Shown: piece after piece, positions 1 through 64,000 of the stretch | Layout of the letters: each line of letters opens with the position of its first letter | Numbering within the stretch: the first letter of the stretch is position 1 | DNA from: Ignavibacteriales bacterium | GTDB taxonomy: Bacteria; Bacteroidota; Ignavibacteria; Ignavibacteriales; Ignavibacteriaceae | DNA length: 64,000 nucleotides | Assembly: GCA_015709675.1 (NCBI GenBank) | Contig: CP054182.1 | Coordinates: forward strand, 3,451,448 to 3,515,447 | Direction of reading: 5' to 3' | Position numbers and translations under genes: made by a program | The notes under the pieces: model-generated | What the model saw: only the letters and a program-made list of their open reading frames with translations | The model's database searches: none | Told to the model about the DNA's origin: nothing

Positions 1-270
1 AAGCATGGTACTCAGAATAAACGCGATTGCAGCATATTTGGGAAGCCAGTAAAGCGCTTCCGTCTGCTTCCTTATTCCGGGTTTTCCAAACCGGTGATAC
101 GCATTGATCAGCAGTTCAGCAGGTTTATATACCATAAACCAGCTAAGTGCCGAGAGCATCAGAAGCACTGCCTTCAGGCTGTATTCCCCGCTGACAAAAA
201 TCACCGAAAGAACCGGCACGGCAAGGATAACCCAGGCGCCATGTTCATTGGTAATAAGCGGGCGTCTCAT
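1..270 (-). CDS. YwiC-like membrane protein (partial, C-terminus beyond window)
   Basis: The minus strand is open from an ATG at 270 to the left edge, giving the first 90 residues of a protein. It starts MRRPLITNEHGAW, and the EHGAW signature close to the N-terminus is typical of the YwiC-like family (integral membrane proteins of unknown activity). Two hydrophobic stretches (about residues 13-28 and 33-48) and a third beginning near 80 fit a multi-span inner-membrane protein. It starts only two bases after the stop of the Rrf2 gene, so the two are almost certainly co-transcribed. In Bacillus the namesake lies beside narK and fnr, that is among nitrate/anaerobic genes, which fits a neighbour with an Fe-S type Rrf2 regulator. 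Function is not known; the family call is fairly sure. Confidence 0.75.
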   Translation of the reverse strand, partial: MRRPLITNEHGAWVILAVPVLSVIFVSGEYSLKAVLLMLSALSWFMVYKPAELLINAYHRFGKPGIRKQTEALYWLPKYAAIAFILSTML

Positions 271-272
271 GG

Positions 273-719
273 TCAGATCAGTTTGTTCCTGATAGCATCA
301 AGTTTAACCACGGTTTTTTGTGCCAGCTGATGCAGATTCCGGCTGCCAAGCATTACCCTGGTCTCCTCAACCAGCTTTATCCAGTCTGTGTGAACAGCAC
401 AGGGATACTGATCAGAACAGCCGGGAAACCCCAGCACACAACCGTCAAAAACGTTTTTCCCCTCAATTGCCTTAACAACTTCTATCAGATAAATCTCTTT
501 AGGATTCTTTCCGAGGAGAAATCCTCCTCCTTTCCCTTTGCGGGACTCAATAAATCCGCTGTTGGTAAGTTCCTGAAGGATTTTTGATACAAATTCTTTT
601 GGTATTTTAAGATGATCGGCAATTTCGCCCGAAGTAACTGCCGCACCCTCCTCGGTAAGGGTCAGATAAAGCAGGGACTGTATGGCGTATTCGCTCTTTT
701 TTGACAGTAGTAATGACAT
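273..719 (-). CDS. Rrf2 family transcriptional regulator, likely Fe-S (NsrR/IscR-like)
   Basis: A 148-residue protein with the Rrf2 winged-helix fold: an N-terminal start LLSKKSEYAIQSLLYL, a helix-turn-helix around residues 28-50 (SGEIADHLKIPKEFVSKIL) and the GGF wing near residue 65. Three cysteines in the order C-x6-C-x5-C (CVLGFPGCSDQYPC, about residues 93-106) match the cluster-binding loop of the NsrR/IscR/RsrR group, so a [2Fe-2S] or [4Fe-4S] sensor for nitric oxide, iron-sulfur status or redox is likely. It is the first gene of a two-gene unit with the YwiC-like gene. A palindrome sits directly between its -10 box and its start codon, as expected for autorepression. Which of the subgroups it belongs to cannot be told from the sequence alone. 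Confidence 0.88.
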   Translation of the reverse strand: MSLLLSKKSEYAIQSLLYLTLTEEGAAVTSGEIADHLKIPKEFVSKILQELTNSGFIESRKGKGGGFLLGKNPKEIYLIEVVKAIEGKNVFDGCVLGFPGCSDQYPCAVHTDWIKLVEETRVMLGSRNLHQLAQKTVVKLDAIRNKLI

Positions 720-724
720 AAATA

Positions 725-746
725 AATCAGACTTTTAACTCTGATT
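725..746 (-). promoter_or_regulatory. Probable operator of the Rrf2 regulator
   Basis: A perfect inverted repeat AATCAGA-N8-TCTGATT lies directly downstream of the -10 box and 5 bases upstream of the Rrf2 start codon. A second, shorter inverted repeat, ACTGA-TTC-TCAGT (760-772), overlaps the -35 box. Position and symmetry fit a dimeric repressor acting on its own gene. That Rrf2 is the ligand is inference. Confidence 0.6.
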
Positions 747-775
747 AAAATACGGAATTACTGATTCTCAGTCAA
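747..775 (-). promoter_or_regulatory. Promoter of the Rrf2-YwiC unit
   Basis: Read on the minus strand: TTGACT (770-775), a 17-base spacer, then TATTTT (747-752). Both boxes and the spacing fit a housekeeping-type promoter, and the start of transcription would fall inside the adjoining palindrome. Confidence 0.6.
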
Positions 776-840
776 TAAAAATCGGACTCCTTTTGAAAGA
801 ATGGAGCGAAAACGCTTTTTCCCGGCAGATTTGTGCAGAA

Positions 841-1773
841 TTATTTCGGCGGCAGCCGTTCAGAATATAGTTTTGAAATCTCAGCGCCGATCAGAAAGAC
901 ATAGGCGGAATAATAGATCCAGAAGGCAATAACCACAACAAGTGCATAAGCTCCGTAAATCTTTCCGTAACTGGCAAAATTATACACATAATAACCAAAA
1001 ATCTGCTTGGCGATCTCCCATGCAATGGCTGCGGTTAGTGCCCCGGCAAATACGGCCCGGCGCCTCAGTTTAACCACCGGCACCACTCTGTAGAGAAACA
1101 GAAACATCCCGAATACGATACCTAACGAAAAAATGGTTGAGTAAAGTTTTGGTATATATTCAAACCCTATAAAGTCAATAGTTCCGGCGGTAAATGAAAT
1201 ATTATTGAGGACCTCAAGCACCGGCAGGAGCAATGTGGCGGCGAGAAACAAAAACATCATCAGAAAAATCAGTCCTATATCCCTCAGTTTCCCTACAAAA
1301 AAGTTCACGTCAGACCCTGCTTTGAATATCCTGTTTAGGATGGTCCGTATGCTGCTGAATAAACTGGAAGCCGCAAATAAAAGACCGAGACCGCCGACTA
1401 TTCCGGCAACATTACGGTACTGAATTACTTCCGTTATCCGGTTGAAAAGTATTTGTTTTACGAATTGTGAATATGCTTCGTATGGAATGATAGTATCAAT
1501 AAACGTATTAATCTGGACTTCCACTTCAGCGGAATCAAGAAATATACCCAGGATCCAGAAGAGAATGAGTACAAGCGGTATGATGCAGATAAACAAAGAA
1601 AATGCCAGACTTCCTGAGTAGAGGAAGAGATGATTTTCATCCATCCGGTCAATTAACCCGATGATATAATGCCTGAAAAATCCGACGATATAACCTATTT
1701 TTGGTGAGAGTCTTGAAAGGAGTTTCAGTTTCCTTTTAAGTCCCTCAATCCACTCAAACAGTTTATCTTTCAT
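841..1773 (-). CDS. YihY/UPF0761 (BrkB-like) integral membrane protein
   Basis: A 310-residue protein with about six membrane spans, starting after an N-terminal basic stretch. It shows the layout of the YihY/virulence factor BrkB family (annotated in the past as ribonuclease BN, wrongly for most members): an early LFLYSGSLAFSLF segment, a central polar loop with NRIFKAGSDVNFF, and a C-terminal YGKIYGAYALVVVIAFWIYYSAY segment that is among the best conserved parts of the family. Length is normal. It is transcribed in the same direction as purL, 59 bases downstream of it. A role in the membrane is sure; substrate or partner is not known. Confidence 0.85.
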   Translation of the reverse strand: MKDKLFEWIEGLKRKLKLLSRLSPKIGYIVGFFRHYIIGLIDRMDENHLFLYSGSLAFSLFICIIPLVLILFWILGIFLDSAEVEVQINTFIDTIIPYEAYSQFVKQILFNRITEVIQYRNVAGIVGGLGLLFAASSLFSSIRTILNRIFKAGSDVNFFVGKLRDIGLIFLMMFLFLAATLLLPVLEVLNNISFTAGTIDFIGFEYIPKLYSTIFSLGIVFGMFLFLYRVVPVVKLRRRAVFAGALTAAIAWEIAKQIFGYYVYNFASYGKIYGAYALVVVIAFWIYYSAYVFLIGAEISKLYSERLPPK

Positions 1774-1832
1774 CAGCGTTTTCAGGGTTTGTTATGTCAT
1801 CTCCGGTTCTCTTCACCGTAAAAGACCGCGAA

Positions 1833-4055
1833 TTATGATATATGCTCCATTATACGTGAAATGGCATTGTAATACAATCCTGAGAGAGTCTCAATGTCAA
1901 ATTCATGTGAATTGATTTTTAAGGTTTTTCCGCCGGTTACACCTGCCTTCACAAACTCCTGGTTCTGAGAATTCAGGTATTCCTCAACAGCAGAAGCATG
2001 CTCCGGAAGAACGGAAATAATCACCCGTGACTGCGTTTCTGAGAAAAAAGCGAAATCCTCTCTCAATCCTGCCGGCAGGGTAACTTCAGCCCCTATCTGC
2101 TGCTCTTTGTTCATAATGCAGCATTCAGCAAGTGCAACAGCCGCGCCTCCGTCAGCTATATCATGAGCCGAGAGCACCTGTCCGGAACGTATCAGATGAA
2201 GCAGTGAGTCATGCAGTTTCTTTTCTTTTGCAAGATCCATCCGCGGGCAGTCTCCTGTTACCTGTCCGTGCATGGTTTTCAGGTATTCTGATCCGCCGAT
2301 TTCCTCCTGATCTTTTCCGAGTATATATACGATGCTTCCCTCATGGCTGAAATGACTGCGGGTTATATGATCAAGATCTTCTATCAGGCCAAGCATGCCG
2401 ATCGTAGGTGTGGGATAGACGGCACTTTCCGGTGATTCATTATAAAAACTGACATTCCCTCCGGTAACCGGTGTATCAAGATATCTGCATGCTTCTCCCA
2501 TACCGGCAATTGCTTCCGTAAACTGCCAGTACATCTCCGGTTTATAGGGATTGCCGAAATTAAGGCAGTTGGTAATAGCGAGCGGAACTGCTCCGGTACA
2601 GACCACATTACGCGCGGACTCTGCCACCGCAATCTTCGCTCCTTCACGGGGGTTGAGATAGACATATCTGCCGTTGCAGTCTGTCTTAAGCGCCAGGGCC
2701 TTTCTGGTTCCTTTTATATATACTACCGCCGCGTCTCCTCCGGAACCGATCACGGTTGCCGTCTGTACCATTGAATCATACTGGCGGTATGCCCACTGTT
2801 TTGATGCAATATTAGGAGAAGCCAGCAGTGTCAGGAGAGTTTCTTTGCAATCCGTCACCGGCAGCCCTTCCATACGGAACGCGTGTACTTCGTCAAGGTA
2901 AGCAGGGCGCTTTGTCTCACGGATATATACCGGTGCGCCTCCGCCAAGCACCAGGTCATGCGGCGGCACAGATGCTTTTACTTCCCCCTCATAACGGATA
3001 TTAAGGATACCGGTTCCGTTAACTGTGCCTATCTGAGAACAATTCAGATCCCACTTGTCAAATACTGCTTTAATCTCTGCCTCTCTCCCTGTCTTGCCGA
3101 CTACCAGCATCCTCTCCTGGCTCTCGGAAAGCATAATCTCATAAGCTGTCATCTGTTTTTCTCTGAGCGGAACTTTGTTAAGGTCAATATCCATCCCTGA
3201 TTTGCCTTTTGCACTCATTTCCGTAGTTGAACAGCTTATTCCGGCTGCACCCATATCCTGTATTCCCGCAATAAGTTTTTTCTGTATTACTTCAAGAGTG
3301 GCTTCAAGCAATAATTTCTCGGTGAACGGATCCCCCACCTGCACTGAAGGTCTTTTCGCTTCAGACTCTTCGGAAATTTCTTCCGATGCAAATGTAGCTC
3401 CGTGAATGCCGTCTCTTCCTGTTGAAGACCCGACAATAAATACCGGATTTCCCTCACCTTCCGCTGTTGCGGATGCAGTTTCCCCAACTTTAACCAGTCC
3501 GACAGCCATGGCATTCACAAGAGGATTGCCTTTATAAGCATTTTCAAAATAAATTTCACCGCCTACCGTGGGAACTCCAAAACTGTTCCCATAATCCCCG
3601 ATACCTTTAACAACTCCTTCAAATAAGTATCTGGTCCTCGCATCATCAAGTTCACCAAACCGGAGTGAGTTAAGGCAGGCAATTGGGCGGGCACCCATGG
3701 TAAAAATATCACGCAGAATTCCGCCAACTCCTGTTGCCGCCCCCTGATATGGTTCAACAGCCGAAGGATGGTTATGGCTTTCAATTTTAAACGCTACAGC
3801 AAGCCCGTCTCCTATATCCACAAGGCCTGCATTTTCATCACCCGCCCCTACAAGAAGTCTTCCTCCTGAGCGGGGCAGAGTTTTAAGCTGTACAATAGAA
3901 TTTTTATAACTGCAGTGCTCAGACCACATTACGCTAAAGATGCCAAGCTCTGTAAAGGTTGGCACCCGGCCTAGTATATGTAAAATTTTCTGATACTCAT
4001 CTTCATTCAATCCATGTTGTGCAGCAAGTTCAGCTGTTACTACCGGTTCTTTCAT
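1833..4055 (-). CDS. purL: Phosphoribosylformylglycinamidine synthase subunit PurL
   Basis: A 740-residue protein of the small (non-fused) PurL type. It is the synthetase subunit that turns FGAR, glutamine-derived ammonia and ATP into FGAM in step four of purine synthesis, and works with PurQ and PurS, which are not in this window. Family signatures are clear: [16 protein letters not shown] near the N-terminus, [23 protein letters not shown] with its ATP/Mg-binding residues, the repeat of that fold in the second half ([12 protein letters not shown] and [10 protein letters not shown]), and [16 protein letters not shown] near the C-terminus. The domain order matches the usual pair of AIRS-type halves. 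purA, further along the window, belongs to the same pathway but is not linked as an operon. Confidence 0.96.
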
Positions 4056-4113
4056 GTGTCCTGATTCTTTGAGATTAGAATTTTAAAGATACTGAATTTC
4101 AGCGTCTGTTTTT

Positions 4114-4127
4114 CTCACCCTGGTGAG
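4114..4127. promoter_or_regulatory. Inverted repeat between purL and proC
   Basis: CTCACC-CT-GGTGAG, a perfect 6-base inverted repeat, in the region between the divergently transcribed purL and proC. It could be an operator or the stem of a short leader hairpin. I see no known PurR-type box. Confidence 0.3.
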
Positions 4128-4259
4128 CAGATTATGCTGATTTTGACTAATTTTAATGGATTATACTTTGCGCTGAATGAAGTCATACTTCCCGATTTCT
4201 CCATGTTCCTCCGTCAAAATCCTTTATATTGCAAAATTGCTTCAAAAAAATTGCGGAAT

Positions 4260-5072
4260 ATGAATTTGTCAAATCAAACTATCTCCATACTGGGGGGCGG
4301 AAATATCGGAACTGCTATTGCCCTGGGGCTGGCTGAATCCGGTTTATTTCCTGCTCAATCCATAATTATAACCAGAAAGAACCGGGAAGCACTTTTACAG
4401 CTCAATGAAAAAGGGTTTGAGACAAATAAGTCCAATCTGGAAGCCGTTTCCTCCTCCAAAATTATCCTGCTCTGTGTCCAGCCCGGCCAGCTGAACAATC
4501 TGCTGGAAGAAATTGCCCCGGGTCTGCAGGATGACCATATTATCATTTCGGTTGTCTCAGGAGCCTGGATTAATGACCTGAAAAAACGGACCGGCAATAA
4601 AGGCAGTATCGTAAGGGCTATGCCTAATACGGCTATTGCCATCAGAGAATCTATGACATGCCTTTCCTCCGATTCCGGCGATGGGCTTAAGATAGCAGAA
4701 AAGATATTCAGTTCAGTAGGCCTCTGCATAACCATTCCTGAAGAACTGATGATCCCCGCAACTGCACTCTGTGCCTGCGGAACAGCTTTTTTCCTCAGAG
4801 CCGTCAGGGCAGCATCTCAGGGAGGTATTGAAATTGGTTTTCATGCTGAGGATGCATTGCTTATGGCAGCGCAGACGGCAAAAGGGGCAGCAGCACTTTT
4901 ATTACAGGGAAAAAATCATCCTGAAGATGAAGTTGATAAAGTCACAACTCTCCGCGGCTGCACCATCTCCGGCCTTAATCAAATGGAACATCATGGTTTC
5001 AGTTCTGCAATGATAAAGGGAATTACCACATCAGCAGAGAAAGCTTCCAAACTTTATTCTCCCGCGGATTAA
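4260..5072 (+). CDS. proC: Pyrroline-5-carboxylate reductase
   Basis: Last step of proline synthesis, reducing pyrroline-5-carboxylate with NAD(P)H. The protein has an N-terminal Rossmann motif (ILGGGNIGTAIALGL, residues about 9-23), the conserved VRAMPNTAIAIRESM segment, the CACGTAFFLRAVRAASQGG helix and the C-terminal VTTLRGCTISGLNQMEHHGF block of the family. The reading frame is open upstream to 4134, but the start at 4260 is chosen because it gives 270 residues, the normal size, and places the Rossmann strand at the N-terminus. There is no strong ribosome binding site. The stop is two bases before the start of the following histidine kinase, so the two may be co-transcribed. Confidence 0.93.
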   Translation: MNLSNQTISILGGGNIGTAIALGLAESGLFPAQSIIITRKNREALLQLNEKGFETNKSNLEAVSSSKIILLCVQPGQLNNLLEEIAPGLQDDHIIISVVSGAWINDLKKRTGNKGSIVRAMPNTAIAIRESMTCLSSDSGDGLKIAEKIFSSVGLCITIPEELMIPATALCACGTAFFLRAVRAASQGGIEIGFHAEDALLMAAQTAKGAAALLLQGKNHPEDEVDKVTTLRGCTISGLNQMEHHGFSSAMIKGITTSAEKASKLYSPAD

Positions 5073-5074
5073 CC

Positions 5075-6523
5075 ATGAAGAATTACTTCGTAAGCTTTAA
5101 TGCACTGAATGAGTTTTCAGAATACTGCTTCCTGGTAGATAAGGAAGGAACAATTCTTGACGTTAATAAAGCGGTAATTCTTGATATAAAAGTAGCTAAA
5201 GAGGAAATGCAGGGCACACAGTTTTATACGTGGCTGCATCCGGCATCAATTCTGAAAGCTGAAAACGCTCTGATAAGGGCTAATCAGAACAGCGGGACAA
5301 TTGAGATAGAATGTAAACTCAGGCTTTATGGCGAGTTATTCTGCGATTCTAAGATGTACTTTTCCTGTTTCTCGCTTCCCAATGATTCTAAGAAGCAGAA
5401 AGTGCTCATTATCGGCAAGAATGTAACAGAAGAGAAAAAGCGTGAAGCAGATCTTCTGCGGTTTTATTTTGTTGCACAGAATACCGTTAACCCGCTTCAG
5501 ATAACTGATCTGAGCGGAAAGATGATATATGTTAATCCTGCTTTCGTTAAAGCCAGCGGATACTCTGAAGAAGAACTGATTGGAAAAAATCCTTCCGTAT
5601 TCGGAAGCAAAAAATACCCGAGAAAATTCTGGGATAAAATGTGGAATACTATAACTTCGGGCAAGGTGTGGGTCGGTGAAGTTGAAAACCGCAAGAAAAA
5701 TGGTGATGCATTTCATACGCAGCTTCTGGTCTCCCCTATTATTAATAATGATAAACAGGTTATCGGATTTTTTGGAATTCATCGCGATCTGACGGAAAAA
5801 AGAAATTTTGAGAAACAGCTCATCCATACGCAAAAAATGGAAAGTATCGGTACACTTGCGGCCGGTGTAGCGCATGAAGTTGGCAATCCGCTTGCGTCAA
5901 TCTCAGCGCTGGTGCAGCTTATCCTCAGAACCAGTGACGATCCCTTCACCAAAGAAAAACTGGATCTGGTGAAAAGCCAGATAAACCGTATATCCAAAAT
6001 CATACGTGATCTTGTTGATTTTTCGCGCCCGTCGAATTATGAAATGCGGCTGACGGATCTGAATGCAAACGTAAAGGAATCCATTGAAATCGTCCAGGTG
6101 GGTAAAAAAGCCAAGAATATTACCTTCAAATCAGATTTCGATCAGAATATAGCCCCCATTCCGCTTGTTGCTGACCAGCTGCAGCAGGTATTTGTTAACA
6201 TCCTGATCAATGCGGTAGATTCAGTCGCTGATAAAATTGCCCAGTCAGAAGACTATAAGGGAGTCATTAAAATAAAAACCTCATTCGATTCCGAACACGT
6301 GTATATAACGTTTGAAGATAACGGACTTGGCATTGATGAGGCCAGTATTGTGAAGATTTTTGAACCGTTCTTTACCACAAAGAAAGAAGGTAAAGGAACA
6401 GGGCTGGGACTCTGGGTCAGTATAGGCATTATTCAGAGCTTCGGCGGAGAAATTAAAGTAAACAGCATACCGGGTGAGTGGACCAGATTTACCGTCCAGC
6501 TCCCCATATATACAAATTATTAA
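5075..6523 (+). CDS. PAS-domain sensor histidine kinase, cytoplasmic
   Basis: A 482-residue kinase without membrane segments. Two PAS domains (about residues 8-120 and 128-248) are followed by the dimerisation/phosphoacceptor helix with the H-box [14 protein letters not shown] (about 265-280). A HATPase domain follows, with N-box ([10 protein letters not shown]), G1 (EDNGLGID), F-box ([11 protein letters not shown]) and G2 (GKGTGLGLW). The layout resembles NtrB-type kinases. The next gene is an NtrC-type activator whose start is 11 bases after this stop, so they form a two-component pair. The signal is unknown; a soluble double-PAS input suggests an internal cue such as redox state or a metabolite. 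Confidence 0.93.
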
Positions 6524-6534
6524 GGATTGAGGTC

Positions 6535-7890
6535 ATGCCCGAGAAAATATTAGTTGTTGATGATGAAGATATAATAAGAGATACGATTTCAGTTGTACTG
6601 AAAAAAGAAGGATACCAGGTTGATGAGGCAGAAAACGGCCTGATTGCATTTAATAAGATTCAGGAAAATTTTTACGACTTAGTAATCACAGATATTGAAA
6701 TGCCTGAAATGAAAGGCATTGAACTGCTGGAGAGATCTTCAAAAGCACAGGCAAATGCCTCATTCATTATTATTACCGCTTACGGTTCCCTTGATACCGC
6801 AATACGAGCCCTCCGCTCAGGCGCAAATGATTATATACTGAAGCCGGTTGAGTTTGACGAACTTCTTATTAAAATCAACCGTCTCTTTGAAACACGCCGG
6901 CTGATTCTTGAGAATCAAATGCTCCGCCGTGAAGTGCAGCGTGATTTTGATTACTCCAACTTTATCGGTAAAAGCCCCGCGATGAAACGGATATTTGACA
7001 TTATCTCTGCAGTGGGTCCCACCGAATCAACCGTGCTAATCACCGGCAACAGCGGTACTGGTAAAGAGCTGACTGCCCGCGCTATCCATCAGTCCAGCAA
7101 GCGTAAAAACCGGCCGTTTCTTGCGGTAAACTGCGGCGCAATATCAGAAAATCTTATTGAAAGTGAACTCTTCGGACACAAGAAAGGTGCGTTCACCGGT
7201 GCAAGTAATGATAAAGAGGGTTATCTGAAAGCAGCAGACGGGGGCACTCTCTTCCTTGATGAGATTAGTGAAATGCCTCAGCAACTTCAGGTGAAACTGC
7301 TCCGGGTCATTCAGGAGAAAGAATGCACGCCGGTTGGATCTACGGTTTCACTGCCGATCAATGTGCGGTTTATCGCATCAACAAACCGCAATCTTCGTGA
7401 AGAAATAACCAAAGGTACTTTCCGTGAGGATTTGTATTACCGCCTGAATGTGGTTGAAATAAAAATGCCTTCACTCCGTGAAAGGAAAACCGATATACCC
7501 CTGCTGATTGACCATTTTCTTGATAAATTCCGCAAGGAGATGGGGCGCAGCATCAAAGGAGTTGACCACAAAGCCATGAAAGCATTAATCGCTTATGACT
7601 GGCGGGGTGAGGTAAGAGAACTTGCAAACGTGATGGAGCGTGCTGTTATCTTCGCTGATACCGAGTATATCGGTGTAGAAGAACTGCCCGATTATTTCAA
7701 ACCGGACCGTGATGCGGCAAATCAGGAAAAAATCGGCGTCCTTGACGAATATATACGCAAAGTAGAACGCGATTATATCGTTAAGACCCTTGAAACATAT
7801 AACTATGACAAAGAACAGGTAGCTATGGCGCTTGATCTCGGCCTTTCAACTCTTTACCGGAAAATTAAGGAACTAGGTATAGAAGTATGA
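6535..7890 (+). CDS. NtrC-family sigma-54-dependent response regulator
   Basis: A 451-residue activator. The receiver domain covers residues 3-117, with the phosphoacceptor Asp53 in VITDIEMPEM. The AAA+ domain follows with Walker A GNSGTGKE (171-178), the sigma-54 contact loop GAFTGA (218-223) and Walker B LFLDE (239-243). A Fis-type helix-turn-helix sits at the C-terminus (DKEQVAMALDLGLSTLYRKI). The GAFTGA loop is intact, so it should open sigma-54 (RpoN) promoters. The start at 6535 is preferred over an in-frame upstream ATG at 6478 because it begins directly with the receiver fold and follows AAGGATTGAGG. It pairs with the PAS kinase just upstream. Target genes cannot be named. Confidence 0.95.
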   Translation: MPEKILVVDDEDIIRDTISVVLKKEGYQVDEAENGLIAFNKIQENFYDLVITDIEMPEMKGIELLERSSKAQANASFIIITAYGSLDTAIRALRSGANDYILKPVEFDELLIKINRLFETRRLILENQMLRREVQRDFDYSNFIGKSPAMKRIFDIISAVGPTESTVLITGNSGTGKELTARAIHQSSKRKNRPFLAVNCGAISENLIESELFGHKKGAFTGASNDKEGYLKAADGGTLFLDEISEMPQQLQVKLLRVIQEKECTPVGSTVSLPINVRFIASTNRNLREEITKGTFREDLYYRLNVVEIKMPSLRERKTDIPLLIDHFLDKFRKEMGRSIKGVDHKAMKALIAYDWRGEVRELANVMERAVIFADTEYIGVEELPDYFKPDRDAANQEKIGVLDEYIRKVERDYIVKTLETYNYDKEQVAMALDLGLSTLYRKIKELGIEV

Positions 7891-7933
7891 AGTATGAATT
7901 ATGAAGTATAAATTGGTTTATATAAATATTGTA

Positions 7934-8000
7934 GAGACGTTGCAATCGCCGCCACCGATATATGTTATGATTCAAACCATCACGGCGATTGCAGCGTCTC
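7934..8000. repeat. REP-like imperfect palindrome
   Basis: Two 18-base arms (7934-7951 and 7983-8000) that match as an inverted repeat with one mismatch, separated by 31 bases. The core reads GAGACG-TTGCAATCGCCG. The 383-base stretch 7891-8273 holds no convincing gene. It begins with short GAAGTATGAA-type runs (about 7885-7915) and then carries this palindrome and a second, related one. Confidence 0.6.
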
Positions 8001-8039
8001 AAACCCACACATGGTAAGGATTTTCTCGTTTTTCCCTGA

Positions 8040-8098
8040 GACGATGCAATCACGAAACAGAATATACTTAATCACAGATTTCATGTGACTGCATCGTC
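8040..8098. repeat. Second REP-like palindrome, related to the first
   Basis: GACGATGCAATCAC (8040-8053) faces GTGACTGCATCGTC (8085-8098), 13 of 14 positions pairing. The core GAGACG-A-TGCAATC resembles the palindrome at 7934-8000, so both look like members of one dispersed family of short palindromic repeats. Confidence 0.55.
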
Positions 8099-8273
8099 AC
8101 AGCGCGTACCTGTGTTTACACCAATTATGTTCTTCATGTTCTTCCATGAGTTAATCCAGAACCGAGTTTCTACGGCAAGAACATTCTTAGGCAATCAGCG
8201 GAAAACTTTTCTGCGTCAATCAGCGGGAAACTTTTCCCCAATTCATTTGCCGCCACCAATCTACCCTACTTTG

Positions 8274-8765
8274 TTAATGCCTGAAAAAATTAAAAAACAC
8301 CCGCTGCTCTCCGCTCATATCCTCAATCACCACCTTTAACTCATCTCCTTTGGGGAATGAGTACCGAATCCTTTGCGGAAAGTCATGCCCCGGGTTTTCA
8401 AAAATATACTCCTCCCCTGTTGCTTTTAAGGTGAATAGAACTTCTTTCCCCTCATTCTGATTTATAACACGGGCTCCATAAAAAAGAGAATCCTCCTTAA
8501 TAAACAGTCTCATTTCTTCAGTCAGCGCCGAGTCCCCTCCTGCTACTTTCCAGGTTGTTCCCTTCAAATCCCCCTGCTCCCCTTTTTTCCAGACCTCGTA
8601 AACCATCCCGGTCCGGGTAACTCTTATCCAGGTACCCTCGAGACGTTCAAGTTCTGTTAAAACTTCGTGCGGAGGTTTGAGATCCCCTCCGCCGCATCCG
8701 GCAAGCGGCAGTTGTGCCATGAAAAGAAAAACCAATAAGCCGGCTGTTCGTACATACAAAATCAT
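8274..8765 (-). CDS. Small predicted lipoprotein (DUF6265-like)
   Basis: A 163-residue protein with a lipoprotein signal: a hydrophobic stretch and the lipobox LAGC with the modified cysteine at residue 24, followed by three glycines. Next comes a compact beta-rich domain. LERLEGTWIR at the front and FENPGHDFPQRIRY near the end are familiar from DUF6265-type proteins, small beta-barrel-like domains of unknown function. It probably sits on the outer membrane, or the inner membrane facing the periplasm. It stands alone: the upstream neighbour is divergent and the downstream side is the repeat-bearing spacer. No enzymatic residues can be named. Confidence 0.7.
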   Translation of the reverse strand: MILYVRTAGLLVFLFMAQLPLAGCGGGDLKPPHEVLTELERLEGTWIRVTRTGMVYEVWKKGEQGDLKGTTWKVAGGDSALTEEMRLFIKEDSLFYGARVINQNEGKEVLFTLKATGEEYIFENPGHDFPQRIRYSFPKGDELKVVIEDMSGEQRVFFNFFRH

Positions 8766-8888
8766 AACTAAAAGTATTCTTTTTTCTAAAACCCTAAATT
8801 ACTCCAAGTGATCCAATTTCCGGTATGATGATCTGCCTGCCCGTCTGAGGTCATGGTACGACTGGCGGATTTTTCAGGTTTACTATAC

Positions 8889-8920
8889 ATTTTACTTTAA
8901 AAAGAGGATATTTTACTTTA
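8889..8920. promoter_or_regulatory. Direct repeats upstream of the orphan STAS gene
   Basis: ATTTTACTTTA occurs twice, at 8889-8899 and 8910-8920, exactly 21 bases apart, which is two helical turns. They lie 46 bases upstream of the STAS start. This could be an activator site, or the second copy could be part of a TAnnTTTG-like -7 element (TACTTTAG). Confidence 0.35.
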
Positions 8921-8965
8921 GTTTTAGGGGATTGATAAAATAAAGGTCAAATCCAGGAGATTTAG

Positions 8966-9307
8966 ATGAAATTCAAAATCAGTGAAAAATATAATGCTGC
9001 AATCGTAGAGGTAAAAGGCAATATGATGGGCGGCCCTGAAGCAGCGGAATTCAGTGATCAGCTTAAGAAACTGCTTGCTGAAGGAAAGAAAAATATCGTA
9101 ATTGACCTGTCAGATGTTAAATTTATGAATTCTTCAGGTCTGGGTATGCTTATCAGCGGTTTAACCACTGTTAAAAATGGCGGCGGACTATTAAAACTTG
9201 CCAATGTTACCGATAAAATTCAGAGTCTCCTGATGATCACAAAACTGATCACCATTTTTGAGACTTTTGAATCTGTGGATGATGCTGTAAAAAGCTTCGG
9301 CGTCTGA
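8966..9307 (+). CDS. STAS-domain anti-sigma factor antagonist
   Basis: A 113-residue single STAS domain of the SpoIIAA/RsbV type. The phosphorylatable serine lies in KFMNSSGLGML (Ser56/Ser57), the position used by RsbW/SpoIIAB kinases. The start is fixed by a good Shine-Dalgarno sequence, AGGAG. It is a lone gene here, with its own terminator. The partner-switching operon near 48-55 kb encodes a kinase and three phosphatases that might act on it as well as on their own STAS protein; this is inference. Unphosphorylated, such a protein would bind an anti-sigma factor kinase and free its target. Confidence 0.92.
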   Translation: MKFKISEKYNAAIVEVKGNMMGGPEAAEFSDQLKKLLAEGKKNIVIDLSDVKFMNSSGLGMLISGLTTVKNGGGLLKLANVTDKIQSLLMITKLITIFETFESVDDAVKSFGV

Positions 9308-9345
9308 TACCAGCCGGTTCAGTTTTATCCTTTCATTTTTACCCG

Positions 9346-9376
9346 AACGGGCGGTGTTTACCGCCCGTTTTTGTTT
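9346..9376 (+). terminator. Rho-independent terminator after the STAS gene
   Basis: A perfect 10-base stem AACGGGCGGT / ACCGCCCGTT with loop GTTT, followed by a T-rich run. Confidence 0.9.
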
Positions 9377-9482
9377 TCTGAACTACCCTCAAAATTCTTA
9401 GATTAAGCTGTCATTTTTATAAAATTGCCCGCCGGAAACTTTTCACCGGCAGGATTATTTAACATTACATTTACCGGAGTAA

Positions 9483-10766
<1,284 letters not shown>

Positions 10767-10790
10767 TGGTGATTCTGCTCTGATCCGGTC

Positions 10791-12008
10791 ATGAAAAAGA
10801 TGAGCGGCGGACCTGCCTCCGCCAATATCAAAATCATCCTCCTTGCCATTGCTATTGCCATTGGCGGAGGAACACTTCTCTACACTTCTGACCTGGTCGA
10901 AAAACTGCAGCAGAAAGAGCGGGAGATTGTTCAGCTCTATGCCCGCGGGATGGAACATATTGCAAACGCAAGTTCAGACAATTCTGATATTACCTTCTTA
11001 TTTGAAAATATCATCAAGCCCATTGATTTTCCTCTCATTCTCACCGATGCCAATGATAATATCAATATGTCATCCCGGCTTGATATCAGAAATATTAAAT
11101 ATGATTCAACCCTGAGTGACTCTGCGCTTGAAGTCTTCTTTAATGACATGGTAAAGGAGATGGATGCCACCAATCCTCCCATCCTGGTTAAATACGCAGC
11201 CGGAGCCGATACCATTATTCTTACAAAAATTCATTACGGCAATTCTGACTCCATTAATCAGCTTAAGTATTATCCGTACATACAGATTCTCATCGCCGCG
11301 GTTTTTATCATCATCGGATATATCGGGTTCAGCCAGATTAAGAAAAGTGAACAAAGCAATATCTGGGTCGGGCTCGCCAAGGAGACCGCCCATCAGTTCG
11401 GCACTCCTATTTCAAGTCTTATGGGATGGGTTGAACTGCTTAAACTGAATCACAACGACCCGGTTAAGGTACTGGATTCGGCTGAAGAAATTGAAAATGA
11501 TGTTGCCAAGCTGAATAAAATTACCAACCGATTCTCAAAAATCGGATCCAAACCGGAACTGAAAAGTGAAAATGTCTATGAAGATATTAAACGCGTTGTT
11601 GAATATTTTAACCGCCGGCTGCCCCAGACAGGCAAGAACGTTGAAATCATCCTCACCGGCAATTCAGCAGCAGAAGCGCTTCTGAGTAAGGAGCTATTTG
11701 AGTGGGTTATTGAGAATCTTATCAAAAACGCTTACGATGCCATTGATCATGACAAGGGGAAAATTGAAATCGTCATTACCGAGATAAGAAACAAAGTTGA
11801 AATTGAAGTTTCTGACAACGGTAAAGGGGTTGACAAAAAGAGAAGAAAGGATATTTTCCGTCCCGGTTATTCAACTAAAAGACGCGGCTGGGGTCTCGGG
11901 CTTAGTCTTTCAAAACGCATTGTTGAAGAATATCACCGCGGGAAGATTTTCGTTAAACACTCAAGTCCCGGTGAAGGAACCATATTTAAGATAATTCTGA
12001 ACAGGTAA
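10791..12008 (+). CDS. Membrane sensor histidine kinase
   Basis: A 405-residue kinase: membrane span at about residues 13-31, an extracytoplasmic sensor of roughly 130 residues, a second span at about 160-178, then the phosphoacceptor helix with H-box AKETAHQFGTPISSLMGW (about 193-210). A HATPase domain follows, with N-box VIENLIKNAYDA, G1 SDNGKGVD and G2 GWGLGLSLS. The H-box variant ETAHQ-GTP is common in Bacteroidota orphan kinases. No response regulator lies next to it, so it is an orphan. It follows purA by 24 bases and may share its transcript, an arrangement that says little about its signal. Confidence 0.9.
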   Translation: MKKMSGGPASANIKIILLAIAIAIGGGTLLYTSDLVEKLQQKEREIVQLYARGMEHIANASSDNSDITFLFENIIKPIDFPLILTDANDNINMSSRLDIRNIKYDSTLSDSALEVFFNDMVKEMDATNPPILVKYAAGADTIILTKIHYGNSDSINQLKYYPYIQILIAAVFIIIGYIGFSQIKKSEQSNIWVGLAKETAHQFGTPISSLMGWVELLKLNHNDPVKVLDSAEEIENDVAKLNKITNRFSKIGSKPELKSENVYEDIKRVVEYFNRRLPQTGKNVEIILTGNSAAEALLSKELFEWVIENLIKNAYDAIDHDKGKIEIVITEIRNKVEIEVSDNGKGVDKKRRKDIFRPGYSTKRRGWGLGLSLSKRIVEEYHRGKIFVKHSSPGEGTIFKIILNR

Positions 12009-12019
12009 CTGCTCCGGCA

Positions 12020-13699
12020 TTATCCGGTTCTCAAATATGCCTTCACCATCTCTTCCGCGTCAAGCGACTCTACCAGCATAATTTCTTCTTCGCTGAAACT
12101 TTCGGTATCGCCAAAATACTTGTTTTCGGCACTATCCCACTGCAGTGATGCTTTCAGATCGGTGACCTTCATCAGTTCAAGATTCTCCACAATCAGATTC
12201 GTCGGCAGTTCCCTGTCCACTCTTCCCTCAACCAGAAAGGGCCCCATGCTGAGGGTTTTTTCCGCAACCTTGTTATATATACCGGGGAAAAGCACCGCTT
12301 CAAACGTCCCGGTGGTGTCTTCCAGAGAAAGAAACTTCATGATATCCCCTTTCTTTGTCTTAACCCGTTTGGATGACATATACCAGCCGGTCATGCGTAT
12401 TTTTTTTCCTGCCTGATGCTTCATATCAGCAGCGCGCACTAATGTTGAATCCTCCCGGTAGGAAGGGAAAAAATCAAGCGGATGACGGCTTACCATATAT
12501 TCAAATGCTTCCAGTTCCCTGATGCATTTTTCCTCCAGAGTATAGTCGCGCGGGGTAATCACATCCTGCTCAAGCCTCACCGACTCATGGCCAAAGAGCC
12601 CCGGCTGAGATATATCAAGCAGCTTTTTATGCTTCAGATACACATCCAGCAGCCGCATCAGCGAAGGGCGTGTCAGGCCGAAGCAATCCATCGCTCCGCA
12701 GGAGATCAGCAGTGCTGCTGACTGCTCCTTAACAGGAGTCCGCACCAGCAGGTCGGCCAGTGAAACATATCTGCCGTTTTCCCTCCGCTCTTTAATAATG
12801 CAGTGAGCCGTCTGTGCATTCAGTCCCTTTATTGCCATCAGCCCGATGCGGAGTTCCTTCCCCCTGCCGCGGTATTCATACTCACTCTCGTTAATGCAGG
12901 GAAGATGCACCTGCAGCCCGAGCCGTTTGCATTCCTGTATATATACTGCCGCTGAATAGTAGCCCCCCTGATTGCTCAGCACCCCAGCCATAAACTCGGC
13001 CGGATAATGCACCTTAAGATAGGCAACCTGAAAGGAAAGCTGGGCAAAAGAAGCACTGTGTGCCTTGCAGAAGGCATATCCGGCAAACGACTCCACCTGC
13101 CGCCACAGTTCCTCCACTGTTTCCCTGCTGTACCCCTTCCCCATACCGGAAGCAGTAAATTTCTCTTTCAGTCGTACCATCGCATCCCGTGAACGGAGTT
13201 TTCCGCTCATAGCCCGCCGGAGCAAATCCGCCTCTTCAAGGGAGAGCCCCACCACATGATGCGCAACCTTAAGCACATCCTCCTGATAAATCATCACACC
13301 ATAAGTGGTTTTCAGCAGCGGCTCCATTGCCGGGACGAGGTATTTCCGCCGGGAGGGATTCTTGTGCCGCAGAATAAACTCCTGCATCATACCGCTTTCA
13401 GCCACCCCGGGGCGGATGATGGAACTGGCCGCGGTCAGCATCTCAAAATCATCCACGTTCAGCTTTTTCAGCAGAGTCCGCATCCCCGGTGATTCAATGT
13501 AGAAACAGCCTATGGTATCCCCATCCCTGATTAGTTTTTTGGTCGGCTCGTCATTGAGGATCATCCCGAAATCAGTAATGTCAAACCGGACTTTTTCAGT
13601 ATTCCGGGGGAGAACCGGATAAAACTGTATTGTTCCGTCATCCTTGGGGAGCCGGTAACGGCCGAGATCGAATTCCTGGTTTTTCTCTTCCTGATTCAT
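12020..13699 (-). CDS. Stand-alone C-terminal half of a DnaE/ImuC-type DNA polymerase III alpha subunit
   Basis: The 559 residues match only the second half of DnaE-type polymerases. IGCFYIESPGMR starts the fingers domain, followed by AASSIIRPGVAESGMM, YGVMIYQEDVLKVAH, LRRAMSGK and SFAGYAFCKAHSASFA, then the helix-hairpin-helix region (GLMAIKGLN) and an OB fold (about residues 420-510). The N-terminal PHP domain and the palm with its catalytic aspartates are missing. No matching upstream half exists here, since the preceding gene is cydB. The gene is not a decayed remnant by appearance: the frame is intact, and a good promoter with an SOS-type palindrome lies directly in front of its start. 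Best reading: half of a split error-prone polymerase, or a non-catalytic accessory protein of the DNA-damage response. Confidence 0.85.
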   Translation of the reverse strand: MNQEEKNQEFDLGRYRLPKDDGTIQFYPVLPRNTEKVRFDITDFGMILNDEPTKKLIRDGDTIGCFYIESPGMRTLLKKLNVDDFEMLTAASSIIRPGVAESGMMQEFILRHKNPSRRKYLVPAMEPLLKTTYGVMIYQEDVLKVAHHVVGLSLEEADLLRRAMSGKLRSRDAMVRLKEKFTASGMGKGYSRETVEELWRQVESFAGYAFCKAHSASFAQLSFQVAYLKVHYPAEFMAGVLSNQGGYYSAAVYIQECKRLGLQVHLPCINESEYEYRGRGKELRIGLMAIKGLNAQTAHCIIKERRENGRYVSLADLLVRTPVKEQSAALLISCGAMDCFGLTRPSLMRLLDVYLKHKKLLDISQPGLFGHESVRLEQDVITPRDYTLEEKCIRELEAFEYMVSRHPLDFFPSYREDSTLVRAADMKHQAGKKIRMTGWYMSSKRVKTKKGDIMKFLSLEDTTGTFEAVLFPGIYNKVAEKTLSMGPFLVEGRVDRELPTNLIVENLELMKVTDLKASLQWDSAENKYFGDTESFSEEEIMLVESLDAEEMVKAYLRTG

Positions 13700-13705
13700 A
13701 AAAAG

Positions 13706-13721
13706 GTGAACATTTGTTCAC
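13706..13721 (-). promoter_or_regulatory. SOS-box-like palindrome (GAAC-N4-GTTC)
   Basis: GTGAACATTTGTTCAC has two 7-base arms. The inner GAAC-N4-GTTC is the core of the LexA box of the Gram-positive type. It lies between the -10 box and the start of the DnaE-half gene, where a repressor would block transcription. LexA itself is not in this window, and the LexA motif of this lineage is not known to me, so the ligand is inferred. Confidence 0.6.
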
Positions 13722-13722
13722 T

Positions 13723-13751
13723 ATTTTAGGCAAAGAAAACCTGATAGTCAA
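13723..13751 (-). promoter_or_regulatory. Promoter of the DnaE-half gene
   Basis: On the minus strand: TTGACT (13746-13751), 17-base spacer, TAAAAT (13723-13728). Transcription would begin inside the adjoining palindrome, leaving a leader of only about 15 bases before the ATG at 13699. Confidence 0.65.
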
Positions 13752-13814
13752 GAGAAAACTTAGGGGAATATGAATTTTGAAGTATGAAGTATGAAGTATG
13801 AATTATGAATTTCC

Positions 13815-14160
13815 CACTCTGGAGAAGTCGCATATTGGTAACATAATAATCACCCGCAACCTCCCCGACTCCGGAGGAGTCACAAATTGGTAGAAATTCC
13901 AATAAGAGATTTTTCGCCGGCTCCGGAGGAGTCATAAATTGGTAAAAATTCCGAGAAGCGATGTCAGCCCCCCGACTCCGGAGGAGTCATAAATTGGTAG
14001 AAATTCCGAGAAGCAATTTTCCCCCCGACTCCAGAGGAGTCATAAATTGGTAGAAATTTCGAGAAGCAATTTTTCCCCCGACTCCGGAGGAGTCATAAAT
14101 TGGTAGAAATTCCAATAAGAGATTTTTCCCCCGACTCCGGAGGAGTCGCAAATTGGTAAA
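13815..14160. repeat. Tandem array of seven ~53-base hairpin units
   Basis: Seven units start at 13815, 13867, 13919, 13974, 14027, 14080 and 14133, a period of 52-55 bases. Each holds a hairpin of the form GACTCC-GGA-GGAGTC followed by a conserved AAATTGGTAGAAATTCC-type tail. The first unit is the most diverged. Just before the array (about 13779-13810) is a run of GAAGTATGAA-type repeats. No gene is seen in 13700-14212. Weak minus-strand reading frames across the array are products of the repeats. Confidence 0.9.
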
Positions 14161-14212
14161 AACCACACCGGCCCCCAAAATCCATCTCCTCCAATCAGAA
14201 TTCACAAATCCG

Positions 14213-15241
14213 TTAATAACTCATTTTATCAATTTTCACTTTACCGCGAAATACCCAGTAAATGCTGATCGTATATGCAGCCACAAAGGGCAGACCGATC
14301 AACGCAACAGTGAGCATAATACCTAGAGTTTTCTGTGAAGAGGCAGCGTTATATATGGTAAGATTATACGCCGGATTGGTTGATGAAATCACCAGATTCG
14401 GGAAGAGTCCGATTGCAAATAACATCAGCAGCATGGCTATAGAAACTGATGAAGATAGAAATGCCATAAACTCCCTTCCGTGATGAATCTCCCTCGGAAT
14501 ATTGGCAATGGCGAGCATATTTAAAAGTGCAACAAGAAAAAGAACAGGATAATCCTTAAATGGCTGGGCCATGTGAGGGAAATAAATCAGTGTAGCCATG
14601 GTAGTAGCGGTATAGCAGATTACAAAGAAGATGATCGTATTGTTAATCCATCCCTTCACCTGTTTCTGCAGAAATCCGTCGGTTTTCATGGAAAGATAAA
14701 TTGCCCCGTGCATCATGAAAAGTGCAACGGTGGTTATTCCCACAAGTAGTGTATAAGGCGTGAACAGATCAAGATCAGTTCCTGAATACTCTTTATCAGC
14801 ACCGACGGGAATTCCCTGAATAATATTTCCAATGGCAATTCCCATAATCAGCGCGATAAGAATACTGGCAATGCTGAATGCTCTGTCCCATGATCTTCGC
14901 CAGACAGGAGACTCCTGCTTGCTGCGAAACTCAATAGCCACCGCACGGAAGATAAGCATGAAGAGCAAAAGCATAAAAGCTGAGTAAAAACCTGAGAATA
15001 CGGTTGCATAGACATCAGGAAAAGCCGCAAACAATGCACCGCCGCCAACAACAAGCCATACTTCATTACCATCCCAGACCGGCCCGATGGAATTAAGAAC
15101 AATTCTGCGTTCCATATCCCCCTTTGTAAGAAGATGCAGAGAGCCGACACCAAGATCAAATCCGTCAAGAATAGCATATCCGGTAAGCACAGCGCCGAGA
15201 AGAAGAAACCAGGTCAGATTAAGGTCAATTCCGAATTCCAT
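14213..15241 (-). CDS. cydB: Cytochrome bd ubiquinol oxidase subunit II
   Basis: 342 residues, about eight membrane spans, beginning with WFLLLGAVLTGYAILDGFDLGVG, the N-terminal signature of CydB. It is the second subunit of the cytochrome bd oxidase, which passes electrons from quinol to oxygen with high affinity and tolerates nitric oxide and sulfide. The gene starts five bases after cydA on the same strand. The conserved GPVWDGNEVWLVVGGGALFAAFP segment (about residues 52-74) is intact. No small CydX-like gene is evident after it; the region downstream is the tandem repeat array. Confidence 0.96.
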   Translation of the reverse strand: MEFGIDLNLTWFLLLGAVLTGYAILDGFDLGVGSLHLLTKGDMERRIVLNSIGPVWDGNEVWLVVGGGALFAAFPDVYATVFSGFYSAFMLLLFMLIFRAVAIEFRSKQESPVWRRSWDRAFSIASILIALIMGIAIGNIIQGIPVGADKEYSGTDLDLFTPYTLLVGITTVALFMMHGAIYLSMKTDGFLQKQVKGWINNTIIFFVICYTATTMATLIYFPHMAQPFKDYPVLFLVALLNMLAIANIPREIHHGREFMAFLSSSVSIAMLLMLFAIGLFPNLVISSTNPAYNLTIYNAASSQKTLGIMLTVALIGLPFVAAYTISIYWVFRGKVKIDKMSY

Positions 15242-15246
15242 ATATA

Positions 15247-16590
15247 TTATCCTTTCATCTCGGGAAGCGCTGCTGAATCTTCCGGCCCGTGTTTAATCTT
15301 CTGATCCAGCAGATAGATGAAAAGGAAAAACAGAAGTGCATAAATAAGCCCGAACAGGATAAGGGAGAAAAGGATTTGTCCCGCGGAAACCGCCTTTGAC
15401 AGTCCCTCTGATGTCCTGAGATAACCATATACAATCCAGGGCTGCCTCCCGATTTCTGCGGTGTACCACCCTACCTGATTGGCAATCTGCGGCAAAAGTA
15501 CTGACGGCACAAGCAGTTTGAGGAACCAGTTGGTTTCGAATAATCTGCCGCGCCACAGTAAAAAAAGGGCAAAAGCACTCATACCAATAAGCAGAAATCC
15601 GATCGCCACCATCAGATGATAGGTCTGAAAAACAATCTGCACCGGGGGCAGATCGTTTTTGTCAAAAGCACGAAGTCCTTTAACTGGCGCGTTGATATCA
15701 TTATATATCAGAAAGCTCAGCATGCCAGGCAGGCTGATACCATACACTTTTTCATTTTCTTCATCAACCCATCCGAAAAGATAGAGGTCACCCGGCGCTG
15801 AAGCTTCATAGTGTGCTTCAATTGCCGCCAGTTTTGCCGGTTGATTTTTTGCAACACCTACGGCGCTGCTGTGCCCGGTGACTAACTGAAAAAGTGAGGC
15901 AAACATTGCAACGCCCAAAGCAATTTTCATGGATGAACGGGCAAATTCAAGATGTCTCTTTTTAATCAGATAATACGCACTTACACTTATTACCAAAAAC
16001 GACCCTGCAAGCCAGCAGCCTGACAGTGTATGAGAGAGGCGGTCCACTGAGGACGGATTAAAAACCATTGCCCAGAAATCAGTTATCTCTGCACGGGCAT
16101 TCATACCTTCTCCTACGATATGAAATCCGGCGGGAGTCTGCATCCAGGAGTTAGCAACCACTATCCAAACCGCACTCATCATTGATCCGAGTGACACCAT
16201 AATTGTCGAAAGGAAATGAATACGGGGGGAAACTTTATCCCATCCAAACACCAGAATGGCCAAAAAGCCGGATTCCAGGAAAAAAGCGAATATTCCCTCA
16301 GCAGCAAGCGCGCTGCCAAACACATCCCCGACGTATCTGGAATATGTCGCCCAGTTTGTTCCGAATTCAAATTCCATAACAATACCTGTTGCAACACCTA
16401 ATGAAAAGGTAAGCGCGAAGACCTTGACCCAGAACCGGGTCATGTTTTCATACAGTTTATTGCCGGTTTTAAGGTACATTCCTTCCATAATAACAAGAAT
16501 GACACCGAGACCGATGCTTAAAGGGGGATAGATATAATGAAACGCAATGGTGAAAGCGAACTGAAGCCGGGCTAATATTTCGGTATCCAT
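15247..16590 (-). CDS. cydA: Cytochrome bd ubiquinol oxidase subunit I
   Basis: 447 residues with about nine membrane spans. The N-terminus [23 protein letters not shown] carries a haem-ligand histidine region. [35 protein letters not shown] and the later [23 protein letters not shown] are family hallmarks, the latter near the haem b558 ligand. The protein is shorter than the E. coli type (over 500 residues), which fits the short-Q-loop form. Its leader contains a 9-base inverted repeat whose arms include the heptamer found in the Rrf2 operator, so regulation by nitric oxide or redox state is plausible but not shown. Confidence 0.96.
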
Positions 16591-16593
16591 AGG

Positions 16594-16632
16594 TCTGATT
16601 TTATTTGGTCCAATAACTTAAGAAAAATCAGA
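16594..16632 (-). promoter_or_regulatory. Inverted repeat in the cydA leader
   Basis: TCTGATTTT (16594-16602) and AAAATCAGA (16624-16632) form a perfect 9-base inverted repeat with a 21-base spacer. Both arms contain the heptamer AATCAGA/TCTGATT that makes up the palindrome before the Rrf2 gene, though spacing and orientation differ. It begins four bases before the cydA start codon. Confidence 0.45.
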
Positions 16633-16655
16633 ATTAAAAGGGAATAAATTTCTCA

Positions 16656-16684
16656 TATTTATGAAACTTTATTTTGCCGATCAA
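16656..16684 (-). promoter_or_regulatory. Possible cydAB promoter
   Basis: Minus strand TTGATC (16679-16684), 17-base spacer, TAAATA (16656-16661). The -35 box is good and the -10 box weak. No FNR palindrome TTGAT-N4-ATCAA is seen. Confidence 0.35.
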
Positions 16685-16731
16685 TTTGAAATTGCATTGG
16701 AATTAAATCGCCCCGTTGCTAAGTTTTAATA

Positions 16732-16754
16732 GCAGATAACAAAATTTTATCTGC
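16732..16754 (+). promoter_or_regulatory. Inverted repeat in front of the CPXCG gene
   Basis: GCAGATAA (16732-16739) pairs exactly with TTATCTGC (16747-16754) around a 7-base loop, 28 bases upstream of the start codon. It may be an operator or a leader hairpin. Confidence 0.35.
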
Positions 16755-16782
16755 AACTGTAATTTGTTCCTGAGTTGTTGCT

Positions 16783-16995
16783 ATGAAACAGAAAATAAAA
16801 GTCAGAACTGATGAAGAGATGATCTGGCAATGTCAATACTGCGGGGAAGAGAATGGTGTCTGGGTAGATCTGACACTCCCAGGCAAGCAGGATTTTGTTG
16901 AAGAATGCAGAGTATGCTGCCGCCCGAATCATCTGATAATCCAAAATCACCTCGAAGAAGGCGTATATATAGAAGCCCGGCCCGCTGACGAGTAG
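16783..16995 (+). CDS. CPXCG-motif cysteine-rich zinc-ribbon protein
   Basis: A 70-residue protein with two metal-binding pairs, CQYCGEENG (residues 17-20) and ECRVCCRPN (about 46-50), followed by the short acidic tail seen in the CPXCG family (Cys_rich_CPXG). The first motif is C-Q-Y-C-G instead of C-P-x-C-G. A single zinc ribbon is likely. Function is not known for the family. It converges on the ftsZ end of the dcw operon and is a single-gene unit. Confidence 0.8.
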   Translation: MKQKIKVRTDEEMIWQCQYCGEENGVWVDLTLPGKQDFVEECRVCCRPNHLIIQNHLEEGVYIEARPADE

Positions 16996-17043
16996 CGGGA
17001 GAGAGAGACCGGCTCTGTGTCTGAAACCGTGTGTCATCAGAGC

Positions 17044-17078
17044 AAAAAAAAAGCGGACGGCACCCGAATACCGTCCGC
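17044..17078 (-). terminator. Terminator of the dcw operon
   Basis: GCGGACGG / CCGTCCGC stem of eight pairs (17053-17060 with 17071-17078) followed on the minus strand by nine T residues. It lies 39 bases after the ftsZ stop and ends the long mraZ-ftsZ transcript. Confidence 0.88.
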
Positions 17079-17116
17079 ATCTTACCCCGAGTCCCCGAGG
17101 GAGGACTGCGAAACTG

Positions 17117-18457
17117 TTAGTCCATCATCAGCCGCAGGAAGTCTGAACTGTCGCTTTCGTCTTCATGCTTCGGATTGATATCACGCTCGTAGGATTTTGT
17201 TACCCTGTTTGCGTGTTCATTCATGTCAAAATTCAGACGCGGCTGAATTGCTTCCCTGGCTGCATCTTTCTGCTGTCTGTTCTGCACGCGTATAAAGGTC
17301 GGCGTTTCCAGATTGTTCATATCAACATCATGGTCAATAATTCCGCGCCCTGTCTGCCGGCCTGAGGGCATAACAGGAGCTTTTGGTTTTTGCGTCACGC
17401 TTTCGGGAGCTTTCATTGCAGTTTTTACCTGCGGTGAAAATCCTGTTGCAATAATAGTATATGAAACGTAATCATGCATATTGTTATCTTTAACCATACC
17501 CCAGATCATGCTCGCCTCTTCACCGGCTTCCTTTTGTATATACTGATTAGCTTCAATGATATCCTTCATCGGAATATTGCCCGAACCGATGATATGAACC
17601 AGAAGGCTTTTAGCGCCTTTGAGTGATACACCTTCAAGCAACGGAGAGGAGATTGCCTTAGTTGCAGCTTCCATCATTTTATGTTCACCGGTGGCTATTC
17701 CGGTACCCATCAATGCAATACCGCTGTTTTTCATTACTTTTTTGACATCCGCAAAATCAACATTAATCTCGCCGGTAAGGGTGATGATATCTGAGATACC
17801 TTTTACCGATTCATAAAGAACCTGATTCGGCATATGGAATGCTTCTTCAAATGTTTTGGTACCATCAAGCAGATTAGATACTCTGTCATTCGGAATGATG
17901 ATAAGACTGTCGCAATACTGGCGCAGCTCCTGTGCGGCTTTTTCCGCGGCAAGCTTTTTATCTTTTCCTTCATACTGGAACGGCATGGTAACAATACCTA
18001 CAACCAGAATATCTTTTTTCTTTGCAATTTCAGCAACAACCGGAGAAGCGCCGCTGCCGGTTCCTCCGCCAAGGCCCGTTGTAATGAAGACCATGTTTGC
18101 GTCTTCAATAATTTTTTCAATTTTGTCACGGTCTGCTTCCGCACATTTTTTTCCAAGTTCAGGATCGCATCCGGTGCCAAGACCCTGAGTCAGACGGTAA
18201 CCAATGGTTAACTTAACATCAGCAGCTCTGGAGGTGAGTGACTGTGTGTCAGTATTTACGGCAACATAATCCACACCACGAAGGCCTTTTTGAATCATCC
18301 AGTCCACCGCATTGCAACCCCCGCCTCCTATACCAACTACTTTGAGTACGGCACCTCTGGCCATCTCCGGGTCAACCATCGCGAAGCGGTCAGCATAATC
18401 AGGTGCTGCCGGCTGTGGAATATTGTGGATTACTGATTCGAGCATGATGCGTGACAT
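17117..18457 (-). CDS. ftsZ: Cell division protein FtsZ
   Basis: Tubulin-like GTPase that forms the division ring. 446 residues. The GTP-binding core has VGIGGGGCNAVDWM at the N-terminus, the tubulin signature GGGTGSGASPV, and the T7-loop segment NVDFADVKKVM that completes the active site of the neighbouring subunit. A variable linker of about 100 residues leads to the C-terminus DSSDFLRLMMD, which resembles but does not match the usual FtsA/ZipA-binding peptide (D/E-IPAFLR-type). It is the last gene of the dcw operon, 12 bases after ftsA. Confidence 0.97.
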   Translation of the reverse strand: MSRIMLESVIHNIPQPAAPDYADRFAMVDPEMARGAVLKVVGIGGGGCNAVDWMIQKGLRGVDYVAVNTDTQSLTSRAADVKLTIGYRLTQGLGTGCDPELGKKCAEADRDKIEKIIEDANMVFITTGLGGGTGSGASPVVAEIAKKKDILVVGIVTMPFQYEGKDKKLAAEKAAQELRQYCDSLIIIPNDRVSNLLDGTKTFEEAFHMPNQVLYESVKGISDIITLTGEINVDFADVKKVMKNSGIALMGTGIATGEHKMMEAATKAISSPLLEGVSLKGAKSLLVHIIGSGNIPMKDIIEANQYIQKEAGEEASMIWGMVKDNNMHDYVSYTIIATGFSPQVKTAMKAPESVTQKPKAPVMPSGRQTGRGIIDHDVDMNNLETPTFIRVQNRQQKDAAREAIQPRLNFDMNEHANRVTKSYERDINPKHEDESDSSDFLRLMMD

Positions 18458-18469
18458 AACGTTAACCTC

Positions 18470-19768
18470 CTAGAAGTTTTTAAAAAAATCAATGATGTTG
18501 GATATAACTCCCTTTCCGCTGTTTTTCTTCGAAGCGGCTGGAGTCGGTTTTTCCGGAGCAGTTTCGGGCTGAGCCGGAGTTTCTTTTTTCTCAGGGATCT
18601 CATAAGGAACAGATGCTGAACCTTCTTTACCGGGTGTGCCGCGCAGAAGCCCGAGCACAGTAGCAAATTCCGGTTTTTCCAGTTCGGGAAAATTCTTTGT
18701 TAATGACTGAAGCGGTACTCCCAGACGTGCTGGCAGTGAAAATACGGTGAACGCAAGATCAGTTGCACCTTTTAGCATTGAGCCGCCGCCGGTAAGAATG
18801 ATGCCCGCGCGAATTTTATTCTTGTGGCCTGAGCTGCGTATATCTATTTCAATGAGCTCAAACAGCTCTTTCATTCTTGAACCGACAATCTGTGTCAGAA
18901 GACTGAGAGGAATATGCGTGGATCCTCTTGCTCCCACACCCTTAATCAGAATATCTTCGTCATGCACGAATGCTGACTCAGTAGCATAGCCATATTTTCT
19001 CTTTAAGTCCTCGGCTTCATCCGTAACCACACCAAGCGCTTCGCGTATATCATTAGTAACAAGGTTACCGGCAATACCGAAGACTTTTGAATACTTAATC
19101 GTATTGTGATGAACGATTGCTATATCAGTGGTTCCTCCGCCGATATCAATCAGAAGTACTCCAAGATCAGCTTCATTATCTTCAAGTACTGACTGCGCTG
19201 AGGCGATTGGCTGGAGAATCAGATCACTTACCTGCAGACCAGCTTTCTCAACTACCTTTTTCAGATTAGTGACAGCTGAGTTCCCTGCAAGAACTATATA
19301 GTTCAGTGCTTCCAGTTTAATACCAGTCATCCCGATCGGATCATCAATACCGTTTTGATCATCAACGATAAATTCCTCCTGAATGATATGCAGGATTTGT
19401 TTTTCCGGCGGAAGTTTGATAAGCCGGACGTCTTTATCAAGACGGACAAGATCATCCTCAGTTACTTCATGTTCTGCATTAGTAATGGTTACATAATTCC
19501 TGTGCCGCAGGCTTGATATATGCTCGCCTGCAACTCCCACATTAACGGTACGGATTTTAATGCCAGCTCTGGTCTCTGCAATCTCCACGGCCTCACGTAT
19601 TGCGTCCACAGTCCTGCCGACGTTCATTATCATTCCTTTGGTCATCCCCTCAGATTTCGCCGTTCCGTAGCCGAGTACTGTGTACTGATCGTTTCCGGTC
19701 TTCTCAGCTATTACCACACATACTTTTGTGGTGCCCAGATCAAGAGCTGCTACAATATTCTTTGTCAT
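18470..19768 (-). CDS. ftsA: Cell division protein FtsA
   Basis: Actin-like ATPase that ties FtsZ filaments to the membrane. 432 residues. The phosphate-1 motif DLGTTKVCVVIAE is at the N-terminus, the inserted 1C subdomain lies around residues 85-165, and the phosphate-2 motif LLIDIGGGTTDIAI and adenosine motif GIILTGGGSMLKG are clear. A proline-rich linker leads to a C-terminal amphipathic helix, GVISNIIDFFKNF, the membrane anchor. Its start overlaps the ftsQ stop by four bases, as expected in this operon. Confidence 0.96.
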   Translation of the reverse strand: MTKNIVAALDLGTTKVCVVIAEKTGNDQYTVLGYGTAKSEGMTKGMIMNVGRTVDAIREAVEIAETRAGIKIRTVNVGVAGEHISSLRHRNYVTITNAEHEVTEDDLVRLDKDVRLIKLPPEKQILHIIQEEFIVDDQNGIDDPIGMTGIKLEALNYIVLAGNSAVTNLKKVVEKAGLQVSDLILQPIASAQSVLEDNEADLGVLLIDIGGGTTDIAIVHHNTIKYSKVFGIAGNLVTNDIREALGVVTDEAEDLKRKYGYATESAFVHDEDILIKGVGARGSTHIPLSLLTQIVGSRMKELFELIEIDIRSSGHKNKIRAGIILTGGGSMLKGATDLAFTVFSLPARLGVPLQSLTKNFPELEKPEFATVLGLLRGTPGKEGSASVPYEIPEKKETPAQPETAPEKPTPAASKKNSGKGVISNIIDFFKNF

Positions 19769-20529
19769 ATATTTGTCTCCTCCCGGTTATGGGTGGTAAT
19801 GTATACTTTTTTTCCGAATCTCATGTCTATATAATTACTGTTGCTCAGTAATGCCGTAAAATCTTTATTTTTTTGCATGCTTGAAGCAGCCGCTAACGCA
19901 TCAGGGAGCAAGTGCATTTGTGTCCGAATATAACCGCTGATACCGGCAAACATGAGCAGAACCTCTTTATCCTTTCTGAAAACAACTTCTGAGAGTTTGA
20001 CTCCCGGTGTCTTTACTGAAGGATGAAGAACAACGCTGCTGACAAGCCGTGCAACGGAATCTGTAACAGCCATTTTCCTGCCGGAAGAAGCAGTAAAGGA
20101 AATACCGCTTATCATGGGAAAATCCGTGTATTGCAGATTTTCTCTTACCGGAAGCACCTCACCTGCTGCGGTTAATAAGCCATAAGTTTCCTTATCTCTC
20201 ATCAATGCAATGATATCCTTTTCATGCAGCTTCACCTTCAGGATGTTTTTCTGGGTGAGAATTACATCCGCCTGTTCTATATAAGGATGTCTTTCAAGTA
20301 AAGCTTTCAGCTCATACGGGCTTTTTTCTTCAAAGTTTTTTCTGGTCTGCAGCCCTGACTGCGCAAGATATTCCCTTGCGGAGAGATATATATTATTGCC
20401 GAGCTGTACCTCCTGAATACGTTCATCCGGCTTTTCCATAAGTAGATGAGCCATCAGTCCTGTTATGCCTGCTATCACGAGCACCAGGAATGATACCTTG
20501 AGTATCTGGTACACTTTCTGCTTCTTCAT
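19765..20529 (-). CDS. ftsQ: Cell division protein FtsQ/DivIB
   Basis: A 254-residue single-pass membrane protein: basic N-terminus, one span (about residues 10-28), then a POTRA-type domain (about 35-105, with LKALLERHPYIEQADV and the strand ILKVKLHEKD) and a beta domain. Sequence identity to well-known FtsQ proteins is low, as is usual, so the call rests on the layout and on its place between murC and ftsA, overlapping both by four bases. It bridges early cytoplasmic and late periplasmic division proteins, together with FtsL. Confidence 0.85.
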   Translation of the reverse strand: MKKQKVYQILKVSFLVLVIAGITGLMAHLLMEKPDERIQEVQLGNNIYLSAREYLAQSGLQTRKNFEEKSPYELKALLERHPYIEQADVILTQKNILKVKLHEKDIIALMRDKETYGLLTAAGEVLPVRENLQYTDFPMISGISFTASSGRKMAVTDSVARLVSSVVLHPSVKTPGVKLSEVVFRKDKEVLLMFAGISGYIRTQMHLLPDALAAASSMQKNKDFTALLSNSNYIDMRFGKKVYITTHNREETNI

Positions 20530-21902
20530 TTGTTCTCTTTAAGCAGATTGATGAAAGACTCACCAAATTTCCAGATATCCCCTGCTCCCATGGTAACAAC
20601 GATATCACCCGCCACGGTTATTTCTTTCAGCAGCGCTGGCACTTCCTTTTTATCTTTGATATAGATTACGTTCTTATGGCCAAATCTGCGGGCTGCATCA
20701 GCAATCAATTCTCCGCTGACTCCCTCAATGGGTTCTTCACGGGCGGGATATACGTCTGTGCAGATAAATACGTCCGTATTAAGGAATGATCTGCCAAACT
20801 CCTCGTAAAAATCTCTGGTGCGGCTGTAAAGATGGGGCTGAAATACAGCAACCAGACGGCGGTCCCATCCGCTTCTGACTCCGGAAAGTGTTGCTGAAGT
20901 TTCCGTCGGGTGATGTGCGTAGTCATCAACCACCATGATCTCTTTATCATACTTCACTTCGAACCTCCGGTATACTCCGGTGAACTTCTCCAAAGCTTTT
21001 TTGATCGTCTCAAAAGGAATGCCAAGTTCAAGCGCGATACAGACTGCAACCAATGAATTCTTAACATTATGAACGCCCGGGATTTTTAATTCAATTCTTC
21101 CCAGATCCTTGCCAAGAAATTTAACGGTAAATTCACTCTTATTGGCAGTGTGAATAATATTAACAGCGCGTAAATCCGCCTGTGCCGTCAGACCGTATGT
21201 ATATACCTTTTTATTAATCTGCGGTATAATCTCTTGCAGGGCCGGTTCATCAAGGCAGAGAACCACAAATCCGTAGAATGGAACTTTGTTGGCAAATTCG
21301 ATGAATGCTGACTTGATATCTTCAAGGTCTTTGTAGGTATCAAGATGTTCTTTTTCAAGCGTGGTAATCGCTGCAATAGTCGGAGTAAGGCGCAGGAATG
21401 TTCTGTCAAACTCATCTGCTTCCACGACAATATATTCGCCGTTGCCAAGACGTGCATTCGTGCCGCCGAGTCCTGAGAGTTTACCGCCGACGATAATTGT
21501 AGGATCAATTCCTCCCTCTGTCAGAACAATACCGGTCATTGATGTGGTTGTGGTCTTACCATGAGTTCCTGCAATACCTATGCCGTATTTCATCCGCATG
21601 CACTCGGCAAGCATTTCGGCCCGTTTGATAACAGGTATTTTTCTTCTCCGGGCTTCAGAAACTTCCGGATTATCTTCTGTAACGGCTGAAGAATAAACTA
21701 ACACATCAACATCTTCAACATTTTCAGTTTTATGACCTTCGTAGATTTTCATTCCGAGAGACTCAAGCCGGTGCGTGATTTCAGTTAACGCTCTGTCTGA
21801 CCCGGAAATGGTAAATCCCTGATTAAGCAGTATTTCAGCCATCCCGCTCATGCCGATGCCGCCGATACCGACAAAATGAATTTTTTTGATATTCTTAAAC
21901 AT
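20526..21902 (-). CDS. murC: UDP-N-acetylmuramate-L-alanine ligase
   Basis: Adds L-alanine to UDP-MurNAc, the first amino acid of the stem peptide. 458 residues. It has an N-terminal Rossmann-like VGIGGIGMSGMAEIL, ATP loop GIAGTHGKTTTTSM, VVEADEFDRTFLRL in the central domain, and VDDYAHHPTETSATL at the start of the C-terminal domain, all standard for MurC. It overlaps murG by eight bases and ftsQ by four. The murB gene that often follows murC is not here. Confidence 0.97.
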   Translation of the reverse strand: MFKNIKKIHFVGIGGIGMSGMAEILLNQGFTISGSDRALTEITHRLESLGMKIYEGHKTENVEDVDVLVYSSAVTEDNPEVSEARRRKIPVIKRAEMLAECMRMKYGIGIAGTHGKTTTTSMTGIVLTEGGIDPTIIVGGKLSGLGGTNARLGNGEYIVVEADEFDRTFLRLTPTIAAITTLEKEHLDTYKDLEDIKSAFIEFANKVPFYGFVVLCLDEPALQEIIPQINKKVYTYGLTAQADLRAVNIIHTANKSEFTVKFLGKDLGRIELKIPGVHNVKNSLVAVCIALELGIPFETIKKALEKFTGVYRRFEVKYDKEIMVVDDYAHHPTETSATLSGVRSGWDRRLVAVFQPHLYSRTRDFYEEFGRSFLNTDVFICTDVYPAREEPIEGVSGELIADAARRFGHKNVIYIKDKKEVPALLKEITVAGDIVVTMGAGDIWKFGESFINLLKENK

Positions 21903-22992
21903 GTTCTGATTTTCTTTTTCTGTAAAGTGAGATCACTGATTCAGCAACAATCCGTGCTGCATCAGGTCTTGCAAATTTCTTTATATTGGTGCTCAGCTCA
22001 TTTCGCAGAGAAGCATCCGTAAGCAGTCTCTTAAATTCATCAGCAAGCCTGTTTTCAGCTTCTGATTCCCTTATCATCACCGCCGCACCTTTTTCCTGCA
22101 ACGCGCGTGCATTACCGGTCTGGTGATCATTCGCCACATTCGGAGAAGGAATAAGGATTGCCGGCAGACCATAATAAGCAAGCTCGGATATCGTCGTGGC
22201 ACCTGCACGGCAGATGGCCAGATCAGCAGCAGCATAATAGATATCCATTTGGTCTATAAAGGGCTTTACCTCTGCTCTTTCCGAGGCATAGTTTTTATAT
22301 GTTTCAAAATCATTTTTACCGGTCTGCCAGATTGTATATACAACTGACTCTTCGAAAATTTCCTTACACGCGGCTATTTTTCTGTTCATTGATCCGGCGC
22401 CAAGGCTTCCGCCAAGGATCAGAAGAACCTGGTTATCCGCAGGTATTCCCAGTTTGGTGCGTGCTTCCGCTTTTGACATCTGGTTCTCTGATTTGCGCAC
22501 GGGATTTCCTGTAACAACCGCATTTTTACGGTTGGAGATATACGCAGCTGAATCTTCATAATTAAGATGAATTTTCTCAGCATATCTCTGAAGCAGTTTT
22601 GTCGCAAGTCCCGGCACACTGTTCTGCTCCAGCAGTATCAGGGGAACTCCAAGCCACCGTGCTGCAAGCAGCGGGGTTACTGATACATATCCGCCTGAAC
22701 CGACTGCAATATCGGGTGATATCCTTTTTACCAATTTTCTTGCCTTTAGCAGCGTTGAGGCAAATTCAAAAAGATAAAGAATCAGTTTAACAATATTCTT
22801 TCTTGGCATTCCGCTGGACATCAGAGGTTCAAATCTGTATCCATGCTGAGGAACAACAGTGCTTTCAATTCTGTGAGGAGTACCTACAAACACGATTTCC
22901 GTATCTGCGTTCATCTGTTTTAATTCACCTGCTACTGCAAGCGCAGGGAAAAGATGACCGCCGGTTCCACCTCCTGAAAACAGCACTTTCAT
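21895..22992 (-). CDS. murG: Lipid II synthase MurG
   Basis: UDP-GlcNAc:undecaprenyl-pyrophosphoryl-MurNAc-pentapeptide GlcNAc transferase, a peripheral GT-B enzyme on the inner face of the membrane that finishes lipid II. 365 residues. The lipid-binding loop SGGGTGGHLFPALAVA is at the N-terminus. VGSGGYVSVTPLLAA, LLEQNSVPG, the second glycine loop LILGGSLGAGSMN, and CRAGATTISELAYYGLPAILIP (UDP-GlcNAc site) are intact. It overlaps ftsW by four bases. Confidence 0.96.
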   Translation of the reverse strand: MKVLFSGGGTGGHLFPALAVAGELKQMNADTEIVFVGTPHRIESTVVPQHGYRFEPLMSSGMPRKNIVKLILYLFEFASTLLKARKLVKRISPDIAVGSGGYVSVTPLLAARWLGVPLILLEQNSVPGLATKLLQRYAEKIHLNYEDSAAYISNRKNAVVTGNPVRKSENQMSKAEARTKLGIPADNQVLLILGGSLGAGSMNRKIAACKEIFEESVVYTIWQTGKNDFETYKNYASERAEVKPFIDQMDIYYAAADLAICRAGATTISELAYYGLPAILIPSPNVANDHQTGNARALQEKGAAVMIRESEAENRLADEFKRLLTDASLRNELSTNIKKFARPDAARIVAESVISLYRKRKSEHV

Positions 22993-24122
22993 TCAGATGC
23001 CTCCGGTAAAACCGCTGTATCACTTGGACCGGCCTCAGCAGCTCTTTCATTCGTTGAGGCGATATTTATCAGGATGCCAAATGCTGTACACATTGATAAC
23101 ATTGATGCGCCCCCCTGACTGATAAATGGCAGAGGGAGTCCGGTTGTCGGAAGCTTTCCGGTTGCAACCAGAATATTTACAAACGCATACAGGATGAATG
23201 AAAATGACACACCAAAGGCCAGATATTTACCGAATAAATTATTTGTATCCTTTGCAACTTTCATTCCGGCAAGAAAGAGTAACAGATAGAGCACAACAAT
23301 CAGCACCGTTATCAGGAAGCCCCATTCTTCGCCGATTATGCTGAAAATAAAATCACCCCACGCCTCTGGCAGAAAGTGATTGCTCATATTGCTCTTCCCT
23401 GCACCCAGTCCGAATATACCGCCGCTTCCTATTCCGATGATTGACTGCTGTATCTGAAATCCTGTCTCACCGCTCCCTGACATCCTGTTATAAAAATCAA
23501 TGATGCGGTCTTTGCCATGGCTTGTTGCAAATGCTCCTGCTGCAGCAGTGGTTAAAAGAACAAAACCTGTCAGAATAAGTTTGCTGAAGCGCAGTTTTGA
23601 TATATACAGCAGCCCGAGTCCGATCAGGATAAACATGATGCTGTTGCTCACGTTCGGAAGCCTGAAGATAATTGCCGCGGAAAGAATCAGCCAAAACAGC
23701 GGAAATACCTGGCCTTTCTTAAAATCATTTACCAGTTCCTCCTGCTTTGCAAGCATAGACGAAATATGTACGATAAATGCAAGCCGGGCAAACTCAATCG
23801 GCTGAACAGAAAATCCCATCAACGGCAGCGATCTTTTGGCACCTTTAACTTCTGATGCAAAAAAGAAAAGCGCAATGACGCCTATAAGCGAAAGAATCAG
23901 GCCAAAGATGCTGAATTTCCGCAGTGTTTCATAATGCAGATTGGCAAACAGAATCATAAGGGCAATGCCGATCAGCGCGAATACTGCCTGCTTCGTTAAC
24001 ATAAAAAATGAGTCACCGTATACTTTGGCACTGAATGCAAAACTTGCACTCAGCATCGGCAGCATTCCGAATGCAATCAGCAGTACCACAAGAATGAAAA
24101 TCAGGCGTGAAAGTTTTTTCAT
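22989..24122 (-). CDS. ftsW: SEDS-family peptidoglycan polymerase FtsW
   Basis: A 377-residue SEDS protein with about ten membrane spans, which polymerises glycan strands at the septum together with FtsI. The family segments QPIEFARLAFIVHISSML, ending in the long loop with HFLPEAWGDFIFSIIGEEWGF, and the C-terminal LPLPFISQGGASMLSM are present. It lies between murD and murG with four-base overlaps, the standard dcw place for ftsW rather than rodA. Confidence 0.94.
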   Translation of the reverse strand: MKKLSRLIFILVVLLIAFGMLPMLSASFAFSAKVYGDSFFMLTKQAVFALIGIALMILFANLHYETLRKFSIFGLILSLIGVIALFFFASEVKGAKRSLPLMGFSVQPIEFARLAFIVHISSMLAKQEELVNDFKKGQVFPLFWLILSAAIIFRLPNVSNSIMFILIGLGLLYISKLRFSKLILTGFVLLTTAAAGAFATSHGKDRIIDFYNRMSGSGETGFQIQQSIIGIGSGGIFGLGAGKSNMSNHFLPEAWGDFIFSIIGEEWGFLITVLIVVLYLLLFLAGMKVAKDTNNLFGKYLAFGVSFSFILYAFVNILVATGKLPTTGLPLPFISQGGASMLSMCTAFGILINIASTNERAAEAGPSDTAVLPEASE

Positions 24123-25468
24123 AAACTCAGTTCTTTCACGGTTTCTTTGAAAACTCTGCCCCGGTGCTCATAATTTTCAAACATATCAAAACTTGCACAG
24201 GCAGGAGAAAGCAGCACGGTATCTCCCTCTTTCCCCTCTTCAATACCCGCTGCAATACACTCTGCAAGATCTTTTTTATATACCACCGGAATTTTTCCTT
24301 CAAAATAACCGGTTATCTTCTGAGCAGAAGATCCAATCGCATAAATCTTTTTTACATTTCCCATGAGGGGGAAAAGTTCATCATAGTTATTCCCTTTATC
24401 CTGTCCGCCAAGAATCAGAATAACAGGTGTTGAAAAACTCTTCAGCGCAACTTTTACGGAATCAATATTTGTTGCTTTTGAATCATTCACAAATTCAATT
24501 CCCTTAATCTTTCCAGCGGGCTCAAGACGGTGTTCAACCGCCTCAAAACTGTAAAGTCCTTGTGAGAGTTTTTCATTTTCAATACCCGCGAATTTTGCTG
24601 CAATTATCACTGCCGCTGCGTTCTGCCAGTTATGAGCGCCTTTAATTCTGAGCTGCGCCGTATCTGCAGTAAATTCTGCTTTCGAACCGTTAACATATAC
24701 CAGTTTTCCCATCCGCAAATAAACGCCGTCGGTAACCGGCTCAGTCATGGAAAAAACAAACTGCCTTGCCTTTGTTTGCACCGGATACTCACTGAAAACC
24801 GGGTCATTGGCATTCAGAATAAGGATATCCCCCTGCTGCTGATTCATCGTAATTCTGTGTTTCGAACTGATATATTCAGCAAAGTTATTATTATAACGGT
24901 TCAGATGATCCGGGGTTATATTCAGAATCATAGCGGCAGCAGGTCTGAACTCAGTAATAGTATCAAGCTGAAAACTTGATACTTCAAGCGCAACAAAACC
25001 ATCCTCCGGAACATCCGCCGCAATTTCGGAAAAAGCGAATCCAATATTGCCTGCAGCAAAGCAGACTCTGCCCGACTGGCTTATCACATGATGCAGCAGC
25101 GAGGTAGTGGTTGTTTTTCCGTTCGTTCCGGTTACCGCAAGGATAGTACCTTTGCAGAACCATGACGCGAACTCTATCTCACTGATAAATGGTATTCCTT
25201 TTGCTGTCAGCTCTTTAAGCACAGGTGCGTTTGAGGGAACCCCGGGACTCACAATTACCAGTTCCGATTTATATATCCTGTCGCTGTGTCCTCCGGTCTC
25301 ATATGCAATGCCAAGCTCTGAAAGCGGTTTCAGAAAATCAGTGAGCTTCTCAGCCGGATTCATATCAGTAACAAACGGCACTGCCCCGAATCTCCGGGCA
25401 AGTTTAGCCGCTCCAACACCGCTGCGGACCGCGCCGATAATTCCGATATGTTTTCCTCTGATTTCCAT
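24119..25468 (-). CDS. murD: UDP-N-acetylmuramoyl-L-alanine-D-glutamate ligase
   Basis: Adds D-glutamate to the growing stem peptide. 449 residues. It shows an N-terminal UDP-binding domain (GIIGAVRSGVGAAKLARRFG), ATP loop AVTGTNGKTTTTSLL, the central LEVSSFQLDTI with metal ligands, and FVNDSKATNIDSVKVALKSF and LLSPACASFDMFENYEHRG in the C-terminal domain. Start and stop overlap mraY and ftsW by one and four bases. Confidence 0.96.
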   Translation of the reverse strand: MEIRGKHIGIIGAVRSGVGAAKLARRFGAVPFVTDMNPAEKLTDFLKPLSELGIAYETGGHSDRIYKSELVIVSPGVPSNAPVLKELTAKGIPFISEIEFASWFCKGTILAVTGTNGKTTTTSLLHHVISQSGRVCFAAGNIGFAFSEIAADVPEDGFVALEVSSFQLDTITEFRPAAAMILNITPDHLNRYNNNFAEYISSKHRITMNQQQGDILILNANDPVFSEYPVQTKARQFVFSMTEPVTDGVYLRMGKLVYVNGSKAEFTADTAQLRIKGAHNWQNAAAVIIAAKFAGIENEKLSQGLYSFEAVEHRLEPAGKIKGIEFVNDSKATNIDSVKVALKSFSTPVILILGGQDKGNNYDELFPLMGNVKKIYAIGSSAQKITGYFEGKIPVVYKKDLAECIAAGIEEGKEGDTVLLSPACASFDMFENYEHRGRVFKETVKELSL

Positions 25469-26577
25469 TATCTTATCTTAAATGATACCAGTGTAATAAT
25501 TGCAAAAATGATTCCGACGATATAAAACCGGGTTACAATTTTTGGCTCAGGCCAGCCAAGCTGTTCAAAATGATGATGAATCGGAGCCATCTTAAAAACT
25601 CTCCGTCCCTCACCATATTTTTTCTTTGTATACTTGAAATACAAACGCTGAATAATCACCGACAGCGTCTCAATAAAAAAAACCGCGCCAAGTATCGGTA
25701 TAAACAGTTCTTTTTTGATTAGTACTGCCATAATACCGAATGCACCGCCCAATGCCAGTGAGCCGGTATCCCCCATAAATACCTGTGCGGGATAGGAATT
25801 ATACCACAGAAACCCGAGTCCTGCACCCGCAAGTGCAGCCACATAAATTGTCAGTTCGCCTGAGCCGGGTAAATACATGATGTTAAGATATTTGGAGTAT
25901 ATCGCGTTGCCGCTTACATAGCAAAGAACAGCAAGAGCAAGCATCACAATCGTTATAAGTCCTATCGCCAGTCCGTCCAGTCCGTCAGTAAGATTAACCG
26001 CATTCGATGTTGCAGTAACAATAAATATCACCGCGGGGATATACAGGATGCCAAGATCCAGATTCACATTCTTAAGAAAGGGCATAGTGGTCATCGTATT
26101 ATAACCGCTGAAATCCCCTGACAGGTAAATGGTTACTCCAACGATCAGCCCGATACCTACCTGACCAAGCAGCTTATATCTTGCAATAAGCCCGTTAGGG
26201 AGCTTTTTGATTACTTTCAGATAATCATCCAGGAATCCCACACCGAAAAGCCAGAGCGTACCAAGCAGAATCAGCCACATATATACATTCAGAATATCTC
26301 CCCAGAGCACGGCGGGAACTACTCCTGAAAGAATAATAATGATGCCTCCCATGGTAGGAGTTCCAGCCTTTGACCAGTGATTTTTTGGTCCATCCGCCTT
26401 TTTCGCTTCTCCTATCTGATGTTTCTGCAGATATCCGATAATCTTCGGTCCCAGCCAGAAACTGATAATAAGCGCTGTAATTGCTGCCATTGCTGATCTG
26501 AACGTAATAAACCTGAACAGATCAAATCCCGGCGGATTATACGTCTTATTGAGGTATTCAAATAAATAGTAAAGCAA
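25468..26577 (-). CDS. mraY: Phospho-N-acetylmuramoyl-pentapeptide transferase
   Basis: Makes lipid I by moving phospho-MurNAc-pentapeptide onto undecaprenyl phosphate. 369 residues, ten membrane spans. The catalytic and Mg-binding signatures GTPTMGGIIIILSG, VGFLDDYLKV, NAVNLTDGLDGLAIG, FMGDTGSLALGG and MAPIHHHFEQLGW are all intact. It directly abuts murF. Confidence 0.97.
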   Translation of the reverse strand: MLYYLFEYLNKTYNPPGFDLFRFITFRSAMAAITALIISFWLGPKIIGYLQKHQIGEAKKADGPKNHWSKAGTPTMGGIIIILSGVVPAVLWGDILNVYMWLILLGTLWLFGVGFLDDYLKVIKKLPNGLIARYKLLGQVGIGLIVGVTIYLSGDFSGYNTMTTMPFLKNVNLDLGILYIPAVIFIVTATSNAVNLTDGLDGLAIGLITIVMLALAVLCYVSGNAIYSKYLNIMYLPGSGELTIYVAALAGAGLGFLWYNSYPAQVFMGDTGSLALGGAFGIMAVLIKKELFIPILGAVFFIETLSVIIQRLYFKYTKKKYGEGRRVFKMAPIHHHFEQLGWPEPKIVTRFYIVGIIFAIITLVSFKIR

Positions 26578-27972
26578 TTATGCTCCTGTTACAGGATTAA
26601 TGAACTGTTCCATACGCATACCGCGGGAACCTTTGAATAAGTATAATGCCTTCTCCGACCTGATACTCTTCAGATATGAGCTGAGCATCTCTCCATTATC
26701 GAAATAAATAATATTCTTCTTTTTATCCTGAATCACCTTAAACAGATGTCTCATCTGTTCACCGGTGAGAATTACTTCATCAATAGCCAGTTTCCTGATT
26801 ACCGGAGCAAGCGCGGTATGAAGTTTCACTGATTGTTCTCCCAGTTCAAACATATCACCAAGAACTGCTATTTTCTTTGCTCCGGATTCCATGCTGCTTA
26901 GTAGTCTCAGTGCTGCCTGCATTGAATTTGGATTGGCATTGTAGGTATCATCAATGATAACTGTATTGCCGGTTTTAATAAGTTCAAGCCGAGAACGTGC
27001 CGGCTTCACTTTTCTCATCCCTCTCAGGATATACGCTTCTGGCAGTCCTGCACTGTGCGCAAGTGCTGCGGCAGCAAGTATATTGCCAAGACTGTGTTCC
27101 CCAAGAAGCGGCATGGTAAATTCCGCTTTCAACTTTTTGCCGGTTATCTTTGCCTGACTAAAAAATCCTTTTTTCTGCTTCAGCATTCTGCCGGTATATG
27201 CAGCTTTTCCAGAAGTGCTGAATGTTACGGCATCTTTATATTTTTTTACAAGACCTTTCAGCAGGGCATCGTCAAGATTTAAGAATACCTTTCCTCCTCT
27301 TGCTGCGGTAAAGGTAAATATCGCCTCTTTTTCTTTTAGCACACCTCTCCGGTTTTTCAGATATTCAAGATGGCTGTCACCAATCACGGTTATAAGAGCA
27401 AGATCGGGCTGCGCGATTGAGGCAGTATATGGAATCTCGCCGAAGTGATTTGTGCCGAGTTCCAGCACCAGCATCTGTGTCGCAGCGTCACACCGGAATA
27501 TGGTAAGCGGAACTCCGATATGATTATTGTCATTTGCTCTCGTGCTCACAGTTCTGAATCTGGTTCCCAGAAGTGTGCTCAGTATATCTTTCGTAGTAGT
27601 CTTGCCATTGCTTCCGGTAATTGCGATCACTGTCGCGGAAAGTTTGTTTCTTCTGATACGGGCAAGAGAACCTAAAAACGCAGTTGTGTTGTCAGTAACA
27701 ATGTATCTCGCACTGCTTTCTGGCGCGGCATTCAGATTATAGTTCCTGTCAACCGCGATATATGCGGCACCTTTGGCAATCGCATCCTGAATGAAGGTAT
27801 GACCATCATGTTTTTCACCTCGCAGTGCTATATAAAGCGACCCAGCCGTCAGAGTTCTGGTGTCAATTGAAACAGTATCAATGCTGTATTCATCTGCCGG
27901 TGAAACAAGTTCCGTTCCGGTTATATTGAGTATTTCTTTTCCGTAGATCCGGATATCTGTTTTCTTAGCCAT
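26578..27972 (-). CDS. murF: UDP-MurNAc-tripeptide D-alanyl-D-alanine ligase
   Basis: Adds the D-Ala-D-Ala dipeptide. 464 residues. The N-terminal domain carries SIDTRTLTAGSLYIALRGEKHDGHTFI, then the ATP loop AITGSNGKTTTKDIL, LELGTNHFGEI in the central domain, and IIDDTYNANPNSMQAALRLL in the C-terminal domain. It overlaps murE by eight bases. Confidence 0.96.
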   Translation of the reverse strand: MAKKTDIRIYGKEILNITGTELVSPADEYSIDTVSIDTRTLTAGSLYIALRGEKHDGHTFIQDAIAKGAAYIAVDRNYNLNAAPESSARYIVTDNTTAFLGSLARIRRNKLSATVIAITGSNGKTTTKDILSTLLGTRFRTVSTRANDNNHIGVPLTIFRCDAATQMLVLELGTNHFGEIPYTASIAQPDLALITVIGDSHLEYLKNRRGVLKEKEAIFTFTAARGGKVFLNLDDALLKGLVKKYKDAVTFSTSGKAAYTGRMLKQKKGFFSQAKITGKKLKAEFTMPLLGEHSLGNILAAAALAHSAGLPEAYILRGMRKVKPARSRLELIKTGNTVIIDDTYNANPNSMQAALRLLSSMESGAKKIAVLGDMFELGEQSVKLHTALAPVIRKLAIDEVILTGEQMRHLFKVIQDKKKNIIYFDNGEMLSSYLKSIRSEKALYLFKGSRGMRMEQFINPVTGA

Positions 27973-29434
27973 TTCCCAGTGCTTTCTTTACTTCTTCAGT
28001 ATCAGAAAAGTGAAACTTTTCTTTTCCCACAGTCTGGGTCGCCTCGTGTCCTTTACCTGCTACGAGAATAATGCTCCCGTCCGGTGCATTTCCGATTGCG
28101 TCCCTGATTGCTTCTCTTCTGTCCTGAATGATTTTATAGTTGTTCGTGTTTATTCCTTTCGCAATATCAGAAATGATTGCATCAGGATCTTCCAATCTTG
28201 GGTTATCATTGGTCAGTATCACCTGCCGGCTCAACTCTGATGCTATGGCACCCATCAGCGGACGCTTTCCTTTATCTCTGTTGCCTCCGCAGCCGAATAC
28301 GGTATAGATACTGCTTCCGGGCGCAATCTCATGAATGTTCTTCAGCGTCTTTTCAAGACTGTCCGGGGTATGTGCATAGTCAACAATTACCGTTTTTCCG
28401 GAGCCGGTATATACCTCAAAACGGCCTGGCACCTGGGGCACTTCTTTCAGAGCCGCAATGATATCTTCCGGTTTTACTCCCTGCTGATGCGCGGCAGCAA
28501 ATGCAGCAGCTGCATTGTATGCATTAAACTCTCCTTTAAGTCCAGTTGCAAGCTGAAATGTATCATTTCCGTGTGAGAGTTCAAATGCAGTACCGGTCAG
28601 CGAGCAGTTTACAGAATCTATACGGTAATCAGCTTCCGGATTCCGGCCGTAGGAAATTCTTCTGGCGCGGGTGTCTTCAACTATGCTTTCGCCGAATTCG
28701 TCATCAGTATTATATACCGCTATATCTGATTCATGCAGCAGGTCAAACAGTTTCTTCTTTGCCTGGAAGTAACTTTCCATATCACCGTGATAGTCAAGAT
28801 GATCCTGGCTCAGATTGGTAAATACTGCACATCTGAAATGAAGCGCTGAAACACGCTCCATGGCAAGCGCGTGAGAAGAAACTTCCATTACCGCGCTGCT
28901 GCAGCCGTTTGTATTCATCTCAAAAAGCATCATGCTCAGGTCGGATGATTCCGGTGTGGTCAATTGCGACTGCACGGTTTTACTGCCATTATACGTTTCA
29001 ATGGTACCGATCAATCCGGTCTTTTTACCGGCTTTCTCAAAGATGGTTTTAAGAATATAGGTAACAGTTGTTTTTCCGTTTGTCCCTGTAACACCAGTAA
29101 GTGCAAGTTTCTCTGAAGGATTCTTGTACAGATGATGAGCTCCCTCAGCAAGGGCATGCCGGGAATTAGCAACCACAATCTTCGCTGTTTTTGAATGCAG
29201 ATAAATCTCATCGGGTATTGCATTGGCATCTTCAACAATCACCGCTATAGCACCCCTGCTTATCGCTTCAGTTATATATTTATGTCCGTCTGAAGATTCC
29301 CCCTTTATGGCCACGAATACACTGTTCGCCTGAACCTTGCGTGAGTCATACCAGATTGAAGAGACGTCTTTCCGCTGTACCTCTCCGGTGACAGAAAGCA
29401 CCCTGAGACCATTCAGAAAATCGGTTAACTGCAT
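27965..29434 (-). CDS. murE: UDP-MurNAc-L-Ala-D-Glu meso-diaminopimelate ligase
   Basis: Adds the third residue of the stem peptide. 489 residues. ATP loop GVTGTNGKTTVTYIL, the AMEVSSHALAMERV segment and HTPDSLEKTL are typical. The residue-choice motif reads NDNPRLEDP; DNPR is the form known from enzymes using meso-diaminopimelate, so the wall is predicted to be of the usual Gram-negative A1gamma type. It overlaps murF by eight bases and touches ftsI. Confidence 0.96.
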   Translation of the reverse strand: MQLTDFLNGLRVLSVTGEVQRKDVSSIWYDSRKVQANSVFVAIKGESSDGHKYITEAISRGAIAVIVEDANAIPDEIYLHSKTAKIVVANSRHALAEGAHHLYKNPSEKLALTGVTGTNGKTTVTYILKTIFEKAGKKTGLIGTIETYNGSKTVQSQLTTPESSDLSMMLFEMNTNGCSSAVMEVSSHALAMERVSALHFRCAVFTNLSQDHLDYHGDMESYFQAKKKLFDLLHESDIAVYNTDDEFGESIVEDTRARRISYGRNPEADYRIDSVNCSLTGTAFELSHGNDTFQLATGLKGEFNAYNAAAAFAAAHQQGVKPEDIIAALKEVPQVPGRFEVYTGSGKTVIVDYAHTPDSLEKTLKNIHEIAPGSSIYTVFGCGGNRDKGKRPLMGAIASELSRQVILTNDNPRLEDPDAIISDIAKGINTNNYKIIQDRREAIRDAIGNAPDGSIILVAGKGHEATQTVGKEKFHFSDTEEVKKALGNG

Positions 29435-31455
29435 CAGTTTTCCTCCGTAAAATGATGCGATCCGCCAAGCACAACCATATCACCCGGTTTCACTCTGCTT
29501 TCGGGAGCTACACTCTGGCTTACGATTCTGCCATGGCCGTTTACCTTAAAACGCAGCTTCATTTCACCGCAGATATCCAGAGCTTCCCGGATTGAGAGCC
29601 CGGTCAGATCCGGCATGATGGTTTTTCTTACGGTTATTTTTCCCGCTTCTTTCATCGGTATATATTCAGATGGGGTAATTTCATTCTTAGCAAATGAAAA
29701 CTGTACCGTCTCATCCTGCTTCGGCTCTGGAGCACTGTTTCCCCTGAGGAGCTCAGGCCGTTTCTCAATAATTTTGAGAGCAATTTCACGGAACAGAGGA
29801 GCAGCCAGTTCACCGCCGGTATACAAACCTTTTCCGGCCGATTCAGCAACAACCAGCACGATGTACTCGGGGTTTTCAGCTGGGAAAAATCCCACGAATG
29901 ATGAGTTATATCTCTCTTTCGTGTATTTCCCGTCAATAATGCTTCTTGATGTTCCGGTTTTGCCCCCGATACTGATGCCTTCAATTGCCGCTTTTTTGCC
30001 TGTACCGTTATCAACAGCCCTGACAAGCAGGCCCCTCATCAGTTCTGAGGTTCTGGCTGTATATACCTTTCTGATTTCTTTTGCCGGATACTCCTCGTAA
30101 ACACTGCCGTCCGGATTCAGTACCGATTTTACCAGCCGCGGTTCAAAGAGTACTCCGCCATTGATGATGGCTGCGTAGGCAGTGATCAGCTGAATGGGTG
30201 ATACACCAATCTCATAACCGTAGGAGAGTGATGATTTGCTCAGCTTACTCCATGAAGCCGGACTTGCAAGGCGTCCTTTGGTCTCAGCCGGCAGCTGTAT
30301 ATTCGTCTTGCTGCCGAACCCGAGTTTTCTCAGGTCATCATAAAACTCCTCATCAGTAATCCGCTGCACCAGTTTCATGGTTCCCACATTGCTGGATTTT
30401 GCCAGAACATCGCTTACCGAAAGCATAGGATAAGGATGAACATCGCGGATTACCACCCCTTTAAACGGAGAATAGACACCGTTATCAGTGTCTATTATCT
30501 CGGTGAAACTCGTGAGCTTTCCCCGGTCAATAAGCGAGGCAAACGTTATTCCTTTGAAGGTTGATCCGGGTTCGTATATATCAGTGACGCCGCTGTTTTT
30601 TCTCACCCTCGTTTCACTGCTGCTGTAGTGATTCGGGTCATAACCTCCCGAGTTGGCAAATGCCAGTACTTCCCCCGTCCGGGGATCCATGATGATAACC
30701 GTTGCTTTGAGAGACTTTGTCTTTTCATCAGCGAGGATATCTTCGATCGGTTTTTGTATCCCCTGATCTATTGTCAGCACAACACTTTTACCCTGTACCG
30801 GAGGAATCGTCATTTCCTCAATAAGCGATGCAATGCTTCCGGAACGGTTTTTCCTTACTGACTGAACACCCTCAACACCGGCTAAAGTCTTTTCGAAAGA
30901 ATATTCAATTCCGTCTCTTCCTTTCAGGGTTTTGCGGTCAACATAACCCAGCACATGAGAGGCCAGGTTTCCGTAATGATATATACGGGTTGGCTCATAG
31001 GAAACCTTCAGAGCGCTGATATCCAGATTCTTGAGTGCGAGTACGGTGCTGCCCGTAATTTTTTTCTCAAGAACTGCTTCATATCTGCCCGGCTTCATTT
31101 TTGCGTAATAATAAGCTGTATCCTTACCGGTGACCTTGCTTACTTTTCTTATAATATCCTGAATGGTTTTTTTGGTAAGTCCGCGGAAATTAAAGTTAAC
31201 GGTATAATCGGCGCTGTTATAAACGAGCAGATTGCCATCACGGTCATAGATCAGTCCCCGCTCAGGCTTTACCGGAACTGTTCCAAACTGCTGGCGCTTA
31301 GCTTCAAATAGATACTTTTCATGATTGGTAATCTGCAGATCAACCAGGGTGAGAACGATCCAGACGAACAGTCCGCCGACCGCCGCGATGGTCACTCTGA
31401 TCTTAAGCGTTTCCGGAGAAATGCTTTTAAACCAATCACTCACTTTTCTGATCAT
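29434..31455 (-). CDS. ftsI: Septal transpeptidase FtsI (PBP3-like) with C-terminal PASTA domain
   Basis: A 673-residue class B penicillin-binding protein that crosslinks septal peptidoglycan. One N-terminal span (about residues 21-42), a pedestal domain beginning with the PERGLIYDRDGNLL motif, then the transpeptidase with SxxK at Ser298 (EPGSTFKG), SxN (AKSSNVGT) and KTG (GGKTGTSRS). The last 65 residues form a PASTA domain (MPDLTGLSIREALDI). PASTA on FtsI is common in Gram-positives but also known in Bacteroidota and Chlorobi. Its start overlaps the FtsL-like gene by 20 bases. Confidence 0.95.
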   Translation of the reverse strand: MIRKVSDWFKSISPETLKIRVTIAAVGGLFVWIVLTLVDLQITNHEKYLFEAKRQQFGTVPVKPERGLIYDRDGNLLVYNSADYTVNFNFRGLTKKTIQDIIRKVSKVTGKDTAYYYAKMKPGRYEAVLEKKITGSTVLALKNLDISALKVSYEPTRIYHYGNLASHVLGYVDRKTLKGRDGIEYSFEKTLAGVEGVQSVRKNRSGSIASLIEEMTIPPVQGKSVVLTIDQGIQKPIEDILADEKTKSLKATVIIMDPRTGEVLAFANSGGYDPNHYSSSETRVRKNSGVTDIYEPGSTFKGITFASLIDRGKLTSFTEIIDTDNGVYSPFKGVVIRDVHPYPMLSVSDVLAKSSNVGTMKLVQRITDEEFYDDLRKLGFGSKTNIQLPAETKGRLASPASWSKLSKSSLSYGYEIGVSPIQLITAYAAIINGGVLFEPRLVKSVLNPDGSVYEEYPAKEIRKVYTARTSELMRGLLVRAVDNGTGKKAAIEGISIGGKTGTSRSIIDGKYTKERYNSSFVGFFPAENPEYIVLVVAESAGKGLYTGGELAAPLFREIALKIIEKRPELLRGNSAPEPKQDETVQFSFAKNEITPSEYIPMKEAGKITVRKTIMPDLTGLSIREALDICGEMKLRFKVNGHGRIVSQSVAPESRVKPGDMVVLGGSHHFTEEN

Positions 31456-31726
31456 TCTGTACGATTATTGTTCCTAATGTGTCACTGTTTTTTATCATGC
31501 CGAGCCTGCTCATGGCAAAAGGCACCACTGAATCTTCAACGGTAATTGACTGATAATATCCTGTCAGTTTCAGGTTTTTATTACGGGCGATGTTAATCGC
31601 TTCTTCAATCTTAAGCGCGTCAGAGTCTTTTTTATCAACCGACCGTTCAAGTGCCGCTTTCAGCAGAACCAGTCCAATCACCAGAATAACTGATACGATA
31701 AGATGTACACGGAATGCCTTACTCAC
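31436..31726 (-). CDS. ftsL: FtsL-like division protein
   Basis: A 96-residue bitopic protein: short basic cytoplasmic tail, one membrane span (about residues 6-25), and a short extracellular helix predicted as coiled coil (KKDSDALKIEEAINIARN), then a short tail. The identification rests mainly on size, layout and the classic place between rsmH and ftsI; sequence similarity of FtsL proteins is always low. It overlaps both neighbours (8 and 20 bases), pointing to translational coupling. Confidence 0.75.
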   Translation of the reverse strand: MSKAFRVHLIVSVILVIGLVLLKAALERSVDKKDSDALKIEEAINIARNKNLKLTGYYQSITVEDSVVPFAMSRLGMIKNSDTLGTIIVQNDQKSE

Positions 31727-32648
31727 CGGTTCTCTCCGCGCATCTGAGCTTCGCGCTGCGTGCTCTGGGGTTTTCTTTTATCTCTTCTTCAGCCGGAAGC
31801 AGTCCTTTTTTGGTAACCGGTTTCAGCCGAGGCTTTTTTCCGCAGGTGCAAATGGGGAACGACGGAGGACAAATACAGCCTTTTGCTTCCTCACGGATAA
31901 ATTCTTTTACGATCCGGTCCTCCAGCGAGTGATACGTCAGAATCACGATTCTGCCCCCCGGTTTCAGCAGGTTAACCGCTTTTTTCAGGAAGCGTTCAAG
32001 ATTGCCCAGTTCATCATTGATATATATTCTGAGCGCCTGAAACACCCGTGATAATGTTTTATTCAGAAAATTCGGCGGAGTGATTTTCCTGATAATGCCT
32101 GCGAGATCTTCTGTTGAGCGGAGTTCTTTTATTGTGCGGTGCTGCACAATTTCGCGCGCAATTCTTCGTGAATTCTTTTCCTCACCATAGCGGTAAAGGA
32201 TATCCGCGATCTGCTCTGCGTCCATCGTTTTCAGAAGGTCAGCAGCAGTCAGAGGCAGCGTTTTATCAAGCCGGAGGTCAAGCGGGCCGTTCATCCGGTA
32301 AGAAAATCCGGCTTCCGCGGCGTCCAGCTGATAGGAAGAAACGCCAAGGTCTGCAAATACACCGTTCAGGGTCTCCACTCCCTCAATCCGTGTTACTGAA
32401 TCAATTTTTTCAAAATTCATTTTATACCCTCTCACCCGGGTATCACCGCTGAACGCCTCTGAGCAGTAAGCAAACGCGGTGTCATCAGTATCTGTATATA
32501 TCAGTACCGCGTCCTTCCCAAGCCTGCTCTGAAACTCCCGTAAATGCCCCCCGAATCCTGCTGTTCCGTCAAAGTAACTCCCGTCCGGATCAGTTATCAG
32601 GTAGTCTGCACATTCCTTGAGCATTACCGGTCTGTGCTGCTCTCCCAT
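31719..32648 (-). CDS. rsmH: 16S rRNA (cytosine-1402-N4) methyltransferase RsmH
   Basis: 309 residues, formerly MraW. SAM-dependent enzyme that methylates C1402 of 16S rRNA. It shows the N-terminal HRPVMLKECADYL, SAM loop FDGTAGFGGHLREF, DLGVSSYQLDAAEAGFSYRMNGPLDLRLD, FQALRIYINDELGNLE and the C-terminal ILTYHSLEDRIVKEF. One base separates it from mraZ. Confidence 0.97.
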   Translation of the reverse strand: MGEQHRPVMLKECADYLITDPDGSYFDGTAGFGGHLREFQSRLGKDAVLIYTDTDDTAFAYCSEAFSGDTRVRGYKMNFEKIDSVTRIEGVETLNGVFADLGVSSYQLDAAEAGFSYRMNGPLDLRLDKTLPLTAADLLKTMDAEQIADILYRYGEEKNSRRIAREIVQHRTIKELRSTEDLAGIIRKITPPNFLNKTLSRVFQALRIYINDELGNLERFLKKAVNLLKPGGRIVILTYHSLEDRIVKEFIREEAKGCICPPSFPICTCGKKPRLKPVTKKGLLPAEEEIKENPRARSAKLRCAERTGE

Positions 32649-32649
32649 A

Positions 32650-33090
32650 TTATGATTTCAATACCTGCTCTATCAGATCATCGTATGCCACGGCAGAACT
32701 TCTTTCATACTCGGCATACACCTCAGGGTCCCAGAATTCAATTTTTTCAATCGTTCCCATAATCAGGATTTCGTCTTTTATCCGGGCATGCTCCAGGAGA
32801 AATTTGGGTACAATAATTCTTGACTGCCCGTCCATCTCCTCCTCATCTGCATTGTGAGAAAGATACCTGAGCACCCGGTTGTCATTTTGATTATATTCGT
32901 TAAGCGTTTTTAATTTTGCTACAATTTTATTGTTCCAGATATCACGCGGATAGACAGAGATGCACGAATTGCTCCCCCTGGTCAAAATCAGGGTGTTTTC
33001 GGCATCAGGAGAGATAACCTTCCGGAGTTTTGCCGGAATTGCTACCCGCCCTTTGGCGTCTATCGTATGTCTGTATGTACCTTGGAACAT
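32650..33090 (-). CDS. mraZ: Transcriptional regulator MraZ
   Basis: 146 residues, two AbrB-like (SpoVT/MraZ) DNA-binding repeats, each with the family DxKGR-type motif: DAKGRVAIPAKLR (about residues 12-24) and DGQSRIIVPKFLL (about 87-99). It is the first gene of the dcw operon and, in other bacteria, binds GTGG/TGGG repeats in its own promoter to repress the operon. Such GTGGGG boxes are plentiful upstream here. The ATG at 33090 follows GTGGAGAA, a good ribosome binding site. Confidence 0.96.
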   Translation of the reverse strand: MFQGTYRHTIDAKGRVAIPAKLRKVISPDAENTLILTRGSNSCISVYPRDIWNNKIVAKLKTLNEYNQNDNRVLRYLSHNADEEEMDGQSRIIVPKFLLEHARIKDEILIMGTIEKIEFWDPEVYAEYERSSAVAYDDLIEQVLKS

Positions 33091-33130
33091 TTCTCCACTT
33101 TATGGGAATTTATGGGTAAATCCCCCACCA

Positions 33131-33161
33131 CAAAATAACTCAAATATCTTCCAAAAGTCAA
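33131..33161 (-). promoter_or_regulatory. Promoter of the dcw operon
   Basis: Minus strand TTGACT (33156-33161), then a 17-base spacer and TTATTT. The same stretch also reads as a Bacteroidota-type promoter: CTTG, 20 bases, TTATTTTG (33131-33138), seven of eight positions of TAnnTTTG. Transcription would start near 33120, giving a leader of about 30 bases. Confidence 0.65.
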
Positions 33162-33211
33162 GAAAAAAGAATTTTTTCTGATTTTTTTATTTTGGTGCTC
33201 CTTTTCAGGGT

Positions 33212-33318
33212 AAAGTGGGGCCCGGGTGGGGAAAGTTTTTAGGGGTTTTGTTTCACACGTTGGTGGGGAAATTTCCCAAATCCCCTTTTCTGCCCAAAAA
33301 TGGTGGGGCAAAGTGGCG
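33212..33318. promoter_or_regulatory. Cluster of GTGGGG boxes, candidate MraZ sites
   Basis: On the plus strand GTGGGG occurs at 33215, 33226, 33263 and 33303, with a fifth, variant copy GTGGCG at 33313. Two pairs are spaced 11 and 10 bases, one helical turn, as MraZ boxes are. AAAGTGG, the core reported for Gram-positive MraZ sites, occurs at 33212 and 33310. The boxes lie 50-190 bases upstream of the start of the dcw transcript. Another GTGGTGGGGG stretch sits just downstream of the -7 element on the minus strand. Confidence 0.4.
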
Positions 33319-33320
33319 GA

Positions 33321-33357
33321 AAATTTTTATAAAAACCGGTTTCAGCGTGAAACCGGT
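33321..33357 (-). terminator. Terminator after the RsmB-like gene
   Basis: A 10-base stem ACCGGTTTCA / TGAAACCGGT with a 3-base loop (33335-33357) followed on the minus strand by TTTTTATAAAAATTTT. It separates the methyltransferase gene from the dcw operon. Confidence 0.85.
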
Positions 33358-33397
33358 GTTACAATTCTTTGGCTGTTACTGAAAAGTCGTAGTTATT

Positions 33398-34609
33398 TCA
33401 CTCAGAAGTAAGTTTACACATATAGAAGCCATCAAAGCCCGTTATGCTTGTCTTCACTTTCTTCTCTGTCAGAATGCGGAATTTTGGATTGTTCAGTAAG
33501 AATTTTTCAGTCTGCCGTTCATTTTCATCAGGAAAGACTGAACAGGTGGAATATACGAGAACTCCTCCCGGCTTCACCATAGCAGCATAATCATGCAGAA
33601 TTTTCTCCTGAAGGGAAATCAGTTCATCTATCCGCTCCCTGGTCAGTTTCCATTTTGCGTCAGGATTTCTTCTGAATACTCCTGATCCGGAGCAGGGCAC
33701 ATCAAGAAGCACTTTATCGGCAGATCCGGAAAGCCTTTTGATTACCTTGGTAGAATCAATCAGCTTGGTTTCTATAATATCCACCCCGTTTCTTCTTCCC
33801 CTCTTTTTCAGTTCATCAAGTTTCCACTGCACTGTATCCATCGAAATGATTTTCCCTTTATTTTTCATCAGAGCGGCAATGTGCAGCGATTTTCCTCCGC
33901 CCCCCGCGCAGGCATCAATTACCCTCTCCCCCGGCTTAGGGTCAAGAAAAATCGAAATCAGCTGCGATCCCCCGTCCTGCACTTCAAACATACCCTTTTT
34001 AAATGATTCAGTCCGGAATACATTCCCCCGTTCTTTCAGTTTAAGCAAATCAGAAAGGGCTTCATTTCCTGTGTATATATCCGATTCAATCCCTTCCGCC
34101 AGCAGTGCTTTTGCCGCGTCCTCCCTCGCGCACTTCAGAGTATTCACCCTGAGAAATACCTCTGCCGGTGTGTGCTGGCTTTTCATTTCCTCATCCCAGG
34201 CTTCACCGAGCTGCTCTGTACCGTATTCATCCAGCCAGTCAGGCAGGGAGTATATATACTTTCGTTTGTGGACAGTTGCAAGGCGGTCAGAGCAGCGGCT
34301 GATCCAGTCCTGATCCTCAATCAGGGGCTGGGCATCAACCTTGCGGCTCAGAAAACTTGTCTGCACCAGTTTACGGAGTGCAGCATCGCTGAAGTCATTT
34401 TCATCCCTTCCGGCAGCGAAAGAATAGAGCCGGAAATTACGGATGATATCATATACAGCTTCAGCAACAAACCTGCGGTCCCGCACGCCGTATTTTTTAT
34501 TCAGCTTAAATGAACGTTCAAGAGCAATATCGGCGAGATGATTCTGCTGAAAGATTTCTCTGAGAACCGAATAAACAGAAACGAGGAGATTCGGAAAGAT
34601 TTTAATCAT
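33398..34609 (-). CDS. rsmB: RsmB/NOL1-NOP2-Sun family RNA (cytosine-5) methyltransferase
   Basis: 403 residues. An N-terminal NusB-like helical domain (residues about 5-130) is followed by a Rossmann methyltransferase. The SAM loop is VIDACAGGGGKSLHIA, LLDVPCSGSGVFRRNPDAKW carries the motif IV catalytic cysteine pattern, and VYSTCSVFPDENE is the motif VI cysteine of m5C enzymes. NusB-like domain plus Sun domain is the layout of RsmB (16S rRNA C967). The frame is open upstream to 34711, but that stretch runs through the tRNA-Thr gene, so the start at 34609 (MIKIFPNLLVSVYSVL) is chosen. The exact target base cannot be told from sequence. Confidence 0.85.
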   Translation of the reverse strand: MIKIFPNLLVSVYSVLREIFQQNHLADIALERSFKLNKKYGVRDRRFVAEAVYDIIRNFRLYSFAAGRDENDFSDAALRKLVQTSFLSRKVDAQPLIEDQDWISRCSDRLATVHKRKYIYSLPDWLDEYGTEQLGEAWDEEMKSQHTPAEVFLRVNTLKCAREDAAKALLAEGIESDIYTGNEALSDLLKLKERGNVFRTESFKKGMFEVQDGGSQLISIFLDPKPGERVIDACAGGGGKSLHIAALMKNKGKIISMDTVQWKLDELKKRGRRNGVDIIETKLIDSTKVIKRLSGSADKVLLDVPCSGSGVFRRNPDAKWKLTRERIDELISLQEKILHDYAAMVKPGGVLVYSTCSVFPDENERQTEKFLLNNPKFRILTEKKVKTSITGFDGFYMCKLTSE

Positions 34610-34686
34610 GATGTTATAGTGAAAATTTATGCTTATTTCATCCAAACAAAAAAGCCCCAAACTGGGGCATTTTGAGGCATTTTCAG

Positions 34687-34758
34687 AGCCGACTATGGGA
34701 GTTGAACCCACGACCTATTCATTACGAGTGAATTGCTCTACCACTGAGCTAAGTCGGC
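34687..34758 (-). tRNA. tRNA-Thr (anticodon CGU)
   Basis: A 72-base cloverleaf on the minus strand: acceptor stem GCCGACT / AGTCGGC (seven pairs) with U as discriminator base, D stem GCTC / GAGC, anticodon stem ATTCA / TGAAT with loop CTCGTAA, and T arm GTGGG-TTCAACT-CCCAT. The anticodon (34724-34726 on the plus strand as ACG) is CGU, which reads the threonine codon ACG. No CCA is encoded. Confidence 0.95.
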
Positions 34759-34790
34759 TTAAAGAATTCCGTATGAATAAACCGTACCGT

Positions 34791-34827
34791 ATATACCGCG
34801 CCTTCCTGATCAGAAGGCACGGTATAT
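34791..34827. other. Long hairpin between the COX24-like gene and tRNA-Thr
   Basis: ATATACCG-C-GCCTTC, loop CTGATCA, GAAGGC-A-CGGTATAT: 14 pairs with one mismatch. It lies between the small protein gene and the tRNA on the minus strand. No strong T run follows, so it may be a processing signal or a weak terminator. Confidence 0.55.
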
Positions 34828-34839
34828 TTTCAGCAATGG

Positions 34840-34935
34840 TTATCTTACTCTCTTCTTATGACGGTTCTTTCTCAGGCGTTTTTTGCGCTTGTGAGTTGCC
34901 ATTTTATGGCGTTTTCTTTTTTTGCCGCAGGGCAT
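34840..34935 (-). CDS. AURKAIP1/COX24-domain small basic protein (31 aa)
   Basis: An ATG at 34935 opens a 31-residue protein starting MPCGKKRKRHKMATHKRKK and ending KKRVR: almost only Lys, Arg, His, with the KRKRHKMATHKRKKR core of the bacterial AURKAIP1/COX24 (mS38-like) family. These are thought to be small ribosome-associated proteins, and are found widely in Bacteroidota and Chlorobi. AAGGAGACAA, a strong ribosome binding site, lies just upstream, and TAA ends the frame at 34840. It is too short for usual gene finders. It stands 31 bases after the zinc-ribbon/TPR gene and before tRNA-Thr. Confidence 0.88.
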   Translation of the reverse strand: MPCGKKRKRHKMATHKRKKRLRKNRHKKRVR

Positions 34936-34966
34936 CTGGATTGTCTCCTTTGATTAAATAAAACTG

Positions 34967-35668
34967 TTAGTGAGATTCTAATAATGACTGTGCTTTTTTA
35001 CCAGCTTCGGTTGTGGGTCCAAGCGCAACAGCTTTCCGCAGCCATTCCTTGGATGTTTCCGTATCACCTTTAGCCAGGTTTACAATCCCGAGATTCAGAT
35101 GACCGATCTGATGTTTCGGATCAATTTTTACTGCTTCCCTCATAATCTGGTCAGCTTTCACGTAATCCTGTTTTTCGAAATAACAGACAGCCATGTCAAT
35201 CATTACGTCCGGAACTCCCGGATGCGTTTTCAGATAGGAATCATAGGTCTGAATTGCTTCGTCAAACATTCTGGAATCCATCAGCGCGTGAGCAAGTTCA
35301 AGCTCCGCCTGATGATCCTGAGGATTGGCTTTGATTCTGTCTCTCAGAGAATTTATCTTCTGCAATGAGTTCAGGTCAACTGAGGAGTTTTGCGTATTTC
35401 CTGCCGGCGGCGGCGTTACATTAGCAGCCGGGGAGGATGCAGTGTCAAAAACACCTCCAGCATAAAGCATAATGACAACAACCACAATTAATCCTCCGAA
35501 AATCATCAGTATCTGATTCGGGGAAATATGGTCAGAGCTTTGTTTTGAAGCCGGTTTAGTGCTCTTTTTATCTGACTGATTTTTATGAGATTGTAAATCC
35601 GCTCCGCAGTTTGAGCAGAAATTTGAATTATCTTTTAATTTAATACCACATTCAGGACATGCCCTCAT
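34967..35668 (-). CDS. Zinc-ribbon, membrane-anchored TPR protein
   Basis: 233 residues with three parts. An N-terminal zinc ribbon, CPECGIKLKDNSNFCSNCG (residues 4-22), with four cysteines. A Ser/Lys-rich linker and one membrane span (about 52-70). A C-terminal tetratricopeptide region (about 100-230) of three or more repeats, for example AELELAHALMDSRMFDEAIQTY and VMIDMAVCYFEKQDYVKADQIM. The zinc ribbon would face the cytoplasm and the TPR region the periplasm. It overlaps the HU gene by four bases (ATGA), so they are translated together. Function is unknown; likely a scaffold for protein contacts. Confidence 0.85.
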   Translation of the reverse strand: MRACPECGIKLKDNSNFCSNCGADLQSHKNQSDKKSTKPASKQSSDHISPNQILMIFGGLIVVVVIMLYAGGVFDTASSPAANVTPPPAGNTQNSSVDLNSLQKINSLRDRIKANPQDHQAELELAHALMDSRMFDEAIQTYDSYLKTHPGVPDVMIDMAVCYFEKQDYVKADQIMREAVKIDPKHQIGHLNLGIVNLAKGDTETSKEWLRKAVALGPTTEAGKKAQSLLESH

Positions 35669-35970
35669 GAATTCTCCTGCAGTTTGTCTTTCATTCCTTC
35701 AGCCACAGCGTTTTTAAAGTCTTTCGAAAACTTAAATACCGGAACAAAATGTTCGGGAATTTGAACCTGAGCCCCGGTAATCGGATTTCTGGCGTTTCGT
35801 GCGTTCTTTTTCTTAACTTTAAAAGAGCCGAATCCTCTGATCTCAATTCCTTCTCCGGATTTCATGGCAGCAATAACGCTCTTGAAGAAACCTTCAATGA
35901 CTGCTTCCGTATCAATTTTCGTGATTCCGGTGCCCTGGGCAACTATTTCTATTAAATCAGCTTTCCTCAT
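35665..35970 (-). CDS. HU/IHF family DNA-binding protein
   Basis: 101 residues starting MRKADLIEIVAQGTG, the standard N-terminus of HU/IHF proteins, with the signature GFGSFKVKKKNARNARNPITGAQVQIP, including the DNA-intercalating loop region NP, and the C-terminal VPVFKFSKDFKNAV. The frame is open to 36045, but the start at 35970 gives the canonical length. The GRNP-type arm reads ARNPITG. It bends DNA and shapes the nucleoid. Linked by a four-base overlap to the zinc-ribbon/TPR gene. Confidence 0.93.
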   Translation of the reverse strand: MRKADLIEIVAQGTGITKIDTEAVIEGFFKSVIAAMKSGEGIEIRGFGSFKVKKKNARNARNPITGAQVQIPEHFVPVFKFSKDFKNAVAEGMKDKLQENS

Positions 35971-36127
35971 CAGGAACTCAGAGATTTTCTCGTAAATTAT
36001 TAAAAAACAAGAAGTTAAGTTAGCAATCTGCCAAGAAATAACCAAGAAATTCTGTTATCGGGGCCTATCATCCGCTTGATTTGCCTGCGCTCCCTGACCT
36101 TTAATCCTGCAAAACCGAAATAACCTT

Positions 36128-36490
36128 GCAGCATAGGTTGGCCCCCGAGCGGAGCCGAGGGCGGTCCCAGCGCTTGTCCCGACGCAGTCGGGAGAGTCGA
36201 GGGGGTCCCAGCGCTTGCCCCGCCGCAGCCGAGGGGGGCCCAGCGCTTGTCCCGACGCAGTCGGGGGAGTCGAGGGGGTCCCAGCGCTTGTCCCGACGCA
36301 GCATAGGTTGGCCCCCGAGCGGAGTCGAGGGGGTCCCAGCGCTTGCCCCGACGCAGTCGGGGAAGCCGAGGGCGGTCCCCGAGCGGAGTCGAGGGTGGTC
36401 CCCGAGCGGAGCCGAGGGTGGTCCCCGAGCGGAGCCGAGGGTGGTCCCCGAGCGGAGCCGAGGGTGGTCCCCGAGCGGAGCCGAGGGGGG
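36128..36490. repeat. GC-rich compound tandem repeat block
   Basis: A 360-base block far richer in G+C than its surroundings. Its right part is five exact-period units of 23 bases (GAGCGGA at 36381, 36404, 36427, 36450, 36473) with core CCCCGAGCGGAGCCGAGGG. The left part mixes that core with GTCCCAGCGCTTGTCCCGAC and the hairpin CCCGAC-GCA-GTCGGG. A 27-base stretch at 36128 recurs at 36298. The spacer 35971-36681 holds no gene. Three plus-strand and one minus-strand open frames over the block encode only repeat peptides. After it, 36491-36681 is AT-rich and carries a TAATTTTG (36566-36573), a possible -7 element for the next gene. Confidence 0.9.
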
Positions 36491-36681
36491 AACTTCTACA
36501 CTATTGAGACCCTATACCATCATATATATTTTGTATCATTTTGATAAACTGAACACCGCATTGTTTAATTTTGGTATATTCTATCTGATAAATATTTGTT
36601 TTTTGACGAATTCTGAGGCTTTTCTAAATGGTACAGGATTTGAATAACAGTAATAACAGTATTTAAGACAATTTCAGATTA

Positions 36682-37260
36682 ATGGATTTTTTCACTCTTA
36701 TAAAAGTTACCGCTGTCGGCTTCACCGCGCTGATGGTATTCGTGATGACTGTCTCCTGGCTTCTTTCAAAGTTCAGGAAAAAGAAGGTTCATTATGGCAG
36801 CAATAAACCTCTGAAAAAACCTGGCTCCAAAACCAGAGCTCAGGCAACCCCTTACAGCAACAGTCCGGCACCTGCGTCGCCCTCTCCTGCTCCTGCAGCA
36901 AGACAACCGCAGCCGGCAATGCAGGTTAAAGTTCCTGATCATATGCTTGTTCAGCGCCCGGTTATGCAGATATATAATCAGCAGGCACAGATGGCTAAAC
37001 AGAGGACGATTGAGACTGTATATAATGTGAGAAGCTATATCCCGATGAATCCTCCCCGTGAACGATTCCAGATAATAAATGCACAGCAGCCCGAACTTCG
37101 TAAAATGCAGATAGATGATGCACGGGCAGGCCAGCGCCCCTCTTATGTCCCGCGTCCGGTAAGACCTCAGCAGGGTATTTCCCCGTCAGGCTCCGGGCTT
37201 CTTAAGAATTACGCTTCAGGTAAAGACCGACTGAACAAACTTAACTTCGCGCTGGTATAA
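36682..37260 (+). CDS. Membrane-anchored proline-rich protein of unknown function
   Basis: I do not recognise this 192-residue protein. Residues about 5-28 form one membrane span (VTAVGFTALMVFVMTVSWLL), followed by a basic patch (FRKKKVHYG) that places the rest in the cytoplasm. Then comes a low-complexity region rich in Pro, Ala and Ser (about 45-80), a more ordered part with VYNVRSYIPMNPPRERFQI, and a basic Pro/Arg tail. Base composition and codon use look like the neighbours. It has no operon partner: the GC-rich repeat block lies upstream, and a convergent gene starts nine bases after its stop. Confidence 0.75.
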   Translation: MDFFTLIKVTAVGFTALMVFVMTVSWLLSKFRKKKVHYGSNKPLKKPGSKTRAQATPYSNSPAPASPSPAPAARQPQPAMQVKVPDHMLVQRPVMQIYNQQAQMAKQRTIETVYNVRSYIPMNPPRERFQIINAQQPELRKMQIDDARAGQRPSYVPRPVRPQQGISPSGSGLLKNYASGKDRLNKLNFALV

Positions 37261-37261
37261 T

Positions 37262-37284
37262 AGCAGAATTTATTTCTGCTTTTC
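37262..37284 (+). terminator. Weak terminator overlapping the sulP end
   Basis: AGCAGAA (37262-37268) and TTCTGCT (37274-37280) with a 5-base loop followed by TTTT. The stem overlaps the last codons of the convergent transporter gene. Confidence 0.4.
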
Positions 37285-38979
37285 CCGTTCAACATCAGGC
37301 ACGAAATCTTTTCCGCGGCCCTTCTTTTCAAGTCCTAATATTTCACGGGCTCTGTCAAGAGCATCATCAATATTGCCGTAAAAGTTCTTCTCCCCGACCA
37401 TATCCAGAAATCCTGATTGCGTGAAGGCAAAAAGCGGCTGTGTATGCACACCGGAAAAGATAATCTGTGTCCCCTCTTTTTTTGAATCATGCCAAACCTG
37501 CTCAAGCGTATGTATTCCCGATGCATCAATAACCGGAACATTTCGCATTCTGATTATCAGAATTTTCGGATTAGAACTTGATTCACGAAGCGCTTCCTGA
37601 AATTTGGTCGTAGCACCAAAAAAGAAGGGTCCGTTAATTTCATATACCTCTACATCATGAGGTACTTCCTTTTTTTCAATACTGTTAGGATCACTTTTAT
37701 CTTCTTCATCACTGAATTCCCGTCTGATTACCTCAACATTCGTCACTGATGCCATTCTGCGCATGAAGAGAAATACCGCCAGAACGATACCTACTTCAAT
37801 TGCAACCGTCAGATCAAAGATTACAGTGAGAAAGAACGTCGTGAGAAGAACAATGATATCACTTCGCGGACTCTTTAACAGCGCGATAAAAGAGCGCCAT
37901 TCGCTCATATTATATGCAACAACCACCAGTACCGCGGAAAGTGCTGCCAGAGGTATTAAAGCCGCGTACTGACCGACAAATAATAATATGAGAAGCAGTA
38001 CTACTGCATGCACGATTCCGGCAATTGGTGAGCGTCCTCCGTTTTTTACATTAGCCGCGGTCCGGGCTATTGCACCGGTCACAGGTATTCCTCCGAAGAT
38101 AGGAGAGGCAATATTAGCAGCACCCTGGGCAATCAGTTCCATATTGGAGCGGTGTCTCCCTCCGATCATTCCATCCGAAACAACTGCCGAAAGAAGCGCT
38201 TCAATTGCAGCGAGCAGAGCGATTGTTGTTGCTGGTTCAATAAGTGCCCTTATGGTCGCGAGATCAAGATCAGGGAATTGCGGTGAAGGGAGAGAACCCG
38301 AAATTTCACCAAATACTGACCCAATGGTTGCGACCGGTAAATTAAATACGCTCACACTTACCGTTGCCAGAACAATTGCAACCAGTGAACCGGGTATCTT
38401 ATGCGTTACCTTGTTCCAGAAAACTATTATTAAAAGCGAGACAACGGAGATAGCCGTCGCGTAATAGTTCACCGCGCCGGAGTTAGCTATATATAATTCC
38501 CATTTATCAAAAAATTCTGAAGGAACTTTTTGAATTCCCAGTCCGAAAAAATCATTAATCTGTGTGGAAAAGATAATCAGTGCTATACCGCTGGTAAACC
38601 CTACTGTAACCGGATGCGGTATAAATTTAATCACTGACCCGAATTTTGCAAACCCCATAATCACCAGAATCACCCCTGCCATCACCGTGGCAATCATCAG
38701 ACCGTCAATTCCGTAAGTCTGCACAATTCCGTAGATAATCACAATGAATGCACCGGTAGGACCGCCAATCTGCACCCTGCTCCCGCCGAGAAAGGAGACC
38801 AGAAATCCCCCGATAATAGCTGTTATAATTCCCTTTTCAGGAGAGACACCGCTGGCGATAGCAAATGCAATTGCAAGAGGGAGGGCAATAATCCCGACGA
38901 TTATGCCGGAATTTATATCCTTAAGGATCTGCTCACGCGGCAGATCCTTAAGGAGGGTAAAGAGTTTTGGTTTAAGCAT
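37270..38979 (-). CDS. SulP-family anion transporter with STAS domain
   Basis: 569 residues. An N-terminal transporter domain of 12-14 spans with the SLC26/SulP signature [27 protein letters not shown] (about residues 34-60), [10 protein letters not shown] and the [41 protein letters not shown] stretch. The cytoplasmic STAS domain follows at about 435-550, including [21 protein letters not shown]. Members carry sulfate, bicarbonate or other anions; the substrate cannot be told here. No carbonic anhydrase is adjacent. It follows the S9 peptidase by 18 bases on the same strand. Confidence 0.93.
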
Positions 38980-38997
38980 TAATCTGAAATTGAATCA

Positions 38998-41073
38998 TCA
39001 ATACGCCCTGTTGCGTATCATCATCCTGGAATCATAAGGTGCCGGCTGACCGCCAAGATATTTATGGAACCACTCTAAATGTGAATTGTAATATAAAGGC
39101 ATTGAGCGGAGATTGCTCGGCCAGTGCCCGTCATTTTTATATACAATTATCCTGGAGTCAATTCCCAGTTTCTGCAGTGCAGTGAAGTATTCCAGACTCT
39201 GTGTATAGGAGACACGGTAATCTTTTTCACCGGTAATGATCAGGGTTGGCGTTCCGAAATTCTTAACGTATTCAGAAGGAGAAAACTTTCTGTATAATTC
39301 AGAATTCCATGGCTGACCTCCAAGATCCCATTCCGGAAACCACAGTTCTTCAGTAGTGCCGTAGAACGATTCGATATTATACAGCCCCATCATACTCACA
39401 AAGCACTTAAATAAGCCTGACTTACCCTGCTTTGCCTGCAGCCAGTTCATCATATATCCGCCGTATGACCAGCCCATAGCCCCTATTCTGTTCTTGTCTA
39501 TATATGGCAGGTTTGCAAGATATTCTGTTACCTTCATAACATCCTCATATACCTTGCCGCCCCAGTCTTTAGAAATTGCTGCAGTATATTCCTGTCCGTA
39601 ACCCGTTGAGCCATGGGGATTAGGGAATGCAACCACGTAGCCATAACCGCCATACATCTGACCGTCACCGCGGTATGCATCCTGCCACTGACTCTGAGGA
39701 CCGCCGTGAACGTTAACCACAAGCGGATATTTCTTAGAGGGGTCAAATCCATGCGGTTTGACAAGCAGTACATGCACTTTTTTACCGGCAGCACCATCTA
39801 TCCAGAGATGTTCCATGGGCCTGAAATCAACTTCATCAAGAAGAGCATTGTTGAACGTGGTGAGCTGCGCTTCTTTTTTGGATGCAAGATCAAAGGAATA
39901 TATCTCACCAGGTTTGTGATTCAGCCGGTAATTGTAATAAAGCTTTTTTCCGTCAGGTGAAACTGAAAAAGATCCGACACTCAGGTCTCCGGTGACTTTC
40001 TCAATCTTGCTGCCGGTAATATCAATTTTATATACCGGAGTATATCCCTTTACATCACCGGTGAAGTAAATCGTTTTTGAATCGGGTGCCCAGACGATAT
40101 CGTTCACCCAGTTATCAAAGCTCTCACTGATAATTCTGTGAGTCTTTGTCTTCAGATCATAAATTGCGATGCGGAACTTATCCGCCTCATAGCCGGGTAA
40201 AAGCTGTGTGCGGTATGCAAGCAGATTTCCGTCAGGTGAAAAAGCGGGTGTTCCGTCCCAGGCCTTATTAGCCGCTGTGATGTTCTCGCCTCCTGGTGTT
40301 CCGAGCGGCGTCATCCATAAGTCAGCATTTGTTGTGGCTGCCTGATCTTTTTCCCGGTTAGAGACAAAAACTACTGTTTTATTGTCCGGTGAAAGAACAA
40401 AGCCGGTTCCTCCTCCGGCAGAGAACACCGGAGACTGCCAGTTCCCCGGGGTAAGGTCTGTCAGTTTTTTGTCTGAAAGAGAATACTGGAATATATGGGA
40501 AGATTTTCCGCCGGTATAATCTGTCCAGTGTCTGAAAAGAAGCTCATCAGCCATGTTTGCCTGGACGGGGCCGTTTTCAGATGCTTCCCCGAATTTCTTG
40601 TTGCAGTCCATATCGGCGCCGCAGTCAGGATATACTTCCGCCGAGAAGAGCAGAGTCTTTCCGTCGGAGGAGAGCACCGGTGAGCTGATGCCGGTATATA
40701 TATCAGTCAGCTGCCGTGCTTCTTTACCCTTCAGATCATAACTAAAAAGCTGTGTTGCCCCATCCGTTGTTTTGGTATAATAGAGAAGATTATCATTACC
40801 GCCCCAGAATGGTGAATATTCGCTCCCCTCACCAAGATCAAGTTCTGCCTGGCTGCTGCCGTCTGAATTCATCAGCCAGACCGCCGTAGCTGATTTTCCT
40901 GACTTCAGGGTGAAACTTGTTACAGTAAAAGCGATCAGTTTTCCTGAGGGGGAGAGCGAAGGTCCGCTCACGCTTTTAACCCGGTAATGATCTTCTAAGG
41001 TATAAGCTCTCTTCTGCGGAAAAACCATTGCGGTGCAGAGCAGAAGAACGAAAAAGAATATTGTTTTGTTCAT
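38998..41073 (-). CDS. S9 family (acylaminoacyl/dipeptidyl-type) serine peptidase, secreted
   Basis: 691 residues from the chosen start, which opens with a signal peptide (MNKTIFFFVLLLCTAMVFPQ). The frame continues upstream to 41151, but only this start gives a proper signal sequence. Residues about 40-420 form a beta-propeller with repeated LSPDNKTVVF/FSPDGNLLAY-type strands. The C-terminal alpha/beta hydrolase has the nucleophile Ser536 in GWSYGGY, the acid in GEKDYRV and the histidine in KNDGHWP. It is thought to trim oligopeptides in the periplasm. Confidence 0.93.
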   Translation of the reverse strand: MNKTIFFFVLLLCTAMVFPQKRAYTLEDHYRVKSVSGPSLSPSGKLIAFTVTSFTLKSGKSATAVWLMNSDGSSQAELDLGEGSEYSPFWGGNDNLLYYTKTTDGATQLFSYDLKGKEARQLTDIYTGISSPVLSSDGKTLLFSAEVYPDCGADMDCNKKFGEASENGPVQANMADELLFRHWTDYTGGKSSHIFQYSLSDKKLTDLTPGNWQSPVFSAGGGTGFVLSPDNKTVVFVSNREKDQAATTNADLWMTPLGTPGGENITAANKAWDGTPAFSPDGNLLAYRTQLLPGYEADKFRIAIYDLKTKTHRIISESFDNWVNDIVWAPDSKTIYFTGDVKGYTPVYKIDITGSKIEKVTGDLSVGSFSVSPDGKKLYYNYRLNHKPGEIYSFDLASKKEAQLTTFNNALLDEVDFRPMEHLWIDGAAGKKVHVLLVKPHGFDPSKKYPLVVNVHGGPQSQWQDAYRGDGQMYGGYGYVVAFPNPHGSTGYGQEYTAAISKDWGGKVYEDVMKVTEYLANLPYIDKNRIGAMGWSYGGYMMNWLQAKQGKSGLFKCFVSMMGLYNIESFYGTTEELWFPEWDLGGQPWNSELYRKFSPSEYVKNFGTPTLIITGEKDYRVSYTQSLEYFTALQKLGIDSRIIVYKNDGHWPSNLRSMPLYYNSHLEWFHKYLGGQPAPYDSRMMIRNRAY

Positions 41074-41183
41074 TGAATGACGCCAAATAATATTAGGAAA
41101 AATTTGCGTTAAATTCGCCAATTTTGCTGAAAAAATGAAACCACTGATCAAAAAAGCGTAAATTTGGTAAACGAATAAAAATT

Positions 41184-41552
41184 ATGAGTAAAAAATATTT
41201 TCTTCAGCGGAATCCGGTTCAGATACCGGTTCCTGATAACAAAACCATCCTTGAGCACTTTGGCAATGCCTCCCTGCAGGCAGGGGGTTTCAGCGTGGCT
41301 CACATGAAAGCACCCTCCGGCTGGGGTGAACCTTTTCAAACTCCGGATTTTGATGAAGTGACTTTTGTGATCCGGGGTAAAAAGCAGTTCGAGATTGATG
41401 GAGAAGTGATTATCCTCGGCAGCGGAGAGTCTATTTGTGTAAAAGCAGGAACCCGGGTAAGGTATTCTAATCCTTTTCCGGAGGAGTGTGAATACCTCTC
41501 CTTCTGCACACCAGCATTTTCCATTGACCTGGTACACCGCGAAGCGGAGTAA
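41184..41552 (+). CDS. Cupin-domain protein
   Basis: 122 residues with a single cupin barrel. Motif 1 region DEVTFVIRGKKQFEIDGEVIILGSGESICVKAGTRVRYSNP shows the ordered G-x-P-like turns of the fold, but the usual metal histidines (H-x-H) are replaced by FQTPDFDEVTF, so metal binding by the standard ligands is doubtful. It may bind a small ligand. A single-gene unit that ends at a shared bidirectional terminator. The specific role is unknown. Confidence 0.75.
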   Translation: MSKKYFLQRNPVQIPVPDNKTILEHFGNASLQAGGFSVAHMKAPSGWGEPFQTPDFDEVTFVIRGKKQFEIDGEVIILGSGESICVKAGTRVRYSNPFPEECEYLSFCTPAFSIDLVHREAE

Positions 41553-41561
41553 TCCGGTCAG

Positions 41562-41606
41562 AAAACAAAAAGGGCGTCAATGGTTCAATGACGCCCTTTT
41601 GTTTTT
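41562..41606. terminator. Bidirectional terminator between cupin and IMPDH-like genes
   Basis: AAAAGGGCGTCA / TGACGCCCTTTT with a loop of nine bases, A run on the left and T run on the right (41562-41606). It serves both convergent genes. Confidence 0.92.
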
Positions 41607-41646
41607 AAAGGTTCCTGCCTTTATATATACCTGATCACACCCGGTA

Positions 41647-42663
41647 TTATGCTTTGGGCAGCCGCTCCAGATAGGAAGAGTTGCTCAGTACAGCGAAGGT
41701 TTCTGTCTTTCTCAGGTCATCAAGCGTGTAACAGTTCATATAACTCATCGAACTTTTCAGCCCGTCAGATATACTGTTAATAACATTCCTGACGGTTCCC
41801 TTATAGGCAACCATGGTTTCCTCCCCCTCTATAAATTCATTGCGCATCTTTACACCAAATGATGCAGAACCGCGGTATTTTTTCCATAGCTGTCCATTAT
41901 ATTTAATGACCTCACCGGGAGTCTCCTTGGTACCGGCGAGCATTCTGCCGAGCATGATGACATCAGCTCCGAGAGCTATCGCTTTTGCAACATCACCCGG
42001 GCTTTTAATACCCCCGTCTGCAATGATCTCAATATCTATCTTCTGTTCTTCGCGGGTGGTAAGCACGTCAAGCAGTGATGTCACCTGACCGATGCCTATT
42101 CCCGTCTGGATGGAAGTTGAGCATACGCTTCCGTTGCCGATTCCCACGCGGACTGAATCAGCACCCGCATCCTTAAGCTGCCGGAGGGTTGCACCGTGAG
42201 CTGTATTGCCTACCATCACTTTAGGATTAAACTTCGTCTTGATGTGTTCACATTTTTGAAGCACTTCCCGGTTATTCGCGTTAGCGGTATCAATGCAGAT
42301 AACCATTCCTGCCTCAGCAAGCCGTGCTGTTACATCATCTTCTGTGTTAAGACCAATTGCGGCGCCAAGCACTCCGTTTCCCCCGTTTTTTCCGCTGATA
42401 ACCGTCTCAAGTGAAGAATCAAACCGGTTGAGTATTCCCAGACAACCAGATTCCGTTAGGGCTTTAGCCATTTCGATACCGGTTACCGTATCCATAGGGC
42501 TTGATACAACAGGAACAGCAAGTTCAATTCCCATAAATACTGCTCTGGTATTTGCTTCCGTACGCGATTTTATGGTGGAAATCACCGTTGGTACAAGACT
42601 GATATCATCGTAGGTTAACGCCTGGAAAAAATTATTCAGTTCTTTTTTGGTATATAACTTCAT
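41647..42663 (-). CDS. CBS-less IMP dehydrogenase / GMP reductase family enzyme
   Basis: 338 residues forming one TIM barrel of the IMPDH/GMPR family. LTYDDISLVP and PVVSSPMDTVTGIEMA open the protein, GNTAHGATLRQLKDAGADSVRVG leads into the active-site loop GIGNGSVCSTSIQTGIGIGQV with the catalytic cysteine, and IIADGGIKSPGDVAKAIALGAD and MLGRMLAGTKETPG follow. The two CBS domains normally inserted in IMP dehydrogenase are absent, as in GMP reductases and a few short IMPDHs. The loop residues do not decide clearly between oxidising IMP (GMP synthesis) and reducing GMP. It follows pepF by seven bases. Confidence 0.88.
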   Translation of the reverse strand: MKLYTKKELNNFFQALTYDDISLVPTVISTIKSRTEANTRAVFMGIELAVPVVSSPMDTVTGIEMAKALTESGCLGILNRFDSSLETVISGKNGGNGVLGAAIGLNTEDDVTARLAEAGMVICIDTANANNREVLQKCEHIKTKFNPKVMVGNTAHGATLRQLKDAGADSVRVGIGNGSVCSTSIQTGIGIGQVTSLLDVLTTREEQKIDIEIIADGGIKSPGDVAKAIALGADVIMLGRMLAGTKETPGEVIKYNGQLWKKYRGSASFGVKMRNEFIEGEETMVAYKGTVRNVINSISDGLKSSMSYMNCYTLDDLRKTETFAVLSNSSYLERLPKA

Positions 42664-42670
42664 CGCTCGC

Positions 42671-44503
42671 TCAGATTATGGATTCAAGTTCATCAAGCAC
42701 CGTATTCATGCGTGCTGCAACGGCTGCAACCGGCTCAGGGCGGGTAAGGTCAACCCCCGTGCGGAAGAGTATCGGCAGCGAATAGTCAGAGCTTCCGCTC
42801 TTGAGGAACTGTATATATTTAGGTATCAGTTCATCAGGATTCTGCTTCAAAAGCCGGTTCAGCTCAGCTGATGCAGCAAAGCCGGTCGCATACTGATACA
42901 CATAGAAATTATAATAAAAGTGTGGTATCCTCGCCCAGGAGAACTGCTCGGCATGCCCCATATCCATTGCCGGACCGTTATACTTGTTATATACACGGGA
43001 GTAGGCCTCCGAAAGTTCCCTTGCCGAAAGGAATTCTCCTTTTTCAATACGGCTGTGTGTTTCAAGTTCAAATTCAGCAAACATCGTCTGCCGGTAAAAG
43101 GTTGCGGTAATATCATTCAGATATTTTTCGAGCAGCGGACGTTTGGTTTCAGCATCTGCATTGGCTATCAGATGATCAAACAGGAGCGCTTCATTAAACG
43201 TTGACGCTATTTCGGCAAGAAAAATTGTATAATCTGCGTAAATAAACGGCTGATTGTTACCCGAATAGGTTGAATGGACATTATGCCCTATCTCATGCGC
43301 GAGCGTGAACACATCATTCAGCAGGCCGTTCCAGTTCATTAATATATACGGCTTCATCCCGTGAGCAGCGCCGGAAGAATATGCCCCGCTCCGTTTTCCG
43401 CGGGTTTCATATACGTCAATTCTGCGCTCATCATAAATGGCTTTCACCGTATTTACATATTCATCCCCCATTGGCTTAAATGCCTCGAGAATGAGTTCGA
43501 ATGCTTCATCAAACGTGAATTTCTTTTCGGCTCCGGCTTCAAAGAGTGAAACATACATATCATAAGGATGAATTTTTTCAGTCCCGATTTTCTTCGCCTT
43601 AAGAGCCACCCACCGGTGCATCGGCGCAATATTGCTGCTTACCGATTCCAGAAGATTGTTATATACGGCAGCGGGAATGGCATTTTTTTCAAGAGCCGCC
43701 TCAAGTGATGAGGCATAATTCCTTGTTTTGGCATAAAAAGCATCCCGCTTCAGAGCATTATTCAGAAGAACGGAAAATGTATTTGCAAATGTTTCAAACG
43801 GCTTCAGATACGCGGTATATCCCCGTTCCCTGAAACCGCGGTCTTTTGAATACAGGGCTGAGTAATAACGGCCGTGTGACATACGGATGGTCTGCCCCTG
43901 TTCATCCGTTGTTTCGGGAAATTCGATATCACTGTTGGAAAGGATGGAGAATGCATCATACCCGGCAGTGGTTATCTCCGCCACCGTTGCAAGCAGCCGT
44001 TCCTGTTCGGTATCCAGTACATGATTTTTTGTACGCAGAAGATCATCAAAAAAATGGCGGAACCGGCTGAGATGCTCATACCCTTCCAGCCATGAATTGA
44101 GCAAATCCTCATCTATGGTTAGTAATTCGGGCCGGATAAACGAAGATTTTGCTCCCAGGGCTGCATAGAGAGATTTAACTCTCTCGTACATTGCCTGATA
44201 GGTGTTATCTCTTAAATCAGTGTCTTTTCTCAGCATCGCGTAGAGATGAAGTCTCTCTAAGGTAGAGCCGGTTTCCTCATCCATAATCAGGCATTCATGC
44301 AGAATATCGGGGCTTTCACCCAGCTTTCCCTCATACGACGCATATTTCTCCCCCCTGGCTTCAGCTGCTTTGAATGTCTCCTCCCACTCCGCGTCGGAAG
44401 AAATGATGTGAGTATAATCCCATGTATGTCGGGGGTCAATCTGATCCCTCTCCGGCAGTGTCCCTGATTCATCCTTATAAAAAATGCTTGATTCTCTGAT
44501 CAT
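42671..44503 (-). CDS. pepF: Oligoendopeptidase F (M3 family)
   Basis: 610 residues, zinc metallopeptidase of the thimet/M3B group that cuts short peptides in the cytoplasm. The HExxH site is HEIGH (403-407) in FTLAHEIGHNVHSTYS, with the third ligand in the following helix IFLAEIASTFNEALL. NPxxY-like C-terminal YQYATGFAASAELNRLL completes the family pattern. Length is normal and no signal peptide is seen. Spaced seven bases from the IMPDH-like gene. Confidence 0.94.
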   Translation of the reverse strand: MIRESSIFYKDESGTLPERDQIDPRHTWDYTHIISSDAEWEETFKAAEARGEKYASYEGKLGESPDILHECLIMDEETGSTLERLHLYAMLRKDTDLRDNTYQAMYERVKSLYAALGAKSSFIRPELLTIDEDLLNSWLEGYEHLSRFRHFFDDLLRTKNHVLDTEQERLLATVAEITTAGYDAFSILSNSDIEFPETTDEQGQTIRMSHGRYYSALYSKDRGFRERGYTAYLKPFETFANTFSVLLNNALKRDAFYAKTRNYASSLEAALEKNAIPAAVYNNLLESVSSNIAPMHRWVALKAKKIGTEKIHPYDMYVSLFEAGAEKKFTFDEAFELILEAFKPMGDEYVNTVKAIYDERRIDVYETRGKRSGAYSSGAAHGMKPYILMNWNGLLNDVFTLAHEIGHNVHSTYSGNNQPFIYADYTIFLAEIASTFNEALLFDHLIANADAETKRPLLEKYLNDITATFYRQTMFAEFELETHSRIEKGEFLSARELSEAYSRVYNKYNGPAMDMGHAEQFSWARIPHFYYNFYVYQYATGFAASAELNRLLKQNPDELIPKYIQFLKSGSSDYSLPILFRTGVDLTRPEPVAAVAARMNTVLDELESII

Positions 44504-44606
44504 AACTGAAATACTTCATTCTGAAAAAACAACCTTGCAAAATAAGGATAGATTCAGCAATCCCCCCAGAAAAAACACGGTTTCCGTTGAAAATTACCCT
44601 CCCGGC

Positions 44607-44633
44607 GGTGAATTAACCTTACTCTGATTCACC
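44607..44633. promoter_or_regulatory. Inverted repeat between pepF and secD
   Basis: GGTGAAT (44607-44613) and ATTCACC (44627-44633), a perfect 7-base inverted repeat in the 331-base spacer 44504-44834 between the divergently transcribed pepF and secD. I see nothing else in this spacer other than the secD promoter; no gene is present. Confidence 0.3.
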
Positions 44634-44765
44634 CGGCCTCCCCAAAAAAAACTAATGCTTCCTGGCACTGATCAGGGTATTTTTTTCCCCCTTTTGATCC
44701 TGGAGTCCGGTCATCTCAAATACCCCGGTAATGCCCTGATGATCTGTTCTAAATAGCGAAATTTA

Positions 44766-44796
44766 TTGACTTTAAGGGGTTTTTACGGTAACTTTA
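44766..44796 (+). promoter_or_regulatory. Promoter of secD-secF
   Basis: TTGACT (44766-44771), 17-base spacer, then TAACTTTA (44789-44796), which reads as a TAACTT -10 box and matches seven of eight positions of the Bacteroidota element TAnnTTTG. The leader would be about 35 bases. Confidence 0.6.
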
Positions 44797-44834
44797 ATGT
44801 CTTATTTTTTTAAACCTTAAATCCGATTGAGTTT

Positions 44835-46769
44835 ATGAAGAAATACACCTTCAGGATTGTAATCATTGTCAGTGCGCTTGTTCTAAGCATCTATAAGTTG
44901 TATCCGACTTATCAGGATTATATGAACACCAAGGATATTGAAAAAGTCCTCTCACAGAAGTCCGACAGCATTAAAGCCGCTAATCCCGGCATCTCAAATG
45001 ATCAGCTTACCAAACTGCTCTCAGAAACTGAGGACAGTATAAAACTCGCTGATCCTGAAATCCGTGAAGCACGGATGAATAGAATTAAGCTGGGTCTTGA
45101 CCTTCAGGGCGGTATGCGTGTCGTGCTTGAAGTTAACACAGCCAAGCTGCTCGAAAAACTTGCTTCAAACGTTGACGAAGATTTTACCAGCATTCTGAAT
45201 GCTGCTGCTGCCGAAGCTGCAATTTCTGAAGAGTCTGTGGTTGATATCGTTTACCGCAAGTTTCAGGAAAAGAATATCAGAATCAGCAAATATTACGGCT
45301 CAATCAGATCTGAAGATTCAGAAATCCTTGACGACCTGAGAACCCAGACTGAAGATGCTGTTACCCGTGCAATGCAGATTATCAGAAACCGTGTTGACCA
45401 GTATGGTGTTTCTGAGCCAAGCATTCAGCGGCAGGGTGACAGAAGAGTAATCGTTGAACTCCCCGGTGTCGCTAAAGAAGAAGAAGCCCGTCAGCTTCTG
45501 CAGGGAACAGCGCTTCTCGAATTTAAACTCCTGAAGGATCCGGATTACGCTATTACCATCATCCAGAAAATTGATGAAGCTTCATCCGGCAAAGTTTTTT
45601 CAGATACCACACTTGCAGGTGATACAACCGCTGTCAGTACAGATACTACTGCAAACACAGCTTCAAATGATACGACCGATCCTGAAAACATGACTGCCGA
45701 GCAGTTTGCGAAAGAACATCCGTTCTTCGCCCTCGTGCAGTATGATCCTCAGTTCCGTTCAACTGAAGGTTATGTTAACAAAGACAACCGCGCAAAGGTT
45801 GAACAGCTCTTGGCATCAGATGAAATTAAAAATGTTATCCCTGAAACTGTTGAATTCCTTTTCAGCGCAAAAACCATTAAAGATGCTGAGTCCGGCCAGG
45901 AGTTTTATCAGCTTTACTTAGTGAATAAAGCACCGGAACTTACCGGTGGCGTTATCACCAATGCACTTGCCACACTTGACCCGACAAACTCAAATCCTAT
46001 TGTTAATATGGAAATGAGTTCTGAAGGCGCGATTGAGTGGTCACGTATCACCGGTGCAAATGTTGGTAAAAGATGCGCAATCATTCTGGACGGAGCAGTT
46101 TTCACTGCACCGACCATTCAGGGTAAAATTCCAGGCGGAAGATCTCAGATCAGCGGTATGGAAAACCTTGACGAAGCAAAACTTCTGGAAATCGTTCTTA
46201 AAGCCGGTGCACTTCCTGCCCCAGTTGACATTATCGAAGAAAGAACAGTGGGACCATCACTCGGTCAGGATTCAGTCTCAAAAGGATTTAACTCAGCGCT
46301 GTTTGGTTACCTGGTGGTAGGATTGTTTATGATTTTCTACTACCGTCAGGCAGGATCAATTGCGGCATTCTCATTGATATTCACAGTAACCCTGATTTTT
46401 GGCGTCCTCTCTGCATTCATGGCAACTCTTACTCTGCCAGGTATTGCAGGTATCATTCTTACAATGGGTATGGCGGTGGATTCAAACGTTCTTATCTATG
46501 AGCGTATCCGTGAGGAGCTTGCAGTTGGAAGAACGCTCCGTGCAGCAGTTGACGGAGGGTTCGGTAAAGCGTACTCAGCTATCATTGACTCAAATATTAC
46601 AACCATGATTACCGGAATTGTCCTCTATCAGTTCGGAACCGGTCCTATTCAGGGATTTGCACTCACACTGATGATTGGTATTCTTACCAGTTTATTCGGT
46701 GCGCTTGTGGTCACTAAGGTAGTTCTTGACTATCTGGTTGATAAAGGTTACAAGGTTTCATTAGGATAA
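44835..46769 (+). CDS. secD: Protein translocase subunit SecD
   Basis: 644 residues. It has one N-terminal membrane span, a large periplasmic part and five C-terminal spans, and works with SecF to pull proteins out of the SecYEG channel using the proton gradient. The D1 motif LGLDLQGGMRVVLEV, AMQIIRNRVDQYGVSEPSIQRQG, the D4 region GAIEWSRITGANVGKRCAIILDG and the helix LPGIAGIILTMGMAVDSNVLIYERIREEL are standard. A Thr/Asp-rich insertion around residues 255-300 is not usual in E. coli and lies in the periplasmic part. secF follows by 24 bases. Confidence 0.96.
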   Translation: MKKYTFRIVIIVSALVLSIYKLYPTYQDYMNTKDIEKVLSQKSDSIKAANPGISNDQLTKLLSETEDSIKLADPEIREARMNRIKLGLDLQGGMRVVLEVNTAKLLEKLASNVDEDFTSILNAAAAEAAISEESVVDIVYRKFQEKNIRISKYYGSIRSEDSEILDDLRTQTEDAVTRAMQIIRNRVDQYGVSEPSIQRQGDRRVIVELPGVAKEEEARQLLQGTALLEFKLLKDPDYAITIIQKIDEASSGKVFSDTTLAGDTTAVSTDTTANTASNDTTDPENMTAEQFAKEHPFFALVQYDPQFRSTEGYVNKDNRAKVEQLLASDEIKNVIPETVEFLFSAKTIKDAESGQEFYQLYLVNKAPELTGGVITNALATLDPTNSNPIVNMEMSSEGAIEWSRITGANVGKRCAIILDGAVFTAPTIQGKIPGGRSQISGMENLDEAKLLEIVLKAGALPAPVDIIEERTVGPSLGQDSVSKGFNSALFGYLVVGLFMIFYYRQAGSIAAFSLIFTVTLIFGVLSAFMATLTLPGIAGIILTMGMAVDSNVLIYERIREELAVGRTLRAAVDGGFGKAYSAIIDSNITTMITGIVLYQFGTGPIQGFALTLMIGILTSLFGALVVTKVVLDYLVDKGYKVSLG

Positions 46770-46793
46770 TATCAGGAATAAGGAGTTTTAAGA

Positions 46794-47933
46794 ATGCAGA
46801 TATTTCATAATCTAAATGTTGACTGGATGGGAAAAAGAAAATTTTTCTACATCCTCTCAACAATAATTTTCATTGTTGGTTTTATCAACATTGTTTTCAG
46901 AGGACTGGTCTTCGGAATTGATTTCCGGGGCGGAACTGAACTTGAAATCGGTTTTAACAAACCGGTAAATATTTCAGAGGCAAGAGGAGTACTTAACAGT
47001 ATTGGCCTTGGTGCCCTGGAAGTAAAAACTTTCGGCAGTGAAACCGGTATGCTTGTCAGAACTGATATGCAGACGATCCCTGCTGAAATTTTCCCGAAAC
47101 TGGAATCCAATATCGAAGCAGCTATTAAGACCAGTATGCCTGATTCTGTCTTCTCTATAAGTGATAAATCAGAGAATTCAGTTATCTATAACTTCAGCTC
47201 TCCTGAAGCAGCAAATCTGGCTGCGGAGAAGCTTTTTGTCGCAGGTTATCAGAGCGGCAAAGTTTCAGAAGAAATGGATAATACTCAGGTTATAGTAAGA
47301 GTCGGCATTGCTGACTGGATAAAAGAAAATCTCCGGAAGAATTTCAGCGGTTACACGTTTGAAATTCTCAGATCAGAAGTGGTCGGACCGAAAATCGGTA
47401 ATGAACTCAAACGTGATGCAGTCATCGCAATAGTGGTTTCACTTATTGGTATTCTGATCTATCTTGGCTTCAGATTTAAGTTCGTTTTCGCGCTCGGATC
47501 TGTTGTAGCTTTGTTTCATGACGTTCTGATCACACTGGGTATTTTCTCTCTTTTTTACGGTCTGATTCCCGGATTGAACCTTGAGATCAGTCTTACCGTT
47601 GTTGCAGCGTTCCTTCTTCTTATCGGTTATTCCATTAACGATACCGTTATCGTGTTTGACCGTGTGAGAGAAAACCTCAAACTTCACAAGACGGAAGATC
47701 TTGAAAAACTGCTCAATGAGAGTATCAATAAAACCATGTCAAGAACAATACTCACCGGCGGTACCACGCTGCTGACTACGATAATACTCATGATCTTCGG
47801 CGGTGAAGTACTCAGAGGATTTGCTTTCACCATGTCATTTGGAATTATCGTTGGAACATACAGTTCAATCTTTGTTGCAACTGCTCTGGTTCTCGAATAC
47901 ACAAAAAAATTCAACAAGAAGGTTAGCTTCTAA
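46794..47933 (+). CDS. secF: Protein translocase subunit SecF
   Basis: 379 residues, six spans. GLVFGIDFRGGTELEIGF near the N-terminus and SEVVGPKIGNELKRDAVIAIVVSL ahead of the transporter core match SecF. LLIGYSINDTVIVFDRVRENL is the conserved proton-path helix. It forms a complex with SecD encoded just upstream. Separate secD and secF genes rather than a fusion. The RBS AAGGAG is eight bases before the start. Confidence 0.96.
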   Translation: MQIFHNLNVDWMGKRKFFYILSTIIFIVGFINIVFRGLVFGIDFRGGTELEIGFNKPVNISEARGVLNSIGLGALEVKTFGSETGMLVRTDMQTIPAEIFPKLESNIEAAIKTSMPDSVFSISDKSENSVIYNFSSPEAANLAAEKLFVAGYQSGKVSEEMDNTQVIVRVGIADWIKENLRKNFSGYTFEILRSEVVGPKIGNELKRDAVIAIVVSLIGILIYLGFRFKFVFALGSVVALFHDVLITLGIFSLFYGLIPGLNLEISLTVVAAFLLLIGYSINDTVIVFDRVRENLKLHKTEDLEKLLNESINKTMSRTILTGGTTLLTTIILMIFGGEVLRGFAFTMSFGIIVGTYSSIFVATALVLEYTKKFNKKVSF

Positions 47934-47951
47934 TCTGAGTATCTCCCAAAT

Positions 47952-47984
47952 AAAAAGGGCTAAGGTTTTACCTTAGCCCTTTTT
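47952..47984 (+). terminator. Terminator after secF
   Basis: AAAAAGGGCTAAGG / CCTTAGCCCTTTTT, 14 pairs with loop TTTTA, ending in a run of T. It lies 18 bases after the secF stop. Confidence 0.95.
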
Positions 47985-48050
47985 TTATGTCTATGTTTTT
48001 GTAGACCTGTCATAACGTCGGCAAGTGAGAGTTTTACCATGGAAGCATCA

Positions 48051-48070
48051 GGACAAGTTACGACTTGTCC
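48051..48070. repeat. REP-like hairpin GGACAAGT
   Basis: GGACAAGT (48051-48058), loop TACG, ACTTGTCC (48063-48070). It resembles a short dispersed palindrome family. Right after it, at about 48086-48120, is the inverse-oriented form of the GAAGTATGAA-type run also seen near 7885 and 13779. Confidence 0.55.
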
Positions 48071-48120
48071 CTACCGATATGTTTCCCCAATTCATACTTC
48101 ATAATTTACAATTCATAATT

Positions 48121-50691
48121 CTAAACCGGTTTTACAAGTACCAGTGTAATATCATCATGCTGACCTGCTTTTCCGCTGAAATTTCTTACAGATTCGAAGA
48201 TTTTTTCCGAGATTATTTCAACCGGTTCATCTGCTGAGTCACGGATAATCTTCGTGAGCCGCTCTGATTCATACAGCTCTCCTCTTTCATCCAACGCCTC
48301 TGAAATACCATCAGAGAAAAATACCAGAATCTGGTCCTTTTCAAGAGGTAACTCTTCTTCAATAAGCAGTTCGGCAAAACGGACTCCGCTTCTGTCCAAT
48401 CCGATGCCAATTCCCTGAGGTGCTACAAACCGTTCTTCCTGTTTGTTTATAATAAGCAGAGGAGTATGCCCGGCTCTTGCAAAACGTACGGTCTGCTTTT
48501 TATTGTCAAATAACGCTACGGTCATGGTTACAAATGAGGTCCTGTCCAGCACGTTTGAAAGCTGCTTATTCAGGTTAATAAGAATCTCTGCAGGAGTTGA
48601 AGTTTCCCTGCATGCAATCTGGAGCAGGGTTTGAATCTTCGTCATATATAATGCAGCGGAAAGTCCTTTTCCCGAAACATCACCTATCACAATAAACATC
48701 TTTGAGTCTGAAACTCTGATCACGTCAAAATAATCACCACCCACCTGCATGGCCGGTATCATATCCCCCGCCACACTCAGATTACCCAGTGACTGTATTT
48801 TAACCGGAAGAAGACTCTGCTGAATTTTTCTTGCCAGTTCAAGATCACGTTCCATTTTTACTTTTTCAGCTTCAGCTTCATATAACCGTGCGTTCTCAAG
48901 AGAGGTAGCTGTCTGATTTGCAAGAGTGATCATTAATTCCAGATCACGGCCGCCGAACTGTTTGCCGGTATAGGAAAGTCCGAAGAGGAAAAATCCAATC
49001 AGTTTTTTATTGGTGATCAGCGGCAAAATGGTATATACGCCCGCCTCGGCAAGCCTCTCTGCGTCATTCGGAAAGATGTAGCGGGCGTTTGTCTGGTCAA
49101 TAACCGGTTTTTCACCTGCTGAATATCTCTGCTGAATCAGAGTTTCAAGATTTTCTTTGTGATAAAAAATATCACCTGAAAGCTGTTCGTCAGTACCACA
49201 ACTTCTGACCGTCTCAGTGCGGTTTCCCTCACGGGCAATCAGAATACTGCAGAGATTAACCTGCAGCCGGTTTTGAAAGATATCCTCAAGCGCGTCCAGG
49301 ATTGTATCAAACCCGACAATCTGAGGAAGCCGCTGGTTAAAATCCAATATAACCTGCTGGGTTGCAAACTGTACCGGAAAAAACTTTCTCGTTAATACAT
49401 CCTGAAACTTATCTCTTGTCGGCTGAAAAAGAAGAGCAAGAAAAACAAAAGTCATTCCTGAAATAACCGTGCGGTATTCCTCGGTAACCACGCCGCCGAC
49501 AGCCTGACCGAGTATATAAACGGTAGCCAGATAAATGACGCCAAGGGTAAGTGTTGCGGTTGCATAAACAAGTGTTGTTTTAAGCACAACCGTTACATCA
49601 AGCAGATTATACCGGAATATGGAATACCCGAATGCTATCGGCAAAAGTACCAGCAGAATGATAGGCATATAATATTCAGGTGAATTATACACCACATCAC
49701 CAAAAACAGGCGCCAGAAAAACGGTAAAAATATATCCGCTGATACCAATATAATAGGAGATCAGAATTGCAAATATCGGGCGCCGCTTTGCCTGATCCTT
49801 ATTTCGCAGATATGTTGTAGTCAGGAGGAAAAGCCCGGATACAAAAGCACCGTTGATAAATACAGGAATAAGCGGAAATTGCAGTGCCCGTTCCTGCCCG
49901 GGTATTTTAATTCCGAGGATTGCCCCGAAAGAACCGATTAAGTTTATGGCGAAATAGGTAATCCAAAGTCCGATTAAAACCTTTTTGAAATTTTTATCCA
50001 GAGCCCACTTGTGTGGTTCAGGAAAAATAGAAAAGAAATGGAAAATGGAAAGCGGAAGACGGCTTACGATAATAAGCCAGAATAACATCAGGATGACAAA
50101 AAACGGATCTCCTGGTTTAAGGAATCCCGGACCGCTCAGATTTCCGATTGCATTCGGCAGATAAACCATCGCCATGCCGAATCCCGCCTGAAAGAATAAC
50201 TTCTGCTGAAGTCCCTCCGGTTTTGCCAGATACGTGATAAAACTTACAAATAGCAGTATTACCGCAAAGAGCATCATTGAAAACTGACCGTAAATAATCA
50301 GTTTTTTTATCTGCACCTTTACTTTTACCGGATCAGTCTCCCCCTTTTTAATTATCGTATATTCGGCTAACTCCCCTTCTTTCATTTTATTTATCAGTGC
50401 CTGGTAATCCAGTGCATCTGAATAGCTGTGTCCGTTTATCGCGACAAGCTGATCTCCTTCACGTATGCCCGCCTGCCAGGTAACTCCCCCCTCCTTGACG
50501 TTGCTGAACTTAAAAACAACACTATCCTTGCCTGCCTTTACCGGCATCCAGATACATTCATCGTTGGAAACACGGTTGGTAGTAACATTGCTGTATATAT
50601 TAAAGAGTATCAGGATACCCATAATAACCGTAAATACGGTTATCAGCTTAAGTCTGACTTTGCCATACAGCTCTTTTATGCGCATCAGCAT
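48121..50691 (-). CDS. PDZ - multi-span membrane - GAF - SpoIIE-type serine phosphatase
   Basis: An 856-residue, four-part protein. It has a membrane span (about residues 14-32) and a PDZ domain (about 55-130, GGVTWQAGIREGDQLVAING). About eight spans follow up to about 415, then a GAF domain (about 450-600) and a PP2C/SpoIIE phosphatase (about 625-855) with the metal sites GGDYFD, IGDVSGKGLSAALY and GQHDDITLVLV. It should dephosphorylate STAS proteins in the cytoplasm in answer to a signal on the PDZ or membrane part. It is the last gene of the partner-switching operon. Confidence 0.92.
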   Translation of the reverse strand: MLMRIKELYGKVRLKLITVFTVIMGILILFNIYSNVTTNRVSNDECIWMPVKAGKDSVVFKFSNVKEGGVTWQAGIREGDQLVAINGHSYSDALDYQALINKMKEGELAEYTIIKKGETDPVKVKVQIKKLIIYGQFSMMLFAVILLFVSFITYLAKPEGLQQKLFFQAGFGMAMVYLPNAIGNLSGPGFLKPGDPFFVILMLFWLIIVSRLPLSIFHFFSIFPEPHKWALDKNFKKVLIGLWITYFAINLIGSFGAILGIKIPGQERALQFPLIPVFINGAFVSGLFLLTTTYLRNKDQAKRRPIFAILISYYIGISGYIFTVFLAPVFGDVVYNSPEYYMPIILLVLLPIAFGYSIFRYNLLDVTVVLKTTLVYATATLTLGVIYLATVYILGQAVGGVVTEEYRTVISGMTFVFLALLFQPTRDKFQDVLTRKFFPVQFATQQVILDFNQRLPQIVGFDTILDALEDIFQNRLQVNLCSILIAREGNRTETVRSCGTDEQLSGDIFYHKENLETLIQQRYSAGEKPVIDQTNARYIFPNDAERLAEAGVYTILPLITNKKLIGFFLFGLSYTGKQFGGRDLELMITLANQTATSLENARLYEAEAEKVKMERDLELARKIQQSLLPVKIQSLGNLSVAGDMIPAMQVGGDYFDVIRVSDSKMFIVIGDVSGKGLSAALYMTKIQTLLQIACRETSTPAEILINLNKQLSNVLDRTSFVTMTVALFDNKKQTVRFARAGHTPLLIINKQEERFVAPQGIGIGLDRSGVRFAELLIEEELPLEKDQILVFFSDGISEALDERGELYESERLTKIIRDSADEPVEIISEKIFESVRNFSGKAGQHDDITLVLVKPV

Positions 50692-50695
50692 ATCT

Positions 50696-52372
50696 CTACC
50701 TTACCTTAATGATAACAACGGTGATATCATCAGACTGCGGAGTCCCCTTTACAAATTCTCTCAGGTCATCTTTAATTATTTTCATGATTTTTTCAGCTCC
50801 GGCAGCGGAATTCTTCAGGATGAGTGATTCAAACCGCTCATCGCTGTACTCATAGTCTTCAGGGTTTTTTGCCTCGGTTACTCCGTCAGTAAACAGAACA
50901 ACCAGGTCACCATGCTGCAGATCAACTTCTTCCGCTGTATATGGAACTAACGTCGGAGCCACCCCAAAAATGATTCCTCCCTTGTCTAGATGACGGATTT
51001 TGCCCCCGCGGATAAATAACGGCGGATTATGTCCGGCATTCACATACTGCAGTTTTTTTGCTGCTGCATCAAGCGAAAGCCAGAAGAACGTTATAAATCT
51101 GCCATCGCTGGTATTTTCAGTAATCAGGTTGTTAATAAGTCCCGTCGCCTCAGCAATAGGAAGATTCTGCTTTGCGGTCACTTTTAAAAATGCCTGAAGG
51201 TTTGCCATCAGCAGCGCGGCCGGTACACCTTTGCCGGAAACATCACCAATAGCTACCGTGTAGTGTGAATCAGCGGTCTCAAGGATATCATAATAGTCAC
51301 CGCCGATCTGTTTTGAGGGAATACTTTCTGCGGCAAATTCAATATCTGATACCTCAGGCAGGAACTTCGGAAGAAGATTCTTCTGAATCTCTTTAGCGAT
51401 CTGCAGTTCTTCCTCCATTTTTTGCTTCTCGAGAGCTTCCTTAAAGAGCCGCTTATTTTCAAGAGAGTTAATGGCAAGCCCCCCTACTGAATAAATAAAT
51501 TCTATATCCTGCTCACTGTACTCTTTATTACTCATCCTGGGTCCCAGCAATATATATCCGCGTGACTCCCCCTGTACCTGCATCGGAATGCACAAACTTA
51601 CAGAGAAGTTATCCAGTCCAGGGAAAAAATTATACACTTCTTTTCCCCTGAGTATTTTATTTACTGATACCGTGCTCCGTCCTTCTATGGTATTCATTAA
51701 TACAGCTTTGGGAAAAGTGGATTCCAGTATTCGCAGCCTCCTGTCATCGCAGTAAATAACTGCATAACCGGTCATCATAAAATTACCGAGAAGGGAATAA
51801 ATCAGAAGCTTACTTATTCGCTCTTCATCCACCAGCGCGCTGAACTCCTTGCTGAGTTCAAAAAGTGAACTGAGAGAATTGAGCCGCCCGTCAAGCTGCC
51901 TGTTCAGCACTTTCAGCTCTTCGATGAACTGGGAATTTTCAATCGATGTTGCGGCAAGGTTCAGAATTATCCGGAGAAATTCCTTTTCCTCATCAGAATA
52001 TGGTGCTTTGTTTATTTTCTCTCCGAGAGCAATAATACCCAGCTTCTTACGGGAAGATTCAATTACTTCAGTAAGAACAATATGATGTTCTTTAAGATAT
52101 TGAGAAAAATCCGGTGAATCTGCAGCGGTGCTCCAGTCACCTGCCCCGAGCGTTAAAGGAAGATTAGTCGGAAGTCCTTTGGATGCCTGAATAACAAGCG
52201 TTTCCCCTTCATAAAGTGCTACAAATCCCTTAGTGGTAAGGAATTTACCAAAGCAGCTGAAAAGTAAGTTATTAAGTGTGAAGTTGAGGTCTAAACTGGT
52301 ATTGATGATCCGGCTGAATTCTATAAGCGCGGTTAAATTCCTTTGTACCCTCTGAGAATCTGCAGTGTTCAT
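50696..52372 (-). CDS. Double-GAF SpoIIE-type serine phosphatase
   Basis: 558 residues, no membrane segments. GAF-like domain one spans about residues 15-155, GAF-like domain two about 170-310, and a short coiled linker (LFKEALEKQKMEEELQIAKEIQKN) leads to the PP2C/SpoIIE domain (about 345-557) with GGDYYD, IGDVSGKGVPAALLMA, FTDGVTEAKNPEDYEYSDERF and SDDITVVII. Aspartates for two metals are intact. It is the cytoplasmic counterpart of the two membrane phosphatases in this operon, and probably reads a small ligand through GAF. Starts six bases after the RsbW-type kinase gene. Confidence 0.92.
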   Translation of the reverse strand: MNTADSQRVQRNLTALIEFSRIINTSLDLNFTLNNLLFSCFGKFLTTKGFVALYEGETLVIQASKGLPTNLPLTLGAGDWSTAADSPDFSQYLKEHHIVLTEVIESSRKKLGIIALGEKINKAPYSDEEKEFLRIILNLAATSIENSQFIEELKVLNRQLDGRLNSLSSLFELSKEFSALVDEERISKLLIYSLLGNFMMTGYAVIYCDDRRLRILESTFPKAVLMNTIEGRSTVSVNKILRGKEVYNFFPGLDNFSVSLCIPMQVQGESRGYILLGPRMSNKEYSEQDIEFIYSVGGLAINSLENKRLFKEALEKQKMEEELQIAKEIQKNLLPKFLPEVSDIEFAAESIPSKQIGGDYYDILETADSHYTVAIGDVSGKGVPAALLMANLQAFLKVTAKQNLPIAEATGLINNLITENTSDGRFITFFWLSLDAAAKKLQYVNAGHNPPLFIRGGKIRHLDKGGIIFGVAPTLVPYTAEEVDLQHGDLVVLFTDGVTEAKNPEDYEYSDERFESLILKNSAAGAEKIMKIIKDDLREFVKGTPQSDDITVVIIKVR

Positions 52373-52378
52373 TTCTTA

Positions 52379-52801
52379 TCAACCGTATCGCTTAACCATC
52401 GTGAGACGATTATATTTACCCTTAACGGTATGATACTCAACAAAATCCATCAGCGTGCGGATGAGCATAAGGCCAAGCCCCCCCACTCTTCTCTGCTTCA
52501 GATATTCGTTCATATCAGGATTCGGAACTTTGTCAGGATCGAATGATTCCCCGTAATCAGTCAGGGAAACCGTGCAGTTTCCGTCCTCAAAACTGAGATG
52601 CAGTTTTATCTCTTTTGAATCATCAAAATGATAGGCATGTTTAACAATATTGGTTGATGCTTCATCAACAGCCAGAATAATTGAGTCAATCGTCTTCTGT
52701 GAGACTCCTGCCTGAGCGGCTTTCTCCTGAATGAACTCCCGGATAGCAGCAAGCTCGCCGGTAGTACTGGATACTTTTAACTCAAAACTATGCTGTTTCA
52801 C
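52379..52801 (-). CDS. RsbW/SpoIIAB-type serine-protein kinase (anti-sigma factor)
   Basis: 140 residues, a GHKL ATPase-fold kinase: N-box VDEASTNIVKHAY (about residues 46-58), G1 TDYGESFDP and G2 GGLGLMLIRTLMDFVEYH. Members hold a sigma factor or another partner and phosphorylate a STAS protein. The STAS gene 52809-53168 lies just upstream on the same strand, and phosphatase genes flank the pair. No cognate sigma-B-like gene is in the operon, so the output is open; some RsbW-type kinases have non-sigma targets. Confidence 0.92.
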   Translation of the reverse strand: MKQHSFELKVSSTTGELAAIREFIQEKAAQAGVSQKTIDSIILAVDEASTNIVKHAYHFDDSKEIKLHLSFEDGNCTVSLTDYGESFDPDKVPNPDMNEYLKQRRVGGLGLMLIRTLMDFVEYHTVKGKYNRLTMVKRYG

Positions 52802-52808
52802 GTATTAG

Positions 52809-53168
52809 TCAGTTCTCAGATGACTGTTGAAATTTCTGAATACCTTCCTGCTGCGTGGGGAATATTTCATACAGCAGGGGGAAACCCAGCAGATCGAATA
52901 TATTATATACGTTCGGCTGCATTTCCGTCAGTTTAATATCACCGCCGTTGCTCCGCATCGTCTCAATAAAAGCCATAAAGACTCCGAGCCCTGCGCTTGA
53001 TATATATTTAAGGTTACGGAAATTTACCACAACCCTGTACTGCTGCCGCGTGAGCAGTTCATTAAATGTATTTTCAAGCCGCGGTGCGGTATGGGCATCA
53101 AGGAAACCCGCCAGTTCAATAATCTGGACGTTTCCGTTCTCTGTTATACCAGCGTTAAATTCCGCCAT
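52809..53168 (-). CDS. STAS-domain antagonist (RsbV/SpoIIAA-like)
   Basis: 119 residues, one STAS domain, with the phosphorylation site at Ser57/Ser58 in KYISSAGLGVFMAF. Unphosphorylated it binds the kinase encoded seven bases downstream; phosphorylated it lets go. Its gene overlaps the end of the membrane phosphatase gene upstream by 14 bases, which suggests coupled expression. A short C-terminal extension of about ten residues (QEGIQKFQQSSEN) follows the domain. Confidence 0.92.
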   Translation of the reverse strand: MAEFNAGITENGNVQIIELAGFLDAHTAPRLENTFNELLTRQQYRVVVNFRNLKYISSAGLGVFMAFIETMRSNGGDIKLTEMQPNVYNIFDLLGFPLLYEIFPTQQEGIQKFQQSSEN

Positions 53169-55239
53169 GGTGTGTTGTCTCCGATAATAAATTTTTTCTC
53201 CAGCGCAGGATCATCAGCGTAATATCATCATGCTGTGTGCCGCTTTCAGAAAAGAGCGTTACTTCATGAATGATTTTTTTCGCCAGATCTTCCGCCGGAA
53301 GTTTCTGATTATTTTTTATAATGTCTTTCAAGGCATCCATGCCGAAATCTTCCATGTTTCCATTCTTTGCCTCGGTTATTCCGTCGGTAAAGAAAATAAA
53401 CACATCATCTTCTTTCAGCTCAAGTGTAATCTCTTCCAGTGATGAGCTGAATAGTTCACCGAAATGAAGACCGAGTCCGATGCCGCCGGGAGTAATTTCT
53501 TCAACCAGACCTTCTCTCAGTCTGAGCACGGGAAGATGCCCTGCTCTTACAATTTTTATTTCATTCCGCTGATGACAAATACTTCCAAAGACAGCGGTTA
53601 CAAAGTGCTTCCTGTCCAAAGACCGGCGAAGTATCTGATTAGTCATAATCATCAGATTTTTCGGTGAATCAGTCATTCTGCTCAGCGATGCAAAAATTCC
53701 TCTGGTCTCCGCCATGATAAATGCCGCACTGATGCCTTTGCCTGAAACATCCGCGATAACAAAACCGGTATTGCCGCCTCCAAGTTCAAAAAAATCATAA
53801 TAATCACCGCCAACTTCAAAGGCGGGGATGAACAACGCCGAGAGTTCCATTGAATCCAGCGATGGCAGCACAGCCGGTATCAGTTTTTTCTGAATCTCTC
53901 TTGCCACATCAAGCTCGCGTTCAAGCCGTTCCTTTTCTATTGACTCTGAAAGCAGGTGCGAATTTTCAAGTGCTATAGATAGATAATCACTGAACGTATC
54001 AAATGCCGAAATCTCCTCACTGTCATAAGGGAGATTTGCTTTCCTTGCCGTAAACAGATAACCGTTAATCCGGGAATGGGATTTAAGCGGTCTTACTGCG
54101 ACAAACTGGAACTTCTCTTCCACCGATTCATCACTGCTGGTAACCGTCGGATGATAAAAAAGTGTTCCGGCCGGCCGGGTTCCGTACCGGTTCATAATCT
54201 GCGTTGTGAGCCAGCCGGCACTGTTTCTGCGGATATTCTTAGGAGCAACAGGTACTGAATGTAACTGCTCACCGGTAATCAGCCATGCAGCATCCGCACC
54301 GCAGACTGTGAGTGCAAGTTCCGATGCTGTCTCAGAAAGTTCTCCCGGATCAAGCGCCTGATTTATCAGCCGGCTGAAATATTGCATTGATGAAATCTCT
54401 TTGGTCTTCCTGTCAAATGCTTCCGCGGTAGGAAGATGGAAAAGAGTCGTGAAAAAGAGAAAGCCGAAATAGACAATGCCATATATACTGATAAGCATTC
54501 CGAACAGATAAACCGAAGGAGAAAACTGTTCAAGCAGCTGATGTTCGTCCGCAGAAAGCCGGACAAGGTTTATTACACTTAAAACAATTATCCCGACGGA
54601 AAGCAGCAGTAACCGCTTCTTTTCCGCTTTGTCCAGAAATGCAATCCAGGCAATCCGGAATGAGTTAATGGTTATAAGGATTATCGTATTAACAAAGAGT
54701 GCAATATGGATAAACTGGTAGTCATCAAACTGAGGAAGATTCAGCACTGCGGTCAGGGCGGAGAGCAATATAAAAACCAGCATTGCCTGATAATAGGTTT
54801 TTAGATTTCTCCTTTGCTTCAGAAAGAAAAGCTCACTCTGCATTACAAACCAGGTACCGGAAGCAAACAATAGAAGAATGCCTGAAGTGAAATGGATCGA
54901 GCGTAAAACCAGTCCCGAAGACTGCAGGTTCTCAATACTCTTTAATCCGCTTCCTGAAACAAGTTTCCCTTCCAGAAAGAGCAGAACAAAGAGTGCAACC
55001 GAAAGAAACAGAATGTACTGAACCAATTCGATCGGCTTCTTGCTCATTCTTTTCAGAATAATCAGAATATTCAGCGTGAATGCATACCCGAGAATGAGTA
55101 TCAGCACATCACTCAACAAAATGACAAAGAACGCACTTCTGTCCAGGGGCAGGAACTGCAGTATCAGCAGTCCAAGGATTCCCGCGAACAGAATCTGAGC
55201 CCGGATACTTTTAAGTATCTCCTGTACACTCACCTGCAT
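53155..55239 (-). CDS. Multi-span membrane - GAF-like - SpoIIE-type serine phosphatase
   Basis: 694 residues. About seven to eight spans in the first 275 residues, a GAF-like sensor (about 295-445), a coiled linker (LLSESIEKERLERELDVAREIQKK), then PP2C/SpoIIE (about 480-685) with GGDYYDFF, IADVSGKGISAAFIMA, FTDGITEAKNGNMEDFG and GTQHDDITLMIL. It is the first gene of the five-gene minus-strand operon ending at 48121. It differs from the PDZ phosphatase by lacking a PDZ domain, so the two membrane enzymes probably sense different things. Confidence 0.92.
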   Translation of the reverse strand: MQVSVQEILKSIRAQILFAGILGLLILQFLPLDRSAFFVILLSDVLILILGYAFTLNILIILKRMSKKPIELVQYILFLSVALFVLLFLEGKLVSGSGLKSIENLQSSGLVLRSIHFTSGILLLFASGTWFVMQSELFFLKQRRNLKTYYQAMLVFILLSALTAVLNLPQFDDYQFIHIALFVNTIILITINSFRIAWIAFLDKAEKKRLLLLSVGIIVLSVINLVRLSADEHQLLEQFSPSVYLFGMLISIYGIVYFGFLFFTTLFHLPTAEAFDRKTKEISSMQYFSRLINQALDPGELSETASELALTVCGADAAWLITGEQLHSVPVAPKNIRRNSAGWLTTQIMNRYGTRPAGTLFYHPTVTSSDESVEEKFQFVAVRPLKSHSRINGYLFTARKANLPYDSEEISAFDTFSDYLSIALENSHLLSESIEKERLERELDVAREIQKKLIPAVLPSLDSMELSALFIPAFEVGGDYYDFFELGGGNTGFVIADVSGKGISAAFIMAETRGIFASLSRMTDSPKNLMIMTNQILRRSLDRKHFVTAVFGSICHQRNEIKIVRAGHLPVLRLREGLVEEITPGGIGLGLHFGELFSSSLEEITLELKEDDVFIFFTDGITEAKNGNMEDFGMDALKDIIKNNQKLPAEDLAKKIIHEVTLFSESGTQHDDITLMILRWRKNLLSETTHHGGI

Positions 55240-55410
55240 TATCGAGTTCAGTAAGTTTCTCTTTTTCCTTTAATTTTGGGCTTAATTTAACCCGCCTTTA
55301 AGCCGTCTGAAATGCTTAATGGATTAGCGGGTAAATTCCGTGATAAATGTTCAAAAAACACCGCAAAGTGTTTCCAAAATTTAATAAAGATTGGGAATTA
55401 TGGGGGAAAT

Positions 55411-55439
55411 AAAAAACCCGCCGGGTCCGCCGGCGGGTT
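55411..55439 (-). terminator. Terminator after the anti-sigma factor gene
   Basis: AACCCGCCGG (55415-55424) and CCGGCGGGTT (55430-55439), loop GTCCG, followed on the minus strand by six T. It separates the sigma/anti-sigma pair from the partner-switching operon. Confidence 0.92.
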
Positions 55440-55446
55440 ATGTTGG

Positions 55447-57024
55447 TCAGATTTCTATTGGCTTCTTTTCAGCTTTTTTGTCCGGGCGGACTTCTCTCCT
55501 GAAATTCTGCATCTCCTCCCTGAAGCGGTTCATCTCTTTCCTGAGCAGTTCAAGTTCCTTTTTCAGATTATTAGGAACATTGAATTTGAAGGCCAGAGAG
55601 TCACCCCAGTTAAAATTATAGAATTTTGCAAGGGAGTCAAGCGAACCCGCTCCAAAATTATAATTCTTAAGGACGGCCATGCTGTCGTTCAGGAATTTCT
55701 GAAGCTGATTGAACAGGGAGTCATTAAAAACCGTTGTACCCTTGCCCAATGGGGGAATTCCTTTAAAGACAAAGTTCTTAATGGAGTCAGGATTCACGGA
55801 TCTCATCCTGTATTTGTATTCTTTTTTCTTTCCTGACGTATCCACCTTTATGGTAACTGAAAAGTGCCGTATTGAGGATGTAAGGGTATCAAGCCGTTCG
55901 AGAATACTGTCCAGTTCGGGCATGGCAACCGTAAATCCGTCAATCTTCGGTACAACCACTTTACAGTAATTGGAATCAATAATTATCTGCAGATCATCCC
56001 TGTTAGGATTTACGGCTCTCGGCATGGAGAAATCTCTATGAAAATCTACTTTTACTTTCAGATTCCCGGCTGCGCTATTAAAGCTGTAATTCATATCATC
56101 AAGATCAGGAGTGAATCGCGCCATATCAACATCCAGCTGGCGGCTGAATATGGTGTCTGCCGAAATCAGATAATAAAGATCACTCTTAGGCACGTTTTTT
56201 ATGGAACCGGCCAGCTTCTTAAGTTCGACCGGAGAGATTGTAACATTCGGAGCATAAACCTTACCGACATTTTTGTTCACCGAGGTTATGTACGAGAGAA
56301 GATCAGCTCTCAGAGCATTTTTATACTCCCAGAGATTTGAGTTTACCGCTACGGTATTATTCTCATTAACCAGAACGGCAGCAGCAATTTCGTCGGTATA
56401 GCTCCTGAGGATAGAATCCACTGTTGCAACTTCAGTCTCTTTCAGTCCGAGAGTCGAAACAAACGTTTTGAATGATACCGGGGTTGAATTAAACCCTGCT
56501 GATTTAACTTCAATAATTCCTTTGCCAGATTCATCAGTTCCGAAGGAAAGAATCTGATCAGATTCCTTGTTCAGAGGAAGAATATTGTTGAAGGCGAAGT
56601 TAAAAAGATCTTCATTGGAAAATCCGGCAGTATATAACAGGGGCTGAAGATTGGCCGTATAAAGGTCACTCAGGTTTTCTTTCTGCTGATTGATAAAATC
56701 ATCCAGAATTTCCGGTTCGAATCTGAACACTGCCATAAGCAGCAGAGACAATGTACCGAATACCAGCACAGGTTTTTTCAGTAAGTAGATTCCGGATTTT
56801 TTATTTTCCTTTATTCTTTCCTGAAGCCGTGTGTAAAAATATTCATCCTGCGGAAGCGCGGAAAGTTTTCCTACAGATTCCTTAACATACTTTAACCCCT
56901 CCAGTTCCTGTCTGAGTGACTGGCTGCCAAGCAGCCGTTCTTCAGTCAGCGCTTTATCAGCCGGACTGAGTTCATTATCAAGATATGCGGAGAGGTTTTC
57001 TCTTTGTAGCATTCTATTCATCAA
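55447..57024 (-). CDS. Membrane anti-sigma factor with large extracytoplasmic domain
   Basis: 525 residues. The first 60 resemble a zinc-finger-type anti-sigma domain (RENLSAYLDNELSPADKALTEERL), but the His-x3-Cys-x2-Cys zinc ligands of typical zf-HC2 proteins are absent. One membrane span (about residues 83-100) follows, and then about 420 periplasmic residues with no domain I recognise. They contain Asn/Asp-rich, beta-strand-like segments and end in a strong coiled coil with KELELLRKEMNRFREEMQNF and a Lys-rich tail. The start overlaps the ECF sigma gene by four bases, so the pair is one unit. Confidence 0.8.
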   Translation of the reverse strand: MMNRMLQRENLSAYLDNELSPADKALTEERLLGSQSLRQELEGLKYVKESVGKLSALPQDEYFYTRLQERIKENKKSGIYLLKKPVLVFGTLSLLLMAVFRFEPEILDDFINQQKENLSDLYTANLQPLLYTAGFSNEDLFNFAFNNILPLNKESDQILSFGTDESGKGIIEVKSAGFNSTPVSFKTFVSTLGLKETEVATVDSILRSYTDEIAAAVLVNENNTVAVNSNLWEYKNALRADLLSYITSVNKNVGKVYAPNVTISPVELKKLAGSIKNVPKSDLYYLISADTIFSRQLDVDMARFTPDLDDMNYSFNSAAGNLKVKVDFHRDFSMPRAVNPNRDDLQIIIDSNYCKVVVPKIDGFTVAMPELDSILERLDTLTSSIRHFSVTIKVDTSGKKKEYKYRMRSVNPDSIKNFVFKGIPPLGKGTTVFNDSLFNQLQKFLNDSMAVLKNYNFGAGSLDSLAKFYNFNWGDSLAFKFNVPNNLKKELELLRKEMNRFREEMQNFRREVRPDKKAEKKPIEI

Positions 57025-57590
57025 ATAAGTTCCTTTCTGAGAGGCTCAAGGGATTTTCTCAGAGTCTCACGGGCTCTGAAAATTCTTGACTTCACCGTTC
57101 CCATCTCAACACCTCCGAGTGCTTCAGCAATTTCCTGATAGCTGAGTCCTTCAAAGTCCTTCAGCACTAATGGAATCCTCAGTTTTTCCGGGAGTTTGCT
57201 TACGGCATTCCGTACGATCTGACTGACATCGCTGTTGTCATCATGTGATACGGACAGGGTCGGGTCTTCATCATCTGAGAATGGGGAGAAAATGCTGCGG
57301 ATTTTAGCTCTTCTTATGCTGTCCCTGCATTTATTCACTGTGATACGATAAAGCCAGGTCGTAAAACGGGATTCATATCTGAACTCTTTAAGATGCCTGT
57401 AAACGGAAATGAATACCTCCTGGGTAATATCATCAATCTGATCGGTATTGCCCAGAGTAAGGAATACAAGGTTTCTCACCTTTTCCTTATGACGGTTCAC
57501 CAGCGTTCTGAACGCCAGTTCATCCCCTTCATTAAAGGAGCGGATGAGCGCAAAGTCATCATTCAGAGTTAAGACGGATTCCGGTTTCAC
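57021..57590 (-). CDS. ECF-type RNA polymerase sigma factor (RpoE-like)
   Basis: 189 residues, sigma region 2 (about residues 20-90, with DQIDDITQEVFISVYRHL and FTTWLYRITVNKCRDSIRR) and region 4 (about 128-180, LPEKLRIPLVLKDFEGLSYQEIAEALG and GTVKSRIFRARETL). The start is a GTG at 57590, preceded by AGAGGA. The downstream anti-sigma gene overlaps it by four bases. A GGAACA-N16-CGTC motif of the kind read by this sigma class lies upstream, so the sigma factor most likely controls its own gene. Confidence 0.94.
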   Translation of the reverse strand: MKPESVLTLNDDFALIRSFNEGDELAFRTLVNRHKEKVRNLVFLTLGNTDQIDDITQEVFISVYRHLKEFRYESRFTTWLYRITVNKCRDSIRRAKIRSIFSPFSDDEDPTLSVSHDDNSDVSQIVRNAVSKLPEKLRIPLVLKDFEGLSYQEIAEALGGVEMGTVKSRIFRARETLRKSLEPLRKELI

Positions 57591-57621
57591 TTGTCCTCTT
57601 TTGTTAATTAGTACTTATTAT

Positions 57622-57647
57622 GACGATAGTAATTTTATGAATGTTCC
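57622..57647 (-). promoter_or_regulatory. ECF-type promoter (GGAACA-N16-CGTC)
   Basis: Minus strand GGAACA (57642-57647), 16 bases, CGTC (57622-57625), the consensus kind of -35/-10 pair for RpoE-like sigma factors. It sits in the gap between the LiaF-like gene and the sigma start at 57590, about 32 bases from the start codon. Confidence 0.55.
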
Positions 57648-57649
57648 TT

Positions 57650-58375
57650 TTACCGGGTCCGGATTTCAGCACCGCCGAAAATTGCCACACCCTTGATGAA
57701 TACTGTCTGAGGTGTCAGAACAATATCCTCATCACGTTTTCTGAGTTTATTGGAAAAACCGCCAAAAAGCTGGAATGCATCAACCTGAACTTTCCAGTCA
57801 CGGGGTACTATTAATTCGCATGCTCCGAACAGAGCAGTAATTTCAATCTCAATTTCCTGACTGTCATTTGGCAGTTTGCAATCCGTCAGATCTATTTCAG
57901 AGCCGCCGAAAATATTTGTGATTCTCCCCCCTCTGAAATTATCCGAGTGCACCACTTTTTCTCCTCCCCCAAAAACCGCCACCTCATCAACGAAATCTTT
58001 TGAATCGCTTCTGCTGATTACTTTTCCGAATCTGTCAAATCCTGATTTGGTCTTTTTATTCTTCATAATCAAGTAAAAACCGATCATTATTATGATAACC
58101 GGAAAAATAATACGCATATCAATTTCAAGATCAGGGAAAATCCTTCCTGCCATCAGCAGGCCTCCGATAATTAAAACAACTGTGCCGAGAATTTTGTTCG
58201 ACGAATTGGCGAAAATAATGGCACCTACCAGGATCAGAAAAGAAGGTATGGAAATAATCACATCATAAAGCTCTTCGGAAATGATATCAGCTCTTTCCAG
58301 CAGAATACTGCTGCCGATGATGATGAGCAGCAAACCTGCAATATTTTTAGGAGAGGCTGAAATACCTGATTTCAT
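57650..58375 (-). CDS. LiaF-like membrane protein
   Basis: 241 residues: four short membrane spans in the first 105 residues (LLLIIIGSSILLERADI, then pairs of spans with GG turns), followed by a basic linker and a beta-rich cytoplasmic domain (about 125-241) with repeated FGG motifs (VAVFGGGEKV, TNIFGGSEIDLTD, FGACELIVP, VAIFGGAEIR). This is the layout of LiaF/YvqF-type proteins (DUF5668 plus LiaF C-terminal domain), inhibitors of envelope stress sensing in Firmicutes. It lies 59 bases upstream of the sigma gene on the same strand. That it joins the same response is inference. Confidence 0.8.
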   Translation of the reverse strand: MKSGISASPKNIAGLLLIIIGSSILLERADIISEELYDVIISIPSFLILVGAIIFANSSNKILGTVVLIIGGLLMAGRIFPDLEIDMRIIFPVIIIMIGFYLIMKNKKTKSGFDRFGKVISRSDSKDFVDEVAVFGGGEKVVHSDNFRGGRITNIFGGSEIDLTDCKLPNDSQEIEIEITALFGACELIVPRDWKVQVDAFQLFGGFSNKLRKRDEDIVLTPQTVFIKGVAIFGGAEIRTR

Positions 58376-58534
58376 TGATTAATCCTTATTTTTTATTGTT
58401 AAAAAATGTGATAATAAAAATATTCAACCTTGAAAATTTCAGCAATATTTTTGTGATAAGCGGAAAATCTGCTTATTGTTATCTGCCATTTAAAAGCAAG
58501 CAAAAAAATCATTATTATTTTTTTTTATTTTCAC
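58376..58534. other. AT-rich spacer with two hairpins
   Basis: No gene. AAAAATATT (58416-58424) faces AATATTTTT (58444-58452), and a 9-pair hairpin with a G-U pair and a 3-base loop lies at 58456-58476 (ATAAGC-GGA ... TCT-GCTTAT). Either may act on the divergent genes, the LiaF-like gene and nrdJ. Confidence 0.4.
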
Positions 58535-58550
58535 CGATTGCTTGCAATCG
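58535..58550. promoter_or_regulatory. Palindrome over the nrdJ -35 box
   Basis: CGATTGCTTGCAATCG: 7-base arms with TT between. It overlaps the -35 box (58542-58547), the place for a repressor. It does not match the NrdR box I know (ACACWATATWGTGT-like). Confidence 0.5.
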
Positions 58551-58573
58551 TAAAAGTATGCTTACTATATTTG
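58542..58573 (+). promoter_or_regulatory. Promoter of nrdJ
   Basis: TTGCAA (58542-58547) and a perfect TAnnTTTG element TATATTTG (58566-58573), with 18 bases between. Transcription would begin near 58578, exactly at the first stem of the folded leader. Confidence 0.6.
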
Positions 58574-58576
58574 CAC

Positions 58577-58684
58577 TGCAGGGGAGAAAAACTTGTCACC
58601 GGTTAGTTGCCCGAACAACATGATGATACCCTCTCAATCAATAACCGGTGAATTCCCGGCTGGGAGTGTGACAAAGGTCCTGCA
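58577..58684 (+). ncRNA. Structured nrdJ leader, candidate riboswitch
   Basis: Three nested helices: TGCAGG (58577-58582) with CCTGCA (58679-58684); TTGTCA (58593-58598) with TGACAA (58669-58674); CCGGTTA (58599-58605) with TAACCGG (58642-58648). Inside lie hairpin GTTG-CCCGAA-CAAC (58606-58619) and hairpin TCCC-GGCT-GGGA (58654-58665). Alternatively CCGG-TGAATTC-CCGG (58645-58659) can form, which resembles the GGUG-AAUUCC loop of cobalamin riboswitches. The canonical GCCACTG B12 box and the AGGGAA joint are not seen, so this is not a standard cobalamin element. As nrdJ encodes a B12 enzyme, a cobalamin-responsive or nucleotide-responsive element is a fair guess. About 70 bases then follow to the start codon, including the stem GTTCA-TGGTGGA-TGAAC. 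Confidence 0.55.
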
Positions 58685-58754
58685 CCCTAATAAGAGTTCG
58701 TTCATGGTGGATGAACTGAAAGAACATTATTAATATCTTAAACCCCGATACAAT

Positions 58755-61700
58755 ATGCAGATTAACAGGTACTATACTCAGTCTGGCGAGTCCCCATACT
58801 CATCATTGAAGTTTGTTTCCCGAACCTCAGAGATTAAAAACCCGGACGGTTCCAGTATTTTCAGAATGGAAAATGTTCAGGTCCCTGAATCCTGGTCTCA
58901 GGTGGCAACTGACATTATTGCGCAAAAATATTTTCGCCGGGCCGGTATCCCGGTAGTCCTCAAGAAAGCTAATGAGCCTGGTGTGCCGGAATGGCTGCAG
59001 CCCTCATTACCTGATGAAGAAGAACTGGCAAAACTCCCTCAAAAGGAGCCTTTCAGAGGTGAAACTGACTCCCGTGAAGTTTTTAACCGCCTGGCAGGCA
59101 ACTGGACTTACTGGGGCTGGAAAGCCGGCTATTTTGATTCAGAAGAGGATGCAAGAGCATTCTACGATGAACTCGTCTATATGCTTGCCAACCAGATGGC
59201 AGCTCCTAACAGCCCTCAGTGGTTTAATACCGGTCTGAACTGGGCCTACGGAATTACCGGCCCCTCTCAGGGTCATTTCTATGTTGATTTTGAAACGGGA
59301 GAGCTTTCCGCTTCCCCTGACGCTTATACCCATCCTCAGCCCCATGCCTGTTTCATTCAGTCAGTAGATGATGACCTGGTGAACGATGGCGGTATTATGG
59401 ATCTCTGGGTTCGTGAAGCCCGTCTATTTAAATACGGCTCTGGTACAGGAACCAACTTCTCGAATCTCCGCGGAGCCAATGAAAATCTCTCAGGAGGCGG
59501 TAAATCCTCAGGTCTCATGTCATTCCTGAAAATTGGTGACCGGGCAGCCGGTGCTATCAAATCCGGCGGAACTACCCGTAGAGCTGCCAAGATGGTCTGC
59601 CTTGATATGGATCATCCGGATATTGAAGAGTTTATCAACTGGAAAGTGGTTGAAGAACAAAAAGTTGCATCATTGGTTGCAGGCTCAAAACTCAACAATC
59701 TGCATCTGAATGCAATAATGAAGGCATGTTATGATGAGCATCCGGAAAACGACCGTTTTAATCCGAAATTAAATCTTAAGCTCCAGAGCGCAATCCGCGA
59801 AGCCCGCAAGGCAATGATTCCGCAGAACTATATTGACAGAGTTATTCATCTTGCTAAACTGGGCTATACTTCAATTGAATTCCCGGTTTATGACGTTGAC
59901 TGGAACTCCGAGGCCTATGGCTCCGTTTCAGGGCAGAACAGCAATAACTCAATCCGTGTGACCAATGAGTTCATGGAAGCCACTCTTAATGACGGCTACT
60001 GGAATCTCTACTGGAGAACAGAGAAGATTAAAGCAAAAAGAGAGAACAGAGCCCCGAAACCCAGCAAAACGGTTAAAGCAAGCGAACTCTGGGATCAGAT
60101 TGCCTATGCTGCATGGACTTCCGCAGATCCAGGCATTCAGTTCCACACAACCATCAATGAATGGCATACCTGCCCCGAGGGAGGGGAAATCAGGGCTTCT
60201 AATCCCTGCAGCGAGTATATGTTCCTTGATAATACAGCTTGCAATCTTGCTTCATTAAACCTTCTCAAATATTTTGATCTGGAGACCCACAGATTTGATA
60301 TTGACGGTTACCGGCATGCATCAAGGCTGTGGACCATTGTTCTTGAAATCAGTGTGCTCATGGCGCAGTTCCCAAGTAAAGAGATTGCAGAACTTAGTTA
60401 CCAGTACAGAACACTCGGTTTGGGGTATGCAAACCTCGGCTCTCTGCTGATGGTTCAGGGCATTCCTTATGATAGTGATGAAGGATTTGCTCTCTGCGGC
60501 GCGCTTACTGCAATCATGCACATGACTTCCTATGCAACCTCAGCCGAAATGGCAAAGGAGTTCGGACCGTTTACTAAATTCCCTGCAAACCGTGAGAATA
60601 TGCTGCGCGTCATCCGCAATCACCGTGCGGCGGTATATAACATGGACGGCACCAAATATGAAGGACTTTCAATCTCCCCCGTCGGAATTGATCCTCAGTT
60701 CTGCCCGGCTGATTTGCTTAAAGCAGCTAAAGAGGATGCAGACCGCGCCCTGCTGCTCGGAGAAGAATTCGGATACAGAAATGCTCAGGTGACCGTTATT
60801 GCTCCTACCGGAACTATTGGTCTGGTGATGGATTGCGATACCACAGGTGTTGAACCTGATTTTGCGTTAGTTAAATTCAAAAAACTCGCCGGCGGCGGTT
60901 ATTTCAAGATTATCAATCAGTCCATTCCCCCTGCTCTTGAAAAGCTCGGGTATAATGCTGACCAGATAGCTGAGATTGTCCGTTATGCCCGCGGCGCAGG
61001 AACACTTAAGGGCTCTCCTTTTATTAACGAAGAATCCCTTAAATTAAAGGGCTTCACAGCAGATATAATCGAACGAATTGAAAAATCGCTTCCGACGGTG
61101 TTTGATATAAGCTTCGCTTTTAATAAGTACACCATTGGTCAGGATTTTCTGATTAAGAAACTCGGCTTTCAGGAAGAGCAGATTAACTCCATGAGTTTTG
61201 ATCTTCTGAAACAGCTTGGTTTCTCAAAGCAGGAGATCAGTGCCGCAAATGACTATATCTGCGGTACCATGACCGTTGAAGGCGCCCCGTTCCTCAAGAA
61301 TGAACACCTTCCGGTATTTGACTGCGCGAATAAATGCGGAAAGCGCGGCACCCGTTTTATCAGAGCGACCGCCCACATCAAGATGATGGCAGCCGCACAG
61401 CCATTTATCTCAGGCGCAATCTCAAAGACGATCAATCTGCCTAATCAGGCATCAATTGAGGATATCAAGGATGCTTACTTCAAATCGTGGAAACTTGGTC
61501 TTAAAGCCAACGCACTCTACAGAGATGGTTCAAAGCTCTCACAGCCGCTGAACAGTGTTACTGATGAAGAACTTGAAAACATCATTGAAGAAAAAGAAAA
61601 GAACGATATCGTAAAGATTGCTGAGCGTATTATTCACCGCTATATTGCTCACCGCAGAAAACTTCCGGACAGAAGAACCGGTTATACACAGAAAGCGAAG

Positions 61701-62357
61701 ATCAACGGCCAGTCTGTGTATATACGTACAGGTGAGTATGATAATGGTCAGCTCGGAGAGATATTCATTGATATGCACCGTGAAGGAGCTACTGTACGCA
61801 GTCTGCTCAATGTTTTTGCAATCTCAATTTCACTCGGCCTCCAGCATGGTGTTCCGCTTGAAGAGTTTGTAGATGCATTTGTATTCACCCGGTTTGACCC
61901 CTCTGGTCCTGTGACCGGCAACTCAAGGATCAAATTCTCAACTTCCGTTATTGACTATATCTTCAGAGAACTCGCGGTCAACTATCTCGGCAGAAATGAT
62001 CTGGCGCATGTTGACGCTGATAATGAGGACAGCAGCAGTTCCCCGAAGAACGTGGTAAAGCGGTTTGTAAGTGATTCTGAAGATGATGACCTCGAGTATT
62101 CCGGAGAAAGACTTATTGAACTTGAGAGATCTTCCGATGACGGAGGAAAATCAAGAAGCTCGATCTCTCTTGCTCCGCAGAACACGAAGAAAATTTATGT
62201 TTCTGATGAATCCGCAGGTCTGAAGTTCAAAGTTAAGCAGGCAATCGAAAGCGGATATACCGGCGATGTCTGCACCGAATGCCAGAGTATGACAATGGTA
62301 AGAAACGCAACATGTCTGAAATGCATGACCTGCGGTGCGACTACCGGCTGCAGCTAA
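58755..62357 (+). CDS. nrdJ: Adenosylcobalamin-dependent ribonucleotide reductase (class II)
   Basis: 1200 residues. Reduces ribonucleotides to deoxyribonucleotides using a radical made from adenosylcobalamin, so DNA precursor supply is oxygen-independent. Landmarks: [27 protein letters not shown] with a conserved active-site cysteine, the N-x-C-x-E radical motif at Asn483/Cys485/Glu487 ([15 protein letters not shown]), and [21 protein letters not shown]. The C-terminus (Cys1173 onward) has a CxxC pair followed by [13 protein letters not shown], the swinging-arm cysteine-rich tail for re-reduction. Residues about 1060-1170 include an acidic, Ser-rich linker ([11 protein letters not shown]). 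No class I genes are in the window. Confidence 0.96.
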
Positions 62358-62373
62358 GAACATAATAAAAGCT

Positions 62374-62407
62374 AAAAAGGCGGCATTTATGCCGCCTTTT
62401 TATTTTT
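62374..62407 (+). terminator. Terminator after nrdJ
   Basis: AAAAAGGCGGCA / TGCCGCCTTTTT with loop TTTA and a T-rich tail; 17 bases after the nrdJ stop. Confidence 0.95.
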
Positions 62408-62537
62408 AAACTGTACATGAACGAATCCGGACCGATCACATATGGCTTCTAAGAAGTGCGCCGGTAACAGTAAACTTGAATCGCTCCTCAATATTCCGAA
62501 TCATATATTACACACTAACAAATATTTTGGAAAAAAC

Positions 62538-63254
62538 ATGACCGAACAAAACCATACAATACCTGCAGCATTACCCCGTATAGGTGAAAAAGCACCAAGT
62601 TTCAAAGCAGTTACCACCCAGGGAGACATTAACTTCCCTGAACAGTATGAAGGAAGCTGGGTTATCCTTTTCAGTCATCCGGCAGATTTCACACCGGTAT
62701 GCACATCAGAATTCATGACCTTCGCAGCAATGGAAGACCAGTTCAACAAAGCCAATTGTAAACTGGTTGGCTTGTCAGTTGACGGACTCTACAGCCACAT
62801 CGCATGGCTCAGAACCATTAAAGAGAAAATTGAATTCCGCGGCATGAAGAATATCGAGGTTACCTTTCCGCTTATTGAAGATATCACCATGGATGTTGCA
62901 CGCAAATATGGCATGATTCAGCCGGGTGAAAGTTCAACAAAAGCCGTCAGGGCAGTCTTTATTATTGATCCAAAGGGAATCGTGAGAGCAATGATCTATT
63001 ATCCGCTTAGCCTCGGGCGTAATTTTGATGAACTTTACCGCGCTCTGATCGCAATGCAAACCGCTGACGCTTTCTCAATTGCAACTCCGGCTGACTGGCA
63101 GCCAGGGGACGATGTAATAGTACCAACCGCAGGTTCATGCGGCACAGCAAAGGAAAGAATGGAAAGCAAAGATGAAATGAACTGCCAGGATTGGTTCTTC
63201 TGCACAAAACCACTGCCGAAGGAAAAAGTCTTAAGCACCATTCTGAAAAAGTAA
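62538..63254 (+). CDS. Peroxiredoxin (Prx6/archaeal-type)
   Basis: 238 residues. Thioredoxin-fold peroxidase that reduces hydrogen peroxide and alkyl hydroperoxides. The peroxidatic Cys55 sits in DFTPVCTSEF, and the structural SxxR-type Arg lies in the KAVRAVFIIDPKG segment. Cys216 and Cys222 near the C-terminus match the pattern of the 2-Cys archaeal enzyme (such as ApTPx), where one of them resolves the bond, though Cys201 is also present. The frame is open upstream to 62442, but the start at 62538 (MTEQNHTIPAALP) matches normal length. Its own terminator follows. Confidence 0.92.
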   Translation: MTEQNHTIPAALPRIGEKAPSFKAVTTQGDINFPEQYEGSWVILFSHPADFTPVCTSEFMTFAAMEDQFNKANCKLVGLSVDGLYSHIAWLRTIKEKIEFRGMKNIEVTFPLIEDITMDVARKYGMIQPGESSTKAVRAVFIIDPKGIVRAMIYYPLSLGRNFDELYRALIAMQTADAFSIATPADWQPGDDVIVPTAGSCGTAKERMESKDEMNCQDWFFCTKPLPKEKVLSTILKK

Positions 63255-63328
63255 AACCCGCATAAAAGAATTCTGCCGGTGCTATGATTAATGGCCATGC
63301 GGCATGAAAAAGTAACAGTATATCAAAT

Positions 63329-63364
63329 AAAAAAGGGCAGTCATTTGACTGCCCTTTTTTGTTT
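63329..63364. terminator. Bidirectional terminator between peroxiredoxin and NlpC/P60 genes
   Basis: Stem of GGGCAGTCA and TGACTGCCC, with A run before and T run after. It serves the convergent genes on each side. Confidence 0.92.
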
Positions 63365-63404
63365 AATACTGGACTGATGAAAACATCAGCGCTGATGCTA
63401 AAAG

Positions 63405-64000
63405 CTAATTGCTCAATACCCCAAGAACTCTTCTTGCTCCCATGTATTTACGGTCATAATAGTTTTCCTCCATGGAAGAAATAATCACCCCATGCTTGGA
63501 ACTTGCATGGGCAAAAAGACCGTTTGCAATATATATACCCACATGTCCCGGCTTCACCCTGCGGCGCGTATCAAAGAACACCAGATCACCAAATACCAGT
63601 TCTTCCCTGTTTGCAATTATTTCTCCCTGAGTATACTGATCACGCGCTGTGCGGTGAAGCCTGATTTTGCCTGCCTGATCAAAAACATTCTGCGTGAATG
63701 CTGAACAGTCAATGCCATCTTCATCATTTCCGCCAAATTTATACGGGGTATCATGATACATGATTATTGCCATCTTGAATTCATCTTCAAGATTAAGGGC
63801 AGTGGTAGAATTGGTGGTTTTCTGATCTTTGGGAATTGAGGAAAATGCGTCTGCTATTTTATAAGCATTTTCACTCTGGAGGTAGGTAAATTCCGGGTCC
63901 TCATCATCCTCTTCAGAGGTTGTGAGGAGACTATCAGGAGTTTTTGGCTCCTGATATCTCACTTTTTCTTCAGTTTTCTTTTCTTCTTTATTCTCACCGT
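63405..64000 (-). CDS. NlpC/P60 cell-wall hydrolase (partial, N-terminus beyond window)
   Basis: The frame is open to the right edge at 64000 without a start I trust; a GTG at 63962 is possible, but codons before it continue in frame. The visible C-terminal part holds an NlpC/P60 domain with the catalytic cysteine in DGIDCSAFTQNVF, the histidine in KPGHVGIYIANG and HASSKHGV as the third-residue segment. It would cut peptidoglycan stem peptides between D-Glu and m-DAP. The part before it is Lys/Glu- and Asp-rich and of low complexity, so a signal peptide or lipid anchor is probably further upstream. Confidence 0.88.
   Translation of the reverse strand, partial: GENKEEKKTEEKVRYQEPKTPDSLLTTSEEDDEDPEFTYLQSENAYKIADAFSSIPKDQKTTNSTTALNLEDEFKMAIIMYHDTPYKFGGNDEDGIDCSAFTQNVFDQAGKIRLHRTARDQYTQGEIIANREELVFGDLVFFDTRRRVKPGHVGIYIANGLFAHASSKHGVIISSMEENYYDRKYMGARRVLGVLSN

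Follow-up and report, generated by a model that had tools for sequence, protein, structure and literature searches.

The ribonucleotide reductase gene nrdJ of an Ignavibacteriales bacterium is preceded by a leader of 178 nt that, judged by sequence comparison, is a real, conserved and non-coding element in two species of one genus, and that is absent from the other genera searched. We analysed this leader (positions 58577-58754) within a window of 64,000 nt of contig CP054182.1, in which nrdJ starts at 58755. The leader is probably folded, and we tentatively read it as a genus-specific, cis-acting part of the nrdJ mRNA that would act on translation through a swap of pairing partners at its 5' end, a reading that we regard as quite possible though short of probable.

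According to this model the 5' end, UGCAGGGG, would have two mutually exclusive conserved partners. Pairing with UCCUGC (58678-58683) would form a helix, P1, closing a domain that encloses an inner stem, two hairpins and an invariant joining strand of 13 nt, while pairing with CCCC (58743-58746) and UGCA (58756-58759, part of the AUGCAG with which nrdJ opens) would cover the start of the gene. The default state would be OFF and the ON state would need help: once the closed domain is stabilised, whether by a ligand, by a protein or through the timing of transcription, the start codon would become accessible and more NrdJ would be made. Control at the level of translation is suggested by the conserved partners together with a computed ensemble that favours pairing of the start and a P1 helix that needs outside help. 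We infer that a ligand or a protein might supply this help; adenosylcobalamin (AdoCbl) or a nucleotide as the signal would be a guess from the identity of the gene. The parts of the leader are listed in Table 1.

Table 1. Features of the nrdJ locus, with positions in the window and identity to the leader of the relative G032.
Feature	Positions	Strand	Comparison with G032
Promoter-like elements, TTGC (58542-58545) and TATATTTG (58566-58573)	58542-58573	+	kept, equal spacing
5' end TGCAGGG, proposed P1 left strand; with G58584 also left strand of the proposed start-region pairing	58577-58583	+	7/7 identical
Joining strand GAGAAAAACTTGT	58584-58596	+	13/13 identical
Inner stem, left strand CACCGGTTA	58597-58605	+	7/9 identical
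First hairpin, GTTG-CCCGAA-CAAC	58606-58619	+	14/14 identical
Second hairpin, TGAT...ATCA, loop variable	58624-58640	+	12/17 identical, stem invariant
Inner stem, right strand TAACCGGTG	58642-58650	+	7/9 identical
Hairpin TTCCC-GGCT-GGGAG, window species only	58653-58666	+	inside the least conserved stretch, 58651-58677 (11/27 identical)
Proposed P1 right strand TCCTGCA	58678-58684	+	58678-58683 6/6 identical
3' hairpin AGTTCGTTCATGGTGGATGAACT	58695-58717	+	22/23 identical
Start-proximal block ATCTTAAACCCCGATA, whose CCCC (58743-58746) would pair with the 5' GGGG	58735-58750	+	16/16 identical
nrdJ, class II B12-dependent ribonucleotide reductase, 1200 aa	58755-62357	+

Conservation of the leader

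The comparison is one of two leaders, that of the window species and that of G032, another species of the same genus. With gaps counted as mismatches, the leader is identical at 136 of its 178 window positions, against 118 of 338 four-fold degenerate sites of nrdJ (Fisher p 1e-19). The silent sites of the gene appear to be near saturation, as their identity is this low while 751 of the first 800 NrdJ residues are the same in the two species. Aligned columns upstream of the promoter (98 of 160 identical) give a smaller difference, with the leader again higher (p 0.003). Conservation of a non-coding 5' untranslated region above its background, as expected of a structured cis-regulatory mRNA leader, was therefore found. 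The best-conserved parts of the leader coincide with elements of the model, namely both strands of P1, the joining strand, the first hairpin, the 3' hairpin and the start block (Table 1).

The preliminary description of this locus had allowed that a coding region might account for such conservation. Substitutions in the only long reading frame of the leader are spread evenly over the three codon positions (6, 7 and 5, with 35 sites each), so coding does not explain the conservation. The same count bears on a leader peptide or attenuation mechanism, in which the frame from TTG at 58593 to 58733, in frame with nrdJ, would be translated and coupled to the gene. An SD-like AGGGGAG precedes the TTG in both species and the frame has 46 codons in the window species; in G032, however, the TTG is followed by TAG, and no terminator-like site was found in the leader. 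We consider this explanation largely refuted and give it hardly any credence. The frame of G032 stays open into nrdJ after its TAG. The lack of a terminator-like site in the leader points to control of translation and not of termination. No SD-like tetramer lies at -20 to -4 of nrdJ in this genus, as is the case for nine of 69 leaders, both members of the genus included.

The elements upstream of the leader, TTGC and TATATTTG, fit the Bacteroidota -33/-7 promoter type. As TATATTTG is identical in the two species, a transcription start near 58577 is plausible. A perfect palindrome, CGATTGCTTGCAATCG, overlaps the -33 region at 58535-58550 in the window and is lost in G032.

Conservation of the first bases of the leader could also reflect constraint on promoter DNA. 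Under such a DNA-level constraint, the 5' block would comprise the initially transcribed part of the promoter and the operator of a regulator, and the RNA fold would be incidental. In keeping with this, identity peaks between the -7 box and 58621 (56 of 60 columns; 41 of the first 43 nt of the leader, 58577-58619, are identical), CTGCAG is a palindrome in DNA, and covariation is weak. However, three segments lying 100-170 nt downstream (58678-58683, 58695-58717 and 58735-58750) are equally conserved and match RNA partners. We judge an explanation at the level of DNA to be distinctly improbable.

Helices and fold stability

The preliminary description had reported three nested perfect helices beginning at the predicted transcription start. 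All three are present in the window sequence: an outer helix of TGCAGG (58577-58582) with CCTGCA (58679-58684), a second of TTGTCAC (58593-58599) with GTGACAA (58668-58674), and a third of CCGGTTA (58599-58605) with TAACCGG (58642-58648). Base 58599 belongs to both the second and the third helix. With 10 bp, UCACCGGUUA/UAACCGGUGA is the longest inner stem (pair probability 0.84-1.0); it competes with TTGTCAC/GTGACAA for UCAC and dominates. The further claim that about 70 bases lead from the helices to nrdJ is accurate, with 70 nt counted from the end of CCTGCA.

With trimming allowed, a nest of three perfect helices, each of at least 6 bp, occurred in four of 3000 dinucleotide shuffles; among 1184 stretches of 108 nt from the 64-kb window it was less rare, with 16 cases. 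Overall fold stability is unremarkable: z is -0.91 for 58577-58830, -1.43 for 58577-58690, -1.60 for 58577-58684, -2.01 for 58577-58725 and -2.12 for 58593-58672. It is lowest in G032, whose leader gives z of +0.23 and -0.52.

Of the stems, the outer (GCAGGG/UCCUGC) and the inner (GCCGGTT/AACCGGC) survive in G032, as do the hairpins, whereas TTGTCAC/GTGACAA is absent there. The inner stem carries one compensatory change, from A-U to G-C, and two of its end pairs are broken. Considering all 33 pairs, the two sequences hold this one compensatory pair and three broken pairs, and their covariation score is matched or exceeded by 245 of 500 shuffles. Pair probabilities of the 3' hairpin AGTTCGTTCATGGTGGATGAACT are 0.55-0.84 in the window species and 0.91-0.98 in G032.

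Pairing of the 5' end with the nrdJ start

In the unconstrained minimum-energy folds of both species, the 5' UGCA pairs with the UGCA, and the GGGG with the CCCC, of the start region. Computed probabilities are 0.23-0.42 for UGCA/UGCA and 0.52-0.53 for GGGG/CCCC in the window species, and 0.4-0.5 and 0.53-0.55, respectively, in G032. The first 8 nt are expected to form 3.7 pairs with the start region in the window species and 4.19 in G032, against a shuffle mean of 0.29. As many start pairs were reached by seven and five of 300 shuffled leaders (window species and G032, respectively), and by two and one of 300 leaders in which the first 8 nt had been replaced; as the two species are homologous, their tests are not independent. 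Half of this pairing may be coincidence, because AUGCA is common at the NrdJ starts of other genera, which have no such leader.

When transcripts of increasing length are folded, P1 is the first of the two pairings to appear. Its mean probability is 0.35-0.38 at 115-150 nt in the window species; in G032 it is 0.92 at 115 nt and 0.05-0.07 at 130-150 nt. P1 is lost once CCCC has been made, GGGG/CCCC reaching at 178 nt a probability of 0.88 in the window species and 0.91 in G032. When the transcript extends 30 nt into nrdJ, the mean over the complete start pairing is 0.45 and 0.51, respectively. In the full ensemble P1 is nearly absent (0.013 in the window species, below 0.001 in G032). Forcing P1 in place of the start pairing costs 1.95 kcal/mol in the window species and 5.4 kcal/mol in G032, where forced P1 is worse than an unpaired 5' end (-39.8 vs -41.4) and is outcompeted by a local hairpin, UCCUG/CAGGA. 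In the window species the start has a further potential partner in CUGCA, within the right strand of P1 (0.25-0.33).

One source of the outside stabilisation that P1 requires would be a small molecule. In such a riboswitch the joining strand and the first hairpin would form a pocket for AdoCbl, another corrinoid or a nucleotide, and the ligand would close P1 and expose the start. An invariant unpaired strand and a hairpin loop do lie within the closed domain, and nrdJ depends on AdoCbl and is apparently the only reductase; on the other hand, the leader matches no RNA family and is confined to two species of one genus. We consider a small-molecule riboswitch rather unlikely. The boldest form of our own model, equally unlikely in our estimation, would be a new class of translational riboswitch of one Ignavibacteria genus, in a lineage without NrdR, which senses AdoCbl or the supply of deoxynucleotides and whose 5' end either closes an aptamer or masks the start codon of the only reductase.

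Comparison with known RNA families

Translational riboswitches in which a closing helix competes with an anti-start pairing are a general kind. The leader resembles them in that its proposed 5' helix and start-codon pairing are mutually exclusive; it differs in having no known ligand, in its restriction to one genus and in its weak closing helix, which is weakest in G032.

When the whole window was searched with Rfam at the gathering cut-off, no family reached the cut-off on the nrdJ leader. Six matches with E up to 10 fell within 58480-58900, none of them to the cobalamin or the nrdJ model; weak matches at the leader, such as that to MicF, were discarded as chance.

A divergent cobalamin riboswitch, or a member of the RNA class reported upstream of nrdJ (RF03034), had both been proposed for this leader in the preliminary description. 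The association with the gene and the loop CCGG-TGAATTC-CCGG, which had been likened to part of the cobalamin core, speak for such an assignment. However, the second CCGG of the loop is missing in G032, neither model matches the leader at E up to 10, and both proposals now appear barely tenable. The covariance cut-off of RF00174 is not reached at the nrdJ leader. Nor was the conserved cobalamin core, CCGGUG...CCGG with a B12 box, found there, given the loss of the second CCGG in G032 and with the box judged through the Rfam model alone. RF00174 is tied to B12 genes, and this genome does contain one RF00174 match above the cut-off, located elsewhere (89.5 bits); by eye, it precedes a reading frame resembling a TonB-dependent receptor.

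RF03034 is listed as a cis-regulatory RNA and is reported in Streptomyces lividans TK24 (PMC8079986) and in S. ambofaciens (PMC8388888). The leader shares with it the position upstream of nrdJ. It differs in that the model, of 80 positions, does not reach its covariance cut-off in this genome, where scoring of 150 among 261 first-look candidates gave no match up to E 10, and in that RF03034 is reported there in another phylum. Of the three options raised at the outset, that of a new motif stands, as the leader fits no known RNA family. Among the titles and abstract openings surveyed, no paper title on an Ignavibacteria nrdJ leader was found.

Distribution of the leader

The genome holds a single copy of the leader. 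Across 80 genomes of the family, 75 of which have nrdJ, DNA matches with E below 0.001 were confined to this genome (G000) and G032; short BLAST matches with E up to 1, present in 74 of the 80, were attributed to chance. At the level of the order (164 genomes), DNA matches comprised this genome, G032 and one BLAST match in G147 (L184) that was rejected as chance: it falls within a reading frame of 423 aa encoded on the opposite strand, and the locus has no NrdJ stretch.

We built a covariance model, R1, from the two leaders and searched 91 sources with it, including 70 nrdJ upstream regions of the family; only the two leaders were convincing, and a match of 11.9 bits in L104 was dismissed as chance. 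Searches of 391 genomes of the class and 395 of the phylum, each an even sample under stricter filters, yielded nothing else convincing. Two matches of 25-26 bits from the class search were set aside as chance, one in G114 (L186) that crosses a 375-aa reading frame, glycosyltransferase-like by eye, and one in G375 (L187) within a 315-aa reading frame. Scanning contigs for NrdJ gained no third leader, none nearer than 80% identity being found among the matches listed. In viral contigs, a 14-mer pattern of the leader hit at least 120 stretches, being too short to discriminate, and a 19-mer pattern had no match.

The nrdJ leaders of other genera differ in composition. The 67 others that could be aligned at the start have a median GC of 0.24, compared with 0.44 and 0.42 in this genus, and neither alignment nor model search supports regarding them as the same RNA. 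L100 (GC 0.45), which is among these, has a more stable fold than the window leader (-49.4 vs -45.8 kcal/mol) but gave no match to model R1.

When 69 leaders were searched for long inverted repeats, there were seven for which at most one of 40 shuffles was as good, where about 2.5 are expected; the window species is among the seven through its inner stem, and G032 is not (16 of 40 shuffles). By eye, ten leaders of genera g3 and g9 (L078, L069, L050, L051, L041, L072, L059, L062, L038 and L040) contain a long-range inverted repeat about 110-200 nt upstream of nrdJ, with arms some 60-70 nt apart that flank a TAGCTTC/TAGTTTG-like box. The arms seem, again by eye, to co-vary (for example GATCGGGG/CTCCGATC, GTTGGAGT/ACTCCAAC and ATCAGGGT/ACCCTGAT, with some G-U pairs), making the repeat a candidate for an operator pair or a 5' RNA helix. 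In single leaders it does not exceed chance (7, 13 and 17 of 40 shuffles for L078, L069 and L041, respectively), and the joint alignment has seven pairs, two with double changes, and 17 unpaired cells. L035 carries a perfect 10-bp repeat, TTTAAGGGGC...GCCCCTTAAA, between 205 and 71 nt upstream of nrdJ, with a loop of 115 nt (matched by one of 40 shuffles). Three leaders of genus g10 (L039, L044 and L045) have a 10-bp stem, TATGAGTGAT/ATCACTCATA, with a 35-nt loop between 139 and 85 nt upstream of nrdJ (five to six of 40 shuffles as good), and variant forms occur in the other three leaders of that genus.

Reductase content and regulation

NrdJ appears to be the only ribonucleotide reductase of this genome. 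At E up to 0.001 the genome gave no hit to the models of NrdB (PF00268), NrdD (PF13597) or NrdR (PF22811); of 14 control genomes, seven, six and nine, respectively, were hit. Cobalamin riboswitches usually repress in the presence of the cofactor. With NrdJ apparently the sole reductase, repression by its own cofactor would make little sense, while activation by the cofactor, or feedback from a nucleotide or a protein, would.

Control by NrdR, the common transcriptional regulator of reductase genes (PMC9110341), is the usual bacterial means of setting their expression according to nucleotide state. NrdR is a protein acting on DNA, unlike the mechanism proposed here, and a search of the 80 family genomes detected it in none. 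Since NrdR is missing throughout the family and the leader occurs in one genus only, the leader is not simply a replacement for NrdR. The lack of NrdR and the sole reductase would also be consistent with autogenous or other protein control, in which NrdJ or an RNA-binding protein holds the leader in the manner of ribosomal proteins on their own mRNAs; the invariant hairpins are of a size that proteins bind. However, no RNA-binding partner is known and nrdJ of other genera does without the leader; we rate protein control as unlikely. The conserved leader on what appears to be the single reductase gene is a testable candidate for matching the supply of DNA precursors to need without NrdR and, if it senses a small molecule, would represent a riboswitch class outside Rfam release 15.

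Two further observations concern NrdJ itself. In G017 (C24:30128-32242) and G063 (C28:4870-6972) the NrdJ match falls into two parts, divided near query residues 196-224 and about 1.1-1.2 kb apart within one open frame of 1601-1603 codons, a pattern that suggests an intein. Many Alphaproteobacteria (L127, L130, L131, L134 and others) have a NrdJ whose first 300 residues are 70-75% identical to the protein studied here. Some NrdJ sequences from its own family are no closer, and gene transfer is therefore suggested.
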